Shown: piece after piece, positions 1-55,151 of the stretch
How positions within the stretch are numbered: the first letter of the stretch is position 1
Layout: each line of letters opens with the position of its first letter
DNA from: Pseudotamlana haliotis
Lineage (GTDB): Bacteria > Bacteroidota > Bacteroidia > Flavobacteriales > Flavobacteriaceae
DNA: 55,151 nt
Assembly: GCF_008806375.1 (NCBI RefSeq)
Contig: NZ_WAAT01000032.1
Span: 340-55,490, forward strand
Direction: 5' to 3'
Notes under the pieces: generated by a model
What the model saw: only the letters and a program-made list of their open reading frames with translations
Databases searched by the model: none
What the model was told of the DNA's origin: nothing
Translations under genes and position numbers: made by a program

Positions 1-204
1 CGCTTTTCCATAGATATTACCCATTCGTTTCAATCGACCAGTTTCAGGATTTCTAAAGCTGTAATACACAAACCAACGTTGATTTAAATCTCCGTTTGCA
101 GTATAAATTTTTGGTGTAGAAAAAGACTTTTTAATTGACAATTTGTGTTCGTTTCCGTGTTCGTTTCTGTGTTCCAAGGTAAGAAATTCAATTAATTTAG
201 GCAT
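1..204 (-). CDS. Tyrosine site-specific integrase, N-terminal part (cut by window edge)
   Basis: The frame starts at an ATG on the minus strand and is open for 68 codons to the window edge. It begins MPKLIEFLTLEHRNEHG and contains RWFVYYSFRNPETGRLKRM, which resembles the arm-type DNA-binding domain at the N-terminus of Bacteroidota phage-type tyrosine recombinases. The catalytic domain (R-H-R-Y) would lie outside the window. It starts 55 bp downstream of the 3' end of tRNA-Met on the same strand, the usual position for an integrase of an integrative element that uses a tRNA gene as attachment site. The truncation is a window effect, so nothing can be said about activity. Confidence 0.72.
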   Translation of the reverse strand, partial: MPKLIEFLTLEHRNEHGNEHKLSIKKSFSTPKIYTANGDLNQRWFVYYSFRNPETGRLKRMGNIYGKA

Positions 205-234
205 AAAAAAACGGCTTAGTGAACACTAAACCGT
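205..234 (-). terminator. Probable intrinsic terminator of tRNA-Met
   Basis: The imperfect inverted repeat ACGGCTTAGTG / CACTAAACCGT (one G-U type mismatch) is followed on the minus strand by a run of T. It lies between the tRNA 3' end and the integrase start codon, with the T-run touching the ATG, so tRNA transcription should end before the integrase gene. Confidence 0.6.
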
Positions 235-258
235 TAAACCTCAATTCTTTAAAACTTG

Positions 259-332
259 TAGCGAGAGCGGGGCACGATCCCGCGACCTCCGGGTTATGAA
301 TCCGACGCTCTAACCAGCTGAGCTACCTCGCC
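259..332 (-). tRNA. tRNA-Met (anticodon CAT)
   Basis: A cloverleaf can be folded on the minus strand: acceptor GGCGAGG pairs with TCTCGCT (G-U at both ends), the D-loop carries AGCTGGTTA, the anticodon loop is ATTCATAAC, and the T-stem is GCGGG/CCCGC. The 3' end reads ...CGCTA followed by CAAG, so CCA is not encoded. The T-loop is ATCGTGC instead of the usual TTCGANT. CAT could also mark a tRNA-Ile2 precursor, but the body looks like elongator Met. The integrase directly downstream suggests the 3' end serves as an attachment site. Confidence 0.9.
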
Positions 333-464
333 ATAATTTGAGGCTGCAAATATAGAAACATTATTAGAGTTACCAAATAGAACTGATAAAAAAATAATAT
401 TAAATTTTATAGGCTCACTTATCAATTAATGTATATATTGGCAATATAAATTTCTAAATTACCT

Positions 465-857
465 ATGGACGACAAAGTTAGATTTGATATTGAATTCGTA
501 ATACACGCATCCCCTCAACTTTTATACAATTATATTTCTACACCTTCTGGCTTATCAGAATGGTTTTCTGACAACGTAAACTCTCGTGGTGAAATGTTTA
601 CTTTTATTTGGGATGGTAGCGAAGAAAAAGCAAAATTATTAAATAAAAAATCAGGAGAACGTGTGAAGTTCAGATGGTTAGAAGATGAAGAGGACGGACA
701 GTCTTATTACTTTGAAATCAAAATTCAAGTAGATGAAATTACTAAAGATGTCTGCTTGATGATTACCGACTATGCTGAAGATGATGAGGTTGATGAGGCT
801 AAAATGCTTTGGACCAACCAAATATCTAGTTTAAAGCAAGTATTAGGTTCGGCTTAA
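465..857 (+). CDS. START/AHSA1-like (SRPBCC) domain protein
   Basis: This 130-residue protein is a single helix-grip (START-like) domain. It has an N-terminal strand then the typical PQLLYNYISTPSGLSEWFSDNV helix region, a central FIWDGSEEKAKLL / GERVKFRWLEDEED strand pair and a long C-terminal helix ending in QISSLKQVLG. Such domains bind hydrophobic ligands; the ligand here is unknown. There is no signal peptide, so it should be cytoplasmic. A copy of this family is common as a single gene in flavobacteria. It sits alone between tRNA-Met and the aminotransferase gene. The family call is firm; the function is open. Confidence 0.85.
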   Translation: MDDKVRFDIEFVIHASPQLLYNYISTPSGLSEWFSDNVNSRGEMFTFIWDGSEEKAKLLNKKSGERVKFRWLEDEEDGQSYYFEIKIQVDEITKDVCLMITDYAEDDEVDEAKMLWTNQISSLKQVLGSA

Positions 858-879
858 TTACAAATCACATATTTTAAAT

Positions 880-887
880 TATATTTG
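880..887 (+). promoter_or_regulatory. Predicted -7 box (TATATTTG) of the aminotransferase gene
   Basis: TATATTTG matches the Bacteroidota -7 consensus TAnnTTTG. No clear TTTG -33 box stands 20 bp upstream. The start codon is 37 bp downstream, and the hairpin described next lies in between. Confidence 0.45.
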
Positions 888-888
888 T

Positions 889-924
889 CCCGCTTACTCA
901 AAAAACGTTTAAGCGGGATTTTTT
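889..924 (+). terminator. Hairpin plus T-run between promoter box and start codon
   Basis: The perfect inverted repeat CCCGCTTA (889-896) / TAAGCGGG (910-917) is followed by ATTTTTT, ending exactly at the ATG at 925. It has the form of an intrinsic terminator. It may simply end the upstream START-like gene, or it may act as an attenuator for the aminotransferase if that gene is transcribed from the box at 880. Confidence 0.6.
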
Positions 925-1767
925 ATGACGAATTTTAACGGAACACTTTTAGACGGAAACACTTTTTTATCAATAAATAATAGAGGTTATGCCTATGGCG
1001 ATGCTCTTTTTGAAACGATAAAAGCGAGTAGTGGTAAACTCTTATTTTGGGAAGATCATTATTTCAGATTAATGGCTTCTATGCGTATTATGCGTATGGA
1101 AATCCCGATGAGTTTTACGATGGAGTTTCTAGAAAGTGAAATTTTAAAAACTTTAGAGGCTAACGATTTAGAAAAAGCTTCGGCACGTGTAAAATTAACA
1201 GTTCATAGAAACGAAGGTGGCTTATACACTCCAAAAACGAACAACGTAAGTTTTGTGATTGCCGTTAATGAACTTTCAGATAGTTTTTATACGCTTTCTG
1301 AGGACTTCTACGAGGTTGATTTGTTTAAAGATTATTATGTGTCACCAAGTTTATTATCGACTCTAAAATCGAATAACAAGGCTTTAAACATAGTAGGAAG
1401 CATTTATGCGAAGGACAACAGTTTAAATAATTGCCTGGTATTAAATACCAATAAGCATGTGGTTGAAGCCCTAAATGGTAATGTGTTTCTAGTAAAAGGA
1501 AATACCATTAAAACGCCTGCGTTAACTGATGGCTGTTTAAAAGGAGTGATGCGTTCACAACTTTTAGAAATTATTAAATTAATTCCTGAATATGAATTGG
1601 TAGAAGATTCTATTTCACCTTTTGAGCTTCAAAAAGCAGATGAAATGTTTATTACAAATGTGATGGTAGGGATTCAGCCCGTGAGTAAGTACAGAAAAAA
1701 GACCTTTAAAAACGAGGTTTCTAAAAGTTTACTTCAAAAGTTAAATGTGAAAATTCGATTGAGTTAA
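925..1767 (+). CDS. Aminotransferase class IV (PLP-dependent)
   Basis: This 280-residue fold-type IV PLP enzyme belongs to the family of branched-chain aminotransferase (IlvE), D-amino-acid aminotransferase and aminodeoxychorismate lyase (PabC). The N-terminus has the family signature NRGYAYGDALFETIK. The region TLKSNNKALN carries the likely Schiff-base lysine. EALNGNVFLVKGNTIKTPALTDGCLKG matches the cofactor-phosphate loop region. The length fits PabC and D-amino-acid enzymes better than longer IlvE. Substrate cannot be fixed from sequence. It converges with the YqgE gene, with a 4-bp overlap of the two 3' ends. Confidence 0.88.
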   Translation: MTNFNGTLLDGNTFLSINNRGYAYGDALFETIKASSGKLLFWEDHYFRLMASMRIMRMEIPMSFTMEFLESEILKTLEANDLEKASARVKLTVHRNEGGLYTPKTNNVSFVIAVNELSDSFYTLSEDFYEVDLFKDYYVSPSLLSTLKSNNKALNIVGSIYAKDNSLNNCLVLNTNKHVVEALNGNVFLVKGNTIKTPALTDGCLKGVMRSQLLEIIKLIPEYELVEDSISPFELQKADEMFITNVMVGIQPVSKYRKKTFKNEVSKSLLQKLNVKIRLS

Positions 1768-2324
1768 TTGTAACTCGGGTCTTCTGGGGCGTTAGACCAA
1801 ATACTGTATTCGCCACCAAATTCTAACATTTTTTCTTTCCAAAAGGTCTCATAGTCTTTTTCTATGATGTTCTTTTTATATACGTTTTCAGAAACGACCC
1901 AAGAGTTTGATTTTAATTCAGAATCTAATTGGTTGATATCCCAACCTGAGTAACCTAAAAAGAAACGAATATCATTTTCGTTAATCGTATTGGTTTTAAT
2001 AAGCTCAGCAACACGATTAAAATCGCCACCCCAATAAATACCTAAAGATATTTCAATACTATTAGGTATTAAGTGCGGAATTTTATGAATAAAATATAAG
2101 TTATCCTGCTCAACAGGACCACCATTATAAACTTTAAACGTAGCTTCCAATTCAGGAATTAACTCGTTAATTGTATAATCTAGGGGTTTGTTAAGGATGA
2201 AGCCTATAGACCCTTCTTCTGAATGATCTGCTAATAAGACTATCGAGCGGTTAAAAGAAACATCTCCAATAATTGCTGGTTCAGCAATTAATAAATCTCC
2301 TTTTTTGGGTTTGATTGTCACCAT
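1764..2324 (-). CDS. YqgE/AlgH family protein
   Basis: This 186-residue protein matches the YqgE/AlgH family along its length: KKGDLLIAEPAIIGDVSFNRSIVLLADHSEEGSIGFILNKPL at the start, then YNGGPVEQDNLYFIHK, and LGIYWGGDFNRV plus RFFLGYSGWDINQLDSEL, all hallmark blocks. The family is widespread and cytoplasmic, with no settled biochemical role. The gene ends within the end of the aminotransferase gene and starts at an ATG about 390 bp from the HU gene that follows the same direction. Confidence 0.93.
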   Translation of the reverse strand: MVTIKPKKGDLLIAEPAIIGDVSFNRSIVLLADHSEEGSIGFILNKPLDYTINELIPELEATFKVYNGGPVEQDNLYFIHKIPHLIPNSIEISLGIYWGGDFNRVAELIKTNTINENDIRFFLGYSGWDINQLDSELKSNSWVVSENVYKKNIIEKDYETFWKEKMLEFGGEYSIWSNAPEDPSYN

Positions 2325-2392
2325 ATGTAGAGGAATTTAGTAACTAAAACTAAGATTAATTTATGGAAAATGCAACTCTTTAGTTAATATAT

Positions 2393-2420
2393 AAAAAAAA
2401 AGCCTCCTAAATAGGAGACT
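2393..2420 (-). terminator. Intrinsic terminator of the HU gene
   Basis: On the minus strand AGTCTCCT-ATTT-AGGAGGCT (one G-U pair) is followed by eight or more T. It lies just downstream of the HU stop codon. Confidence 0.8.
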
Positions 2421-2446
2421 TTTTCTAAATATAAAGAAGTAAATGA

Positions 2447-2719
2447 TTAGTTTACTGCGTTTGATAAATCAGAACCAGCTTTAAACTTTACAATGTTTTT
2501 AGCTGCAATTTTGATAGTTTCTCCTGTTTGAGGGTTTCTTCCGTCTCTAGCAGCTCTATTAGAAACTGACCAAGATCCGAAACCTACTAAAGAAACTCTA
2601 TTTCCTTTTTTTAAAGCTCCTTCAATTTCAGTTAAAGCACATTCTAAAGCTTTCTTAGCAGCTGCTTTAGTAATTCCTGCTTGCTCTGCCATTGCGTCGA
2701 TTAAATCTGTTTTGTTCAT
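2447..2719 (-). CDS. HU family DNA-binding protein
   Basis: This 90-residue histone-like protein begins MNKTDLIDAMAEQAGITKAAA and contains the HU arm signature VGFGSWSVSNRAARDGRNPQTGE, ending IVKFKAGSDLSNAVN. HU dimers bend and compact DNA without strong sequence specificity. An in-frame start 96 bp further upstream exists, but the ATG at 2719 gives the standard family length and sits about 50 bp from a good TAAATTTG promoter box. It has its own promoter and terminator, so it is monocistronic. Confidence 0.95.
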   Translation of the reverse strand: MNKTDLIDAMAEQAGITKAAAKKALECALTEIEGALKKGNRVSLVGFGSWSVSNRAARDGRNPQTGETIKIAAKNIVKFKAGSDLSNAVN

Positions 2720-2775
2720 AATGTATAATTTAATTATTAATAAAAGTTGGATTACATTTTTGTTTAAATCCTTTA

Positions 2776-2805
2776 CAAATTTATACGGATTATGCAACCA
2801 CGCAA
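2776..2805 (-). promoter_or_regulatory. HU promoter (TTGC ... TAAATTTG)
   Basis: On the minus strand a TTGC (about 2802-2805) precedes TAAATTTG (2783-2776) by roughly 18 bp, a fair match to TTTG-N20-TAnnTTTG. Transcription would start near 2768, leaving a leader of about 50 nt before the HU ATG. Confidence 0.55.
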
Positions 2806-2909
2806 GTAATAGCAAGGGAAATACACTGTTTTGTTAATAACTTCAGGTATTTGTTAATAAAGCTCATACACTTTATCGGATATTTAATAATATCAATGGT
2901 AATAGGGGT

Positions 2910-3857
2910 TTACAGCATTTTTGCATTTTCTTCAAAACGGTATCCGTTTAAAAGAGATTTTATATCCATGGCACGTTTCCCTGGGAGCTTAATTTCTGTC
3001 AGAATTAGGTAACCTTCTGTTACTGCTACTTTTAGCTCTTTTTTAGTGGAGATAACAGTTCCTAAGGCTAAATTATGATCTGATAGTTCCTTTTCAGAAG
3101 CATAAATTTTAACATCTAACGCATCTTCACCATTAATTAAGGTCGTCCAAGCGGCAGGGTAAGGGCTTAAACCTCTAATATGATTGAAAATGGCGTCGAT
3201 CGAAGCTTCCCAATTAATTTTACAATTGGTTTTATTGAGCTTGTAAGCGGTTTTAATATCTGATGAATCTTTCTGCGGAATCGTTGTTACTGTGCCTTTT
3301 TCTATGGCTTTAACCGTTTTTAAAACTAAAGCGCTTCCAGTTGTCATTAATTTATCGTGAAGACTTCCGGCATTTTCATTGGTGTCAATAGAAAGTTCTT
3401 CCTGTAGAATCATATCGCCGGTATCAATTTCTTCGTCTATAAAAAAGGTGGATACACCTGTTTTAGTTTCTCCATTAATAATAGCCCAATTGATAGGTGC
3501 GGCTCCGCGATAATTAGGTAATAAAGAAGCGTGCAGGTTGAAGGTGCCAAATTCCGGCATGTTCCAAACCACTTTTGGTAACATTCTAAAAGCGACTACA
3601 ATTTGTAAATTGGCATTTAAGGCTTTTAGTTCGTCTAAAAAATCATCATCTTTTAAATTGGAGGGTTGTAATACCGTTAAGTTTTGTGAAACCGCATATT
3701 TTTTCACAGCACTTTCGTTAAGCTTTCTTCCGCGTCCAGCTGGCTTATCAGATGCAGTAATTACACCTACTATATTATGGTTGTTTTCTACTAAAGTTTT
3801 TAAGGTGTCTACCGCAAAATCGGGTGTGCCCATGAATACGATTCTTAACTCTCTCAT
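2910..3857 (-). CDS. fmt: Methionyl-tRNA formyltransferase
   Basis: This 315-residue enzyme formylates the amino group of Met-tRNA(fMet) using 10-formyl-tetrahydrofolate. The N-terminal hydrolase domain starts RIVFMGTPDFAVDTLKTLVE. The catalytic block reads FNLHASLLPNYRGAAPINWAI and contains the Asn-His pair; an Asp follows in the FIDEEIDTGDMI segment. The C-terminal domain (from about residue 205) includes IRGLSPYPAAWT, which contacts the tRNA. Length is normal. recQ lies upstream, 33 bp away on the same strand, so the two may be cotranscribed. Confidence 0.97.
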   Translation of the reverse strand: MRELRIVFMGTPDFAVDTLKTLVENNHNIVGVITASDKPAGRGRKLNESAVKKYAVSQNLTVLQPSNLKDDDFLDELKALNANLQIVVAFRMLPKVVWNMPEFGTFNLHASLLPNYRGAAPINWAIINGETKTGVSTFFIDEEIDTGDMILQEELSIDTNENAGSLHDKLMTTGSALVLKTVKAIEKGTVTTIPQKDSSDIKTAYKLNKTNCKINWEASIDAIFNHIRGLSPYPAAWTTLINGEDALDVKIYASEKELSDHNLALGTVISTKKELKVAVTEGYLILTEIKLPGKRAMDIKSLLNGYRFEENAKML

Positions 3858-3890
3858 CTTTTGATGTTTTATTTTGATGTCTTTGTAAGC

Positions 3891-5792
3891 TTACAAATGA
3901 CTTAATTTATATGTGTTTTTTGGTGTAATAATTATAATTTGATGTTCCAAAAGTAATTTTAAAACGTCTTTGAGTTCGTCTTCAGAACAGTTTAATTTTT
4001 CTAAAAGACTTCTGGAATTGTAATCTCCAGATTCTAAAATTTCAATTAACTTTTTTCGAAGATTATTAAGGTCTTGTGGGGTTTTCTTTTTCTGCTGAAT
4101 GCAAACGGAGCATATCTTACAATCCTTAACTTCGGTTTCTCCAAAATAAGAGAGGAGCTGCACGCTTTTGCAAACCGAATCATTTTTAACATAATCAAGC
4201 ATGGCTTTAACCTGATTTTGTTTCAGCTTATTTTGTTGCTTAATGATTGGTGCAATTCTATTGATGGTGATTTCATCTTCCCGAGGCTCAATAAAAGTGA
4301 TTTGAGCATCGGTTTTGGCTAAATTGAGCGCGATAATTTCATCGTCTTCCAATTGCTGTAAGGTGTGGATGAGTCGGTTTTCTGGGGTAGAAGCCTTTTT
4401 CGAGACCTTTTTTAAATCTACTTTGGTGAGATTATCAAAAATACCACCATACATTCTTAAAATAGATTTTACAATGATACCGTATTCTTGATGGGTGTCT
4501 AGGTAATTAAAAAGTGCATTATTCGAAATGATGAACTGAACCGTTACCTTGTTTTTAAATTGTTTTGAAAGCGTAATCACACTATTTCTATCCAAATAAA
4601 GCAAGGCATTGTAGCATAAAATTGACGGAAAGTTATAGGCTTTACAAAAACTGCTAAAATCAAAATCAAAAGTTTCATATTCACCCTCTCCATAAGAAAC
4701 TTGAAAATAGTTACAGAGTTTTCGGTAGACCTGTTTAATAAAATCTACAGGAGGAAGCACGCTTAAAAACTGATTTTTAACGAGGTCTTCATCGCTATTA
4801 TTTTTTAAAATAACCGCAAAAGCTTTATTGCCATTTCGCCCGGCACGTCCAGCTTCTTGAAAGTAACTTTCAAGGCTTTCGGGTAAATTTAAATGGACAA
4901 CGGTTTTCACATCGGGTTTGTCAATGCCCATACCAAAAGCATTGGTAGCCACCATAACCTGACTCTGGTTTTGCAACCAAGCCGTCATGTTTTTATCTTT
5001 TTCGGCATTGGTGAGTCCGCCGTGATAAAATGTAGCGCTGATGTTTTTTGATTTTAAAAAGGAAGCGACTTCAATGGTTGCTTTTCTGTTACGGACATAC
5101 ACAATGGAAGATTCCGGGTTCTTTCTTAAAATAGCTTCGAGCTTGTAATATTTGTCATTTTCATGAAAAACCATGTAAGACAGGTTGCTTCTCCAAAAAG
5201 ACGTTTTAAATATTTTAGGCTGAATAAAATCAAGTTCCTTAATGATATCTTGAACCACCTCTGGTTTTGCTGAAGCTGTTAAAGCTACCACATTAGCCGT
5301 AGGTCGCAGTTGCCTGAGCAAAGCAATATTTTTATAGGCAGGCCTAAAATCGCTACCCCATTGCGAAATACAATGGGCTTCGTCAACAGCAATTAAATTG
5401 ACATTCATTAACCGAATACGGTCTTGAACAAGTTCTTGCTGTAAACGTTCTGGCGACAAATATAAAAACTTGTAATTGCCATAAATACAATTATCAAGCA
5501 TGGTGTCAAGTTGATTATAACTGATGCCACTAGTTAGCGCCATAGCTTTAATGCCTTTGTCATTTAAGGTTTGTACCTGGTCTTTCATTAAGGCTATTAA
5601 TGGCGAAATGACAATACAAATACCATCTTTGGCTAAGGCTGGTATTTGAAAACACAAGGATTTTCCGCCTCCGGTTGGAAGTAGAACAAAAGTGTCTTCG
5701 CCCTCAATAACGGCATTGATAATGGCTTCCTGTTCTGCTCTAAAACTGGTGAAATTCCAATAACGCTCTAATATGTTAATGGGGTGTTCCAT
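3891..5792 (-). CDS. recQ: ATP-dependent DNA helicase RecQ
   Basis: This 633-residue superfamily 2 DNA helicase shows Walker A LLPTGGGKSLCFQ, the DEAH box AVDEAHCISQWG with the aromatic-rich loop behind it, motif V VATNAFGMGIDKPDVKTV and motif VI QEAGRAGRNG. Near residue 530-550 the zinc-binding cysteines of the RQC region are present (VCKSVQLLSYFGE then CKICSVC). After it comes a winged-helix-like tail rather than a clear HRDC domain. It is a 3'-5' helicase in recombination and fork repair. The gene starts 1 bp from the stop of the NTPase gene upstream. Confidence 0.95.
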   Translation of the reverse strand: MEHPINILERYWNFTSFRAEQEAIINAVIEGEDTFVLLPTGGGKSLCFQIPALAKDGICIVISPLIALMKDQVQTLNDKGIKAMALTSGISYNQLDTMLDNCIYGNYKFLYLSPERLQQELVQDRIRLMNVNLIAVDEAHCISQWGSDFRPAYKNIALLRQLRPTANVVALTASAKPEVVQDIIKELDFIQPKIFKTSFWRSNLSYMVFHENDKYYKLEAILRKNPESSIVYVRNRKATIEVASFLKSKNISATFYHGGLTNAEKDKNMTAWLQNQSQVMVATNAFGMGIDKPDVKTVVHLNLPESLESYFQEAGRAGRNGNKAFAVILKNNSDEDLVKNQFLSVLPPVDFIKQVYRKLCNYFQVSYGEGEYETFDFDFSSFCKAYNFPSILCYNALLYLDRNSVITLSKQFKNKVTVQFIISNNALFNYLDTHQEYGIIVKSILRMYGGIFDNLTKVDLKKVSKKASTPENRLIHTLQQLEDDEIIALNLAKTDAQITFIEPREDEITINRIAPIIKQQNKLKQNQVKAMLDYVKNDSVCKSVQLLSYFGETEVKDCKICSVCIQQKKKTPQDLNNLRKKLIEILESGDYNSRSLLEKLNCSEDELKDVLKLLLEHQIIIITPKNTYKLSHL

Positions 5793-5793
5793 A

Positions 5794-6342
5794 TTAAAGT
5801 TTACAAGTTTTTAATATGAAATTGGTTCGGTTTTCAACAGTATCAAAAGGCACATCAATCAATTGATATTGATAAGCCTCATAAGTTTTTACCAAATATT
5901 TATAGATGTCTTGCGCTTGTTCGAAGGTTTCGTAACGCTCGCTGTCACTGATGTAAATGGCTTTCCAAGGTTTTAAAATAAAAACCATGTCGTATCTGGC
6001 GTTTTTACAAGTTTCTGTAAATTCAGTAGGGTAGGCGTCTCCAATAAAGTCCATGTAAGCCAAAACATCATGAACCCCTCTATCAAAAAAAACAGTCTGG
6101 TCTTTTATTTTTTGAGCATCATAAAACTGTTGCGCTCTGCCTTTTAAAAGCATGTTGCTAAACTGCATGGGGTCGGTTAAAAACAACTGATCAATGCCTT
6201 TTTTCTGGGCTTCAATAATTACCTGGCGTGAAATTTCTTCCATACACAGGAAACCACGGGCTATTAAGGCATTAATTAAAGTTGATTTTCCAGTTCCGGG
6301 TCCACCAGTAATAAGAATTTTTCTTGTGTTCAAATCCACCAT
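5794..6342 (-). CDS. AAA-type NTPase/kinase-like P-loop protein
   Basis: This 182-residue protein opens with a textbook Walker A, ILITGGPGTGKSTLINALI, followed by CMEEISRQVIIEAQKKG. DQTVFFDRGVHDVLAYM holds the likely catalytic Asp and Arg. The layout matches the AAA_28 family of small P-loop proteins, whose substrates are mostly unknown. Predicted cytoplasmic. It is the first gene of a run with recQ and fmt on the minus strand; whether it works with RecQ is not shown by the sequence. Confidence 0.82.
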   Translation of the reverse strand: MVDLNTRKILITGGPGTGKSTLINALIARGFLCMEEISRQVIIEAQKKGIDQLFLTDPMQFSNMLLKGRAQQFYDAQKIKDQTVFFDRGVHDVLAYMDFIGDAYPTEFTETCKNARYDMVFILKPWKAIYISDSERYETFEQAQDIYKYLVKTYEAYQYQLIDVPFDTVENRTNFILKTCKL

Positions 6343-6487
6343 ATTTGTTGTAAAAATCGGAATTTAACAGCGATAAAAAAAATGGAAAGTTAAATCGGGT
6401 GATTTATTGTAAACCTTAGCCTCGAAATCTATTTTTACTAGAAGATTTCAATACGTTAATAGAGTGGGATAACAACGAATGAAATTG

Positions 6488-6495
6488 TATCTTTG
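6488..6495 (+). promoter_or_regulatory. Predicted -7 box (TATCTTTG) of the DUF493-DUF4290-murA run
   Basis: TATCTTTG matches TAnnTTTG exactly and stands 17 bp before the DUF493 ATG. No convincing -33 TTTG is seen. The leader would be only about 10-14 nt. Confidence 0.6.
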
Positions 6496-6512
6496 TCGCA
6501 GAAAAAAATACT

Positions 6513-6806
6513 ATGAGCACACCACCAAATTCAGAAGCCTTTTACAAGAAATTAAAAGAACAATTATACGACACAGCAAAATGGCCCTCAGAATATCTTT
6601 ATAAGTTTATTGTGATTTCAGAACAGGATAAAATCAATCAAATTGAAGATATTTTCGATAATTTAGGTGCTGTCATTCAAACTAAAGCCTCTAAAAACGG
6701 CAAATATACCAGTGTTTCAATTAATGTGACCATGAAAAGTCCAGAGGCCGTAATTGCCAAGTACAAAGAAGTTACAGAAAATATTGAAGGCGTTATCAGT
6801 CTTTAG
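6513..6806 (+). CDS. DUF493 family protein
   Basis: This 97-residue protein fits the DUF493 (YbeD-like) family: a small ferredoxin-like alpha/beta domain with the blocks YLYKFIVISEQDKINQIEDIF, TKASKNGKYTSVSINVTMKSPEAVIAKY and a final strand ENIEGVISL. Members resemble regulatory ACT-like domains, but no role is settled in Bacteroidota. It is the first gene of an apparent operon with a DUF4290 protein and murA, at gaps of about 20 and 6 bp. Confidence 0.9.
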   Translation: MSTPPNSEAFYKKLKEQLYDTAKWPSEYLYKFIVISEQDKINQIEDIFDNLGAVIQTKASKNGKYTSVSINVTMKSPEAVIAKYKEVTENIEGVISL

Positions 6807-6826
6807 ATATTTTTTGTATTTTGCAC

Positions 6827-7525
6827 ATGCAGAAACACTTCATTCAATACCAAAACTCTACAACTTTTATTTTGATAGATACCTTAGAATACAACACAGA
6901 GCGTGAGCATTTAATCATTCCAGAGTACGGAAGACATATGCAGAAGATGATTAATTACGCCAAATCACTAGAATCAAAAGAGGAACGCAATAAAGTAGCC
7001 AAGGGGATTATAGCTGTAATGGGCAATATGCAACCGCACTTAAGAGACGTTCCAGATTTTCAACATAAATTATGGGATCAAATGTTTATCATGTCTAATT
7101 TTGAATTAGATGTTGATTCACCATACCCAATTCCTACCAAGGAAATTTATGAAGAACGTCCAGAACCTTTAAAATATCCTCAAAACTTTCCTAAATATCG
7201 TTTCTACGGAAACAATATTAAAACCATGATTGATGTGGCTAATACTTGGGAGGATGGTGAGCTTAAAGAAGCCTTAACCTATACCATAGCCAACCACATG
7301 AAGAAGTGTTTCTTGAATTGGAATAAGGATACGGTAGAAGATAATGTGATTTATGATCATTTATATGAACTTTCAGGTGGAAAAATTAATTTGAAAAATT
7401 CAGAAGAAGATTTATCAGATTCTTCAAGTTTAATGCGTTCAAAATCGAAGTTTTCTAATAACAACAATAAGAAAACGCATCATAAAAAAAGCAATTCTAA
7501 TAACCGACAAAGAAAACGCTACTAA
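6827..7525 (+). CDS. DUF4290 domain-containing protein
   Basis: This 232-residue protein of the Bacteroidota-specific DUF4290 family contains LIIPEYGRHMQKMINYAKSL, KGIIAVMGNMQPHLRDVPDF and HKLWDQMFIMSNFELDVDSPYPIP. The C-terminus (about the last 45 residues) is low-complexity and strongly basic, rich in Asn, Lys, Ser and Arg, ending NRQRKRY, which could bind RNA or DNA. I chose the ATG at 6827 over a TTG two codons upstream. Function is unknown. It is fixed between DUF493 and murA, which suggests a link with cell-envelope growth. Confidence 0.9.
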   Translation: MQKHFIQYQNSTTFILIDTLEYNTEREHLIIPEYGRHMQKMINYAKSLESKEERNKVAKGIIAVMGNMQPHLRDVPDFQHKLWDQMFIMSNFELDVDSPYPIPTKEIYEERPEPLKYPQNFPKYRFYGNNIKTMIDVANTWEDGELKEALTYTIANHMKKCFLNWNKDTVEDNVIYDHLYELSGGKINLKNSEEDLSDSSSLMRSKSKFSNNNNKKTHHKKSNSNNRQRKRY

Positions 7526-7531
7526 AATTTC

Positions 7532-8842
7532 ATGGGAACATTTAAAATTGAAGGCGGTCACGCGTTAAAAGGAAGTATTCAACCTCAAGGAGCAAAAAAC
7601 GAAGCTTTACAAATTTTATGTGCTGTTTTACTAACGCCAGAAGCTGTAACCATTCATAATATTCCTAATATTATTGATGTCAATAAATTGATGTTATTAC
7701 TTGAACATTTAGGTGTGAAAGTAAATAAAATAGGGAAGGGCTCTTATACTTTTCAAGCAGATGAAGTTAATTTAAAATACTTAGAATCTGATCAATTTAA
7801 AGTGGACGGACGCGGTTTACGCGGCTCTATCATGATTGTTGGTCCGTTACTAGCCCGTTTTGGGAAAGGTTTTATTCCTAAGCCTGGCGGTGATAAAATT
7901 GGTCGTCGTCGTTTAGATACCCATTTTGAAGGTCTTATTAAATTAGGAGCGAAATTTAGATACAGTAAGGAAGAGCAGTTTTATGGTGTTGAAGCCGAAA
8001 AGCTAAAAGGTGCTTACATGCTTTTAGAAGAAGCATCGGTGACAGGAACCGCTAATATTTTAATGGCAGCTGTTTTAGCCGAAGGCAAAACCACTATTTA
8101 TAACGCGGCTTGTGAGCCTTATTTACAGCAATTGTGTAAAATGCTGAATAGAATGGGGGCTAAAATTAGTGGTGTAGGCTCTAATTTATTGGTGATTGAA
8201 GGTGTTGATAGCCTTGGCGGAACTGAGCACACCATGCTTCCTGATATGATTGAAATAGGAAGTTGGATTGGTCTTGCTGCGATGACTAAAAGTGAATTAA
8301 CCATTACCAATGTTTCTTGGAATGATTTAGGATTAATTCCTGAAACTTTTAGAAAATTAGGCATTACCGTTGAAAAACGTGGCGAGGATATTTTCATTCC
8401 AGCACATAAAGATGGTTATGAAATACAAAATTTTATAGATGGTTCTATTTTAAATATTTCTGATGCGCCATGGCCAGGATTCACTCCAGATTTATTAAGT
8501 ATCATTCTAGTAGTAGCTACACAGGCTAGAGGAAGTGTTTTAATACATCAAAAAATGTTTGAAAGTCGCTTGTTCTTTGTAGATAAGTTGATTGATATGG
8601 GGGCTAAAATCATTTTATGTGATCCGCATCGTGCAACAGTTATTGGTCATGATTTTAAATCGACTTTAAAATCCACAACCATGACTTCCCCTGATATCCG
8701 TGCTGGTGTTTCTTTGTTAATTGCAGCGCTTTCAGCAAAAGGAACCTCACATATTCAAAATATTGAACAAATAGATCGTGGTTACGAGCATATAGATGAT
8801 CGTTTACGTGCTATTGGTGCTAAAATTGAGCGTATCGATTAG
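7532..8842 (+). CDS. murA: UDP-N-acetylglucosamine 1-carboxyvinyltransferase
   Basis: This 436-residue MurA transfers enolpyruvate from PEP to UDP-GlcNAc, the first committed step of peptidoglycan synthesis in the cytosol. Visible motifs are GAKNEALQILCAVLLT near the N-terminus (PEP-binding Lys), VDGRGLRGSIMIVGPLLARFG, and the catalytic loop PKPGGDKIGRRRLDTHFEGL. The loop residue that is Cys115 in E. coli is Asp121 here. That substitution is known from mycobacteria and chlamydiae, where it gives intrinsic fosfomycin insensitivity while keeping activity. Length is normal. It is the last gene of the DUF493-DUF4290-murA run and is followed by terminators. Confidence 0.97.
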   Translation: MGTFKIEGGHALKGSIQPQGAKNEALQILCAVLLTPEAVTIHNIPNIIDVNKLMLLLEHLGVKVNKIGKGSYTFQADEVNLKYLESDQFKVDGRGLRGSIMIVGPLLARFGKGFIPKPGGDKIGRRRLDTHFEGLIKLGAKFRYSKEEQFYGVEAEKLKGAYMLLEEASVTGTANILMAAVLAEGKTTIYNAACEPYLQQLCKMLNRMGAKISGVGSNLLVIEGVDSLGGTEHTMLPDMIEIGSWIGLAAMTKSELTITNVSWNDLGLIPETFRKLGITVEKRGEDIFIPAHKDGYEIQNFIDGSILNISDAPWPGFTPDLLSIILVVATQARGSVLIHQKMFESRLFFVDKLIDMGAKIILCDPHRATVIGHDFKSTLKSTTMTSPDIRAGVSLLIAALSAKGTSHIQNIEQIDRGYEHIDDRLRAIGAKIERID

Positions 8843-8872
8843 GGAACGGTCAGTTTTTATAATATATAAAAG

Positions 8873-8903
8873 GACTTGTTTGTTTTAAAGCAAGTCTTTT
8901 TTT
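8873..8903 (+). terminator. Intrinsic terminator after murA
   Basis: GACTTG (8873-8878) pairs with CAAGTC (8891-8896), followed by seven T. Confidence 0.7.
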
Positions 8904-8953
8904 ATGGCTAATAATTGGTATAATTAGGTAATGTAAATATGCGGTGTAGAGAT

Positions 8954-8995
8954 AAAAAGCCCTTGCTCATTGATATAAATTAGCAAGGGCTTTTT
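8954..8995. terminator. Bidirectional terminator between murA and the 71-residue gene
   Basis: A perfect 14-bp inverted repeat, AAAAAGCCCTTGCT (8954-8967) and AGCAAGGGCTTTTT (8982-8995), gives a strong stem with T-runs on both strands. It serves the two convergent genes. Confidence 0.85.
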
Positions 8996-9002
8996 GAGTC
9001 GT

Positions 9003-9218
9003 TTAAGGTCTACCTTTTAACCTTTTTTCAATTTTTTGTTTAATTGCGGTTAAGCGTTTCATCAAATCCATAATTTCAGGATCTTTTTCTTCTTTATAAA
9101 TGGTATTTAAACTTAAAATTAGGTCTTTTACTTCCCTAGACGATTCAATGCGTTCACTAGTTGTTTTAAAGGTGTGCTTACGCTGCTCGAATTCTAAAGC
9201 TCGGTCTATTATCTCCAT
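9003..9218 (-). CDS. Small coiled-coil hypothetical protein
   Basis: This 71-residue protein (MEIIDRALEFEQRKHTFK...KRLKGRP) is almost wholly helical and charged, with a heptad-like pattern from about residue 27 to 66. It has no signal peptide, membrane segment or known motif. I recognise the type as a conserved small flavobacterial protein, without a known role. The gene is bounded by the bidirectional terminator on its 3' side and has a normal start, so it is likely real. Confidence 0.62.
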   Translation of the reverse strand: MEIIDRALEFEQRKHTFKTTSERIESSREVKDLILSLNTIYKEEKDPEIMDLMKRLTAIKQKIEKRLKGRP

Positions 9219-9487
9219 ACGGTGTATTTAATCTTTAATCAATTTTAAGGGACGTGACAAATAGTTCTCTGTCACAATTCGCCAATATAATAAAATCTGT
9301 GATATATTCGATTTTTATAGTGAATAATTATGTTAATTTTAGTATTCTATCGATAATAAGACATGTTTTTTTGATATATTCATTTTATTGATTGCAGATT
9401 TTAGCTTTTTTTGAATGCGATCTTGTGGTCTTTTTTTTATGTTTTTGTTAACAAAAATAGAATTTTCGATACGTAATTTTATAGCTA

Positions 9488-10363
9488 ATGAAAATTTCAA
9501 AAAAAACAAAAATGAAAAAATTACTTTTACTTTTTATGGCTTGTGCTACAGTATATTCTGTGAATGCTCAAGTGCAAACGCCTCAACCAAGCCCTGCAGC
9601 GAAACTGGAGCAAAAGGTTGGTTTAACCGATGTAACTCTTGAATATTCTAGACCAAGTGTAAAGGGCCGTACTATTTTTGGTGATTTAGTACCTTTTAAT
9701 AAAATGTGGAGAACGGGAGCTAATAAAAACACAATAATTACATTTAGTACTGATGCCATGGTTGGTGAGTATAAATTAAAAGCGGGATCTTACGCTATTT
9801 TTACAGAGCCAGGTGAAAGTCTTTGGAAAGTATATTTTTATGCTGATACCGATAACTGGGGTGTTCCAAAAAAATGGGACGAATCTAAAGTTGTAGCCGT
9901 GACTTCAGTAAAAGCTTATAAAGTACCTTTTAATGTAGAGACGTTTACATTAGACATTAACAGTATTACTAATGGTGGTGCTACGCTTGAACTTATTTGG
10001 GAAAAAATGTATATCGGTGTACCTTTTACTGTTGGTACGGATGATGCTGTTTTATCAAGTATTAATGACGTTTTAGGTGGATCTCCAAAAGCTAGTGATT
10101 ACTATGCAGCGGCTTCTTACTACTTAGAAGAAGGTAAAAGTCCGAAACAAGCGATGGAGTGGATTGATAAAGCTGTAGAAATGACCAAAGAGAAACCTCT
10201 TTTTTACTACTACAGAAAACAAGCTTTAATTCACAATAAAGCTGGTGACTCAAAAGGCGCTATTGCAGCAGCTAGAAAGTCATTAGAATTAGCTGAAATT
10301 GCTGGAAATGATAACTATGTTAAAATGAATCAAGAGTCTTTAGCTGACTGGTTAGGCGAGTAA
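9488..10363 (+). CDS. DUF2911 domain-containing secreted protein
   Basis: This protein of up to 291 residues has an N-terminal signal peptide (KKLLLLFMACATVYSVNAQ, cut after the final Ala). Residues 45-190 match DUF2911: LEYSRPSVKGRTIFGDLVPFNKMWRTGANKNT, then FSTDAMVGEYKLKAGSYAIF. The C-terminal third looks like TPR-type helices (SYYLEEGKSPKQAMEWIDKA, ALIHNKAGDSKGAIAAARKSLELA). Predicted periplasmic; the role is unknown. A second in-frame ATG at 9512 gives a more typical signal peptide and may be the true start. A 270-bp gap upstream holds nothing else I could recognise. Confidence 0.87.
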   Translation: MKISKKTKMKKLLLLFMACATVYSVNAQVQTPQPSPAAKLEQKVGLTDVTLEYSRPSVKGRTIFGDLVPFNKMWRTGANKNTIITFSTDAMVGEYKLKAGSYAIFTEPGESLWKVYFYADTDNWGVPKKWDESKVVAVTSVKAYKVPFNVETFTLDINSITNGGATLELIWEKMYIGVPFTVGTDDAVLSSINDVLGGSPKASDYYAAASYYLEEGKSPKQAMEWIDKAVEMTKEKPLFYYYRKQALIHNKAGDSKGAIAAARKSLELAEIAGNDNYVKMNQESLADWLGE

Positions 10364-10387
10364 GCTTCGTTTAATATTCATAAAATA

Positions 10388-10420
10388 TAAAAAACGTAAC
10401 CGAAAAGGTTGCGTTTTTTT
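10388..10420. terminator. Terminator between convergent DUF2911 and oxidoreductase genes
   Basis: AACGTAACC (10393-10401) pairs with GGTTGCGTT (10407-10415) with one G-U, loop GAAAA, T-run to 10420 and an A-run on the other side, so it may work in both directions. Confidence 0.78.
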
Positions 10421-10437
10421 ATGGGAATAAGTGCCGT

Positions 10438-11412
10438 TTAGTACTCTAAATGTATAAGCTCTCGAACACGGTCTAAAGTGGTTATAAGTTGTTTGCTGAA
10501 GTCAAAAGTCATCAGATCACTTTCGGTTTTTCCTTGGTGAATTAAAGCGTTAAAATGACCTGCTTCATAACTGTAACCAATAGTTTTGTAATTAAAATCA
10601 ATGGTTTCCTCGTTATTATTAGTTGTGACTGTAACGGTTGAAGGTTCATGAAACTTACCGTTTATTTTAACTGTAGCTTTTTCAAAATGAAAAATGGCTT
10701 CGGTAGGTAAATCTTCTTTCAGTGAACTTTTTAAATGGGCGATTACACCATTTTTATAATTGAAAATCATGTTACATGAAGAATCAGCACCATTGTCGAA
10801 ATAGGTAGCTTGAGCGTTAATATGTTCTGGAATACCTAAAGTTGATAGGGCTGCAAAAATAGGGTAGATGCCAATATCTAATAAGCTACCTCCTCCTAAA
10901 GATTTATTGAATAATCGTGAGTTATCATCAAAAGCTCTGTAAAAACCAAAATTAGCCTCTAGTTTCTTGATGTTTCCGAAGGTTTTTTGATGAACACAAT
11001 CTAAAACATATTGATAATGCGGTAAGAAGTATGTCCAAAGCGCTTCCATTAAAAGGACATTGTTTTGCTTTGCTTTAGCAATCATGTCATTGACCTCTTC
11101 AGCATTCATAGCGAAAGGTTTTTCACAAAGTACAGGTATACCGTGCTCTAGACAAAGTAAGGTGTTCTCTATGTGTAGGGCGTGAGGGGTGGCTATATAA
11201 ACCGCATCCACCTGATTGTCTTTAGCCAATAAGTCATAACTGTTATACGCTTTTGTAGCCTGATGTTTTTCCGCGAAAGCGTTTGCTTTATTTTGAGTGC
11301 GTGAAGCGACTGCATAAAGTCTTGCACCAGGAACACATTGTAAATCTGTGGCAAATTTATCTGCAATTTTTCCGAGGCCTATAATGCCCCAATTAATTGT
11401 TTTCTGTGTCAT
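10438..11412 (-). CDS. Gfo/Idh/MocA family oxidoreductase
   Basis: This 324-residue NAD(P)-dependent sugar-type dehydrogenase has an N-terminal Rossmann fold (WGIIGLGKIADKFATDL) and the family signature LCEKPFAMNAEEVNDMI with the conserved EKP. The C-terminal domain carries GGGSLLDIGIYPIFAAL with the Asp and Tyr expected near the active site. Substrate is unknown; members act on glucose, inositol or amino-sugar derivatives. Its start lies inside the 3' end of the symporter gene (20-bp overlap), so it is the last gene of the deacetylase-symporter operon and probably oxidises the imported solute. Confidence 0.92.
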   Translation of the reverse strand: MTQKTINWGIIGLGKIADKFATDLQCVPGARLYAVASRTQNKANAFAEKHQATKAYNSYDLLAKDNQVDAVYIATPHALHIENTLLCLEHGIPVLCEKPFAMNAEEVNDMIAKAKQNNVLLMEALWTYFLPHYQYVLDCVHQKTFGNIKKLEANFGFYRAFDDNSRLFNKSLGGGSLLDIGIYPIFAALSTLGIPEHINAQATYFDNGADSSCNMIFNYKNGVIAHLKSSLKEDLPTEAIFHFEKATVKINGKFHEPSTVTVTTNNNEETIDFNYKTIGYSYEAGHFNALIHQGKTESDLMTFDFSKQLITTLDRVRELIHLEY

Positions 11413-13114
11413 AATTCGTCTTACTTGGTAATATGAATTGTAGGATACAGGCTAAGGTAATCACGATGATACAGCCTACAAAATTTAACCATAAAAAAGG
11501 CAGGTTAATGTATTCATATTCATTGAGTAAGAATAAACTAATCACGATAACTTGTGTGATTAAGGCGGCAACAAATACGGCATTTCCTTTAACAAATTTG
11601 AAGAAAAAAGCTAACAGGAATATTCCGAGAACGTTACCATAAAATATAGACCCGATGATGTTAACTAGCTGAATTAAATTTTCTGCTAGATTGGCTACAC
11701 AAGCAATACCAATAGCGATGAGGCCCCAACCAAAAGTGAACCATTTAGAGGCAATTACCATAGCTTTTTCAGTTTTTTCACCAGCATTACGCTTGTATAA
11801 ATCCATGGTGGTTGTAGAACCTAAGGCGTTTAACTCACTGGCTGTACTAGACATGGCTGCGCTTAAAATAACGGCCAATAATAAACCAATTAAGCCACGA
11901 GGTAAGTTGTTAAGTATGAAATGAATAAAAACATAATCTTTGTCATTGCTTTCTACTTTAACGCCTTCACTTTCTGAAGCTTTATCAATCAACAATCGGG
12001 CTTCACTTCTAATATCCTCTTGAACCGCGTTGGCAATAGCCATGTATTTTCTGCTATTTTCATCTTCCGAATTAATGAAAGACGTGATAATCTTTTGTTT
12101 GTCGTTAAAAACTTCTTGCTGTTCCTTCTGAAGGGTTTGGTATTCATTGGCGTATTCAGAATTTAAAACCACTTCGGTTGCTGTAGGATTGAAATTGACA
12201 GGTGATGCGTTAAACTGATAAAACACAAAAACCATAACCCCAACAAGTAGAATAAAAAACTGCATCGGGATTTTTAAAATACCATTAAAAATTAAACCCA
12301 ATTGCATTTCTTTTACCGATTTCCCGGAAAGGTAACGTTGCACCTGACTTTGGTCTGTACCAAAATAGGAAAGCATTAGAAAGGTTCCTCCAATAATACC
12401 ACTCCAAAAGGTGTAGCGATTATTTAAATCGAATGAAAAATCAAGGACTTCCATTTTACCACTAGCACCGGCAATATCTAAAGCTTTTTTAAAGGTAATA
12501 TCCTGCGGAAGTTTATCTACAATCAAAAAGAAAGCCACTAACATACCAAAGAAAATAACAACCATTTGGTGTTTTTGCGTAACGTTAACGGCACGTGTTC
12601 CGCCAGAAACCGTGTAAATGATAACTAGTAAACCAATGATAATATTGAGGGTGAGGAGGTCCCAACCTAAAACAACAGACAATATAATAGCTGGGGCAAA
12701 AATGGTAATCCCAGCTGCTAGTCCGCGTTGAATTAAAAACAAAATGGCGGCTAAAGTTCTGGTTTTTAAGTCGAAGCGGTTTTCAAGAAATTCGTAAGCG
12801 GTATAAACTTTTAGTCGGTAGTATAATGGAATAAACACCATACAAATAACCACCATGGCAATAGGTAAACCAAAATAAAATTGTACAAAACCCATACCGT
12901 CGTTAAAGGCTTGTCCGGGTGTGGATAAAAAAGTAATGGCACTAGCTTGTGTTGCCATTACCGATAAACCAATGGTCCACCATTTTGAGGTGTTTCCACC
13001 ACGTAAATAATCGGTAACATTTTTACTACCTCGAGTTTGCCAAGTGCCGTAAGCCACAATCGCAATTAATGTGGTACATAAAACGGACCAGTCAATCCAA
13101 CTTAAAGTTTGCAT
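11393..13114 (-). CDS. Sodium/solute symporter (SSS family)
   Basis: This 573-residue polytopic membrane protein starts SWIDWSVLCTTLIAIVAYGTW, then RGGNTSKWWTIGLSVMATQASAITFLSTPGQAF, the SSS motif region in the first helices, and SYFGTDQSQVQRYLSGKS in the middle. About 13 membrane segments are visible. A hydrophilic insert of around 80 residues (about 310-390, rich in Glu, Lys and Asp) lies before the ILSAAMSSTASELNALGSTT helix. It should import a sugar or similar solute with sodium. It lies between a 36-residue membrane protein (3-bp gap) and the Gfo/Idh gene. Confidence 0.93.
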   Translation of the reverse strand: MQTLSWIDWSVLCTTLIAIVAYGTWQTRGSKNVTDYLRGGNTSKWWTIGLSVMATQASAITFLSTPGQAFNDGMGFVQFYFGLPIAMVVICMVFIPLYYRLKVYTAYEFLENRFDLKTRTLAAILFLIQRGLAAGITIFAPAIILSVVLGWDLLTLNIIIGLLVIIYTVSGGTRAVNVTQKHQMVVIFFGMLVAFFLIVDKLPQDITFKKALDIAGASGKMEVLDFSFDLNNRYTFWSGIIGGTFLMLSYFGTDQSQVQRYLSGKSVKEMQLGLIFNGILKIPMQFFILLVGVMVFVFYQFNASPVNFNPTATEVVLNSEYANEYQTLQKEQQEVFNDKQKIITSFINSEDENSRKYMAIANAVQEDIRSEARLLIDKASESEGVKVESNDKDYVFIHFILNNLPRGLIGLLLAVILSAAMSSTASELNALGSTTTMDLYKRNAGEKTEKAMVIASKWFTFGWGLIAIGIACVANLAENLIQLVNIIGSIFYGNVLGIFLLAFFFKFVKGNAVFVAALITQVIVISLFLLNEYEYINLPFLWLNFVGCIIVITLACILQFILPSKTNYDTENN

Positions 13115-13117
13115 GAA

Positions 13118-13228
13118 TTAAAAAGATTTTGTGATGAAGTAGAAGGCAATAAAATAAAGGGCATTGGCAATTAAAACCACTGTATATAATTTAAGCCAGG
13201 TTTGTTTTGGTGCTTCGTCGTTATCCAT
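13118..13228 (-). CDS. 36-residue single-pass membrane protein, possible symporter subunit
   Basis: A complete short frame begins at an ATG 6 bp after the PIG-L stop and ends 3 bp before the symporter ATG. The product starts MDNDEAPKQTWLK and continues LYTVVLIANALYFIAFYF, ending ITKSF. The charged N-terminus is followed by one helix of about 20 hydrophobic residues. Placement between two coupled genes and the clean amphipathic layout argue for a real gene. By analogy with small partner proteins of other SSS transporters it may stabilise or regulate the symporter, but this is inference. Confidence 0.68.
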   Translation of the reverse strand: MDNDEAPKQTWLKLYTVVLIANALYFIAFYFITKSF

Positions 13229-13234
13229 AATATT

Positions 13235-15751
13235 TTATTTTTCAGAAGGATTTAGGTCTTCTTTGCCTAGAGAAAGCATGTTTGCAAAGAGTCTGTAAGC
13301 GCCAGAAACCCCTGCAGGAAACTCTCTAAAAAAGCTTAATCCAGTGTAAATATAATAGCCTTTTCCGTGTTTAGCGATGAGTAAGCTGCCTTTTTTATCA
13401 GATTCTTTTTTGTCATGTAGTTCTAAAATAGGTGTAAATTCTCTTCCCCATGAATCTGGGAAATATAAACCACGCTCTTGAGTCCAACCTTCAAAATCAT
13501 GTTGGGTGATTTTATTAGGGGTGTTTAAAACCGGATGATTTGGTTTTAAAAAGCGTACTTCGGCGTTTTCATCAGTGACACGGTCTCTAGAAAGATTGAG
13601 TTTGTAAGGCGCAATGTTTTCAACTTTTAAACGACGGTTGGTATTGTATTGCACGATCATATTTCCGCCTTGAGCGACAAAATCAAATAATTCTTGCTGT
13701 TTAAATTGTAAATTATCTAGAATGTTATAGGCGCGTATGCCCACCACAACAGCATCGAACTGACGTAATGTTTGAGCTGAAATTTGCTCAGGAGTTATAT
13801 ATTCAACTTGGTAACCAATTTGTTCTAAGCTTTCAGGAACCACATCACCGGCGCCTTCAATATAGGCAATACGTTTCCCTTTTTTCTTGATATCTAAACG
13901 GACCACTTTGGTTTCACTTGGCAATAAAACGGTTTGCTGTGGCACGTGGCTGTACACCATGCTAATAAGTTCTTTGCTGTAAGCTTCGTTACCCACGTAA
14001 ACAATAGGGGTGATGTAGGCTTCGCTACCTGTTTTTGGAGGCGTTACCGTAAATGTGAAATTTTGGTCGGCGCCTTTGTGAGCGATATTTACCTTTTGAG
14101 ATTTTGGTGTAATTTGCCAATCTGCAGGATGTTCAATTTCTATGGTGCCCTCTAAATTGTCATGACCCGCTTTTACAGTGACATTAATAAAACGCTTTGC
14201 GTCAGTATTAAAAATAATAACCTTTTCACTAATGGATGCTGAAGCTTCAGGGATGATTTCAAATGGGCGGTACAATTCGCCTTTGTCGGGCTTAGAATAA
14301 CGCTGAATCACATCTTTTGTTATAGTAAATGGCGCATTGTTAATTAACAGGTTGAAATCCACTTTATAGGCTCTAGGGGTTTCTGGCAATCCGATGAGGT
14401 TTTCATCTTCAACGTAATACATGCCTAAACTGCCTTTTTTATTTAACCAATATGGCGTTGTAGGTTCTTGGCTGTCTTTGATATTTAAAACCTCGTTGAA
14501 ATTGTATTTGATATTGTTTTTTAGGTTGATGTTTTTTGAAATATGAAGGCCTTCGGAAGTTTTAAAACCTACTAAAGTTACTGGCGTTTCACTTCGGTTT
14601 AAGACTTCAATTTCGAGTTTTACAGCTTCACTAGGTGTGGCCCAGTTGGTTTCTGCGGAAGCTTCTAAATAGAGTCCGGCACACATTTCAATGATGTGAA
14701 TCAGTTCTTTTGATTTTTGGGTTTTCCAGTGTTCATCTTCAATATTTTGAAGTAATTGGTAAGCTTCAACTAACTGCGGAAGATGGGCTCCCGGGTTTTT
14801 AAAGTTGAAGTTTTTTTCTATTTCATATAGAATCTCTCCAACAGCATTACCGCCTTTTACACGGCTCCAAGACGTGTCTATACCTTTAAAAATATTTTCG
14901 TCTTTTTTAAGGGGATCACCTTTTAGAAATTCTAAATACTCCTGTTGAGTACCACGCTGGGTTAAGTTTCCAAAACCTTGACATAAATGCTGACTCCTAG
15001 CTAAGGCAGCGACTTCGTTGTTGGAAAGCCCTTTAAGCGGGTAGTAGGTACCTATGTCTACGCTATGCATATCACTTTTATCGGCTTTCTCAAACTTTTC
15101 CTTACCGCCGTAAAACCAGTAACTGGTATTGAAAAACAGACGCTTAGGCTGCCATAAACTGGTTCTGTTTAATTGATTAGGGAAAGCGGTCTTATCGTTT
15201 GCTAATTCGAAAGCTTCTACGCTAAGCACGGCCGAAGCCGTATGATGACCATGTGTGGTTCCTGGAGATCTGTGGTCAAAACGGTTAATAATTATATCGG
15301 GTTTGAAAGTTCTAATGGCTAAAACCACATCGCTTAGCACTTCGTCTTCATCCCAAATTTCGAAGGTTTCTTCAGGATGTTTTGAATAACCAAAATCGTT
15401 AGCTCTTGAAAAAATTTGTTCGCCACCGTCAATACGACGCGCCGCTAGTAATTCTTGGGTTCTTAAAACTCCTAAAAGTTCTCTCAGATCTGAACCAATT
15501 AAATTTTGTCCGCCATCACCGCGGGTTAATGATAAATAAGCCGTTCTGGCCTTTACATGGTTAGACATGTATGAAATTAAGCGTGTGTTTTCATCGTCTG
15601 GATGTGCCGCAACGTAGAGTACAGACCCTAAAAAGTTGAGTTTTTGTATGGATTCGTAAATTTCAGAAGATGAGCTTTTTACTGGGGCTTGTGCATGTAT
15701 TATGGATAGCGAAAAAAGTGCAATATAAACGGCAAGTATAATTTTTTTCAT
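13235..15751 (-). CDS. Secreted PIG-L family deacetylase
   Basis: This 838-residue protein has a signal peptide (MKKIILAVYIALFSLSIIHAQ) and an N-terminal PIG-L/LmbE domain (about 35-330) with the zinc motif AAHPDDENTRL and a later HGHHTASAVLS. PIG-L enzymes remove acetyl groups from N-acetylglucosamine-type sugars. The middle is beta-rich (NPCBM/immunoglobulin-like), and the last 200 residues look like a ThuA/GATase-like domain (IEGAGDVVPESLEQIGYQVEYI, QGGNMIVQYNT). It is the first gene of an operon with the small membrane protein, symporter and oxidoreductase, which suggests use of an acetylated amino-sugar compound. Confidence 0.9.
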   Translation of the reverse strand: MKKIILAVYIALFSLSIIHAQAPVKSSSSEIYESIQKLNFLGSVLYVAAHPDDENTRLISYMSNHVKARTAYLSLTRGDGGQNLIGSDLRELLGVLRTQELLAARRIDGGEQIFSRANDFGYSKHPEETFEIWDEDEVLSDVVLAIRTFKPDIIINRFDHRSPGTTHGHHTASAVLSVEAFELANDKTAFPNQLNRTSLWQPKRLFFNTSYWFYGGKEKFEKADKSDMHSVDIGTYYPLKGLSNNEVAALARSQHLCQGFGNLTQRGTQQEYLEFLKGDPLKKDENIFKGIDTSWSRVKGGNAVGEILYEIEKNFNFKNPGAHLPQLVEAYQLLQNIEDEHWKTQKSKELIHIIEMCAGLYLEASAETNWATPSEAVKLEIEVLNRSETPVTLVGFKTSEGLHISKNINLKNNIKYNFNEVLNIKDSQEPTTPYWLNKKGSLGMYYVEDENLIGLPETPRAYKVDFNLLINNAPFTITKDVIQRYSKPDKGELYRPFEIIPEASASISEKVIIFNTDAKRFINVTVKAGHDNLEGTIEIEHPADWQITPKSQKVNIAHKGADQNFTFTVTPPKTGSEAYITPIVYVGNEAYSKELISMVYSHVPQQTVLLPSETKVVRLDIKKKGKRIAYIEGAGDVVPESLEQIGYQVEYITPEQISAQTLRQFDAVVVGIRAYNILDNLQFKQQELFDFVAQGGNMIVQYNTNRRLKVENIAPYKLNLSRDRVTDENAEVRFLKPNHPVLNTPNKITQHDFEGWTQERGLYFPDSWGREFTPILELHDKKESDKKGSLLIAKHGKGYYIYTGLSFFREFPAGVSGAYRLFANMLSLGKEDLNPSEK

Positions 15752-15772
15752 TTGGGTTGTTTAGTAAAAAAC

Positions 15773-15780
15773 CAAATATA
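15773..15780 (-). promoter_or_regulatory. Predicted -7 box (TATATTTG) of the PIG-L operon
   Basis: TATATTTG on the minus strand, 21 bp before the PIG-L ATG; it matches TAnnTTTG. No clear -33 box. The stretch 15781-15981 up to the next gene shows nothing else I can assign. Confidence 0.55.
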
Positions 15781-15981
15781 AAAAGTTGCTCGCGGCTTGG
15801 CTAGGTTTTAATGTTTCTTTAACGGTTTATGTCTGATAATTAAGTTTTTTTAAATTATAAAATAAGTAGAGATTGCACACAATTTTACACAATAGACCCA
15901 TGCTGTATATGAATAAGTAAATAGGATAATTGGTAAAGGTCTCTCTATATTCACCTGTTAGCAGGACGATTCCTAAATAAG

Positions 15982-16254
15982 CTAATTTTCTTTAAATATT
16001 TTCAGACCATTTTTAAAACTAATTATTGCAAATAAAAAAAAGATTACAACCAATACATACCTCCAGTTGCTCTGTTCTATTACGGATATAGAGTATGCAA
16101 TAGCTGACTGTTTAGAAGAGCTTATTTCACTATACGACTTACCTCCAAGCGTAGAAGAAAACCATTTAAAAGCAATTGCTAAAGCCATTAAGGTAAAAAT
16201 TATTGATGTAATTATATAGTCATACCAATTCATTTTATAATTTGTTTTTGCCAT
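15982..16254 (-). CDS. Small two-helix membrane protein, copy 1
   Basis: This 90-residue protein starts MAKTNYKMNWYDYI and has two membrane helices, ITSIIFTLMALAIAFKWF and YVLVVIFFLFAIISF, separated by a polar loop rich in Ser (SSTLGGKSYSEISSSKQSA). No family recognised. A near-identical copy lies at 17829-18101, and both sit inside a 472-bp direct repeat that also holds the 3' end of the preceding propeller gene. The conserved start is the ATG at 16254: a one-base difference just upstream breaks the longer frame seen in copy 2. The pairing with a propeller gene suggests they act together. Confidence 0.72.
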   Translation of the reverse strand: MAKTNYKMNWYDYIITSIIFTLMALAIAFKWFSSTLGGKSYSEISSSKQSAIAYSISVIEQSNWRYVLVVIFFLFAIISFKNGLKIFKEN

Positions 16255-16465
16255 TTGTTTTAGGTTATTCTTTGTTATAAAATTTATATTTTTTACTCAT
16301 ATTAATTATTTCTGCTACTCATAGAATCAACTAATTCTTTTAATAGAACACAGTAATATTCGGACGACCAAAAGAAAACAGTTATGGATTTACTTTATGG
16401 GTTCATGTTTAAACTTAATCTTAAACATCAGTCGAGGTAGTTTCTTTTTTGAATATATGGAGAGT
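15994..16465. repeat. Direct repeat R1 (472 bp), left copy
   Basis: This is nearly identical to 17841-18311. It covers the small membrane protein gene, the 166-bp spacer and the last 45 bp of the propeller gene. The sharp end of similarity after GAGAGT inside the propeller gene marks the recombination or duplication boundary. The copies differ by about ten substitutions and one T (TTGTTTTAGG versus TTGTTTAGG). Confidence 0.9.
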
Positions 16466-17416
16466 GTTCAAGCTATCTTTCACGTACAACTTATTATCTA
16501 CTACAATTGGTTTTTCCAAGCCAATTCTAAATGATTTTTCTCCTTCAATTTTTACTTCTTGTATAAACTCTAGTTTTCCTGATTTTACATTAACTGCGCC
16601 AAATACAGGAATGTTCGTATCTCGATAACCTGAGAAGTATAACAAGTCTTTGCTATTGAAAGTAAGATGTGATGCTATGTGTAAATTCTCACTAAACTTT
16701 TGGTTGACTTCTTTCTTGCCTGTATTTGCATCAATTACCTCAAAGAAATTACCCGTTATACCATAAAGGTTATCATTCTGCTCCGCGTAACTATAATGAG
16801 ATAAGGAATTTTTATTACTCCAAACTTTTTCCCCTGATTGCCTATCAAACGCGATCAAGCTATCTGACATAGGAATAATGATATATTTCTTTGTTTCTAT
16901 ACTTTCCCCATTAATGATACTATTTAAGTCTGTTTGCCATAATATATTACAGTTTTCAAAATTTAAATATGCAATCTTATTTCCACCCCTGTTCGATAAT
17001 AATAAATGTGATTGATAAACATTTCTAAATGACATTTCTCCATTTATGGCCAATAATAATTTGCAACTTTGATCATAAATGGAGTTATCATACTTTTTGT
17101 CTTTTCTACGGTAAGAGGAAGATATATACCTATGATTTGATAAAGCCATAATATATTGATCATTAGATTTGCATACTTTTTCTAATTTCAAGTTTTCAAC
17201 ATCCAAAGATAAAAGGTCACTATCAACAGAAATATACAAATGACTATTAATAAGCTTACAATCAAAATCCCTTGTAAATTGATGCTCGAACTTTAATGTC
17301 AAATCTCTGATATCAAAAAATTTTAATACATGCTTACTTGAATAGTAAACAATACATTCATCATTTATGCTTGGGCAGGAATAAACATCATCTATTTTTG
17401 TAACTTTTTTAAACAT
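16421..17416 (-). CDS. Beta-propeller (PQQ/WD-like) protein, copy 1
   Basis: This 331-residue protein has repeating four-strand blades, recognisable in SDSLIAFDRQSGEKVWSN, GNFFEVIDANTGKKEVNQ and FGAVNVKSGKLEFIQEV. It has no signal peptide or membrane segment, so it should be cytoplasmic. The C-terminal TLHIFKKETTSTDV is identical to that of the propeller at 18267-19322, while the rest is strongly diverged. Its ATG overlaps by one base (TAATG) the stop codon of the start-less frame at 17416-17577, which suggests past translational coupling. In polymorphic-toxin loci this layout is typical of an immunity protein behind a toxin tip; that role is inferred only. Confidence 0.75.
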   Translation of the reverse strand: MFKKVTKIDDVYSCPSINDECIVYYSSKHVLKFFDIRDLTLKFEHQFTRDFDCKLINSHLYISVDSDLLSLDVENLKLEKVCKSNDQYIMALSNHRYISSSYRRKDKKYDNSIYDQSCKLLLAINGEMSFRNVYQSHLLLSNRGGNKIAYLNFENCNILWQTDLNSIINGESIETKKYIIIPMSDSLIAFDRQSGEKVWSNKNSLSHYSYAEQNDNLYGITGNFFEVIDANTGKKEVNQKFSENLHIASHLTFNSKDLLYFSGYRDTNIPVFGAVNVKSGKLEFIQEVKIEGEKSFRIGLEKPIVVDNKLYVKDSLNTLHIFKKETTSTDV

Positions 17417-17577
17417 TACTTTACTGAGAAAATTAAATCAAAATTGTCATCAATTAAATCTATCAATGCGTCTTTGGTTTTGGGTCCTATTTTAACTAAC
17501 TTATTAATCACATCTTGAGAAATTATGCCCCTCCCGCTAGCGCTCGACTGTGTCGGGTGCCCGTTATTGTGTCTACT
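17416..17577 (-). pseudogene. Start-less 53-codon frame, possible orphan toxin tip
   Basis: The frame is open from a TGA at 17578 to a TAA that overlaps the start of the propeller gene. It has no ATG. It reads SRHNNGHPTQSSASGRG at the start and ends KTKDALIDLIDDNFDLIFSVK. The first 15 codons match, base for base apart from transitions, the start of the other start-less frame (19327-19497); the remainder is unrelated. A constant 5' part followed by a variable 3' part right before a candidate immunity gene is what displaced polymorphic-toxin C-termini look like. No catalytic motif can be assigned. Confidence 0.45.
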
Positions 17578-17593
17578 TCATAAAAAAATCTAA
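17533..17593. repeat. GC-rich 61-bp patch, copy A
   Basis: It begins CCCGCTAGCGCTCGACTG and ends CTTCATAAAAAAATCTAA. It is far richer in G+C than its surroundings and contains the palindrome CGCTAGCG. The second copy at 19453-19513 differs at eight positions, all transitions. A shorter relative (TCCCGCTAGCGCGTACTTG) follows directly at 17594. Confidence 0.75.
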
Positions 17594-17828
17594 TCCCGCT
17601 AGCGCGTACTTGTAGTCCGTGCAACACAAATAGCTCAAAACAAATATAATGTAAAAACATCTAGCCAACTTGCTGTTGTTTTTGATGTAAATAGGCGACG
17701 TCCTTTTCTGTAGTTTTATATTTTGTAGACTTCTTTTATTGTTTTTTAGAAACTTTCTTGTGGTGCTGCTTTTGTATTTTATGTTTGGCACGTACTATAT
17801 GTTCGCTTTAGCGGGGTTCTTAAATTAA
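17594..17828. other. Gene-free stretch with degenerate GC-rich patches
   Basis: It starts with TCCCGCTAGCGCGTACTTG, related to the 61-bp patches, and includes a further GC-rich spot (GTTCGCTTTAGCGGGG) near 17803-17818. A 72-codon frame crosses it on the minus strand, but it is basic, low-complexity and overlaps the patch, so I do not call it a gene. The stretch looks like decayed cassette or repeat DNA. Confidence 0.5.
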
Positions 17829-18101
17829 TTATTTTTCATTAAACATTTTTAGACCATTTTTAAAACTAATTATTGCAAATAAAAAAATGATTATAACTAA
17901 TACATACCTCCAGTTGCTCTGTTCTATTATTGATATAGAGTATGCAATAGCTGACTGTTTAGAAGAGCTTATTTCACTATACGACTTACCTCCAAGCGTA
18001 GAAGAAAACCATTTAAAAGCAATTGCTAAAGCCATTAAGGTAAAAATTATTGATATAATTATATAGTCATACCAATTCATTTTATAATTTGTTTTTGCCA
18101 T
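17829..18101 (-). CDS. Small two-helix membrane protein, copy 2
   Basis: This 90-residue paralogue of 15982-16254 has about seven residue changes (for example ITS to IIS in the first helix, and the end KMFNEK instead of KIFKEN). The changes are conservative and keep both helices, which suggests selection on the protein. The frame also extends 15 codons upstream to MSRKYKFYNKEQPKQ, but in copy 1 that extension is cut after MSKKYKFYNKE by one extra base. The shared ATG at 18101 is therefore preferred. It follows the propeller gene 18267-19322 in the same direction. Confidence 0.72.
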   Translation of the reverse strand: MAKTNYKMNWYDYIIISIIFTLMALAIAFKWFSSTLGGKSYSEISSSKQSAIAYSISIIEQSNWRYVLVIIIFLFAIISFKNGLKMFNEK

Positions 18102-18311
18102 TTGTTTAGGTTGTTCTTTGTTATAAAATTTATATTTTCTACTCATATTAATTATTTCTGCTACTCATAGAATCAACTAAGTCTTTTAATAGAACACAGT
18201 AATATTCGGACGACCAAAAGAAAACAGTTATGGATTTACTTTATGGGTTCATGTTTAAACTTAATCTTAAACATCAGTCGAGGTAGTTTCTTTTTTGAAT
18301 ATATGGAGAGT
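17841..18311. repeat. Direct repeat R1 (471 bp), right copy
   Basis: Partner of 15994-16465, about 1.85 kb away in the same orientation. Recombination between the two would delete or amplify exactly one propeller-plus-membrane-protein module. Confidence 0.9.
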
Positions 18312-19322
18312 TTGTTCTGTATCTAATTGGTACAAATGAGTATTGGTAATCTTTGGAACGTTTGTACCAAGCCCTACATCCTTAAAAATATGAATCCAAT
18401 CCACTTTTTTTGTTTTTCTATTTAAAGAAAGGACCGAGCTTAAATCAACATTTGGAACTTCCTCTAAATAAGTATGTGCCGTTAAAAAAAGATGCTCTGG
18501 TGTAAAAGAGTTATTATTAAAAGGACGAAAATCGCTTACACCATACTTGGACAACTCATCTTTCAACTGATGATAGCTGATTTCTTTAGAGTCTAGGTTA
18601 ATTTCAAAATAAAAGGTATCAAAAACACCAATCAGCTTAGAAGCACTTTTGTCCAATACAAAATTCGTTGGGTCTGGAAGTACGTCTTTGTAAAATGATC
18701 CAACCTCAAAACCTTTCAGCTCACGCCATTGGTGAAGTATTCCTCCTGTATTCACATCAATCGATAATAGTAAATGATTACTACAGGCTACTAATAATTG
18801 ATCCTGATATATACCTAAAACCCTTTGGAGTTCAACTTCTTCAAATTGATTAAGCATTAACTCCCACTTAATTTGACTTTCTTTGATATCTAAAGCAGAT
18901 ATTTTATTCTTATCAAAATATCCGATGCCAACACCTGCAACTACCAATTCTATAGTATAATTTTCAAAGGGAAGTTCTCTTGCTTCGCTACAAGATTCAA
19001 GATCGAACATTCCAAGATTCCACATCCATTTCCTATTTTCTCTCCGAAAATTAATACAACAGAATACCTGATTGTTTGTAAGTGATTTTGGAAACAACGG
19101 AGTTTCTATTTCTTTGATTCGATTTCCAACCTTTAGAAACTCAATCCCATCATTATTATGGAAATAAATCGAATCATATAAAAACCAAAAAGAATAACCT
19201 TCAACATCTTTTATCAATTCAACATTATTATTATACAGGATGTTATTTTGATTTATAAAGACGTTACCCTTGAAGCATTTCAACCCTGATACATTACTCT
19301 TTCTTTCTATAATTTTATACAT
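18267..19322 (-). CDS. Beta-propeller (PQQ/WD-like) protein, copy 2
   Basis: This 351-residue protein is built of repeated strands with blade-like segments NKISALDIKESQIKWEL and LLLSIDVNTGGILHQW. No signal peptide or membrane helix. Its last 14 residues (TLHIFKKETTSTDV) are identical to those of copy 1, while most of the protein is not closely alignable by eye. The start ATG at 19322 is 4 bp after the stop of the start-less frame 19327-19497. The pair of propeller and small membrane protein is repeated downstream. Candidate immunity-type or scaffold protein; no function proved. Confidence 0.75.
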   Translation of the reverse strand: MYKIIERKSNVSGLKCFKGNVFINQNNILYNNNVELIKDVEGYSFWFLYDSIYFHNNDGIEFLKVGNRIKEIETPLFPKSLTNNQVFCCINFRRENRKWMWNLGMFDLESCSEARELPFENYTIELVVAGVGIGYFDKNKISALDIKESQIKWELMLNQFEEVELQRVLGIYQDQLLVACSNHLLLSIDVNTGGILHQWRELKGFEVGSFYKDVLPDPTNFVLDKSASKLIGVFDTFYFEINLDSKEISYHQLKDELSKYGVSDFRPFNNNSFTPEHLFLTAHTYLEEVPNVDLSSVLSLNRKTKKVDWIHIFKDVGLGTNVPKITNTHLYQLDTEQTLHIFKKETTSTDV

Positions 19323-19326
19323 ATCC

Positions 19327-19497
19327 CTATTCGACTTTTATAAACTTGAACAAAGCATCATCTTGGAATTCTATCATTTCTAAAAATTCAGTTTTCGCTC
19401 TTGCTTTATTAGTTGTAGAAAATAAACTTTCCTTTAAACCTCTTTGATTTCCCCCGCTAGCGCTCAACTGTATCAAGTACTCGTTATTATATCTACT
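19327..19497 (-). pseudogene. Start-less 56-codon frame, possible orphan toxin tip
   Basis: Open from a TGA at 19498 to a TAG at 19327, with no ATG before the last 16 codons. It begins SRYNNEYLIQLSASGG, parallel to SRHNNGHPTQSSASGR in the frame at 17416-17577, then diverges to GLKESLFSTTNKARAKT and ends ALFKFIKVE. It sits 4 bp upstream of the propeller gene. The shared head and different tails suggest two relics of variable toxin ends captured with their partner genes. No catalytic residues can be identified. Confidence 0.45.
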
Positions 19498-19513
19498 TCA
19501 TAAAAACAATCTA
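19453..19513. repeat. GC-rich 61-bp patch, copy B
   Basis: Second copy of the patch at 17533-17593. Compared with copy A, all substitutions run G to A or C to T (plus strand). It ends 12 bp before the corA stop codon, so it marks the right boundary of the island. Confidence 0.75.
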
Positions 19514-19525
19514 AAAGAATTGGCA

Positions 19526-20599
19526 CTACAACCACTTTTTACGTTTAAAATAATACAGCATACCTAAAAACATGGCAATCATAACCCCCCAAACTACAAA
19601 ATAACCGTATTTGAAATTGAGCTCTGGCATGTATTGAAAGTTCATACCATAAATACCAGCAATAAAGGTGAGGGGGATAAAAATGGACGCCATAATGGTT
19701 AAAACTTTCATGACTTCATTCATTTTATTGCTGATGCTCGTCATGTACATATCCATTAAACTGGCAGCCATTTCTCTGTAAATATCAATACTTTCTATGA
19801 CCTGAATAAGGTGGTCATAAATATCTCTAAAGAAGGTAACGGTTTTTTTCTCTATAAGTGGATTTTCATTTTTGTCAATTTTAATAAGCATTTCACGCAG
19901 CGGAAACATAGCAAGTCTTATTTTTAGAATTTCATGCTTTAAATCACGAATGTTTTTACTAGTTTGATCATTCACATCACCAGCAAAAATAGCGCTTTCA
20001 AAATTTTCGACTTTATCGCCCAAAATTTCAATCACACTAAAATAATGATCCACAATGGCATCAATAAGTATGTATAAAAGATAATCTGAGCCCAAAGATC
20101 TGGCACGACCTTTACCTGCTTTTATACGAGCTCTTACCGCATCAAAGACATCGCCTTCAGATTCTTGGAAGCTTAATACATAATTTTCACCTAAGACAAA
20201 ACTGATTTGCTCTGAAATAATATTATCATCATTCTCGTCATGATAAAGCATTTTTAAAACCACAAAAAGGTAATCGCCATAATCATCTAGTTTAGGGCGC
20301 TGAGATATACTCACTATATCTTCAATCACTAAGGGGTGGAGGTTAAAGTGATTTCCAAGATTTTGAATGGCGCTTACATGGTTAAGGCCATTGAGGTTCA
20401 CCCAAGTAACAGAGTCAGAGTTTTTAAAGTTATAGCTTTCTTCAACCGAAATTAATTCTGTGATGTTACAGCGTTGCTGATTGTAATCAAAAGCTTCAAT
20501 AAAGAGTTTTTCTTTGGAGCGTTCACCGGTGTAAATAGGACTGCCAGGAGCTTGTCCTAACTTTTTTTTAGAATGCTGTGTGCGTTTTTTTTTAGACAT
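19526..20599 (-). CDS. corA: Magnesium/cobalt transporter CorA
   Basis: This 357-residue protein has a large cytoplasmic N-terminal funnel domain (LNHVSAIQNLGNHFNLHPLVIEDIVSISQRPKLDDYGDYLFVVLKML), a long stalk helix and two C-terminal membrane helices. The selectivity signature YGMNFQYMPE stands between them. CorA pentamers conduct Mg2+ and Co2+ across the inner membrane. The N-terminal 25 residues are basic and poly-Lys/Ser-rich. An MscS-type channel gene lies 32 bp upstream on the same strand, so the two ion-channel genes may share a transcript. Confidence 0.96.
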   Translation of the reverse strand: MSKKKRTQHSKKKLGQAPGSPIYTGERSKEKLFIEAFDYNQQRCNITELISVEESYNFKNSDSVTWVNLNGLNHVSAIQNLGNHFNLHPLVIEDIVSISQRPKLDDYGDYLFVVLKMLYHDENDDNIISEQISFVLGENYVLSFQESEGDVFDAVRARIKAGKGRARSLGSDYLLYILIDAIVDHYFSVIEILGDKVENFESAIFAGDVNDQTSKNIRDLKHEILKIRLAMFPLREMLIKIDKNENPLIEKKTVTFFRDIYDHLIQVIESIDIYREMAASLMDMYMTSISNKMNEVMKVLTIMASIFIPLTFIAGIYGMNFQYMPELNFKYGYFVVWGVMIAMFLGMLYYFKRKKWL

Positions 20600-20631
20600 A
20601 GAAAAAATAATATTATAAATATAATGAAATA

Positions 20632-21180
20632 TTAAACCGCATCACCATCGTCTTCTTGAGGTTTTACAATGGCATCTTTCTTAATGAGCGTGACTGCTTT
20701 TTGAAGCATTAAATTATTGGGGTAGGTTACTAAATTGCCATTGTCTAAGCGTAAAAGTATTTGAAAGGCACGAATGTCTTCAATAATAGCGGTAATAGGG
20801 AAGTCCTGATCGTGAATTTCTATTTTGTCACCTACTTTATAAGGAAAGTTGAAAAACATGATAATTCCTGAAGTGACATTGCTTAGAATAGACCAAATCG
20901 CAAAAAGCCCAATACCAATAACTGCAAAGATGGAAGAAAATAAAACGGTGAGCTCTTTTAGGTTGGCACCGAAAATTATGGACTCAAACAGTAAGCCAAT
21001 TATAAAAAAAATGACGGTAACGTAACGACGCATTAATCGGATACGGGCTTCATTAATTCCATTTTTTCTAGCCACCTTTGAGATGGTAAAATTGACGATA
21101 AAACGTAAAATGAGCAGCGCAATAATGATTAGTGCTGAAATAATTAGCTCGTTTTGATATACCTTATGAAAATCTAGCAT
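20632..21180 (-). CDS. Small-conductance mechanosensitive channel family protein
   Basis: This 182-residue MscS-family protein has three membrane helices (IISALIIIALLILRFIV, YVTVIFFIIGLLFES and LTVLFSSIFAVIGIGLFAIWSI). The last is followed by the pore-lining LSNVTSGIIMFFNFPYKVGDKIEI and a short beta domain with TIIEDIRAFQILLRLDNGNLVTYPNNLM. It lacks the large C-terminal vestibule of E. coli MscS (286 residues), so it is a minimal form. It should open under membrane tension. Upstream partner of corA. Confidence 0.92.
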   Translation of the reverse strand: MLDFHKVYQNELIISALIIIALLILRFIVNFTISKVARKNGINEARIRLMRRYVTVIFFIIGLLFESIIFGANLKELTVLFSSIFAVIGIGLFAIWSILSNVTSGIIMFFNFPYKVGDKIEIHDQDFPITAIIEDIRAFQILLRLDNGNLVTYPNNLMLQKAVTLIKKDAIVKPQEDDGDAV

Positions 21181-21237
21181 ATGAGTTGTTTTAGTTTTGG
21201 GTTTAATGAGAAGTGTAATCGTTTTGAAGCGGCAAAT

Positions 21238-22194
21238 TTACTCTAAAAACAGTGTGTCTCGTAAAATTTCATGCTTGTTTGCATTCTTTTTCCAATAAGC
21301 AGATTTTATGGTTTTTAGCTTGCTAGCCTTAGTTGTAATTTCCTTAGTATTTTCTCCAAAACCACTTTGGAAGGTTTCTTCCCAACTTAGTATGTCATAA
21401 GGAAATTCTGGGTTGAATGTAATTTTTAGGTTTCGGTTTAATTCTGGGTACTTAATAATGTACTGGCCGGTTTTTAATTCCGCGAAAGCGTGATAGGCTT
21501 TGATATCAATATGTTTTAATCGTGTAAATTCAAAAGAAGGAATAATTTGTTGTTCACCGGTAGGTAAAGACTTTGGGTCGATACGCAACTGTGTCCATAA
21601 TTCGTTTTCTAAAATGGTTTTGTTGAGGTTGAATTTTTCATCAGCTTCACCTTCAAAATAGGAATGCGAAGTGATTTCAAATTGCTCACGATTATTGAGT
21701 TGTGTATATACTTGTCCGCACCACTCCTGTACCGAATTTGATACTTTCAAGGCGTGTTGTTGGTTAGATACGGGGTAGAACACGCTTTGCATGATGGAAT
21801 ACGGATAAATTCCGGTATTAAAATTTTTGGTTGCATTCAGCTTTAAAACGGGAATATTTTCTGGGTTTTGACGATCGGCTTTGACTTGCTTTTGCGGAAG
21901 AAAATCTTCAGTCACATAAATTAAAACAGCGGTGCCTTCACGAAGTTCACCATAACGTGCTTGTTCGAGTTTGTATGATGAAATTTCAGCTTCACCCGCA
22001 TACCAATAGGTTTTGAATGCTGAAGATAAATTTGATTTGGGATTTGAAGTTTCTGTTTTAGCTTCTGCAGTTTCTTCAGTTTTGGTAGTTTCTGAAGTGT
22101 TTTCCGTATGCGTTGATTGGTTACAAGAAAACAAAAAGGTACATAGCAGAAAGCTTGTCAAACAGTGTTGTTTTATAGTTGACATTTTGCTCAT
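21238..22194 (-). CDS. Putative lipoprotein of unknown function
   Basis: About 318 residues from the ATG at 22194. The N-terminus TSFLLCTFLFSC ends in a lipobox cysteine, then follows a Thr/Glu-rich linker (THTENTSETTKTEETAEAK). The rest has WYAGEAEISSYKLEQARYGE and a beta-rich body without a known motif. It should be a lipid-anchored envelope protein. An in-frame ATG at 22239 would overlap the maf gene by 17 bp and give a poor signal peptide, so the later start is preferred. It lies directly after maf. Confidence 0.75.
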   Translation of the reverse strand: MSKMSTIKQHCLTSFLLCTFLFSCNQSTHTENTSETTKTEETAEAKTETSNPKSNLSSAFKTYWYAGEAEISSYKLEQARYGELREGTAVLIYVTEDFLPQKQVKADRQNPENIPVLKLNATKNFNTGIYPYSIMQSVFYPVSNQQHALKVSNSVQEWCGQVYTQLNNREQFEITSHSYFEGEADEKFNLNKTILENELWTQLRIDPKSLPTGEQQIIPSFEFTRLKHIDIKAYHAFAELKTGQYIIKYPELNRNLKITFNPEFPYDILSWEETFQSGFGENTKEITTKASKLKTIKSAYWKKNANKHEILRDTLFLE

Positions 22195-22222
22195 AATAAC
22201 TTTTAACCCTAAAGTTAAGAAG

Positions 22223-22816
22223 TTATTTGCCTTCCGCAATGGCGTTTAAGGTTTTATAAACTTGATGAACGGGTAAACCCATCACATTGAAATAAGAACC
22301 TTCAATTTTTGTAACGCCTATTTGCCCGATCCAATCTTGAATACCATAAGCCCCAGCTTTATCGAAAGGTTTGTCGTTTTCAATGTAATATTTAATTTCA
22401 GCATCACTTAAAGCTTTAAAAGTCACTTTGGTGATGTTGTGTATGGTTTTTTCAAAGGTTGTGGTGGTAAAACACACTGAGGTAATCACTTCATGCGTGG
22501 TGTCACTAAGCGACTTCAGAGTTTCAAAAGCATCTTGGGCGTCTAATGGCTTGCCTAAAGCTTTGTTATTGTGCCAAACAATGGTATCGCTGGTTATTAA
22601 TATATCATTTTCTTGAAGCTCATTTTTAAAAGGCAGGGCCTTAAGTTGTGCTAAGTAGTTACTAATTTCAAAATGTGTTAAGCGATTTGGATATTCTTCT
22701 TTAATGGGTTTTAGCCGAATTTCGAAATCTAAATCTAAATTTTTGAAAAATTCTTGTCTTCTAGGAGAACCTGAAGCTAAAATAATATGGTAGTCTTTTA
22801 AAAGGTCTTTAATCAT
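22223..22816 (-). CDS. maf: Maf-like nucleotide pyrophosphatase
   Basis: This 197-residue protein has the Maf signature IILASGSPRRQEFFKNL near the N-terminus, followed by ITSDTIVWHNNKALGKP and DKAGAYGIQDWIGQIGVTKIEGSYFNVMGLP, all conserved blocks. Maf proteins hydrolyse non-canonical or house-keeping nucleoside triphosphates (m7GTP, UTP, dTTP) to monophosphates, acting in nucleotide cleaning and cell-division arrest. Its start overlaps the end of the prenyltransferase gene by 4 bp, so these two are translationally linked. Confidence 0.95.
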   Translation of the reverse strand: MIKDLLKDYHIILASGSPRRQEFFKNLDLDFEIRLKPIKEEYPNRLTHFEISNYLAQLKALPFKNELQENDILITSDTIVWHNNKALGKPLDAQDAFETLKSLSDTTHEVITSVCFTTTTFEKTIHNITKVTFKALSDAEIKYYIENDKPFDKAGAYGIQDWIGQIGVTKIEGSYFNVMGLPVHQVYKTLNAIAEGK

Positions 22817-23691
22817 GAACTCAGAATTACAAACTTGTATAAAAGTAAGGAAAGCATTCCGAAAAGCATAACGATTTTATAGACCGAACTTATATGGTGA
22901 AAATCTTGCTTTGTAGTTGCCGAAAAGGTTTTTATGATGATATAAATGAGTGGTGCTACAATAAGAATTAAGAAATAAATCACAGCCGTTTGTTGTTTGT
23001 ATAATACAGATGTGATGTAATAAATGGTAGCGAATAAAGGGATGAAATTTAGTCCGATTAATATGTTTTTAGTACGATCGCGACCTAGGACAATAGGCAA
23101 GGTGTTCATACCTGCTTTGTAGTCACCGTCAATGTCCTCAATATCTTTAGCTATTTCCCGTAAAAGGTTAATTACAAAAGCGAAAACGGCATAATCCCAA
23201 AGGATTTTAAAAAAAGTGAGCTGCATGGAACGGTTTTCGGGTGTCATGACCGGAAGCAAATCGAAAACACCAACAATAAGAATGCTTGACGCAACTAGTA
23301 AAGAAATGACTAGATTCCCTATTAAAAGTGTTCGCTTTAAAGTATTGGCGTAAACATAGAGTAGTGCTGAAATTAAAACGAAAATGGTAAAAAACGGTGC
23401 TTTTCCAACGTGATGCGATAAATAAAAACCAACACCAACACCTATTAAATTTAGTACAATAAAAAGATTATAAGCGGCCTTTTCAGAAACGGTTTCACCT
23501 ACAATAATTTTATCTGGTTTATTAACAAAATCGGTTTCAATATCCTGTATATCATTCATTACATTTCCTGCTGCTGCAATACAAACGGTAGCTAAAGCTA
23601 GTAAGGAAATACCAAAAAGATCTAAAGCCGTTTGTACGCCAAAAGGTTCTAAAAGCGCGTATTTAATTAAGAATTGCACAAGGGCAATCAT
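22813..23691 (-). CDS. UbiA-type prenyltransferase (geranylgeranylglycerol-phosphate geranylgeranyltransferase-like)
   Basis: This integral membrane protein has at least 292 residues and about eight helices. The aspartate-rich motif is NVMNDIQDIETDFVNKPDKI, with a second at LREIAKDIEDIDGDYKAG, which bind prenyl diphosphate through Mg2+. It matches the UbiA family branch often annotated in flavobacteria as (S)-2,3-di-O-geranylgeranylglyceryl phosphate synthase-like; the acceptor is not known. The first ATG (23691) probably is not the start: upstream codons in frame read ILNLIRWKNLI, a conserved N-terminal helix, back to a stop at 23760, with no ATG, GTG or TTG. An ATT at 23751 is the best candidate. 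Confidence 0.88.
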   Translation of the reverse strand: MIALVQFLIKYALLEPFGVQTALDLFGISLLALATVCIAAAGNVMNDIQDIETDFVNKPDKIIVGETVSEKAAYNLFIVLNLIGVGVGFYLSHHVGKAPFFTIFVLISALLYVYANTLKRTLLIGNLVISLLVASSILIVGVFDLLPVMTPENRSMQLTFFKILWDYAVFAFVINLLREIAKDIEDIDGDYKAGMNTLPIVLGRDRTKNILIGLNFIPLFATIYYITSVLYKQQTAVIYFLILIVAPLIYIIIKTFSATTKQDFHHISSVYKIVMLFGMLSLLLYKFVILSS

Positions 23692-23764
23692 TATTAAATT
23701 TTTCCAACGAATGAGGTTTAATATGGCGTTTAGTTGGTTGATGGTTAAAATGATATATTATAAG

Positions 23765-24051
23765 TTAAATATAAAAAGTTAGAAGTGAACTCTGAAGTTT
23801 CAATTTGTGTTTTCGGTTTCACGATTAAACAAATAAACATATTTAAGTTAAAAGTTAAAAATGAAATATTAGAAGTTAAATATAAAAAGTTAGAAGTGAC
23901 CTTTGAAGTTTCAATTTGTGTTTTCGGTAACACGATTCAACAAATAAACATATTTAAGTTAAAAGTTAAAAGTTAAGAGTTATGAAGTTTCAATTAGTGT
24001 TTTCGGTTACACGATTAAACAAATAAACGAATAAACATATTTAGTTAAAAA
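23765..24051. repeat. Imperfect tandem repeat, 111-bp period, AT-rich
   Basis: TTAAATATAAAAAGTTAGAA recurs at 23765 and 23876, and GAAGTTTCAATT at 23794, 23905 and 23984, so there are two 111-bp units and a shortened third. Each unit holds TTTTCGGT-n-CACGATT-AAACAAATAAAC and runs of GTTAAAA. It fills the gap between the prenyltransferase and phosphatase genes. Short frames through it repeat with the unit and are not genes. Confidence 0.9.
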
Positions 24052-24582
24052 TCAGTCATAGTTAGCCGAAAAATGACCACTCCAATTGTTTTGTACCTTT
24101 AATACCTGTTCAATAACATCGCGTACGGCACCTTTGCCACCTTTTTTATGTGAAATGTATTTAGAAATATTTTTTATTTCAGGAACGGCGTCTTGTGGGC
24201 AACATGGTAAACCTATGAGTTGCATGACCGGATAATCAGGAATGTCATCGCCCATATACAAGACGTTTTCTGAAGTAATATTTTTTTTCTCAAAATAATC
24301 TTGAAGCTGCTCAATTTTGTTATGAGCGCCTAGATAAATATCAGTAATGCCTAAACCTTGTAAACGAATGCGAACCCCCTCGTTAGAACCTCCAGAAATA
24401 ATACAAACATTAAAGCCTTTGTCTACAGCTGTTTTTAAGGCATAACCATCTTTAATATGCATGGTTCTAAGCATTTCTCCTGTGGTGGTTACAGTCACCG
24501 AACCGTCGGTTAAAACCCCATCAACATCAAAAATAAAAGTGGTAATGTGTTCGAGGTATTCTTTATAGCTTTTTTCTTCCAT
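24052..24582 (-). CDS. KdsC-like HAD phosphatase
   Basis: This 176-residue HAD-superfamily protein resembles 3-deoxy-D-manno-octulosonate 8-phosphate phosphatase. The nucleophile motif is FIFDVDGVLTDGSV, motif II lies in VCIISGGSNEGV and motif III in VLYMGDDIPDYPVM. KdsC lacks a cap domain and forms tetramers, which fits this short length; it makes KDO for lipopolysaccharide. Other small HAD phosphatases share these motifs, so the substrate is likely but unproved. It overlaps the DUF2520 gene upstream by 20 bp. Confidence 0.87.
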   Translation of the reverse strand: MEEKSYKEYLEHITTFIFDVDGVLTDGSVTVTTTGEMLRTMHIKDGYALKTAVDKGFNVCIISGGSNEGVRIRLQGLGITDIYLGAHNKIEQLQDYFEKKNITSENVLYMGDDIPDYPVMQLIGLPCCPQDAVPEIKNISKYISHKKGGKGAVRDVIEQVLKVQNNWSGHFSANYD

Positions 24583-25330
24583 GGGTGTTTTGAATTGAAT
24601 CGGTTAGGAGTTTGTAGATCTCTTGATGTTGCGGCTTTTCGAGCAACTTTAAATGTGCCTTTATTGTTTTTTTATCGTTTCGTTTGGCTGGGCCAGTTTG
24701 TGCCATGAATGGCGACATGTCTTGCACTTTTTTAGCGGTTTCTAAAATAAGCGGTTTGAGCATGTCAAACTCGGCACCTTCACCTTCTGTAATTTCATGT
24801 CCGATACGATACAACTGATTCGTGAAATTATTCACAAAAACCGCAGCCAGGTGGAGCACACGGCGTTGGTCGCTGTTTACACGTTTTGTTGGGCTACCAA
24901 GACTTTTTGCCACTTGTTTTAAAAGCGGATAACTTTTTTTGTCTATGGTTTCAATACAGATAGGCACATTGGCAAAATCAACTTTAGCATCTTTACTAAA
25001 GGTTTGTAAAGGATAAAGCACGGCACGTTTGTGTTTTTTGTCTAAATCATACACACTCACGCTTCCTGAGGTATGGGCAACTAGTTTATTTTCAAAAGGT
25101 AATTTTGAAGAAAGTTCACCAATCACATCGTCGCTAACGGCTAAAATATAAATATCGGCATCCTTTAAAGCGTTTAAATCATTGGTTATTTCAACCTGAT
25201 TACTAAATGGTCTTAGAGCATCTAAATTTCGGTTATACCATTGTATTACAGAAACTTCAGAAGATGTTTTAAAGGCTTTGAATAGGTGCGTGGCTACATT
25301 GCCAGCACCAAGAATTATTACTGAAATCAT
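24563..25330 (-). CDS. DUF2520 / Rossmann-fold (F420/NADP oxidoreductase-like) protein
   Basis: This 255-residue protein starts with a dinucleotide-binding loop (ISVIILGAGNVATHLFKAF) and continues DADIYILAVSDDVIGEL. The C-terminal helical domain (LAAVFVNNFTNQLYRIGHE, AQTGPAKRNDKKTIKAHL) is the DUF2520 part. The fold resembles pyrroline-5-carboxylate reductase and ketopantoate reductase, but the substrate is unknown. It is cotranscribed with the KdsC-like gene and faces the globin gene across a 57-bp divergent promoter region. Confidence 0.88.
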   Translation of the reverse strand: MISVIILGAGNVATHLFKAFKTSSEVSVIQWYNRNLDALRPFSNQVEITNDLNALKDADIYILAVSDDVIGELSSKLPFENKLVAHTSGSVSVYDLDKKHKRAVLYPLQTFSKDAKVDFANVPICIETIDKKSYPLLKQVAKSLGSPTKRVNSDQRRVLHLAAVFVNNFTNQLYRIGHEITEGEGAEFDMLKPLILETAKKVQDMSPFMAQTGPAKRNDKKTIKAHLKLLEKPQHQEIYKLLTDSIQNTHGRKKL

Positions 25331-25375
25331 GGGGCTAAATTAAGCATAATTCGTCTATTTAAAAACCTATTGCCT

Positions 25376-25383
25376 TATCTTTG
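25376..25383 (+). promoter_or_regulatory. Predicted -7 box (TATCTTTG) of the globin gene
   Basis: An exact TAnnTTTG match ends 4 bp before the globin ATG at 25388. Transcription should start at or within a few bases of the start codon, which would give a leaderless mRNA. No clear -33 TTTG is visible. Confidence 0.6.
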
Positions 25384-25387
25384 TTAG

Positions 25388-25774
25388 ATGGAGAAAAAAG
25401 ATATTAAAACGAGAGAAGATGTGTTTTTACTCGTGTCTTCATTTTATGATGGCATTCGAGCCGATGAAGAATTAGGGCCTTTTTTTAATAATTTGATTCA
25501 CGATTGGGATGCACATATTGAAAAACTAACCAGCTTTTGGGAGGCGAGTTTGTTCTTGAAAACCAAATATAAAGGTGATCCTTTAGCTGCACATATTAAG
25601 GTAGACCAAGATAATAATAACGTGATTAATGAGCGTCATTTCGGACTCTGGTTAAACCTGTGGTTTAAAACCATTGATGATCTTTTTGAAGGCGATTATG
25701 CCCAAAATGCTAAACATCGGGCTAGAAAAATGGGCACTTTTTTATATATGAAAATATTTGAGGCGCGCCAATAG
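25388..25774 (+). CDS. Group III truncated hemoglobin
   Basis: This 128-residue heme protein of the 2-on-2 globin fold fits group III: it starts DIKTREDVFLLVSSFYDGIRADEELGPFF, has HIEKLTSFWEASLFLKTKY in the B-E helices, and NERHFGLWLNLWFKTIDDLF around the likely proximal His. Group III globins are thought to handle oxygen, NO or peroxide. The gene is divergent from DUF2520 and is followed after about 35 bp by a methyltransferase gene. Confidence 0.9.
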   Translation: MEKKDIKTREDVFLLVSSFYDGIRADEELGPFFNNLIHDWDAHIEKLTSFWEASLFLKTKYKGDPLAAHIKVDQDNNNVINERHFGLWLNLWFKTIDDLFEGDYAQNAKHRARKMGTFLYMKIFEARQ

Positions 25775-25810
25775 AGCATTGATTTTTTATTATAAAAAAA
25801 ATTAAATACC

Positions 25811-26440
25811 ATGGCAGAATTTTGGGAAGAAAATTTTAAAGAAAAGCAAGCAATGTGGGGGCTTAATCCGTGTGATTCTGCTGTGTCTACGGCAAAATTG
25901 TTTAAAGAAAGTGGCGTACATTCTGTTTTAATTCCCGGGTTTGGCTACGGCCGAAATGCCCAAGTTTTCCTTAAAAATGGCTGTGAGGTTACAGGTATAG
26001 AAATTTCTGAAACCGCTATAAATTTAGCTGAAGAACATTTTGATAATGACCTTACGATACATTCTGGTTCAGTAGGAGAGATGCCTTTTGATGGTGAGTT
26101 TTATGATGGTATTTTTTGTTATGCGCTCATTCATTTGCTTGATGAAGCCGAACGTATTAAATTTATCAAAGATTGTTATAATCAACTCAAACCTGATGGG
26201 CTCATGGTTTTTATAGCGATTTCTACGGAAGACCCCAATTTTGCAAAAGGTGAAGTTTTAAGTGAAAACCGTTTTAAAACCAAACATGGCGTAAATTTGT
26301 TTTATTATGATGCTGAAGCTGTAGAAAGTGAATTTGGAGATTTCGGACTCATTGATGCCGAGGAAATATCTGAGCCCGAAAAAATAATTGAAGGAAAGCC
26401 GTATCAACAATTTTGGAAAATTATTTGTCAAAAGTATTAG
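25811..26440 (+). CDS. Class I SAM-dependent methyltransferase
   Basis: This 209-residue protein has a Rossmann-fold methyltransferase core: motif I SVLIPGFGYGRNAQVFLKNG, the acidic loop end CEVTGIEIS, then GSVGEMPFDGEFYDGIFCYALIHLL and LKPDGLMVFIAIST. It resembles TehB/thiopurine-methyltransferase-like enzymes; the substrate is unknown. It has no signal peptide. It lies downstream of the globin gene on the same strand and may be cotranscribed. Confidence 0.88.
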   Translation: MAEFWEENFKEKQAMWGLNPCDSAVSTAKLFKESGVHSVLIPGFGYGRNAQVFLKNGCEVTGIEISETAINLAEEHFDNDLTIHSGSVGEMPFDGEFYDGIFCYALIHLLDEAERIKFIKDCYNQLKPDGLMVFIAISTEDPNFAKGEVLSENRFKTKHGVNLFYYDAEAVESEFGDFGLIDAEEISEPEKIIEGKPYQQFWKIICQKY

Positions 26441-26562
26441 AGTTTAGTGTTTTGGTTTCTTTATTTTCCTACTAAATCCAATAGCTCAGGAAGCACTTTG
26501 TGAGCCTGTAAAGTCTTTCTTCTTTTTTGAAGACTTTAACAATTGAACTAAACTTAAATCCT

Positions 26563-26570
26563 TAAATTTG
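26563..26570 (+). promoter_or_regulatory. Predicted -7 box (TAAATTTG) of the ccs gene
   Basis: Exact TAnnTTTG match, 26 bp before the ATG at 26597; a TTG at 26543-26545 is a possible weak -33 element. Confidence 0.6.
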
Positions 26571-26596
26571 CGCGACCTCAAAATAGGCTAACTATC

Positions 26597-29500
26597 ATGC
26601 AAAAAAAACTTGCCAACATTTTATTTTCGACCAAACTAACAGCTGTTTTATTTATCGTTTTTGCTGCGGCTATGGCTGTAGGCACATTTTTAGATGCCGG
26701 ACAAGAAACATCGCCTACGCCGTACACTCGTAATTTAATTTATAACGCATGGTGGTTTGAGGCTATTATGGTGTTTTTTATTGTCAATTTTATTGGAAAT
26801 GTATTCCGTTTCAGACTTTATAAAAAGGAAAAATGGGCAACCTTTATTCTGCACTTATCCTTTATCTTCATCTTATTTGGGGCGTTTATTACCCGTTATG
26901 TGAGTTTTGAAGGCATGATGGCTATTCGTGAAGGGGCTACCGAAAATACTTTTCTTTCGCAAAAAACATACGTTACGGCCTTTATTGACGGTGATTATGA
27001 AATAGATGGGGTACCACAACGTCTTCCAATAGAACGTGAAGTTGATTTTTCTGGACGCATGGAAAATCATTTTGAAATTGAAACGAATTACAATCAGCAA
27101 CCTGTAAAAATTGAATTAGAAAAATTTATTGTTGGTGCTGAAGAAGATATTATTCCTAGTGAAAATGGTGAAGAATACCTTAAAATTGTTGAAGCCGGAA
27201 GTAACGGTCCGCACAACCATTTTCTCAAAGTAGGCGAAGTACAAAGTGTTCATGGTATTTTATTAGCCTTGAATAAACCAACCGATGGTGCTATTAATAT
27301 TACTCATAAAAATGGTGAATTAACCATACAATCACCTTTTGAAGGCGAGTACATGACCATGGCAACCATGGCACAAGGGAAATTGGTTAAAGACAGTTTA
27401 CAGCCATTAATTTTACGTTCACGGTATGTGATTGGAAACATGCAAATGGTGTTTCCTAAGCCTGTGGTTAAAGGCGAATTTGATATTGTTGAAGGCTCAG
27501 CTTTACTAAAAAATAGTTCAACCGATGGTGCCAAATTACGCATAACTTCAAACGGAGAATCTAAAACCGTTGGTGTTTTAGGGAACAAAGGAAGCAGCGG
27601 TACATTTAAACAAATTAGTGTTGGTGGTTTAGATATTGCCTTAAAATATGGTTCTAAAGTATTGGAGTTGCCATTCGCCATCAAGTTAAACGATTTTGAA
27701 GCCGAGCGTTACCCAGGAACCGAACGTGGCTATTCAGCCTACTCCAGTGAGGTGACGGTTATTGATGAAAATCAAGAAGATTACGACTATAAAATTTACA
27801 TGAATAACATTTTAGATCACGGAGGATACCGCTTTTTTCAATCGAGTTTTGATCCCGATGAAAAAGGAACCATTCTTTCTGTTAATCACGATTATTGGGG
27901 GACTTTAATCACTTACCTTGGTTATTTTATGCTCTATTTTGGTTTGTTAGCTATTATATTTACTAAGCATTCACGTTTTGGAGATTTAAGGCGCCAGTTG
28001 GAAAAAGTAAAATCGAAGAAATCGAAATTATTAAGCATTTTTATTTTGTGTTTTGGATTAACAGCTGTCGCTCAAGATCACGATCATGGGGCACATTCAG
28101 CAGATGATGGTCATAACCATTCGCAACCTACAAAAGCACAAATTGACTCTATACTTCAGAAAAATATAACGCCTAGAGAACACGCCGAGAAATTTGGAAA
28201 TTTAGTGATTCAAGATCTTAGCGGACGAATGATGCCAGTGAATACTTATGCTTCAGAGATGCTTCGTAAGCTAAGTAAACACGATACTTATGAAGATTTT
28301 GATGCCAATCAAGTGTATCTGTCCATTCAGGAGAGTCCGATGCTTTGGTATAATGTGCCTATCATTTACCTAAAACCTAAAAAAGGCGATTCTATTAGAA
28401 GTTTAATCGGAGCTCCAAAAGAAAAGAATTATGTGGCTTTGGCAGATTTCTTTTCAGAAAGAGGCGAATACAGGTTAGCACCGTTTTTGGATGAGGCTTA
28501 TAAAGCACAAGTACCAAACGGATTTCAAAAAGAATTTAAAGAAACTGATCAGCGTGTGAGTTTGTTGTACAATGCGATTGAAGGGATGTCTTTAAAAATA
28601 TTCCCAATTCCAGAGGATGCTAATAATAAGTGGATTTCTCATTACGATTTTACACAGGATATTTCGGTGATTAAAGACTCACTTTATAGTAATTTTGTGA
28701 AAAATGGATTTAGAACCTACTTATTCACCTTAAACCAAGCTAAAAAATCTGGAGACTACCAAGAAGCTGAAAAGCTTTTAACAGCATTTAAAAAGACGCA
28801 ACACCGTTATGGAGGTGAGGTGATGCTTAGTGATGATAAGATTAAAGCGGAGGTGCTTTATAATAAGTATGACATCTTCAAAAAGTTATTCAGTTGGTAT
28901 TTATACGCCGGAACCTTCATGTTTATCTTACTTATTTTTCAAATATTTAACGATAAACGTAAATGGGTAAATACTGGGGTAAATGTCTTTAAGTACATCA
29001 TTTTTGCACTGTTCATATTACATACAGCAGGCTTAATTGCACGATGGTATATTTCTGGTCATGCGCCTTGGAGTGATGCCTATGAGTCTATGATTTACGT
29101 AGCTTGGGCCACTATGTTGTTTGGTTTAATTTTTGGTAGAAAAAGTGATTTAACGCTGGCGTCTACGGCCTTTGTGACGGCCATGATTTTAATGATTGCA
29201 CACTGGAACTGGATGGACCCTGCTATTGCCAATTTACAACCTGTTCTAAACAGTTACTGGTTAATGATTCACGTGGCAGTTATTGTGGCGAGTTATGGGC
29301 CGTTTACCTTAGGAATGATTTTAGGTATCGTGGCTTTATTCCTTATGATTTTTACCAACAAGTCCAATAAAACAAAGATGGACTTAAACATAAAAGAACT
29401 TACCGTAATTAATGAAATGGCTTTGACTGTTGGTCTAGTAATGCTAACTATTGGAAACTTCCTTGGTGGTATGTGGGCTAATGAAAGTTGGGGACGCTAT

Positions 29501-29800
29501 TGGGGTTGGGATCCTAAAGAAACGTGGGCGCTTATTAGTATCATGATTTATGCTTTTGTTATACACATGAGATTGGTACCTGGTTTACGCGGACGATGGA
29601 TTTACAATTTACTTTCTATTGTGGCCTTTGCAAGTATTATTATGACCTACTTTGGGGTGAATTTCTACCTTGCAGGACTTCATAGTTATGCTAGTGGCGA
29701 TCAAATTGTAAGTGTGAAGTTTATTGCAATCGCTTGTGTTTTAGTCGCTATTTTAGGGTTTTTCTCTTACCGTGGCTATGCCAAACACTATAAAAAGTAA
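26597..29800 (+). CDS. ccsA: Fused CcsB-CcsA cytochrome c biogenesis protein
   Basis: This 1067-residue membrane protein of the System II heme-lyase type is a fusion. The N-terminal half is ResB/CcsB-like (four membrane segments and a long periplasmic domain, about 1-470). The C-terminal half is CcsA with the heme-handling WWD motif WGRYWGWDPKETWAL and flanking His residues. It exports heme and attaches it to apocytochrome c. Between the halves is a signal-peptide-like helix (LLSIFILCFGLTAVAQ) followed by a His/Asp-rich stretch, DHDHGAHSADDGHNHS, which could bind metal. The gene stands alone behind its own promoter. Confidence 0.95.
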   Translation: MQKKLANILFSTKLTAVLFIVFAAAMAVGTFLDAGQETSPTPYTRNLIYNAWWFEAIMVFFIVNFIGNVFRFRLYKKEKWATFILHLSFIFILFGAFITRYVSFEGMMAIREGATENTFLSQKTYVTAFIDGDYEIDGVPQRLPIEREVDFSGRMENHFEIETNYNQQPVKIELEKFIVGAEEDIIPSENGEEYLKIVEAGSNGPHNHFLKVGEVQSVHGILLALNKPTDGAINITHKNGELTIQSPFEGEYMTMATMAQGKLVKDSLQPLILRSRYVIGNMQMVFPKPVVKGEFDIVEGSALLKNSSTDGAKLRITSNGESKTVGVLGNKGSSGTFKQISVGGLDIALKYGSKVLELPFAIKLNDFEAERYPGTERGYSAYSSEVTVIDENQEDYDYKIYMNNILDHGGYRFFQSSFDPDEKGTILSVNHDYWGTLITYLGYFMLYFGLLAIIFTKHSRFGDLRRQLEKVKSKKSKLLSIFILCFGLTAVAQDHDHGAHSADDGHNHSQPTKAQIDSILQKNITPREHAEKFGNLVIQDLSGRMMPVNTYASEMLRKLSKHDTYEDFDANQVYLSIQESPMLWYNVPIIYLKPKKGDSIRSLIGAPKEKNYVALADFFSERGEYRLAPFLDEAYKAQVPNGFQKEFKETDQRVSLLYNAIEGMSLKIFPIPEDANNKWISHYDFTQDISVIKDSLYSNFVKNGFRTYLFTLNQAKKSGDYQEAEKLLTAFKKTQHRYGGEVMLSDDKIKAEVLYNKYDIFKKLFSWYLYAGTFMFILLIFQIFNDKRKWVNTGVNVFKYIIFALFILHTAGLIARWYISGHAPWSDAYESMIYVAWATMLFGLIFGRKSDLTLASTAFVTAMILMIAHWNWMDPAIANLQPVLNSYWLMIHVAVIVASYGPFTLGMILGIVALFLMIFTNKSNKTKMDLNIKELTVINEMALTVGLVMLTIGNFLGGMWANESWGRYWGWDPKETWALISIMIYAFVIHMRLVPGLRGRWIYNLLSIVAFASIIMTYFGVNFYLAGLHSYASGDQIVSVKFIAIACVLVAILGFFSYRGYAKHYKK

Positions 29801-29874
29801 TTTTTGTTATAATTTAGTGTAAAGTTTGTAGTTTTTTCCGACTTACTTGATGATTCTAACTTATACTAAATTTT

Positions 29875-30297
29875 ATGAAAACCTATTTTTTACTTTTTTT
29901 TAGTCTTGTAGCTTTAATGTCATGTTCATCTGATAATGATGATAGTCCTTCTATGGATACCTCTGGTGATGACGTTATGGAAATTGTTGCTTATAGTGGA
30001 AATTTTGTTTCCGTGGTACATCCTACCGAAGGTACTGCAGAAATTAACAAAGAAGAAGCGACTTTAACTTTGTCTAACTTTAAATCGGATGAAGGTCCGT
30101 CTTTGGAATTATATTTGTCTACCGATGCATCTGCTACCAAATATGTTAGTTTAGGTGCTTTACAGGGTTTAGATGGAAACTATACATATGATTTGTCGGC
30201 AAATATAGATTTAGACTTTTCGGAGTATAACCATGTTATCGTATGGTGTGTACCGTTTGGTGTGAATTTTGGGAATGCCGTTTTGGAAATGAATTAA
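29875..30297 (+). CDS. DM13-domain lipoprotein
   Basis: This 140-residue protein has a lipoprotein signal (FLLFFSLVALMSC, lipobox Cys17) and a short Asp/Ser-rich linker. Residues 38-140 form a DM13 domain: YSGNFVSVVHPTEGTAEI, LTLSNFKSDEGPSLELYLSTD and YNHVIVWCVPFGVNFGNA. DM13 domains contain a conserved Cys (here in VWCVPFGV) and have been proposed to take part in redox reactions. It should be anchored in the envelope. It follows the cytochrome biogenesis gene by 75 bp, but a functional link is only suggested. Confidence 0.88.
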   Translation: MKTYFLLFFSLVALMSCSSDNDDSPSMDTSGDDVMEIVAYSGNFVSVVHPTEGTAEINKEEATLTLSNFKSDEGPSLELYLSTDASATKYVSLGALQGLDGNYTYDLSANIDLDFSEYNHVIVWCVPFGVNFGNAVLEMN

Positions 30298-30423
30298 ATT
30301 ATATCTGCTACTGGCTATGAGTAGAGGCGTGGTTTAGTACTTAATTTTATAAGTACCCATCAAACTGAAAATGGAAAGGATTTTTCCAAATAGGAAGGAA
30401 TAAGCAATTACTTATAGCCATTT

Positions 30424-30456
30424 TAGGAAACAGTTTTTATGGTTTCCTTATAGTTT
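30424..30456 (+). terminator. Possible terminator after the DM13 gene
   Basis: AGGAAAC and GTTTCCT form a 7-bp stem, followed by TATAGTTTTT. It overlaps the 3' end of the convergent parE gene, so it is only a candidate. Confidence 0.4.
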
Positions 30457-30735
30457 TTCATTCAAGTCTTGTCTTCCTACAATCGCCATGATTTCAATAA
30501 TATCTTCATTTACTTTAAAATAAATACTATCAGCTCCACAGGCACAGCGTCTATAATCTTTTTTTATATATTCTACAGATTCAAAGGAATAAGGTCTTTG
30601 GGCGATAGTGTCAAAATATTCAAAAAATGATTCAAAATACTTATCCGCTTGAGTCATTCCAAATTTTTCAACTCCGTAATGATGAATTCGTATTAAATCG
30701 TTTTTAGCTTCGTTACTTAACCTGTATTTAGCCAT
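30448..30735 (-). CDS. parE: RelE/ParE family toxin
   Basis: This 95-residue toxin starts AKYRLSNEAKNDLIRIHHYGVEKFG, the standard ParE opening, and ends IYFKVNEDIIEIMAIVGRQDL, the final strand of the fold. ParE toxins poison DNA gyrase. The gene overlaps the antitoxin gene by 8 bp, so production is coupled. It contains RCACGADS with two Cys, which is unusual but within family variation. Chromosomal parDE modules are common; no linkage to a plasmid is implied. Confidence 0.93.
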   Translation of the reverse strand: MAKYRLSNEAKNDLIRIHHYGVEKFGMTQADKYFESFFEYFDTIAQRPYSFESVEYIKKDYRRCACGADSIYFKVNEDIIEIMAIVGRQDLNEKL

Positions 30736-30967
30736 TCAGCAAGGACTTTGATTGAGCTAAAATTTCATTTTTATCATCATTTGTAAATCCACTTTCTTCT
30801 GCTTTATCCAGTTTGGCTCTAACCCAATCAATTTGGATTTGCTGTTTTCTGGCTTGTCTTATTAAATCATTTACTAATTCGCTTTTACTTGAATATTCAT
30901 TTTTATTCACTTGCGCTTTTAGCCATTCGTCGTTTGGTTCTGTAAATGAGATACTTTGTCTAGGCAT
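30728..30967 (-). CDS. parD: ParD-type antitoxin (CC2985 family)
   Basis: The 79-residue antitoxin starts MPRQSISFTEPNDEWLKAQV, a ribbon-helix-helix DNA-binding domain, followed by SSKSELVNDLIRQAR and a helical tail that binds the toxin. The ATG at 30967 fits the family; an in-frame upstream ATG would add the non-homologous MVYIYIKHKI. The dimer normally represses its own operon. The imperfect palindrome TGTAAATATACA (30982-30993), just upstream over a possible promoter box, is a candidate operator. Confidence 0.92.
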   Translation of the reverse strand: MPRQSISFTEPNDEWLKAQVNKNEYSSKSELVNDLIRQARKQQIQIDWVRAKLDKAEESGFTNDDKNEILAQSKSLLNG

Positions 30968-30981
30968 GATTTTATGTTTGA

Positions 30982-30993
30982 TGTAAATATACA
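30982..30993. promoter_or_regulatory. Candidate parDE operator
   Basis: TGTA-AATA-TACA lies 15 bp before the parD start and overlaps TATATTTA on the minus strand, a near match to the -7 box. This is where ParD self-repression would act. Confidence 0.4.
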
Positions 30994-31008
30994 CCAAATA
31001 CGAATCGA

Positions 31009-31731
31009 TTACAAGTCGTTGATAACTAATATATAGTTATAACCTAAAGCAAATAAAATAGCAAGACCGAAACTTAATAGGGTACCAATTAAAACGTATT
31101 CGGTTAATTTTCGGTCTTTTGCTTTTGATAAATCTCCAAAACGAAACACCGATTTGGCAGCAATTAAAAAGCCAACACCTTCCCAATGGTTGGTAATTAT
31201 AAACATAAATACAAACAAACGCTCTAGAATACCTATATATGCTCCAGCGTTTTTTAGAGATGATTCATTGTCAAAATCGCGTAAATCCCACTTTGAAATG
31301 ATGGTTTTCATAACGACTGAAGCTACCTGTGTTAAGCAAACCAAACTAGTTATAAATAGTAGTGTTTCTGCTTCAAATAGAAAATTTAAATCGAAGTCAT
31401 AAGGTTCATAAATACAAACCACAAGGGCGATAATTATAAAATGCGCTAATTGATCTAAACCAAATAAAAGGCGGCTGTTTATGTACTTGTTGAGATAAAG
31501 TTTTAGAAGATCAATGCTGTAATGAGAAGCTACGATGATCAAAATACCTAACCAATAATTGAAGTTAAATTGTAAAACGATAATAAGCGCTAAAAAATGT
31601 ACTAAAATATGCCAATATAGGAATTTTGATTTGTGTTTGTGTTTTTCTTTATGTTTCACCCATTGGTTTGGTTGAAAGAGAAAATCGCCAATGAGGTGCG
31701 CTAAAATCAATTTGAGGGCTAGAATTAGCAT
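31009..31731 (-). CDS. DUF3307 membrane protein
   Basis: This 240-residue integral membrane protein has around six to seven helices. The N-terminus LKLILAHLIGDFLFQPNQWVKHK is the DUF3307 signature, with HILVHFLALIIVLQF next and ASHYSIDLLKLYL later; the conserved His and Asp within helices suggest a buried polar site. Function is unknown. Its start overlaps the end of the SatD gene by 7 bp, and this pairing of DUF3307 with SatD recurs in other bacteria, so they probably work together. Confidence 0.88.
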   Translation of the reverse strand: MLILALKLILAHLIGDFLFQPNQWVKHKEKHKHKSKFLYWHILVHFLALIIVLQFNFNYWLGILIIVASHYSIDLLKLYLNKYINSRLLFGLDQLAHFIIIALVVCIYEPYDFDLNFLFEAETLLFITSLVCLTQVASVVMKTIISKWDLRDFDNESSLKNAGAYIGILERLFVFMFIITNHWEGVGFLIAAKSVFRFGDLSKAKDRKLTEYVLIGTLLSFGLAILFALGYNYILVINDL

Positions 31732-32327
31732 AAGGTTTGTATTTGGATTTTATAGTAGTTAAGTAACTTAGAAAGCTCATCTTGGCCAGCACGTTTTAGT
31801 CCTTGACTGATGTTTCCTTGGGTTTTCCCTAATGTTTCGGCTAGTTCGTTTTGTGTGAAACCTGGGTGATCTAATGTGGTTTTTATTAATAATGCTGAAG
31901 TGCTAGACCAGTGGTTTATGGTAAGCTGAGCTAATTCAAGCATGATGTTTATTGTAGTGTCAAATTCAGGAAAAGGTGATTTTATGGCTAAAGTTGTTTT
32001 CTTTAAATCTTCAAAACATTCACCAGAATTTACAAAGGCTTCACCGTTAGATTCGGTTATTTTTTCAGAGGTAAAAGATTTTTTACCAATGCCAATAGCG
32101 AGTCGCACATCAATATTTTTAAATTGTTTGATGGTTGCTTTTATAAGCAAGCAAGCTTTTAGGGCATCTTCTGGTGTCACTTCAAACTGAAAGCTGTCGC
32201 CTCTGTAAATCTCCCAAGTTGAAGGACTTGTACCAAATTGATTGAGCACGGCTTTAAGTGGTTCTAACCATTGTTTTGGTGAACTTTCTTTAGAGTTGAT
32301 AATGTCGCCTGTAATAATGCTTGTCAT
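31725..32327 (-). CDS. SatD family protein with C-terminal helix-turn-helix
   Basis: This 200-residue protein starts SIITGDIINSKESSPKQWLEPL, typical of SatD, followed by an alpha/beta region (EIYRGDSFQFEVTPEDALKACL, DVRLAIGIGKKSF) that resembles a nucleotidyl-cyclase-like fold. The end, FTQNELAETLGKTQGNISQGLKRAG, is a clear helix-turn-helix. SatD was first seen in a streptococcal acid-tolerance locus; its biochemistry is unknown. It is the first gene of the satD-DUF3307 pair, and two palindromes of identical design sit at its promoter, which suggests self-regulation. Confidence 0.88.
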   Translation of the reverse strand: MTSIITGDIINSKESSPKQWLEPLKAVLNQFGTSPSTWEIYRGDSFQFEVTPEDALKACLLIKATIKQFKNIDVRLAIGIGKKSFTSEKITESNGEAFVNSGECFEDLKKTTLAIKSPFPEFDTTINIMLELAQLTINHWSSTSALLIKTTLDHPGFTQNELAETLGKTQGNISQGLKRAGQDELSKLLNYYKIQIQTLC

Positions 32328-32352
32328 GTATTTATGATAACTAATTGGTTAC

Positions 32353-32384
32353 CAAATGTATTCTTTTTTATTTACAACGGCAAA
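32353..32384 (-). promoter_or_regulatory. satD promoter (TTTG-N20-TACATTTG)
   Basis: On the minus strand TTTG (32384-32381) and TACATTTG (32360-32353) are separated by exactly 20 bp, a full match to the Bacteroidota consensus. The leader would be about 20 nt. Confidence 0.82.
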
Positions 32385-32406
32385 TTATTAGTTAATTAGC
32401 TAATAA
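32385..32406. promoter_or_regulatory. Candidate SatD operator 1
   Basis: TTATTAG-N8-CTAATAA inverted repeat that directly abuts the -33 box of the satD promoter. The N8 is TTAATTAG. Confidence 0.65.
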
Positions 32407-32412
32407 AGTAGA

Positions 32413-32434
32413 TTATTAGTTTTTAGGCTAATAA
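32413..32434. promoter_or_regulatory. Candidate SatD operator 2
   Basis: The second TTATTAG-N8-CTAATAA inverted repeat (N8 is TTTTTAGG), 28 bp centre-to-centre from operator 1. Same arms and same spacing argue against chance. Confidence 0.65.
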
Positions 32435-32556
32435 TTGTAAATATAATCCTTTAAGCTGATATTAAAGTAGCTTTGAATGCCTTTATAGCTTGTAAATAGA
32501 AGTGAATATCTTTACCTTTAAATTTAAAATGGTATTAATTAGAAAAATAAGCGCGT

Positions 32557-33000
32557 ATGAAGTTACTTAAAGAATTTAAAGAGTTTGCTGTAAAAGGCAA
32601 TATGATAGATATGGCTATTGGTATTATTATTGGTACTTCCTTTAATAAAGTCATAGATGTATTAGTAAAACAAGTATTTTTGCCACCATTATCGGTATTA
32701 ACCTCGGGTGTAAATTTTGAGAATAAAAAATTCATTCTTGAAGAAGCTGTTTTAGACGCATCGGGAGCAGTCACAAAGGAAGAAGTTGCTATTGGGTATG
32801 GTGCTTTTTGTGAAGTTGTAATTGATTTTTTGATTGTTGGGTTTACGGTGTTTCTTGTGGTTAAAGTTGTGAATAGACTAAAAAGAAAAGCAGATAACGC
32901 CAAAGATAAAACCGTAGTGACGCCTAAAGATATTGAGTTGTTAACAAAAATGACAACACTTATGGAGGAACAAAATAGCCTTTTAAAAACTAAAAAATAG
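32557..33000 (+). CDS. mscL: Large-conductance mechanosensitive channel MscL
   Basis: This 147-residue channel has the N-terminal amphipathic helix and first membrane helix KEFAVKGNMIDMAIGIIIGTSFNKVIDVLV, a periplasmic loop (LTSGVNFENKKFIL, then YGAFCEVVIDFL leading into the second helix) and a charged C-terminal bundle. Pentamers open under strong osmotic downshock. Length is normal. The gene is divergent from satD, with the paired palindromes in between, and is followed by a small basic protein gene. Confidence 0.96.
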   Translation: MKLLKEFKEFAVKGNMIDMAIGIIIGTSFNKVIDVLVKQVFLPPLSVLTSGVNFENKKFILEEAVLDASGAVTKEEVAIGYGAFCEVVIDFLIVGFTVFLVVKVVNRLKRKADNAKDKTVVTPKDIELLTKMTTLMEEQNSLLKTKK

Positions 33001-33032
33001 TACTTTTTTTAAGAATACATTCTACATGAATT

Positions 33033-33197
33033 ATGGCAAAAACAGGAAGAGAAAAAAACACTAAAAATAAAGCCAAGCATTCTAAACTTATGGCTAGAAA
33101 AATAAACAAAAAGAAAGCCGAAGAAGCCAATAGAAAAGCACGATTAAAAGCTATTATTGAAAAGGCAAATGCTGAAAAAGAAAATGGTCAAGCTTAA
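33033..33197 (+). CDS. Small basic hypothetical protein (54 residues)
   Basis: A complete frame from ATG 33033 to TAA, with 54 residues: MAKTGREKNTKNKAKHSKLM at the start and ANAEKENGQA at the end. About a third of the residues are Lys or Arg and the whole would be helical. The type resembles small conserved nucleic-acid-binding proteins of Bacteroidota. It lies 32 bp after mscL on the same strand, and its stop overlaps that of the convergent HAD gene by 4 bp. I consider it likely real, with unknown function. Confidence 0.62.
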   Translation: MAKTGREKNTKNKAKHSKLMARKINKKKAEEANRKARLKAIIEKANAEKENGQA

Positions 33198-33850
33198 AAG
33201 TGTTCGACCATTTTTTTATAGCTAATGTCTTTAAAATCTGAAACCACCAAATCAGCCTGACTGTAATCTTGGTTTTTAGAATGAAAGCTATCATAACCTA
33301 CACAAAAAAGATTGGCGCCTTTAGCTGCTTTTATCCCATTGGTAGAATCTTCAATAACAAAACATTCTTCGTTTTTAAAGCCCGTAGCTTCGGCAGATTT
33401 AATGAAAATTTCAGGATGTGGTTTTGATTCTTTTAAATCACCACCACTAAATTTAGCCGAGAAATACTGGTGTAAATCAAAGCGATCAAAAATCTGATTA
33501 ATACTTGTCATGGCTGCAGATGAACCCAAAACTAGGGTTAAACCATTACTGTGGTAATCTTTTATTAAATCTAAAACACCATCAATAAGTCCTAAAGTAG
33601 AGTTGTGCTCAAAAAAGTGCTTAAAATGTTTACGTTTCAGCTGGACTAAAGTTTCCGGAGCTTCTTCCAAGTTAAAATGATCGCAAAGTTTTTTGCAAAT
33701 ATTTATAGTTGATTGCCCCGTAAAAGACTGATAAAGTTCAGGAGACACATCAATACCAACCTCATCAAACATATCGTGATAGGCTTGATTGTGCATAGGT
33801 TCACTATCAATAATAACCCCGTCCATATCAAAAATAACAGCTTTTAACAT
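33194..33850 (-). CDS. HAD family hydrolase (beta-phosphoglucomutase-like)
   Basis: This 218-residue protein has the nucleophile motif AVIFDMDGVIIDSEPMH, a helical cap (about 20-85) and LVLGSSAAMTSIN (motif II), KPHPEIFIKSAEATGF (motif III) and CFVIEDSTNGIKAAKGAN (motif IV). The fold fits sugar phosphatases and beta-phosphoglucomutases; the residues cannot tell them apart. Cytoplasmic, single gene. The 277 bp upstream (33851-34127) hold a perfect CTTCCGCGGAAG palindrome at 33922 and the upstream coding part of rlmF. Confidence 0.9.
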   Translation of the reverse strand: MLKAVIFDMDGVIIDSEPMHNQAYHDMFDEVGIDVSPELYQSFTGQSTINICKKLCDHFNLEEAPETLVQLKRKHFKHFFEHNSTLGLIDGVLDLIKDYHSNGLTLVLGSSAAMTSINQIFDRFDLHQYFSAKFSGGDLKESKPHPEIFIKSAEATGFKNEECFVIEDSTNGIKAAKGANLFCVGYDSFHSKNQDYSQADLVVSDFKDISYKKMVEHF

Positions 33851-34127
33851 CTTAATTTTTTTTCAAATATACTAAGATTAAATAGCTTATTTAAACGCTC
33901 TTTTGAAAAATAACGGACACACTTCCGCGGAAGCAAAACACTAATATTTATAGATAATCATGTAAATAAAATGGACAAAACCGAAATTAAGCCGTTTTAG
34001 AACAAAAATTATTTTGACCTTTGTAACTTACAGGAATTATACGAGTTAATTCTATCATTCAAATTGAAGCGCTATCAAAACAAATTTAAATTTTCACTCT
34101 AAGAACAAACATAAATCAGGTTACGAT

Positions 34128-34952
34128 TTGGAGGTATTACGAACGGTATTTCCTGAATTGGAGGCTTATGTTTTCGAAAATAAATACGGAACACAAACGA
34201 TAGATTTTGCAAACCCGAAAGCGGTAAAGGCTTTAAATACGGCTTTGTTAATTCAGTATTACGGTATTAAGTACTGGGAGTTCCCTGATACGAATTTATG
34301 TCCGCCAATTCCTGGTCGAGTAGATTATATTCACCATATCGAGAGTTTGCTCAATAAATCTGGTGTTAAAGCACCTATTAAGGTCCTAGATATAGGTACA
34401 GGAGCCAGTTGTATTTACCCTATTTTAGGTCAAGCCGAATACGGTTGGCATTTTGTAGGGACCGATATTGATAAAAAATCTTTAGCCTGTGCTCAAAAAA
34501 TCGTTGATAAAAATGATTTAAGTGCAGTTATAAAATTAAGGCAACAAGCAGCAGCTTCTTTAATTTTTAAGGGTGTGATTCAAGAAGACGACCAGTTTAC
34601 GGTTTCGATGTGTAATCCGCCATTTTTTAATTCGGAAGAAGAAGCCTGGGAAGCTACAGAACGAAAGTTAAAAGGGCTAAAAAAAGCAGGGGATAAGCCG
34701 GTTAGAAATTTCTCTGGGACTCAAAACGAATTGTGTTATAAAGGAGGAGAAAAGGCTTTCCTTCATAATTACCTTTATGAAAGTTCGCTGTATAAAGATC
34801 AATGCCAATGGTTTACAACGTTGGTTTCTAAAAAAGATTTAGTGAAAGGCATGCAAGTTTCTTTGAAAAAATTAGGTGCTACAGCTGTTAAAATCATTCC
34901 AATGGGGCAGGGGAACAAAGTTTCTAGATTTTTAGCGTGGACTTTTGCATAG
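34128..34952 (+). CDS. rlmF: 23S rRNA (adenine(1618)-N6)-methyltransferase
   Basis: This SAM-dependent enzyme methylates A1618 of 23S rRNA. It shows IDFANPKAVKALNTALL, FPDTNLCPPIPGRVDYIHHI, motif I VLDIGTGASCIYPIL, FVGTDIDKKSLACA and the N6-adenine motif MCNPPFF. The listed start is a TTG. However, the same frame upstream reads HSKNKHKSGYD (from about 34095), the conserved N-terminal block of RlmF, back to a TGA at 34065, with no ATG, GTG or TTG. So the true start lies upstream, perhaps the ATC at 34074, or the start codon has been lost. Confidence 0.9.
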   Translation: MEVLRTVFPELEAYVFENKYGTQTIDFANPKAVKALNTALLIQYYGIKYWEFPDTNLCPPIPGRVDYIHHIESLLNKSGVKAPIKVLDIGTGASCIYPILGQAEYGWHFVGTDIDKKSLACAQKIVDKNDLSAVIKLRQQAAASLIFKGVIQEDDQFTVSMCNPPFFNSEEEAWEATERKLKGLKKAGDKPVRNFSGTQNELCYKGGEKAFLHNYLYESSLYKDQCQWFTTLVSKKDLVKGMQVSLKKLGATAVKIIPMGQGNKVSRFLAWTFA

Positions 34953-35060
34953 TTTTTAGCCAAATTTTATTTGAAAGGAATTCTTTTATTTTTAGACAAA
35001 CTCCTTTAAACAGACCATTAAAATTAAAGTTTATTAATTTGTGATTATAAATACAAATAC

Positions 35061-35777
35061 ATGAAAGTAGATATTCTAGCTATTGGTGCGCATCCAGATG
35101 ATGTTGAATTAGGTTGCGGCGCAACTATTGCGAAAGAAGTTGCTAATGGTAAAAAAGTGGGTATAGTAGATTTAACAAGAGGCGAATTAGGTACTCGAGG
35201 AACTGCTGAAACTAGACAAGTTGAGGCCACAGATGCTGCAGATATTTTAGGGGTGGCCTTTAGGGGAAATTTAGGTTTTGCCGATGCTTTTTTTGTGAAC
35301 GATAAAGAACATCAGCTAGAAATTATAAAAATGATAAGAAAATACCAGCCCGAAATGGTGCTGTGTAATGCTATTGATGACCGGCATATAGATCATGGAA
35401 AAGCGAGTAAATTGGTAAGTGATGCTTGTTTTTTAAGCGGATTAACAAAAATAGAAACCACATACGATGGTTTTTTACAAACCCAATGGCGCCCAAAACA
35501 TGTGTACCATTATATTCAGTGGAAAAATATAGAACCTGATTTGGTTGTAGATGTTTCTGGGTTTATCGATAAAAAAATGGAAGCGGTATTAGCTTATAAA
35601 ACCCAATTTTTTAATCCGAGTATAAAGGGCCCTGAAACACCTATTTCAAGTGCTAATTTTACAGATAGTGTCAATTATAGAGCAAGAGACCTGGGTAGGT
35701 TGATTGGTGTAGAACATGGTGAAGGTTTTACAGTAGAACGTTATGCTGCTGTTGATAGTTTGTTCGATTTAAAGTAG
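35061..35777 (+). CDS. bshB1: Bacillithiol biosynthesis deacetylase BshB1
   Basis: This 238-residue LmbE/PIG-L enzyme removes the acetyl group from N-acetylglucosaminyl-malate, the second step of bacillithiol synthesis. It has the zinc motif IGAHPDDVELGCGATIA, then IVDLTRGELGTRGTAETR, and DDRHIDHGKASKLV with a further metal ligand. Length is normal. bshA and bshC are not in the window. The gene precedes tRNA-His with its own promoter, so it ends its transcript here. Confidence 0.95.
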   Translation: MKVDILAIGAHPDDVELGCGATIAKEVANGKKVGIVDLTRGELGTRGTAETRQVEATDAADILGVAFRGNLGFADAFFVNDKEHQLEIIKMIRKYQPEMVLCNAIDDRHIDHGKASKLVSDACFLSGLTKIETTYDGFLQTQWRPKHVYHYIQWKNIEPDLVVDVSGFIDKKMEAVLAYKTQFFNPSIKGPETPISSANFTDSVNYRARDLGRLIGVEHGEGFTVERYAAVDSLFDLK

Positions 35778-35831
35778 TTAGCTTTTTGATATAAATTTTT
35801 TAAAAATTTATGTAAAATTTTTAAAAAAGTC

Positions 35832-35863
35832 TTTGCTGATAACGCTTAAAACGTTTACATTTG
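35832..35863 (+). promoter_or_regulatory. tRNA-His promoter (TTTG-N20-TACATTTG)
   Basis: TTTG (35832-35835) and TACATTTG (35856-35863) are 20 bp apart, a full match to the Bacteroidota consensus, ending 27 bp before the tRNA. Confidence 0.85.
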
Positions 35864-35890
35864 CACACGCATTACAAAATGCAGTTACAC

Positions 35891-35966
35891 GGTGGTTGTA
35901 GCTCAGTTGGTTAGAGCATCGGTTTGTGGTACCGAGGGTCGTGGGTTCGAATCCCATCTTCCACCC
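35891..35966 (+). tRNA. tRNA-His (anticodon GTG)
   Basis: The cloverleaf starts with the extra G-1 typical of tRNA-His (GGTGGTTG), D-loop AGTTGGTTA, anticodon loop TTTGTGGT, and T-arm GTGGG-TTCGAAT-CCCAT. The 3' strand is CTTCCAC followed by C; G-1 pairs with this C73. Two adjacent U-U mismatches (positions 5-68 and 6-67) interrupt the acceptor stem. CCA is not encoded. Confidence 0.92.
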
Positions 35967-35973
35967 AAAAGTA

Positions 35974-36005
35974 AAAGCCTTTCAAGAAATTGAAAGGCTT
36001 TTTTT
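35974..36005 (+). terminator. Terminator after tRNA-His
   Basis: Perfect stem AAAGCCTTTCAA (35974-35985) / TTGAAAGGCTTT (35990-36001), loop GAAA, followed by T-run. Confidence 0.88.
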
Positions 36006-36082
36006 GTGCTTATAAATCATTGTTTTTTATACTTTTTTAAAATTATCTACCACCAAAAGCCGTATGATACTATTTTAAATTA

Positions 36083-36090
36083 TAACTTTG
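36083..36090 (+). promoter_or_regulatory. Predicted -7 box (TAACTTTG) of the light-sensor regulator gene
   Basis: Exact TAnnTTTG match 22 bp before the TTG start at 36112. It overlaps TTGTTTATT (36088-36096), a weak relative of the operator half-site found downstream, so weak self-regulation is possible. Confidence 0.55.
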
Positions 36091-36111
36091 TTTATTAAAA
36101 AATAGATTTCG

Positions 36112-37005
36112 TTGAACAATATTAAGACAGATTTTACAATTAAAGATCTTGAGAACCTCTCAGGTATAAAAGCACATACCATTCGAATTTGGGAAAAAAG
36201 GTATAATCTATTAACGCCTAATCGAAGCGATACAAATATTAGGTACTACTCATCAGAAAGTCTGCAAAAGTTATTAAATGTCGCGCTTTTGTATAATAAT
36301 AACCATAAGATTTCTAAAATAGCAGAAATGTCTAATGACACTATTAAAATGAAATCTAGAGAGCTTGCAGTGAAATCGGCCGCTGCAGATGAAGCCATTA
36401 ATGCTTTAAAGCTCGCCATGTTTAATTTTGATAAAGTACTGTTTAATAACACGTATAATAAATTGCTTCACAGAAAAACCTTTCGTGAAATCTTCAAAGA
36501 CGTGTTTGTACCTTTTTTAGATCATCTTGGCCTGTTGTGGCAAACAGGGACAGTGCTTCCTGCTCATGAGCATTTTATATCAAACTTAATTTCTCAAAAA
36601 ATTCAAATAAGTATAGATCAATTAGAGTCTACTGTAACCAATTCAGGAGCGATATATGTGCTGTTTTTGCCAGAAAATGAAATCCATGAATTGGGTTTGA
36701 TGTTTTTAAATTACGAATTAACGCTTAGAGGGTATCGTACCATTTATCTCGGACAAAGTTTGCCATTAAATAACTTAAATTACTTTTTTGATAGCGAAAA
36801 TGATATTTGTTTTGTAACCTCATTAACTGTAAAACCGTATGATGATAAAGTTGTTCCTTACCTTCAGGAAATAGAAGCCGCTTTAAAGGGCACAAAACAT
36901 AAGTTTATTGCCATAGGAAAAAAAACAGCCTTTGCTAATGATTTAAATTTAAGTTCTAATATGGCTATTTATCCATCACTTCTTGATTTTTTGAAAATAT
37001 TATAA
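36112..37005 (+). CDS. MerR-family regulator with B12-binding light-sensor domain (CarH/LitR type)
   Basis: The 297-residue regulator starts at a TTG. Residues 8-75 form the MerR winged helix (FTIKDLENLSGIKAHTIRIWEKRYNLLTP). Residues 90-170 are a four-helix bundle carrying W143 and E153-H154, the W-x9-EH signature that caps adenosylcobalamin in CarH photoreceptors. Residues 175-297 are a cobalamin-binding fold with E-I-H192-E-L-G, where His192 is the expected lower cobalt ligand. In CarH, dark AdoCbl-bound tetramers repress carotenoid genes and light disassembles them. Its position before the carotenoid-photolyase operon and the paired operators downstream fit this role. Confidence 0.9.
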   Translation: MNNIKTDFTIKDLENLSGIKAHTIRIWEKRYNLLTPNRSDTNIRYYSSESLQKLLNVALLYNNNHKISKIAEMSNDTIKMKSRELAVKSAAADEAINALKLAMFNFDKVLFNNTYNKLLHRKTFREIFKDVFVPFLDHLGLLWQTGTVLPAHEHFISNLISQKIQISIDQLESTVTNSGAIYVLFLPENEIHELGLMFLNYELTLRGYRTIYLGQSLPLNNLNYFFDSENDICFVTSLTVKPYDDKVVPYLQEIEAALKGTKHKFIAIGKKTAFANDLNLSSNMAIYPSLLDFLKIL

Positions 37006-37022
37006 TACCATATATAATTATT

Positions 37023-37054
37023 TTGTTTAACTTTATTTTGTTTTTATTAAACAA
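37023..37054. promoter_or_regulatory. Candidate light-sensor operator 1
   Basis: Inverted repeat TTGTTTAAC (37023-37031) - N14 - ATTAAACAA (37046-37054), followed by AAAGTCTA. It has the same arms and spacing as operator 2, 86 bp downstream. Confidence 0.65.
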
Positions 37055-37108
37055 AAAGTCTAAATTTGACTAAAATTCTTCGCAAATTTTTTTTTGCTTG
37101 AATTTAAA

Positions 37109-37140
37109 TTGTTTAGCTTTCAAGTAATTTTGTTAAACAA
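37109..37140. promoter_or_regulatory. Candidate light-sensor operator 2, overlapping the operon promoter
   Basis: Inverted repeat TTGTTTAGC (37109-37117) - N14 - GTTAAACAA (37132-37140), followed by AAGTCTA. It covers the predicted -7 box at 37125-37132, so bound regulator would block transcription. Confidence 0.68.
37125..37132 (+). promoter_or_regulatory. Predicted -7 box (TAATTTTG) of the carotenoid-photolyase operon
   Basis: TAATTTTG matches TAnnTTTG. TTG at 37098-37100 is a possible -33 element. Transcription would start near 37139, leaving a leader of about 68 nt before the fasciclin ATG. Confidence 0.6.
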
Positions 37141-37206
37141 AAGTCTAGTTAACCGAAAATGGACTAAAAAAAATAGAGTAGGTTTTAATCGAAAAAATGT
37201 AATATC

Positions 37207-38178
37207 ATGTTATTAAAAAAAAGATTACCTGTTTGGGCGCTATGTTTATTATTTTGTTTAAGTGTTTTTACTTCATGTAGTAGTGACGATGATTCAAATT
37301 CAGCCCCTGATCCTAAAACTATTGTGGATTTAGCTGTGGAAACTCCAGATTTAAGCATTTTAGTTGCAGCTTTAGAGCGTGCTGATTTAGTGGATGCTTT
37401 AAATGCAGATGGACCTTTCACTGTTTTCGCACCAAATAACGCTGCTTTTCAGGCCTTATTAGATTCTAATCCAGACTGGAATGCTCTAGAAGATATCCCA
37501 GTGGCAACTTTACAATCTGTATTATTATTTCATGTGTTGAATGCTGAAGTTATGGCTTCAGATCTATCGGACACCTATGTAAATACGATGGCTACTGGAC
37601 CGAATGATGAGGCTTTGTCTTTACAAGTAGAAACAATTGGAGCTGTAGAGTTTAATGGGGATGCTAAGCCAATTACTACGGATATTGTAGCATCTAACGG
37701 CGTTATTCATATCATTGATAAAGTGATGTTTCCACCAAATATTGTATCTTTAGCTTTAAATAATGCTGGATTTTCAACTTTAGTAGCTGCATTAACAGAT
37801 AGTAGACATACTACAGATTTTGTTTCTGTGCTTTCGGGAGATGGTCCTTTTACTGTTTTTGCACCAACAAATGATGCTTTTCAAGCCTTATTAGATTCGA
37901 ACGATTCATGGAATGGATTAGGCGATATCCCTATTGAAACTTTAGATGCTGTTTTAAAATATCATGTGGTGAATAATGCAAATGTTCAATCCGATCAATT
38001 GTCTAATGGTGACATTACCATGTTAAGTGGAGGAATGATCACTATAGATTTATCAAGTGGTGCTCAAATTAAAACCTCAAGTAGTCAAACGGTCGACATA
38101 CTTGTTGGTGATGCAACTAGCGATGTGCAGGGTACAAATGGTGTTATTCATGCTATAAACGCTGTGCTTTTACCATAG
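37207..38178 (+). CDS. Lipoprotein with two fasciclin (FAS1) domains
   Basis: This 323-residue protein has a lipoprotein signal (WALCLLFCLSVFTSC) and two tandem FAS1 domains, about 40-175 and 180-322. Each shows the H1 block (DGPFTVFAPNNAAFQALL and DGPFTVFAPTNDAFQALL) and the H2 block NGVIHIIDKVMFPP or NGVIHAINAVLLP. FAS1 domains mediate adhesion; in carotenoid operons they also recall proteins that bind carotenoids. It is the first gene behind the candidate operators. Extracytoplasmic. A carotenoid-binding role is inference from context. Confidence 0.93.
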   Translation: MLLKKRLPVWALCLLFCLSVFTSCSSDDDSNSAPDPKTIVDLAVETPDLSILVAALERADLVDALNADGPFTVFAPNNAAFQALLDSNPDWNALEDIPVATLQSVLLFHVLNAEVMASDLSDTYVNTMATGPNDEALSLQVETIGAVEFNGDAKPITTDIVASNGVIHIIDKVMFPPNIVSLALNNAGFSTLVAALTDSRHTTDFVSVLSGDGPFTVFAPTNDAFQALLDSNDSWNGLGDIPIETLDAVLKYHVVNNANVQSDQLSNGDITMLSGGMITIDLSSGAQIKTSSSQTVDILVGDATSDVQGTNGVIHAINAVLLP

Positions 38179-38224
38179 TAATTTCTATTATGTAAATCAA
38201 TTAATAAGAACATTTAAATAAAAG

Positions 38225-39718
38225 TTGAAAAAGACATTGAAAAAAAACATTTACATTATTGGTTCGGGGTTTTCTGCCTTATCAGCCTCATGTTATTTAG
38301 CAAAAGCTGGATATCAAGTGATTGTTTTAGAGAAAAATAAAACAATAGGAGGTCGGGCAAGGCAGTTGTTAAAAGACGGATTCACTTTTGATATCGGACC
38401 AACCTGGTATTGGATGCCAGATGTTTTTGAGAAATTCTTTGCAGATTTTGGGAGAAAGCCTTCAGATTTTTATGAGTTAGAAAAATTAACTCCTGCCTAT
38501 CAAGTCTATTTTGATAAAGCCGATTCTATTACCATTCCGGGAAACCTAGAAGGTATATATAAGGTTTTTGAAGAAGAAGAAAAAGGCAGCTCAAAACATT
38601 TGAAGGCTTTTCTTAAGTCTGCCGCTTATAATTACGACGTATCTATTAATGATTTGGTTTATAAACCAGGTGCCTCACCTTTAGAGTTGGTAACACCAGT
38701 AACTATTGGTAAAATCACCCAGTTTTTCTCAACGATAAGAACTCAGGTAAGAAAACATATAAAGAGTAAAAAGCTCATTCAAATTCTGGAATTTCCAGTA
38801 TTGTTTCTAGGGGCTAAACCTAGTAACACGCCTGCATTTTACAATTTTATGAATTATGCCGATTTCGGATTAGGCACTTGGCATCCCAAAGGCGGTATGT
38901 ATAAAGTTATTGAAGCGATGGTCGATTTAGCCACATCTTTAGGTGTCGAATTTAGAACGGATGCCAATGTTCAAGAAATTAAGCTAAATACAGATGGTGA
39001 AGTGAATGGTCTAGTTGTAAATGATGAAGTGATTGAAACGAACATCGTTTTAAGCGGAGCGGATTATCACCATACTGAAACCTTATTACCCGAATCGTTT
39101 AGGCAATATTCAGAAAAATATTGGGATAGTAAAGTCTTTGCGCCATCTTCATTGTTATTTTATGTAGGGTTTAATAAAAAATTGGAACATGTTAGTCATC
39201 ATACTTTATTCTTTGATACCGATTTTGATGCGCATGCTAAAACGATTTATGACACACCAAGTTGGCCAGAGAAACCTTTGTTCTATGCCAGTTTTCCATC
39301 TATAACAGATGCTAGTTTTGCGCCAAATAGTCAGGAGTCTGCTACTTTTTTAATACCCTTGGCTCCTGGTATAAAGGATACACCAAAAATTCGTGAACAT
39401 TATTTCAAACTCATTGTCGATCGGTTAGAGTTATTAACCAATCAAAAGGTTGAAGAACATATTCTTTTTAAAGAAAGTTTCTGTGTAAACGATTTTGTAA
39501 AAGACTACAATTCATATAAAGGAAACGCCTATGGTTTGGCAAATATTCTAACACAAACGGCTTTTTTAAGGCCGAAAATTAAGAGTAAAAAAGTGAAGGG
39601 TCTATTTTTCACAGGCCAATTAACGGTTCCCGGCCCTGGGGTTCCACCATCACTTATTTCAGGAAAAATCGCTTCAGATTCAATTTTAAAAACTTACAAG
39701 AATGAAACAATTATTTGA
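38225..39718 (+). CDS. crtI: Phytoene desaturase (CrtI type)
   Basis: This 497-residue flavoprotein starts KKNIYIIGSGFSALSASCYLAKAGYQVIVLEKN, the FAD-binding loop, with IGGRARQLLKDGFTFDIGPTWYW following and GLFFTGQLTVPGPGVPPSLISGK near the end, the bacterial phytoene dehydrogenase signature. It converts phytoene to lycopene. Both possible starts are TTG (38225 or 38237); no ATG fits. Its 3' end overlaps crtB by 17 bp, so the two enzymes are translationally coupled. Confidence 0.96.
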   Translation: MKKTLKKNIYIIGSGFSALSASCYLAKAGYQVIVLEKNKTIGGRARQLLKDGFTFDIGPTWYWMPDVFEKFFADFGRKPSDFYELEKLTPAYQVYFDKADSITIPGNLEGIYKVFEEEEKGSSKHLKAFLKSAAYNYDVSINDLVYKPGASPLELVTPVTIGKITQFFSTIRTQVRKHIKSKKLIQILEFPVLFLGAKPSNTPAFYNFMNYADFGLGTWHPKGGMYKVIEAMVDLATSLGVEFRTDANVQEIKLNTDGEVNGLVVNDEVIETNIVLSGADYHHTETLLPESFRQYSEKYWDSKVFAPSSLLFYVGFNKKLEHVSHHTLFFDTDFDAHAKTIYDTPSWPEKPLFYASFPSITDASFAPNSQESATFLIPLAPGIKDTPKIREHYFKLIVDRLELLTNQKVEEHILFKESFCVNDFVKDYNSYKGNAYGLANILTQTAFLRPKIKSKKVKGLFFTGQLTVPGPGVPPSLISGKIASDSILKTYKNETII

Positions 39719-40544
39719 TGATGTTTCTTACTCGTGTAGTAAGTTGGTCACCCAAAAATATAGTACTTCGTTTACTTTGGCAACTAGAATGTTGGCACCT
39801 AAAATACGTCCCGATATTTATAATATTTATGGTTTTGTTCGCTTTGCAGATGAAATTGTAGATTCTTTTCATGATTACAATAAAGAGCAATTATTTTTAG
39901 AATTTGAAAACGAATACTACGAATCAAAGTCTAGAGGTATTAGTCTTAACCCAATTATAAATGCATTCATTCATACGGTTTACAAATATGACATTTCCGA
40001 AGACTTGGTTAAGGCTTTTTTGAAGAGTATGAAAGCCGATTTATATAAAACTACCTATCATTCTGATGATGAGTATAAAGCTTATATTTATGGATCTGCA
40101 GATGTGGTTGGGCTTATGTGTTTAAAAGTTTTTGTAAATGGTGATCAAGAAAAATACGATGCATTAAAAGATGCCGCCATGCGCTTAGGGTCTGCCTTTC
40201 AGAAAGTGAATTTTTTACGTGATTTAAAGGATGATTTTGAAGTTTTAAACCGATCTTATTTTCCAAATATAAATTTTTCATCTCTAGATGATAATTCTAA
40301 GGCTTCCATTATTAAAGAAATTGAAGAAGATTTTGACTATGCTTTCCAAAATGGTGTTTTAAAACTTCCGGTTGAAGCCAAATTTGGAGTTTATATGGCA
40401 TATCGATATTACCTGAGGCTATTAAAAAAATTAAAAAGTGTATCTTTTTCTGAAATTATGGAAACAAGAATTAGAGTTTCTAATACCATGAAAATAAATT
40501 TATTAGCAAGAAGTTACGTGAAGTATAAATTAAATATTATTTAA
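39702..40544 (+). CDS. crtB: Phytoene synthase (CrtB)
   Basis: This 280-residue squalene/phytoene synthase condenses two geranylgeranyl diphosphates to phytoene. The two Asp-rich motifs that bind diphosphate via Mg2+ are GFVRFADEIVDSFHDY and KVNFLRDLKDDFEVLNRSYF. LATRMLAPKIRPDIYNIYGF is also conserved. No GGPP synthase gene (crtE) is in the window, so precursor must come from elsewhere. Overlaps: 17 bp with crtI and 1 bp (TAATG) with the next gene. Confidence 0.96.
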   Translation: MKQLFDDVSYSCSKLVTQKYSTSFTLATRMLAPKIRPDIYNIYGFVRFADEIVDSFHDYNKEQLFLEFENEYYESKSRGISLNPIINAFIHTVYKYDISEDLVKAFLKSMKADLYKTTYHSDDEYKAYIYGSADVVGLMCLKVFVNGDQEKYDALKDAAMRLGSAFQKVNFLRDLKDDFEVLNRSYFPNINFSSLDDNSKASIIKEIEEDFDYAFQNGVLKLPVEAKFGVYMAYRYYLRLLKKLKSVSFSEIMETRIRVSNTMKINLLARSYVKYKLNII

Positions 40545-40981
40545 TGACACTGTTAATTTTACATATAGTCATGATGCTTGTATCAAACTCGAATACTCCA
40601 GATTTTATTCAAGAATATCATAAGGCTTTAACCAAAGAGAAAGAGCAAGAATTCATTGCTAAGTATGAAAAAAGTAATGAAATTGATATTAAAGCTTATG
40701 TGGTTTCGTTTAAAATGAAGCAAGCAAAATACGAGCGCATGCCTTGGAATAAAATGAAAGTTTTTACTACTTATAAAAATCAATTAGAAGAACTAATTTC
40801 TAAACATCCAGGAAATATGAATTTAAGATATGTTAGGTTGGTTATTCAAGAAAATGTACCAAGTATTTTAAATTATAGTTCGGATATAGAAAACGATAAG
40901 GCCTATTTAAGCAAAATGATGAAACGTAAAGATGACACCGATTATCTAGATCCTTATATCAAAAAAAATACATCACTATGA
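40544..40981 (+). CDS. Uncharacterised protein in the carotenoid operon
   Basis: This 145-residue protein has an N-terminal hydrophobic stretch (MTLLILHIVMMLVSNS) that may be a signal peptide. A helical, charged body follows with QEYHKALTKEKEQEFIAKY, RMPWNKMKVFTTYKNQLEEL, NLRYVRLVIQENVPSILNY and the end DTDYLDPYIKK. I know no function for it. It is locked between crtB (1-bp overlap) and crtZ (4-bp overlap), so it is translated with the pathway. It may be an assembly factor, a carotenoid carrier or a stress protein; the sequence does not decide. Confidence 0.78.
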   Translation: MTLLILHIVMMLVSNSNTPDFIQEYHKALTKEKEQEFIAKYEKSNEIDIKAYVVSFKMKQAKYERMPWNKMKVFTTYKNQLEELISKHPGNMNLRYVRLVIQENVPSILNYSSDIENDKAYLSKMMKRKDDTDYLDPYIKKNTSL

Positions 40982-41433
40982 ACGCAGTGGTTTTTATAGG
41001 AATTACAATGCTAACCTTTGTTGTTATGGAAGGGGTAACCTGGTGTACCCATAAATATGTTATGCATGGTTTTGGTTGGTTTTTGCATGAAGACCATCAT
41101 CAACCGGGATATCCGCATGTTTTCGAGAAAAATGATGCGTTTTTTGTCGTTTTTGCTATTCCTAGTATTTTATTGTTTTACTTTGGAATTAGACGTGAAT
41201 TAAATTACCTTTTCTTTATAGGATTAGGTGTTTTATGTTACGGTGTAGCTTACTTTTTAATTCATGATGTATTGATTCATAGACGATTTAAATGGTTTAA
41301 AAACACTAAAAGTCGCTACTTAAAAGGGTTGAGAAAAGCTCATAAAATACATCATAAGCATTTAGATAAGCCTGACGGCGAATGTTTTGGTATGCTATTA
41401 GTGCCTTTTAAATATTTTAAAAAATCACAGTGA
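40978..41433 (+). CDS. crtZ: Beta-carotene hydroxylase (CrtZ)
   Basis: This 151-residue membrane di-iron hydroxylase has the His-box motifs CTHKYVMHGFGWFLHEDHHQPG, FLIHDVLIHRRFKW and KAHKIHHKHLDKPDGECFG, which bind the iron pair. It adds hydroxyl groups to the beta rings, making zeaxanthin. Three to four membrane helices are visible. Start and stop overlap its neighbours by 4 bp each. Confidence 0.95.
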   Translation: MNAVVFIGITMLTFVVMEGVTWCTHKYVMHGFGWFLHEDHHQPGYPHVFEKNDAFFVVFAIPSILLFYFGIRRELNYLFFIGLGVLCYGVAYFLIHDVLIHRRFKWFKNTKSRYLKGLRKAHKIHHKHLDKPDGECFGMLLVPFKYFKKSQ

Positions 41434-42128
41434 ATACATATTTATACTTATTTCTAAATTTAGGAAGCTTAAGCATCCCATTGCTATACAGTATTTTTGA
41501 AAAGAAATTTCATTTTATACAGTATTTTAAAGCAGCATGTTTTAGCATACTAACGGTTGCTGTTCCTTTTTTAATTTGGGATGCCTTGTTTACCAAAATG
41601 GGAGTTTGGGGATTTAACCCAGATTATCACTTGTCGGTTATGGCTTTAAATGTGCCAATAGAGGAATGGCTATTTTTCTTTTGTATTCCCTATGCTTGTT
41701 TATTTACTTATGAAGTGATACGGTATTATTTGCCAAATTTTAAGTTGTCTAAAGCAGGTGCAGTACTGGTTTGTGTGCTGTTATTAATTTTAACAAGCAC
41801 CTTACTGGTATTCAATTTTGGAAAATGGTATACCTCTGTTAATTTCATTTTTTTCATTATTTTAATTTTATACGGACTCAAAAATCATCTAGAAACCTTA
41901 CAATCTTATTTACCTGTTTTTGCAATAATCTTGATCCCGTTTTTTTTAGTAAATGGCGTGCTAACAGGAAGTTTTATTGAGTCGCCAATTGTTTGGTATG
42001 ACGATACTGAAAACCTTGGGTTTCGTTTATTCACTATTCCTTTTGAGGATGTTTTTTATGCCTTTAACTTGTTGTTTTTAGTTCAATTAGTCTTTAATTT
42101 TTTTAAAATAAAATACCATGCTAAATAA
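41430..42128 (+). CDS. Lycopene cyclase, fused two-domain type (CrtYc-CrtYd-like)
   Basis: This 232-residue membrane protein has two homologous cyclase domains of three helices. The first has WGFNPDYHLSVMALNVPIEEWLFF, the second WYDDTENLGFRLFTIPFEDVFYAFNLL; the PIEE and PFED acidic pairs are the catalytic signature. It closes both ends of lycopene to beta-rings. It starts with GTG, overlapping the crtZ stop by 4 bp, and overlaps tspO by 11 bp. This is the CrtYcd type, not the flavoprotein CrtY. Confidence 0.93.
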   Translation: MNTYLYLFLNLGSLSIPLLYSIFEKKFHFIQYFKAACFSILTVAVPFLIWDALFTKMGVWGFNPDYHLSVMALNVPIEEWLFFFCIPYACLFTYEVIRYYLPNFKLSKAGAVLVCVLLLILTSTLLVFNFGKWYTSVNFIFFIILILYGLKNHLETLQSYLPVFAIILIPFFLVNGVLTGSFIESPIVWYDDTENLGFRLFTIPFEDVFYAFNLLFLVQLVFNFFKIKYHAK

Positions 42129-42591
42129 CAAATACATTCGTTTTCTAATTTTTATAGCTGCTAATTTTCTAGCATTGGGTCTTGGGGTTATTTTCATGGA
42201 AAATGGGCCACAGTCAGAATGGTATACTTCGCTTAATCAAGCGCCGTGGACGCCTCCCAACTGGGCTTTTGGTGCAGCATGGTTTACGATCATGTTTCTC
42301 TTTTCTTTTTACATGACCAAGTTGAGCTTTCAATTTCAACTATTCAGTAAATACCTAATAACGATATACAGTGTACAATGGATTTTCAACGTGAGTTGGA
42401 ATTATATTTTCTTCAATAAGCATGAGGTTTTCATCGGGTTGATTGTAATTACTTTACTTTGGTTGCTGGTGGGTTATTTTACATTTAAATTCTTAAAAGA
42501 ACTTAAATGGTATACGCTATTAATAGTTCCTTATTTAATTTGGATGAGCATCGCAACCAGTTTAAATACCTATATATTATTTAATAATTAG
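42118..42591 (+). CDS. TspO/MBR family protein
   Basis: This 157-residue protein has five membrane helices. It carries the family marks YTSLNQAPWTPPNWAFGAAW, FSFYMTKL and WNYIFFNKHEVFIGL, rich in Trp. TspO proteins bind porphyrins and in photosynthetic bacteria tune carotenoid and pigment gene expression to light and oxygen, which fits this operon. It overlaps the cyclase gene by 11 bp. Confidence 0.93.
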   Translation: MLNNKYIRFLIFIAANFLALGLGVIFMENGPQSEWYTSLNQAPWTPPNWAFGAAWFTIMFLFSFYMTKLSFQFQLFSKYLITIYSVQWIFNVSWNYIFFNKHEVFIGLIVITLLWLLVGYFTFKFLKELKWYTLLIVPYLIWMSIATSLNTYILFNN

Positions 42592-42600
42592 AATACCTAA

Positions 42601-44019
42601 ATGAAGATTCTCGTTACAGGAACTACTGGTTATATAGCAAAGCGTTTAATCCCGATTTTGTTAGAAAATAACCATGCTTTAGTTTGTTGTGTTCGAGATA
42701 TAAATAGAGTTCCTTTAGAATTTAAAAATCATCCTTTAGTAGAATTTTTAGAAGTTGATTTTTTAAAGCCATCAAAAGTAAAATTTCCAGACGATTTAGA
42801 TGCTACGTATTATCTAATTCATTCTATGTCCACCAGCAGTTCTAATTTTGAAGATTTAGAAAATACATGTGCTGAAAACTTTAAAAGTTTACTTGAAAGC
42901 ACCCAGTGTAGGCAAGTGCTTTATTTAAGCGGTATTGTAAATGCAGATACTTTATCTAAGCACCTAAAGTCGCGACTTCAGGTTGAAAAAACACTGCGTT
43001 CAGATAGCTATAGTTTAACCACCTTCAGAGCAGGAATTATTGTTGGTAGCGGAAGTGCCTCCTTCGAAATTATTAGAGACCTTGTTGAAAAATTACCCGT
43101 GATGGTCACGCCTAAGTGGTTAGATACAAAAACGCAGCCCATAGCTATTCGAGATGTTTTAAGTTTTTTGGAAAAAGCTTTAGGACGGGAAGAAACCTTT
43201 AATAAATCATTTGATATTTGTGGTCCTGAAATTTTAACCTATAAAGAGATGTTGCTTCAATTTGCCGAAGTTAGAGGCTTTAAACGTTACATCTTTACTT
43301 TACCAGTTTTAACGCCGAAACTATCTTCATATTGGTTGTACTTCGTGACGTCTACTTCGTTTAAGCTAGCGCAAGCACTGGTAGATAGTATGAAAGTTGA
43401 AGTTATAGCAAAGCCTAGTGAAATTAATAAAATTATAGGCGTAGAACCCATAGATTATAAAACTTCTGTAGCATTAGCATTTCAAATTATCGAACAAAAC
43501 ACGGTCGTTTCTAGTTGGAAAGATGCTATAAGTAGTGGAGTTATTCACAACCAACTAAGTGAACACATTCAAATACCGGAATTTGGTTGTTTTAAAGATA
43601 TTCGTTCTAGAAAGATAGAAAATGAAGCTCAGACCATGCTTAAAATATGGTCTATTGGTGGTAAAAATGGTTGGTATAAACTAAATGGCTTATGGAAGTT
43701 AAGAGGGTTTATAGATCAAATATTTGGAGGCGTAGGTTTGCGTAGAGGTAGGAGAGATGATACCGACTTAAGAGCGGGAGATGCCCTAGATTTCTGGAGA
43801 GTATTATTAGCAGATAAAGAAAAGAAAAGAGTATTGCTTTTCGCTGAAATGAAATTACCTGGAGAAGCTTGGTTGGAGTTTGAAATTATAGAAGGAAACT
43901 TGTACCAACGCGCTGTTTTTAGACCTAAAGGGCTCTTAGGAAGATTGTATTGGTACGCCGTACTCCCTTTTCATGCTTTTGTATTTAATGGCATGATTGA
44001 CGAATTAGTAGCTACTTAA
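42601..44019 (+). CDS. SDR-family NAD(P)-binding protein with DUF2867 tail
   Basis: This 472-residue protein starts KILVTGTTGYIAKRLIPILLENN, an extended-SDR nucleotide loop, with YYLIHSMSTSSSNFEDLE next and TFRAGIIVGSGSASFEIIRDL in the substrate region. The C-terminal part (about 315-470, WSIGGKNGWYKLNGLWKLRGF and AVFRPKGLLGRLYWYAVLPFHAFVF) is a DUF2867 helix-grip domain. Together these suggest a reductase or isomerase for a hydrophobic ligand. The operon context makes a carotenoid or quinone substrate possible, but that is inference. Confidence 0.9.
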   Translation: MKILVTGTTGYIAKRLIPILLENNHALVCCVRDINRVPLEFKNHPLVEFLEVDFLKPSKVKFPDDLDATYYLIHSMSTSSSNFEDLENTCAENFKSLLESTQCRQVLYLSGIVNADTLSKHLKSRLQVEKTLRSDSYSLTTFRAGIIVGSGSASFEIIRDLVEKLPVMVTPKWLDTKTQPIAIRDVLSFLEKALGREETFNKSFDICGPEILTYKEMLLQFAEVRGFKRYIFTLPVLTPKLSSYWLYFVTSTSFKLAQALVDSMKVEVIAKPSEINKIIGVEPIDYKTSVALAFQIIEQNTVVSSWKDAISSGVIHNQLSEHIQIPEFGCFKDIRSRKIENEAQTMLKIWSIGGKNGWYKLNGLWKLRGFIDQIFGGVGLRRGRRDDTDLRAGDALDFWRVLLADKEKKRVLLFAEMKLPGEAWLEFEIIEGNLYQRAVFRPKGLLGRLYWYAVLPFHAFVFNGMIDELVAT

Positions 44020-44029
44020 AAATATAGTA

Positions 44030-44530
44030 ATGTCCAAAAATAACGATATAGAGATCTTCGATTTTAATTTAAATGTAAACCCAAACAAATGGTATCAAAT
44101 TAGTGATACGGTTATGGGTGGCGTTTCTAGTTCAAACATGCTCATTGATGAACATGGTAATGGTGTTTTCACTGGAAATGTGTCACTTGAAAATAATGGC
44201 GGGTTTACCATGACACGCCTGCCAGTAAAAATTAAAAAAGAAAAGCATCATAAAAAAATAGAGCTACACCTGGTTGGTGATGCTAAGAGGTATCAGTTTA
44301 GAATAAAATCTACAAGTACTCAATTTTACTGGTACATACATCCCTTTGAAGCGGAAAAAGGGAAACATAAAGTTGAGCTTCTTCTAAAAGACTTTTACCC
44401 ATCATATCGTGGTAATATATTAAAACTGGATAATTTTTCAGAAGATTCTATCATGGAAGTTGCCTTTTTCATAGGAAACAAAAAAAATGAAATTTTCAAT
44501 TTAGTTATAGATAAAATAATCTTAACATAA
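44030..44530 (+). CDS. CIA30 family protein
   Basis: This 166-residue protein has NPNKWYQISDTVMGGVSSSNM, GNVSLENNGGFTMTRLP and KRYQFRIKSTSTQFYWYI, the beta-jellyroll signature of the CIA30 (complex I intermediate-associated protein 30) family. No signal peptide. In bacteria it often accompanies SDR and photolyase genes, but its role is not known. It follows the SDR gene by 10 bp. Confidence 0.88.
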   Translation: MSKNNDIEIFDFNLNVNPNKWYQISDTVMGGVSSSNMLIDEHGNGVFTGNVSLENNGGFTMTRLPVKIKKEKHHKKIELHLVGDAKRYQFRIKSTSTQFYWYIHPFEAEKGKHKVELLLKDFYPSYRGNILKLDNFSEDSIMEVAFFIGNKKNEIFNLVIDKIILT

Positions 44531-44564
44531 TTAAAGAGAACCTTTTAAACTTAATTGAAGTAAA

Positions 44565-45050
44565 ATGATCCAATTCAAAAAACATTCAGGAATATATACG
44601 CTTAGTACTGAGCAAATTTTAAACATACCATTAGAGGAAGCTTGGGTATTCTTTAGTAATCCTAAAAATTTAGCTAAAATAACACCTTCTAAAATGGGTT
44701 TTGAAATCACCTCAGACGTTGAAAGAAGTGCTTATCCAGGACAAATCATCAGCTATAAAATAGGTGTTCTTCCTGGGATCCAACAAAATTGGGTCACAGA
44801 AATCACACAGGTAAAAAATCATGAGTTTTTTATTGATGAACAACGCTTCGGTCCTTATAAAATGTGGCATCATGAACATTTTTTTGAAGCACTTCCTGAC
44901 GGAAAAACATTAATGCGTGATAAAGTGTCTTATAAATTACCGTTTGGTTTTTTAGGTCATTTTATACATAACATGTATATAAAAAGTGAGTTACAAACCA
45001 TTTTTAATTACAGATATAGCACCTTAGAAACTCGATTCAATGGAAGATAA
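44565..45050 (+). CDS. SRPBCC (coenzyme Q-binding/START-like) protein
   Basis: This 161-residue helix-grip domain protein has STEQILNIPLEEAWVFFSNPKNLAKITPSKMGF, then YKIGVLPGIQQNWVTEITQV, FIDEQRFGPYKMWHHEHFF and a C-terminal helix. Members bind lipids, quinones or polyketides. It sits between the CIA30 and photolyase genes and overlaps the photolyase by 11 bp. A role in handling a hydrophobic pigment or antenna molecule is possible but unsupported by specific residues. Confidence 0.9.
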   Translation: MIQFKKHSGIYTLSTEQILNIPLEEAWVFFSNPKNLAKITPSKMGFEITSDVERSAYPGQIISYKIGVLPGIQQNWVTEITQVKNHEFFIDEQRFGPYKMWHHEHFFEALPDGKTLMRDKVSYKLPFGFLGHFIHNMYIKSELQTIFNYRYSTLETRFNGR

Positions 45051-46332
45051 AATAGCTGTTTTTTGGTTTCGACGTGATTTGCGTTTGGAAGATAATGTTG
45101 CGCTTCATCATGCTTTAAACTCAGGGTTTAAGGTATTACCAATTTTTATTTTTGATGAAGAAATTATTAATACGTTACCTAAGCAAGATGCGCGCATAAC
45201 TTTCATCTACAAGAGTTTAAAAGAAATCGATAATCAGCTTAAAACTATTGGCAGCTCATTGCGCGTTTTAAAAGGTGAGCCTTTGGAAATATGGGATAAG
45301 CTGGTTTTAGATTATAAGGTTAAAAAGGTTTTCTTCAATAAAGATTACGAACCCTATGCCTTAAAAAGGGATGAAAGTGTGAAGGCTTTACTTAAATCTA
45401 AAGGCATAGAAACTCACACGTATAAAGATCAAGTCATTTTTGAGGCGGATGAAGTTTTAAAAGCAAACCAAACGCCGTATACTGTTTACACACCTTATAA
45501 AAACCAATGGTTAAAACAATTTGATGTTGATAAACATGTTAAGTTATTCGATTGTCAAGAGTTTAAAAGTAATTTTGTTTCTGTAAATATAAATTTTCCA
45601 AAGTTAGTAAGTATTGGTTTTGAAGAAAGTTCTATTAAAGTAAAACCCTATAGCCTTGATGATTTGGTGCAGTATGATGCTGTACGTGATTTTCCAGCCT
45701 TAGATAAAACATCGCATTTGTCGCCTTATTTAAGGTTTGGTTTAGTAAGTATTCGTCAGGTGGTAAAACATGCTTTTAACACTAACGCAGTGTTTTTAAG
45801 CGAACTTATTTGGCGTGAATTTTTTATGCAAATATTATTTAATTTCCCTAAAGTGGTTACTCAAAATTTTAAACCAAAGTATGATGCCGTAATATGGAGA
45901 AATGATCCAACAGATTTTAAAAAATGGTGTGCTGGTCAAACTGGTTACCCTTTAGTTGATGCTGGTATGCGGCAATTAAACCAAACGGGCTATATGCACA
46001 ATCGGGTTCGTATGATTACTGCTGGGTTTTTATGCAAACACCTTTTAATTGACTGGAGGTGGGGTGAAGCCTATTTTGCTGAAAAGTTATTAGATTTTGA
46101 GCTGGCTTCCAATAATGGAAACTGGCAATGGGCAGCAGGTACGGGTTGCGATGCAGCACCTTACTTCAGGATATTTAATCCGACCACTCAGATTCAAAAA
46201 TTCGATAAAAATTTAGAATATATTAAAAAGTGGGTGCCAGAGTTTCAAGAGTTGACTTATCCTAAGCCTATAATCAATCACAAAGAAGCACGCGAACGTT
46301 GTTTAAAGGTTTATCGTGAAGCATTAAATTGA
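45040..46332 (+). CDS. phr: Deoxyribodipyrimidine photo-lyase (class I)
   Basis: This 430-residue flavoprotein has an N-terminal antenna domain (VFWFRRDLRLEDNVALHHAL) and a C-terminal FAD domain with LSPYLRFGLVSIRQVV, LVDAGMRQLNQTGYMHNRVRM and NGNWQWAAGTGCDAAPYFRIFNP. The conserved Trp chain and the WRWGEAYFAEKLLDFELASN block point to DNA repair rather than a pure cryptochrome. It uses blue light to split UV dimers. It is the last gene of the light operon, followed by a gap and then the M28 gene's terminator. Confidence 0.94.
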   Translation: MEDKIAVFWFRRDLRLEDNVALHHALNSGFKVLPIFIFDEEIINTLPKQDARITFIYKSLKEIDNQLKTIGSSLRVLKGEPLEIWDKLVLDYKVKKVFFNKDYEPYALKRDESVKALLKSKGIETHTYKDQVIFEADEVLKANQTPYTVYTPYKNQWLKQFDVDKHVKLFDCQEFKSNFVSVNINFPKLVSIGFEESSIKVKPYSLDDLVQYDAVRDFPALDKTSHLSPYLRFGLVSIRQVVKHAFNTNAVFLSELIWREFFMQILFNFPKVVTQNFKPKYDAVIWRNDPTDFKKWCAGQTGYPLVDAGMRQLNQTGYMHNRVRMITAGFLCKHLLIDWRWGEAYFAEKLLDFELASNNGNWQWAAGTGCDAAPYFRIFNPTTQIQKFDKNLEYIKKWVPEFQELTYPKPIINHKEARERCLKVYREALN

Positions 46333-46351
46333 AAGTTGTTATCAATTTCAT

Positions 46352-46392
46352 AAAAAAAAGCTGATTAAAAAGAGATACTTTCTAATCAGCTT
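46352..46392 (-). terminator. Terminator of the M28 peptidase gene, also facing phr
   Basis: AAGCTGATTA (46358-46367) pairs with TAATCAGCTT (46383-46392); on the minus strand it is followed by eight T. It separates convergent phr and the peptidase gene. Confidence 0.82.
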
Positions 46393-46420
46393 CTGTAAGT
46401 TTATAATAGAAGTGAAATTT

Positions 46421-47431
46421 TTAATCCAACTTCACACGGTTTTCGCGGTTAGCCAATTCCCAAGCTGTATAAAAGATTAGGCGTGTACGTGTTTCTAAAA
46501 ATTCATAGTTTATTTTATCTGGTGTGTCACTTGGCTTGTGATAATCATCGTGTGTTCCATTAAAATAGAAAATCACCGGAATGTTGTTTTTTGCAAAATT
46601 GTAGTGGTCTGAACGGTAATAAAAACGGTTTGGGTCGTTTTCATCATTATAAGTGTAGTCTAAATCTAAATTCACATATTTATTATTTACCGCTTCAGAA
46701 ACATCATGTAGCTCTTGACTCAGCTTATCTGATCCAATAAGGTATAAGTAGTTATCACCACCTTCGTGGTTGTCGTCTACACGCCCAATCATATCAATGT
46801 TTAAGTCGGTTACCGTATTTTCTAAAGGAAAGATAGGTTCAACATCTGTGTAATATTTAGAACCTTGTAAACCAATTTCTTCTGCGGTAACGTGTAAAAA
46901 CAGAATAGATCGTTTCGGGCCTTTACCATCTAATTCAGCGGCCTTAAAAGCTTTTGCGATTTCTAAAATAGCTACTGTTCCAGAGCCATCATCATCAGCA
47001 CCATTATTTATATCGCCGTTAGCAGACACACCAATATGGTCTAAATGTGCCGAAATTACTAGAATTTCATCTGGTTTTTCAGAACCTTTAATGTAAGCCA
47101 ATACATTTTCAGAATCTTTTGTGCCGTTAGGAAGGAAGGAAGCTGGAACTTTTTGATGATAATTACCTTCGGCAATAGGAGAAGGAATGTCATTTGCCAC
47201 GTAAAAGTCTTTTAAAAATTCCACGGCTTTCTTTTGTCCGGGTTCACCGGTGCCACGACCTTCAAATTCATCAGAAGCATAAATATAAAGGTTCTTTTTA
47301 AGGTCTGCTGCAGTGATTTTTTCTGCATAGGTTTCAGCTGAAGCTGTTGTAGTCTCTACATTATTCTGAGATTCGCCTTTACAGGAAGTGAATAAAAGAG
47401 AAAGGCATACAAGTGTTAGTAAATTTTTCAA
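46421..47431 (-). CDS. M28 family zinc aminopeptidase, lipoprotein
   Basis: This 336-residue protein has a lipoprotein signal (LTLVCLSLLFTSC) and an M28 catalytic domain. Metal ligands are visible in SAHLDHIG, NGADDDGSGTVA, HVTAEEIGLQGSKYY and NIDMIGR, with a late His in YRSDHYNFAKNNIPVIFYFNG. It should cleave N-terminal amino acids from peptides in the periplasm or at the outer membrane. Single gene, with its own terminator. Confidence 0.93.
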   Translation of the reverse strand: MKNLLTLVCLSLLFTSCKGESQNNVETTTASAETYAEKITAADLKKNLYIYASDEFEGRGTGEPGQKKAVEFLKDFYVANDIPSPIAEGNYHQKVPASFLPNGTKDSENVLAYIKGSEKPDEILVISAHLDHIGVSANGDINNGADDDGSGTVAILEIAKAFKAAELDGKGPKRSILFLHVTAEEIGLQGSKYYTDVEPIFPLENTVTDLNIDMIGRVDDNHEGGDNYLYLIGSDKLSQELHDVSEAVNNKYVNLDLDYTYNDENDPNRFYYRSDHYNFAKNNIPVIFYFNGTHDDYHKPSDTPDKINYEFLETRTRLIFYTAWELANRENRVKLD

Positions 47432-47556
47432 ATGAAATAAAGTTTAAAATTGTACGGCTATATTACAAAATTGAATTTATTGAAATTTGATTTCAGCTTA
47501 CTTTAACAGTTCAATATATGATTTTTAGTGCCATTCATTAAATTATTATCATTATG

Positions 47557-47602
47557 ATAAAAAAGATAGAATGATAAATGTCAGTATCCGTATCTTTTTT
47601 AT
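47557..47602. promoter_or_regulatory. Perfect inverted repeat upstream of the transporter promoter
   Basis: ATAAAAAAGATA (47557-47568) and TATCTTTTTTAT (47591-47602) are perfect 12-bp arms 22 bp apart, ending 5 bp before the TACATTTG box. It covers the -33 region, so it may be an operator, or a terminator for no visible gene. Confidence 0.45.
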
Positions 47603-47606
47603 AAAT

Positions 47607-47614
47607 TACATTTG
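47607..47614 (+). promoter_or_regulatory. Predicted -7 box (TACATTTG) of the transporter gene
   Basis: Exact TAnnTTTG match, 25 bp before the ATG at 47640. Confidence 0.6.
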
Positions 47615-47639
47615 TATCTTAAAATTTAAATTATAATTG

Positions 47640-49229
47640 ATGGAGTTTTTAAACGCGACTTATCTAGCCTTATTTTTAATTATTTGTATCGGATTTATTA
47701 TAGGAAACATTAAAATTAAAGGCATATCGCTAGATGTTTCTGCCATTATTTTTGTCGCACTACTCTTTGGCCACTTTGGCGTGGAACTCCCGGATATTTT
47801 ACAGAAAATTGGATTAATACTTTTCATTTACACTATTGGGTTGCAAGCAGGGCCTGGTTTTTTTGATTCTTTTAAAGAAAATGGTAAAAACTTAGTGACT
47901 ATAGCCGCATTGATTGTGGTGTCTGCTGCGGTGATTACCTTTTTAGCCATCCAGTTTTTAGCTATTGATAAGTCTATTGCTATTGGTTTGATGGCTGGGG
48001 CGCTAACGAGTACGCCTGGTTTAGCCACGGCTATTGATGTAACCCAATCGCCATTAGCGTCTATTGGTTACGGTATAGCTTATCCGTTTGGCGTTATTGG
48101 TGTTATTTTATTTGTAAAATTATATCCGAAAATTTTCAGAATTAATCTTACTAAGGAAGAGGAAGAATACGAAGAAAAAGCACACGGGCATTTTGATATA
48201 ATAACCCGATGTAATTTTTTAGTGGAGCACGAAAGTGTGATTGGTAGAACGATAGAAGATTTGCAAATTGGTTCTATGACCAAAGGTGTGGTTTCTCGTG
48301 TAAAACATAAGAATGAAGCCTTTGTTCCGAAGAAAAATACGGTATTACATAAAGGTGATTATATACGAGTTGTAGGTACGGAAGATGCGTTAAAACGAGT
48401 GGAATTGTTAATCGGGCCTAAGTCTGATGTTGAAATTTCATTTGGAGAAGAATACGTTGTGCAGTCTTATTTAGTAACTAAAACTGAATTAGTAAATAAA
48501 ACTTTAGGGGAGTTAAATCTTAAAGATAATTTTGGTGCGACTATCACTAGAGTTCGAAGAAGTGGTATAGATTTATCACCTAGACTTTCTTTGAAGCTTC
48601 AAATTGGTGATAAACTGATGATTTCGAGTCAGAAAAGCAGCGCGAAGCAGATTTCTAAATTAATTGGTGATAATAAAAGTAAGTTATCTGATACTGACTT
48701 CTTCCCATTAGCATTAGGTATCGTTTTAGGTATTTTAGTCGGTGGCGTTTCTTTATCTTTTGGAGATGCGTTTACATTCAATCTTGGATTAACAGGAGGT
48801 GTGCTTATTGTCGCTATGATTTTGGGTAGAATTGGTAAAACCGGAAAAATGCTTTGGGTGATGAGTGGTAATTCTAATCACTTACTGCGTCAGTTTGGAT
48901 TAATGCTTTTTCTAGCCGTGGTTGGAACCAATGCTGGTTCGACCTTAGTAGAAACTTATTCACAATACGGGATTAAGTTATTTTTAATAGGTGGTGTTAT
49001 CACTTTTGTGCCAATGGTTTTGGCAGCTATTGTAGCTCGCTTGTTTTTTAAAATCAATATTTTAACCCTTTTAGGAACTTTAACTGGGTCTATGACAAGT
49101 ACCCCTGGTTTAGCGGCTGTAGATACGATGACTAAAACCGATGCCCCTTCTGTGGCTTATGCAACGGTATATCCTATTGCTATGGTGTTGTTAATTATTT
49201 GTACTCAAATTTTAGGCTTAATCTTTTAA
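47640..49229 (+). CDS. AspT/YidE/YbjL-type putative transporter
   Basis: This 529-residue protein has two halves of about five to six membrane helices, each with the duplication-domain signature (GLQAGPGFFDSFKENGKNL; ALTSTPGLATAIDVT; GSMTSTPGLAAVDTM in the second half). Between them (about 185-345) are two cytoplasmic TrkA-C domains (VIGRTIEDLQIGSMTKGVVSRVKH and LVNKTLGELNLKDNFGATITRVRR). The family includes the aspartate/alanine exchanger AspT; substrate is not known here. The ATG at 47640 is preferred over an adjacent TTG. It ends head-to-head with lrgB, with no bases between the two stops. Confidence 0.92.
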   Translation: MEFLNATYLALFLIICIGFIIGNIKIKGISLDVSAIIFVALLFGHFGVELPDILQKIGLILFIYTIGLQAGPGFFDSFKENGKNLVTIAALIVVSAAVITFLAIQFLAIDKSIAIGLMAGALTSTPGLATAIDVTQSPLASIGYGIAYPFGVIGVILFVKLYPKIFRINLTKEEEEYEEKAHGHFDIITRCNFLVEHESVIGRTIEDLQIGSMTKGVVSRVKHKNEAFVPKKNTVLHKGDYIRVVGTEDALKRVELLIGPKSDVEISFGEEYVVQSYLVTKTELVNKTLGELNLKDNFGATITRVRRSGIDLSPRLSLKLQIGDKLMISSQKSSAKQISKLIGDNKSKLSDTDFFPLALGIVLGILVGGVSLSFGDAFTFNLGLTGGVLIVAMILGRIGKTGKMLWVMSGNSNHLLRQFGLMLFLAVVGTNAGSTLVETYSQYGIKLFLIGGVITFVPMVLAAIVARLFFKINILTLLGTLTGSMTSTPGLAAVDTMTKTDAPSVAYATVYPIAMVLLIICTQILGLIF

Positions 49230-49937
49230 TTAAAAAGTAATCCAAATACCTAAAAACTGAATAATATAAGGGGCTAAAATAGCAGTTAAAATACCGTTTA
49301 TAATAAGACCAATACTGGATAAGGCTCCAAAATTACCGCTGATTTCCATAGACTTGGAAGCACCTAAAACGTGGGATGCAGTGCCCATGGATATGCCTTG
49401 AGATATCGAACTTTTAATACGGGTGAGCTTCATGATTTCGTAGCCGAATATCGAACCAATAATTCCGAAGAGAATAACTACAGAGGCCGTTAATGGCGGA
49501 ATACCACCAAGGGTTTTAGAAACTTCCATAGCGATTGGTGTGGTGACCGATTTTGGAGCTATTGAGAATATGATTTCTTTGGGAGCACCTAAAGCTTTTG
49601 CTATTAATACTACTGAAACTATACCAACAATACAACCTACCAATTGTGATACGATAATAGGAATAGCTTGTTTTTTTATCTTTCCCAATTGCTGATATAA
49701 AGGCACACCTAGAGCTACAATGGCTGGTTTGAGTAAAAATTCTATCATCCGACTGCCTTCTTTATACGTGTTGAAATCTATTTCAAAAAGCATCAAAAAA
49801 CCAATAATAAAAATAATAGCGAGTAATACAGGGTTGAGAAAAATGAGTTTGGTTTTTCTTTGAATATTTTGAGCAATAAAATAGGCCAGAAAAGTAAGCG
49901 TAAGCAGAAAAAGTTCAGAATTTAGAATGTTTTCCAT
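49230..49937 (-). CDS. lrgB: LrgB family membrane protein
   Basis: This 235-residue protein has around seven membrane helices and matches LrgB/CidB: EFLLKPAIVALGVPLYQQLGKIKKQ, FSIAPKSVTTPIAMEVSKTLGG and GTASHVLGASKSMEISGNFGALSSIGLIINGI. LrgB works with LrgA in a holin-like system; in some bacteria the pair moves pyruvate or glycolate. It follows lrgA by 9 bp. Its 3' end abuts that of the transporter gene. Confidence 0.95.
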   Translation of the reverse strand: MENILNSELFLLTLTFLAYFIAQNIQRKTKLIFLNPVLLAIIFIIGFLMLFEIDFNTYKEGSRMIEFLLKPAIVALGVPLYQQLGKIKKQAIPIIVSQLVGCIVGIVSVVLIAKALGAPKEIIFSIAPKSVTTPIAMEVSKTLGGIPPLTASVVILFGIIGSIFGYEIMKLTRIKSSISQGISMGTASHVLGASKSMEISGNFGALSSIGLIINGILTAILAPYIIQFLGIWITF

Positions 49938-49946
49938 AGCTGTTAT

Positions 49947-50309
49947 TTAAGCGTTTTTGTTCTTTTTGAAGCTGTTTTTATGACGCATAAACAACTGGTG
50001 TGTCCAACCGGTACAAGCAAAAACAATTATAGTTCCTAATGTTGAAGCGATAATAATAGACCAAAAATTCGATTGAATTAAATCTAAGTACAACAAAATA
50101 GCAACACCAGGAGGAACAAAAAAGAAAGCCATATTTTTGGTTAGAAAATGGCTTAATCCAGCGACCCATTTTAATTTTATCCAACCGATTTCTAGGGAAA
50201 AGGTGAGGAGTATCATACCAATAATACTAGAAGGCATTTTTAATCCTGTTAAGTGCACCACAATTTCCCCTATAAGTAAATAACCTAAAATAATGACGAC
50301 TTGTCTCAT
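49947..50309 (-). CDS. lrgA: CidA/LrgA family holin-like protein
   Basis: This 120-residue protein has four membrane helices, with LLIGEIVVHLTGLKMPSSIIGMILL and FLTKNMAFFFVPPGVAILLYLDLI, the family blocks. It forms the small partner of LrgB. The pair faces the AspT-type transporter, and all three could handle small organic acids. No clear promoter box was found in the 110 bp upstream. Confidence 0.94.
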   Translation of the reverse strand: MRQVVIILGYLLIGEIVVHLTGLKMPSSIIGMILLTFSLEIGWIKLKWVAGLSHFLTKNMAFFFVPPGVAILLYLDLIQSNFWSIIIASTLGTIIVFACTGWTHQLFMRHKNSFKKNKNA

Positions 50310-50419
50310 AGTTTATCTCTGTTGATTTTTTATAATATAGTAATGTTTAGAGTAGCATTAATATCATGGTTAATATTTATGAACTTTCAGAGCTGTTTTG
50401 TAGATGAAAGCTCCATAGG

Positions 50420-50815
50420 CTAATCTTTAGGGTCTAAATTCTCTAAAGGCGCATCATGAAGGGCTTCCATTTCTGCAGGATCTAATTCAGTCGGCTCTTT
50501 GGTTTCTTTCTTTTCTTCTGATTCTTCTTCACTTTTGTCCGTGATCTGCTTTTCCAGTGCTTCGGTTTGAGGGGCTTGTGGGGTTGTAAAGAACGTTTTA
50601 TAGGTACTTAAACCTAAAGCGAGTAAAGCCAACAGCATTGAAAACTGAATGATTTTCTTCACCTCACCTGTTTTTTTCGATAAGTTAAAGGCTATAAAAC
50701 CAAAGATAAGTGCAGCTAAGGCAGGAATAAATGTAAATTTTGAATTTGGTAAAACGGCTATAATTACAGATATAACAGCCGAGATAAAAGCAATAATGGT
50801 AGATGTTTTTTTCAT
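50420..50815 (-). CDS. Small membrane protein with acidic tail
   Basis: 131 residues from the ATG at 50815: MKKTSTIIAFISAVISVIIA, then KFTFIPALAALIFGFIAFNL and IIQFSMLLALLALGLSTYKTFF give three membrane helices. The last 45 residues are Glu/Lys/Asp-rich (KSEEESEEKKETKEP) and end ALHDAPLENLDPKD. No known family. Conserved-looking flavobacterial gene; an upstream in-frame ATG (50836) gives a less typical N-terminus. It lies downstream of dnaN and its terminator. Confidence 0.72.
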   Translation of the reverse strand: MKKTSTIIAFISAVISVIIAVLPNSKFTFIPALAALIFGFIAFNLSKKTGEVKKIIQFSMLLALLALGLSTYKTFFTTPQAPQTEALEKQITDKSEEESEEKKETKEPTELDPAEMEALHDAPLENLDPKD

Positions 50816-50835
50816 TTCAATTAATTTTAAGCACA

Positions 50836-50868
50836 AAAAAACAGCATCAAAAGAGTAATGCTGTTTTT
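50836..50868 (-). terminator. Terminator of dnaN
   Basis: ACAGCAT (50841-50847) and ATGCTGT (50858-50864) form a stem flanked by A- and T-runs, with AAAACAGCAT / ATGCTGTTTTT. It lies after the dnaN stop on the minus strand and could work in both directions. Confidence 0.78.
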
Positions 50869-50907
50869 AGTGTTCTGAAGGTTTTTCAGAATATGATATT
50901 GTAATTT

Positions 50908-52026
50908 TTAACTATTCAGCATTACTGGCATAACGAGCATGGTTACTTGTTCGCCTTCATCTAAACCATCAACGGGCGTTAAAATTCCAGCGCGGTTTGG
51001 CATACTCATTTCTAGTTGTACATCATCAGCATTTAAGTTATTCAGCATTTCGGTTAAAAAACGTGAGTTAAACCCAATTTGCATATCGTCACCTTGATAA
51101 TCACAAGTTAAACGTTCTTCAGCTTTGTTACTGTAATCTATGTCTTCCGCAGAAATATTTAGCTCAGCACCAGCAATTTTTAAACGAATTTGATGTGTAG
51201 TCTTGTTAGAGAAAATACTAACACGACGTACAGAATTTAAAAATTGATTTCTGCTAATAACTAGTTTATTCGGATTTTCCTTAGGGATTACCGCTTCGTA
51301 ATTAGGATATTTACCATCAATTAAACGACAAATTAACTCAGAGTTTTCAAAAGTAAACTTGGCGTTAGAGTCGTTGTATTCAATAGATACATCGTCTTCA
51401 CTACCTGCTAAAATGCCTTTTAAAAGATTTAAAGGTTTTTTAGGCATAATGAATTCGGCCACTTGATTGGCTTTGATATCTTCACGTGTGTATTTTACTA
51501 ATTTATGTGCATCGGTCGCTACAAAGGTTAAGCCTTCAGTAGAAAACTGAAAAAACACACCACTCATTACCGGACGTAAATCATCGTTTCCAGCTGCAAA
51601 AATGGTTTTACTAATGGCCGTAGCTAAAACATCACCAGTGACAACGGTTTGACTTGGATCTTCTAAAGATACCGCATTAGGAAATTCTTTTCCATCGGCA
51701 TAAGCTAAAGCATACTTACCGTGGTTAGAGCTAATCTCGATAGTGTTATTGTCTTCAATAACAAATGTTAAGGGTTGCTCTGGAAAAGTTTTTAAAGTAT
51801 CTAAAAGCAAACGTGCAGGAATCGCAATACTGCCTTCGCTATCACTTTCAACATCTAGTTTAGAAGCCATGGTCGTTTCTAAATCACTAGCAGAAACGGT
51901 AAGCTTGTTATGGTCTAATTCAAATAAAAAATTATCTAAAATTGGTAAGGTGTTCGAACTACTAATGACACCACCTAAAACCTGCAATTGTTTTAGTAAA
52001 TAAGTACTTGATACTATAAATTTCAT
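50908..52026 (-). CDS. dnaN: DNA polymerase III subunit beta (sliding clamp)
   Basis: This 372-residue protein begins MKFIVSSTYLLKQLQVLGGVI and contains the three clamp domains with the blocks LDNFLFELDHNKLTVSASDLE, SGVFFQFSTEGLTFVATDAHKLV and FNSRFLTEMLNNL. It ends VTMLVMPVMLNS, the MPM-type peptide-binding pocket end. It forms the ring that tethers the replicative polymerase. dnaA is not adjacent, so this does not mark the origin by itself. Confidence 0.97.
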   Translation of the reverse strand: MKFIVSSTYLLKQLQVLGGVISSSNTLPILDNFLFELDHNKLTVSASDLETTMASKLDVESDSEGSIAIPARLLLDTLKTFPEQPLTFVIEDNNTIEISSNHGKYALAYADGKEFPNAVSLEDPSQTVVTGDVLATAISKTIFAAGNDDLRPVMSGVFFQFSTEGLTFVATDAHKLVKYTREDIKANQVAEFIMPKKPLNLLKGILAGSEDDVSIEYNDSNAKFTFENSELICRLIDGKYPNYEAVIPKENPNKLVISRNQFLNSVRRVSIFSNKTTHQIRLKIAGAELNISAEDIDYSNKAEERLTCDYQGDDMQIGFNSRFLTEMLNNLNADDVQLEMSMPNRAGILTPVDGLDEGEQVTMLVMPVMLNS

Positions 52027-52151
52027 GTGAGGATATTATATTTTCTAAGTAGGTTGCTCATGTTCATAGTGATTTTGTCTATATAAAATCGACTATTAAC
52101 TTTGTGATCATGAAACAAATGGCTTAGTTTTTATTATCATAATGCTTCATA

Positions 52152-52187
52152 CAAATATATTCTAAACCGCTTATATTTCGAAACAAA
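52152..52187 (-). promoter_or_regulatory. Candidate dnaN promoter
   Basis: On the minus strand TTTG (52187-52184) and TATATTTG (52159-52152) stand 24 bp apart, slightly more than the usual 20. The leader to dnaN would be about 120 nt. Confidence 0.45.
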
Positions 52188-52198
52188 CTTATTAACAT

Positions 52199-53866
52199 TT
52201 AAGCTGCGTATTTTTTCTTTCTGATGTAGTTAAATACAAAACCAAAAAGACCTAACAAAACCAATGGTAGCAGGATGTTAATGATTTGCCACTTGGTTTT
52301 TTCTTCGGCTATTTTTTGCTGATCTAAGAAGCTTACAGCAATTTCTTTGGAACGAATGTTTATAAGTCCGTTGTCATCTAAAAGGTAATTCACCGCGTTG
52401 AGTAAAAATTCCTTGTTGCCATAAGTTTGCCCAGTCCATCGGTCAAAACCTAATTCTTGAGGTGCGTTTCTAATCACGTCGTTCTTGATAATATCACCGT
52501 CAGCAATGATAATCATCTTTGTCGGTACACTAAGATCTTTACCTTTTGGAAGTTCAAAAGGTTTAATACGGTTGCTGTAAACGGATTCAAATTCGCCTTC
52601 TAACAGTACCGCTAAATTTTGGTTTCCAGCTCTAAAATCTTGTGGGTTTTGCTCTTTGGTAACCATTTCTAGGCTTATCATTCTTGGGGTGCCTTCAAGC
52701 TTCGTTAAAGGTGCCGATTGTAATAAAACCGTTTTATGAATGTTATTTTTAAGCGTGTCAATTGGATTTGCAAAATCGAACTTCACCAGATTTAAATTAT
52801 TTACAATAGGGTGCGAGCTATTAGTGCCAGCTAAAGGGGAATAAGGCCATTGTAAATGCTGAAATTGCGACTGGCTACCTTCGCCCATGGCTAAGGTTAT
52901 AGGGGCTGAATACAGTGTGCTTACTAGTTCCGGATTGATACGTGCCCCGTATTTAAAAAAGAAATCGGTAAGGTTTAAATCTCTCGGAATGGCCACATTA
53001 CTGCCACTTGGGTTGTACAAACTATCTTTTTCCATGCTAATCGCATCAATGAGCCATAAGCTTTTTCCGCCATTCATGGTAAATTGGTCTAAAACCAGTT
53101 TTTCTTCTTCTGAAAAGGCTTGGGTAGGTTTTGCTGAAATGATTAAATCATAAGTATTTAGGTCTTTCAGTGTATTTTGCGGATTATTAGCCACACTATC
53201 TAATGTGAATGGTGCAATGAAATAGTATTCACCAATTTTTTTAACAAAATCGGCAATGTATTTATCTTCAAGTTGCTGGTTGCCTTTCAGAATAGCAATC
53301 TTACGTCTCTTTGGTTTAGTGAGTTTGCTAAACCCATCCGCGAAAGCGTATTCTAAATGTTGCACCGAGTTTGAAACCAATTCTTGCTGTGTGGCACCAA
53401 TTTTATTCTTCACTAATGGAATAATAACTGTTTGGTCGTTGTAGCTCGCTAAAGCCCATGGAAAAATCATGGCTTTTGATGATTTTCCGCTTTCGGTCAC
53501 ACTTAATTGCATAGGTGTTAATCCGCGTTGGGTTAACTGCTCAATGTTACGATCGCGAGTAGCGTCATCTTCAATCGGATTAATAAAGTTGAAAATGATG
53601 TTGCTGTTTTCAGCTGAAAACTCTTCAAGAAGCTGTTGTGTTTCTTTTTTTAAGCGTCTAAATTCCGAAGGAAAATCGTCGCCTTCTAAAAAAACATCAA
53701 TAATAATAGGCGCGTCTATATCAGCTATGGTTTCTAGAGCCGATTCACTTAAGGTATAGCGTTTGTCTGCCGTTAAGTCAAAACGTTCAAAAACTTTACT
53801 GCTTAAAAAGTTTATCGCTATGAGGGCGATAACAAGAATTAGGATATGTTTTTTATTGCTATTCAA
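52199..53866 (-). CDS. gldG: Gliding-motility ABC transporter substrate-binding protein GldG
   Basis: This 555-residue protein has an N-terminal membrane anchor (ILILVIALIAINFLSSKVF) and a C-terminal helix (IINILLPLVLLGLFGFVFNYIR). The external domain carries RFDLTADKRYTLSESALETI and KRRKIAILKGNQQLEDKYIADF, characteristic of GldG and ABC-type uncharacterised transport proteins. GldA, GldF and GldG form an ABC transporter required for gliding in Flavobacterium. It overlaps the 161-residue gene by 8 bp. Confidence 0.94.
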   Translation of the reverse strand: MNSNKKHILILVIALIAINFLSSKVFERFDLTADKRYTLSESALETIADIDAPIIIDVFLEGDDFPSEFRRLKKETQQLLEEFSAENSNIIFNFINPIEDDATRDRNIEQLTQRGLTPMQLSVTESGKSSKAMIFPWALASYNDQTVIIPLVKNKIGATQQELVSNSVQHLEYAFADGFSKLTKPKRRKIAILKGNQQLEDKYIADFVKKIGEYYFIAPFTLDSVANNPQNTLKDLNTYDLIISAKPTQAFSEEEKLVLDQFTMNGGKSLWLIDAISMEKDSLYNPSGSNVAIPRDLNLTDFFFKYGARINPELVSTLYSAPITLAMGEGSQSQFQHLQWPYSPLAGTNSSHPIVNNLNLVKFDFANPIDTLKNNIHKTVLLQSAPLTKLEGTPRMISLEMVTKEQNPQDFRAGNQNLAVLLEGEFESVYSNRIKPFELPKGKDLSVPTKMIIIADGDIIKNDVIRNAPQELGFDRWTGQTYGNKEFLLNAVNYLLDDNGLINIRSKEIAVSFLDQQKIAEEKTKWQIINILLPLVLLGLFGFVFNYIRKKKYAA

Positions 53867-54344
53867 AGGTCTTTTCTAATTGATAGGTTCTTATTGCCGT
53901 GACTTTATCATCTTCAAAATCAAGTTCAATACATTCTTGCTGTTCGTTAAAAGCGCCAGGTTTGAAGCCTAAGTTATAATTCCATTTATCTGGTGAATTG
54001 GCTTTTATGCTATCATCCCAGCCGTACCATTCACTTTCTCCTAATAGGTTTTCAACTTCCTTTTTAGGTTTCCCAATAAAGAGGCTGTCTTCGGTGATGT
54101 TATTTAACATTTCAAAACGTAACTCGGGACTTTCTTCCCAAGCTTCGGCTTTAAAATATTTTTCATGATGGTAGTTGCTGAAAATATTAATAACCGGATA
54201 AAAAATATAAAAATAGGCCAGTGGTGCTAGAGCTAAACTTACTAAAAAAGTAAGCCACTTGCGCTTGTCTATGGTGTTTACAAACAGCCAGACAAGCACA
54301 AACACGATAAGCATTGAAATAATAAAAATAGGAGTTAAAATCAT
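53859..54344 (-). CDS. Uncharacterised membrane-anchored protein between gldF and gldG
   Basis: This 161-residue protein has two N-terminal membrane helices (IFIISMLIVFVLVWLFV and WLTFLVSLALAPLAYFYIFYPVI) and a soluble domain from about residue 60. The part LFIGKPKKEVENLLGESEWYG followed by CIELDFEDDKVTAI resembles the alpha-beta pattern of SmpA/BamE-like domains, but the match is weak. It overlaps gldF by 4 bp and gldG by 8 bp, so all three are made together. gldF and gldG are adjacent in the flavobacteria I know, so this insertion is noteworthy. Confidence 0.82.
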   Translation of the reverse strand: MILTPIFIISMLIVFVLVWLFVNTIDKRKWLTFLVSLALAPLAYFYIFYPVINIFSNYHHEKYFKAEAWEESPELRFEMLNNITEDSLFIGKPKKEVENLLGESEWYGWDDSIKANSPDKWNYNLGFKPGAFNEQQECIELDFEDDKVTAIRTYQLEKTFE

Positions 54345-55060
54345 GCCTTAGCTTTAGTCAGATTGATTTTGGTTAACATTAAAAAGAATAGGGTAATACT
54401 TAAAAAATAGATGATATCGCGCGTATCTAAAACGCCACGACTCATACTTTTAAAATGTGCACTCATACCCAATTGGTTTATAAATTCACTTGAAGCAAAA
54501 TCTGCAATACCTTCAAAACCAACATAAAATAAGAAGCAAATAAAAACAGCACTTATAAAAGCTACAATTTGATTGTCAGATAATGTTGAAGCAAAAACAC
54601 CAATAGCGGTATAGGCTGCAACCAAAAATAGAAGCCCGAAATAAGACCCTAAAGTACTTCCCATGTCTAAATTTCCAACAGGATTTCCTAATTCATAAAC
54701 GGTGTATACATATAAAAGCGTAGGTAAGAGGGCAATTAAAATAAGGATAAAAGCGCCAAAATATTTACCTAAAACGATATTGAAAATTGAAATGGGTTTG
54801 GTGAGTAGTAATTCTAAGGTACCCTGTTTTTTTTCATCTGAAAAACTACGCATGGTCACTGCAGGAATCAAGAAAATTAAAATCCATGGCGCTAATAAGA
54901 AAAACGACGATAAATCTGAAAAACCATAATCAAGGATATTAAATTCTCCTTTAAATAGCCAAAGCAATAAACCATTTAAGGTTAAAAATATAGCAATAAC
55001 CAAGTAGCCTATGGGCGATGCAAAAAATGAATTGATTTCTTTTCTTAAAATAGCTAACAT
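54341..55060 (-). CDS. gldF: Gliding-motility ABC transporter permease GldF
   Basis: This 239-residue ABC-2-type permease has six membrane helices and opens MLAILRKEINSFFASPIGYLVIAIFLTLNGL, the GldF hallmark. SFSDEKKQGTLELLLTKPIS is the coupling segment to the ATPase (GldA, not in the window). It is the first of three overlapping genes. The upstream 90 bp contain a 7-bp tandem repeat. Confidence 0.95.
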   Translation of the reverse strand: MLAILRKEINSFFASPIGYLVIAIFLTLNGLLLWLFKGEFNILDYGFSDLSSFFLLAPWILIFLIPAVTMRSFSDEKKQGTLELLLTKPISIFNIVLGKYFGAFILILIALLPTLLYVYTVYELGNPVGNLDMGSTLGSYFGLLFLVAAYTAIGVFASTLSDNQIVAFISAVFICFLFYVGFEGIADFASSEFINQLGMSAHFKSMSRGVLDTRDIIYFLSITLFFLMLTKINLTKAKA

Positions 55061-55111
55061 TGGATTTAGTTAATAGTTATTTGTTAATGGTTGTTGGTTT
55101 TTTGATAATTT

Positions 55112-55151
55112 CAATAGTCAATAGTCAATAGTCAATAGTCAATAGTCAATA
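55112..55151. repeat. 7-bp tandem repeat (CAATAGT)n, runs off the edge
   Basis: At least 5.7 perfect copies of CAATAGT reach the window end, so the full length is unknown. It lies about 50 bp upstream of the gldF start. Confidence 0.95.

Follow-up and report, generated by a model that had tools for sequence, protein, structure and literature searches.

The locus at positions 36112-46332 of the window, the whole 55,151-nucleotide stretch of Pseudotamlana haliotis DNA analysed here, raises the question whether a CarH-like regulator controls pigment synthesis and DNA repair together, and through which DNA site. The regulator gene is followed by eleven genes of the same strand, beginning with a fasciclin (FAS1) lipoprotein gene and ending at 46332 with a photolyase gene. 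Judged from the sequence, a CarH-like light regulon probably lies here in the compact form of a single operon, repressed in the dark via repeats. The support consists of the repeat, its statistical association with this family of regulators, its position ahead of the same genes in relatives and the conserved adenosylcobalamin (AdoCbl) contact residues. All genes are on the + strand and coordinates are positions within the window:

36083..36090, + strand: -7 promoter box TAACTTTG of the regulator gene (aligned carH promoters)
36087..36120, no strand: weak putative operator O3 with 3 mismatches, its right arm covering the regulator's TTG start (repeat scan)
36112..37005, + strand: CarH-like regulator, MerR plus B12 domain, 297 aa, TTG start (ORF, domain and fold matches)
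37022..37055, no strand: putative operator O1, perfect copy (repeat scan)
37108..37141, no strand: putative operator O2, 2 mismatches, enclosing the -7 box TAATTTTG at 37125-37132 (repeat scan)
37207..38178, + strand: two-domain fasciclin (FAS1) lipoprotein, operon gene 1 (domain search; Cys24-S-S-D-D-D)
38225..39718, + strand: crtI, phytoene desaturase (NF058655, above its cut-off)
39702..40544, + strand: crtB, phytoene synthase (PF00494)
40544..40981, + strand: 145-aa all-helical protein (ORF, predicted fold)
40978..41433, + strand: crtZ, putative beta-carotene hydroxylase (similarity to plasmid-borne proteins)
41430..42128, + strand: lycopene cyclase, CarR domain (profile matches)
42118..42591, + strand: TspO/MBR (PF03073)
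42601..44019, + strand: NAD-binding epimerase-like and DUF2867 protein (domain match; the operator precedes the DUF2867 family elsewhere)
44030..44530, + strand: CIA30-domain protein (PF08547)
44565..45050, + strand: SRPBCC-like protein (weak PF03364, below its cut-off)
45040..46332, + strand: DNA photolyase (profile match)

An earlier note had described the locus as a B12-dependent, light-controlled regulon, and every ORF was found where it had placed it. The gene set stood as well, with the correction that FAS1, listed there behind the pigment genes, opens the operon and starts 201 nt past the regulator. The gene ends, described as mostly overlapping, do overlap at six of the ten junctions between FAS1 and photolyase; the other four are gaps of 9-46 nt.

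The regulator has a MerR-type DNA-binding domain (PF13411, E 2.4e-13). The residues proposed to hold AdoCbl, W143-x9-E153-H154 and E190-I-H192-E-L-G, are exactly as described and align with W131, E141, H142 and H177 of the CarH of Thermus thermophilus (TtCarH). The Wx9EH adenosyl cap (W143, E153, H154) is present in 23/23 aligned proteins of both regulator types and in 58/60 loci of the host family (Flavobacteriaceae), the remaining two being not fully readable; one match, in L262, was rejected as false, being located ahead of the DNA-binding domain. The pattern ExHx2G with the cobalt-ligand His, here E190-I-H192-E-L-G195, is exact in 55/60 host-family loci, with Ala for Gly in L091, L095 and L097 and two loci not fully readable. 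W, E, H and the ligand His are all kept in the 23 aligned proteins, and 7/18 class-level loci have Ser, Ala or Val at the Gly with ExH kept.

The remainder of the B12 motif is given as x41-SxV/T-x22-27-GG in the part of the source consulted (PMC8156234). In the regulator, S237-L-T239 is spaced correctly and is followed after 29 residues by G269-K270. The full motif was found in 0/23 aligned proteins and Gly-Gly is missing in all 23, which counts against the CarH reading. With 77.7 bits (E 8.4e-22) the regulator stays below the 400-bit cut-off of the NCBI CarH equivalog NF052513. The likeness to CarH photoreceptors drawn by the earlier note does not extend to the residue after W143, which is Gln144 here, in place of the light-state His of TtCarH (His132); His follows W in 2/74 distinct host-family proteins. 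Without this bis-His partner the light state cannot be the same as in TtCarH, and with Gly-Gly missing too, the photochemistry probably does not replicate that of TtCarH. The consulted part of one study describes TtCarH H132A as mostly tetrameric after light and cites an earlier report of disassembly (PMC10442372). According to the consulted part of PMC11796333, AdoCbl binding and a green-light response persist in CtMerR (Arg at the place of His132) and SasPcob (Gln), and CtMerR dissociates into monomers. We file the regulator as a divergent Bacteroidota CarH-like branch, a variant of the known CarH type. CarH-like regulators were detected in 242/299 sampled host-family genomes. The genome itself has one adenosyltransferase and one cobalamin riboswitch; an adenosyltransferase is present in 137/149 genomes and therefore says little about CarH.

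The candidate operator is the 34-bp inverted repeat TTTGTTTAA-N16-TTAAACAAA, which is likely to be the switch of the operon and had gone unnoticed in the earlier note. Across the 3.35-Mb genome it matches perfectly at O1 alone, and O1 and O2 are two of the eight places with at most two mismatches; the region 37023-37140, proposed earlier for a gel shift, contains two copies. The six other places, all with two mismatches, gave no convincing target: three are inside ORFs, one has no gene close by within the region scanned, another precedes a shikimate-kinase-like protein (by eye) and the last a DUF3575 protein. Thus, the regulon looks confined here to the operon locus. The single 11-mer TTTTGTTTAAC was not enriched genome-wide (11 versus 22 in the control); the informative signal is the spaced pair only. 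A TTTGTTTAA-like word could be anchored in 37/39 carH promoter regions (38/40 loci and the window), with T at -4 in 36/37 and A at -3 in 34/37, and no -33 element stood out in these aligned promoters. The sigma-70 promoter scan performed no better than shuffled sequence (52 versus 46.3 +/- 6.2).

Downstream of carH, the repeat with at most two mismatches was detected in 17/40 regions and in 0/2175 control windows. Allowing three mismatches, the spacer of 16 is found in 18/40 regions and each other spacer from 6 to 26 in 0-8; 19/40 regions have nothing near the repeat (at least six mismatches). The upstream signal is less clean, with spacer 16 in 29/40 regions and spacers 25 and 26 in 15 and 19; the right arm of this copy coincides with the Met-Asn-Asn codons of carH. 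In 22/46 oriented target sites a TAnnTTTG box lies at offset 17 of the coding strand, compared with 0/46 on the other strand.

Co-occurrence was counted in 149 host-family genomes, relatedness being uncorrected in this and every other count. The repeat is present in 107/111 genomes with the close regulator type, in 4/9 with the divergent type only and in 5/29 without a detected regulator; outside the host family it is present in 60/83 genomes with a regulator homologue and in 6/62 without. Three of the five repeat-positive genomes without a detected regulator are less than 90% complete (G022, G079, G147), the others 99% (G047) and 96% (G116); in G079 the repeat is ahead of both FAS1 and SRPBCC. 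With the divergent regulator type the half-site becomes TTTGTCHAA, the 16-nt spacing is kept and the site lies between carH and FAS1. This form was found in 13/19 regions and 0/247 controls, a partly circular comparison as the pattern was built from the same regions.

In the loci of relatives the repeat precedes FAS1, crtI, SRPBCC, DUF2867, CrtW-like and mevalonate-kinase-like genes. Most often it stands before FAS1 genes among the loci read, and also before crtI, SRPBCC-photolyase and DUF2867. These 70 target loci comprise 30 automatic and 40 hand-picked ones, the latter mostly omitting places beside carH; hence crtI is under-counted and the target shares are not unbiased. For SRPBCC-photolyase loci away from carH the repeat (at most three mismatches) was detected in 9/13. 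Carotenoid, FAS1 and photolyase genes appear to form one regulon, since in relatives where they are separated this repeat stands ahead of them, and since repeat and regulator co-occur. The proposal of the earlier note to join pigment and DNA repair is borne out in this respect, and a predicted pigment-plus-repair regulon, gathered here into one operon, is well supported by the sequence comparison.

Surface lipoproteins of Bacteroidetes carry an export signal in which the lipobox Cys is followed by acidic residues. The FAS1 product has both parts of this signal and is classed as a predicted surface lipoprotein; Cys24 and Asp27-Asp28 are invariant in 21/21 aligned sequences. Two sets of FAS1 loci were examined: the 30 with the highest scores, drawn from 30 of the 90 matching genomes, and the best 80 of 155 loci, which may share species with the first set. 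Among these best 80 of 155, the repeat (at most two mismatches) precedes 28 FAS1 genes, 26/45 in L278-L322 and 2/35 in L323-L357, the latter two being Dokdonia and Flavobacteriales; no named cyanobacterial or proteobacterial locus of the 80 carries it. The fasciclin protein is likely an overlooked core part of the predicted light response. It shares the FAS1 domain with the algal carotenoid-binding AstaP (PDB 8c18; consulted part of PMC10147662), from which it differs as a two-domain lipoprotein; its match to AstaP (E 2.7e-10) is weaker than that to animal FAS1 proteins. The same part of that source reports no zeaxanthin binding by SynAstaP, a cyanobacterial protein induced by high light. Only tentatively do we suggest that the divergent CarH-like branch of Bacteroidota runs its light regulon via the shared 34-bp operator, switches by a route other than bis-His ligation, and, pigment genes aside, most constantly targets a surface FAS1 lipoprotein, which might hold carotenoid at the cell surface as a light-induced bacterial counterpart of AstaP.

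The regulator resembles the CarH proteins of T. thermophilus and Myxococcus xanthus (LitR class I) in its MerR domain, four-helix bundle, Rossmann fold, W/E/H cap, His cobalt ligand and neighbouring carotenoid genes, and TtCarH gave the best PDB matches to its predicted fold. In contrast, it is only about 20% identical in the fold alignment, lacks Gly-Gly and has Gln for His132; its repeat is inverted, measures 25 bp arm to arm and overlaps the -7 box, and its targets start with FAS1. CtMerR of Chloracidobacterium (PDB 8jbs/8jbt), according to the part of its source consulted, is likewise CarH-like, light-responsive and without His132. Its GxxW, EH and GxxxP are kept in the regulator, and its GxxH corresponds to NxxH (N in 20/23 aligned). 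The LitR class II regulons of Pseudomonas (PplR/PmlR) also contain light-inducible genes including photolyase, their cluster having a short-chain dehydrogenase as well, but these regulators retain no more of the B12 domain than its four-helix half and have a LOV protein partner, and no FAS1 was found in the consulted part of the source (PMC9758184). The flavobacterial type of MerR-crtI-crtB-crtZ cluster (Nonlabens spongiae) has the same core gene order with the MerR gene named, but no operator or FAS1 link was found in the consulted part (PMC11855829). MliR of Bizionia was rejected as the same protein, having 109 residues and no effector domain (consulted part of PMC9478572). In the literature covered, mainly papers outside subscription, no CarH operator and no link between FAS1 and light were found for flavobacteria.

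A B12-independent, CarA-like relative could repress the same operon and receive its signal, light or stress, from some other protein or ligand instead of AdoCbl. The loss of Gly-Gly (0/23) and the rarity of His after W (2/74) would suit such a protein; moreover, CarA functions independently of B12 despite its canonical B12 motif, and class II LitR cooperates with a LOV protein (consulted parts of PMC8156234, PMC9758184). However, Wx9EH is absent from CarA and kept in 23/23 aligned proteins and 58/60 host-family loci, and CtMerR and SasPcob bind AdoCbl without His132 (consulted part of PMC11796333), which renders this explanation rather unlikely.

It is far less probable that AdoCbl binding reports B12 status, with light of little natural importance. 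The recognised targets are pigment, photolyase and related genes, and no B12 gene was recognised among the annotated target clusters (one representative scanned each, singletons mostly excluded), although conserved ligand residues and a cobalamin riboswitch would fit a vitamin sensor. The least credible explanation assigns the repeat to another regulator sharing these genes, with CarH merely travelling with the cluster. Five of 29 genomes have the repeat without a detected carH, two of them 96-99% complete, but the repeat adjoins carH itself, co-occurs with it inside and outside the host family, and changes its half-site with the divergent regulator type while the 16-nt spacing stays (13/19 versus 0/247, partly circular).

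For the preferred light regulon repressed in the dark, the regulator, presumably AdoCbl-bound, would sit on the TTTGTTTAA-N16-TTAAACAAA repeats in darkness. Two copies lie ahead of FAS1, one of them over the -7 box, a position from which RNA polymerase could be kept off; the weak copy O3 over the regulator's own start may give autoregulation. By analogy with TtCarH and CtMerR, green or blue light would break the cobalt-carbon bond and the repressor would leave. A single transcript would then supply photolyase, the surface FAS1 lipoprotein, TspO and four proteins of unknown role, and lead to a yellow carotenoid of the zeaxanthin type. For the photoreceptor-like regulator, present in 242/299 sampled host-family genomes, the repeat provides a defined and conserved DNA site, by which light regulons could be recognised in genome sequences. 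A function for flavobacterial FAS1 lipoproteins is brought within reach, and the question is raised by what means a relative of CarH can switch when both His132 and the Gly-Gly loop are missing.

The hairpin at 46356-46394 past the operon was listed for the minus strand only, i.e. for the convergent gene; therefore no terminator defines the 3' boundary of the operon. For crtZ the profile searches gave no convincing Pfam or NCBIfam match. Its product shares about 43% identity with proteins from 109 plasmid records, of which 95 are from Pantoea; among the matches listed these proteins are annotated as sterol desaturase family, and we take them to be CrtZ. The 145-aa protein had a predicted fold with a pLDDT of 87.6 and no significant PDB match in the structure search (best E 0.18). 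Its gene sits between crtB and crtZ also in four loci of relatives (L033, L034, L037, L049).

The earlier note had described a regulator followed by genes for pigment synthesis up to a photolyase, and gene calls and domain searches bore this arrangement out. The features framing it are:

35892-35966, tRNA-His gene, upstream of the regulator
35973-36002, terminator-like hairpin between the tRNA-His gene and the regulator
36112-37005, regulator, 297 aa
46421-47431, convergent gene, the next past the photolyase

The operon starts 201 nt past the regulator on the same strand and comprises eleven genes in the order FAS1, crtI, crtB, 145-aa unknown, crtZ, lycopene cyclase, TspO, epimerase-like/DUF2867, CIA30, SRPBCC-like and photolyase, with overlapping ends at 6 of 10 junctions. 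For the strand of the operon, the terminator scan listed nothing past the photolyase. Two genomes of the genus (L033, L034) have these eleven genes downstream of the regulator as well. For relatives with a regulator like the window's (close type), crtI, crtB and crtZ were found after it in 39 of 40 fetched regions, L064 being the exception. The 145-aa all-helical protein (40544-40981) is flanked by crtB and crtZ in some relatives too, and none of its fold matches, which include a haemophore and a sterol transporter, was significant.

MerR and B12-binding_2 domains (Pfam) were assigned to the regulator. Its top match was Thermus CarH (phmmer E about 1.5e-13; Foldseek 6e-14), and the adenosyl-cap and cobalt-ligand residues of T. 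thermophilus CarH (TtCarH) align with W143, E153, H154 and H192. Their equivalents are kept in all 23 aligned proteins of both regulator types; the Gly-Gly ending the classic B12 motif occurred in none of the 23. The place of TtCarH His132 is taken by Gln144, and 74 distinct proteins of the family (Flavobacteriaceae) have Q (50), G (17), T (3), S (2) or H (2) there. His at position 152, present in 47 of these 74, could at a guess stand in for the absent His132. According to a passage in PMC10442372, TtCarH H132A largely remains a tetramer in light, but an earlier report cited there says otherwise. Passages in PMC11796333 describe CtMerR, which has Arg at this place and still monomerises, and SasPcob, which has Gln. 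In view of these reports, light action is compatible with the lost His132, and the regulator is unlikely to copy the TtCarH mechanism outright. Since some features named as CarH-defining were tested for and not found, the regulator is filed not as CarH proper but as a CarH-like Bacteroidota branch, which probably works like CarH. A supply of AdoCbl in the host is plausible, since the genome encodes a single adenosyltransferase (PF01923) and has a single cobalamin riboswitch. The adenosyltransferase was present in 137 of 149 genomes, and its presence is thus unspecific.

The predicted operator is the inverted repeat TTTGTTTAA-N16-TTAAACAAA. In the window the following were located:

37022-37055, O1, the sole perfect copy in the own genome (3.35 Mb)
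37108-37141, O2, copy with 2 mismatches
37125-37132, TAnnTTTG box in O2, coding strand
36087-36120, O3, copy with 3 mismatches

Past the regulator gene, the repeat with ≤2 mismatches was detected in 17 of 40 regions and in none of 2175 control windows. Of the spacers tested, 16 stood out; nothing close to the repeat was found in 19 of the 40 regions. Upstream of carH, 29 of 40 regions matched with ≤3 mismatches at spacer 16, but spacer 25 gave 15 and spacer 26 gave 19 matching regions. There the right arm falls on Met-Asn-Asn codons, and the sequence case for a putative operator is weaker upstream than downstream of carH. TAnnTTTG, a known -7 box of Bacteroidetes, is fused to TTTAA upstream of carH and could be anchored in 37 of 39 regions. 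The same word was found at photolyase loci apart from carH; a few of these have an inverted copy of it 25 nt further. Immediately 5' of the right arm the box lies on the coding strand in 22 of 46 oriented targets and on the opposite strand in none; at offset -4 the counts were 8 and 5. A protein bound to the repeat would cover this promoter box, so repression is the simple reading. Two tandem sites at G000:C50:191211 and 191295 in a sampled genome have TTAAACGTTTAA cores, a different palindrome, and probably serve another regulator.

With ≤1 mismatch, 332 operator matches were counted in 149 family genomes, compared to 24 for the reversed pattern. The operator was present in 107 of 111 genomes with a close regulator, 4 of 9 that have the divergent type alone and 5 of 29 with none detected. 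A class-wide sample (149 genomes, minus four family members) had it in 60 of 83 genomes where a homologue was found and in 6 of 62 where none was; kinship is ignored in both sets of counts. Four genomes hold several copies (G034 7, G107 6, G123 11, G132 8) and may have larger regulons.

A regulator homologue was found in 242 of 299 sampled family genomes. The divergent type is 34-41% identical and keeps Wx9EH. In 19 of its 22 loci FAS1 and carH are divergent neighbours, and in 13 of these 19 intergenic regions the half-site is changed to TTTGTCHAA with the same geometry (16-nt spacing), compared to 0 of 247 controls; the pattern was derived from the regions in which it was counted. These loci (L080-L098, L102), with altered predicted half-site and unchanged spacing, offer a natural pair for specificity studies.

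The target survey covered 73 sites at 70 loci (30 automatic, 40 hand-picked); places beside carH were mostly omitted, so crtI is under-counted. Counted by the gene starting beside them, 16 sites (13 loci) belong to FAS1, 11 to crtI, 7 to SRPBCC, 5 to a GLPGLI protein, 4 to an unknown secreted protein, and 3 each to epimerase-like/DUF2867, mevalonate-kinase-like and HtpG-like (by eye) proteins. YceI protein, peroxiredoxin, CrtW-like ketolase and others had one or two. Annotation used one scanned representative per cluster, and the kinase and CrtW matches lie under NCBI cut-offs. At 12 of the 16 FAS1 sites the divergent neighbour is MnmA, which may be a bystander. Among 30 SRPBCC loci, 17 cluster with carH, crt, tspO, DUF2867 or CIA30 genes. 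The remaining 13 have the repeat at 9 (≤3 mismatches; 8 with ≤2) and lack it at 4. All nine have a photolyase-like sequence ≤2 kb away; for one, G079, carH was undetected in the genome. The 30 best-scoring FAS1 genes (from 30 of 90 genomes with a match) have the repeat upstream with ≤2 mismatches in 26 cases, 13 perfect; the four exceptions include G055, without detected carH, and G007, with the divergent type only. In a second, organism-named set (best 80 of 155), 28 of 80 FAS1 genes had the repeat, none of them at loci titled cyanobacterial or proteobacterial. From these surveys, the window's single operon unites genes that lie apart under the same repeat in several relatives. The proposed joint regulon of pigment and repair is thereby strengthened and enlarged.

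Tenacibaculum supplied the closest named FAS1 homologues among the best 80 of 155, at 74 and 65% identity. The product has lipobox Cys24 followed by S-S-D-D-D, with Cys and two Asp invariant in 21 of 21 aligned proteins. Cys plus acidic residues is the rule for surface-lipoprotein export signals, and the sequence fits such a signal. Algal AstaP FAS1 domains bind carotenoids, as stated in passages of PMC10147662, which also describe the tunnel as shared by many FAS1 proteins and report that zeaxanthin was not bound by SynAstaP, a cyanobacterial protein induced by high light. For these two reasons, pigment binding by the window's FAS1 is kept as an idea by analogy; adhesion in light is the alternative role.

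The operator precedes a YceI gene in L177 and L204 and a mevalonate-kinase-like gene in L197, L202 and L222, both with a possible role in isoprenoid metabolism, which suggests that isoprenoid precursor supply is part of some relatives' regulon. In L160 and L226 it lies between the HtpG-like gene and a TetR-like regulator gene.
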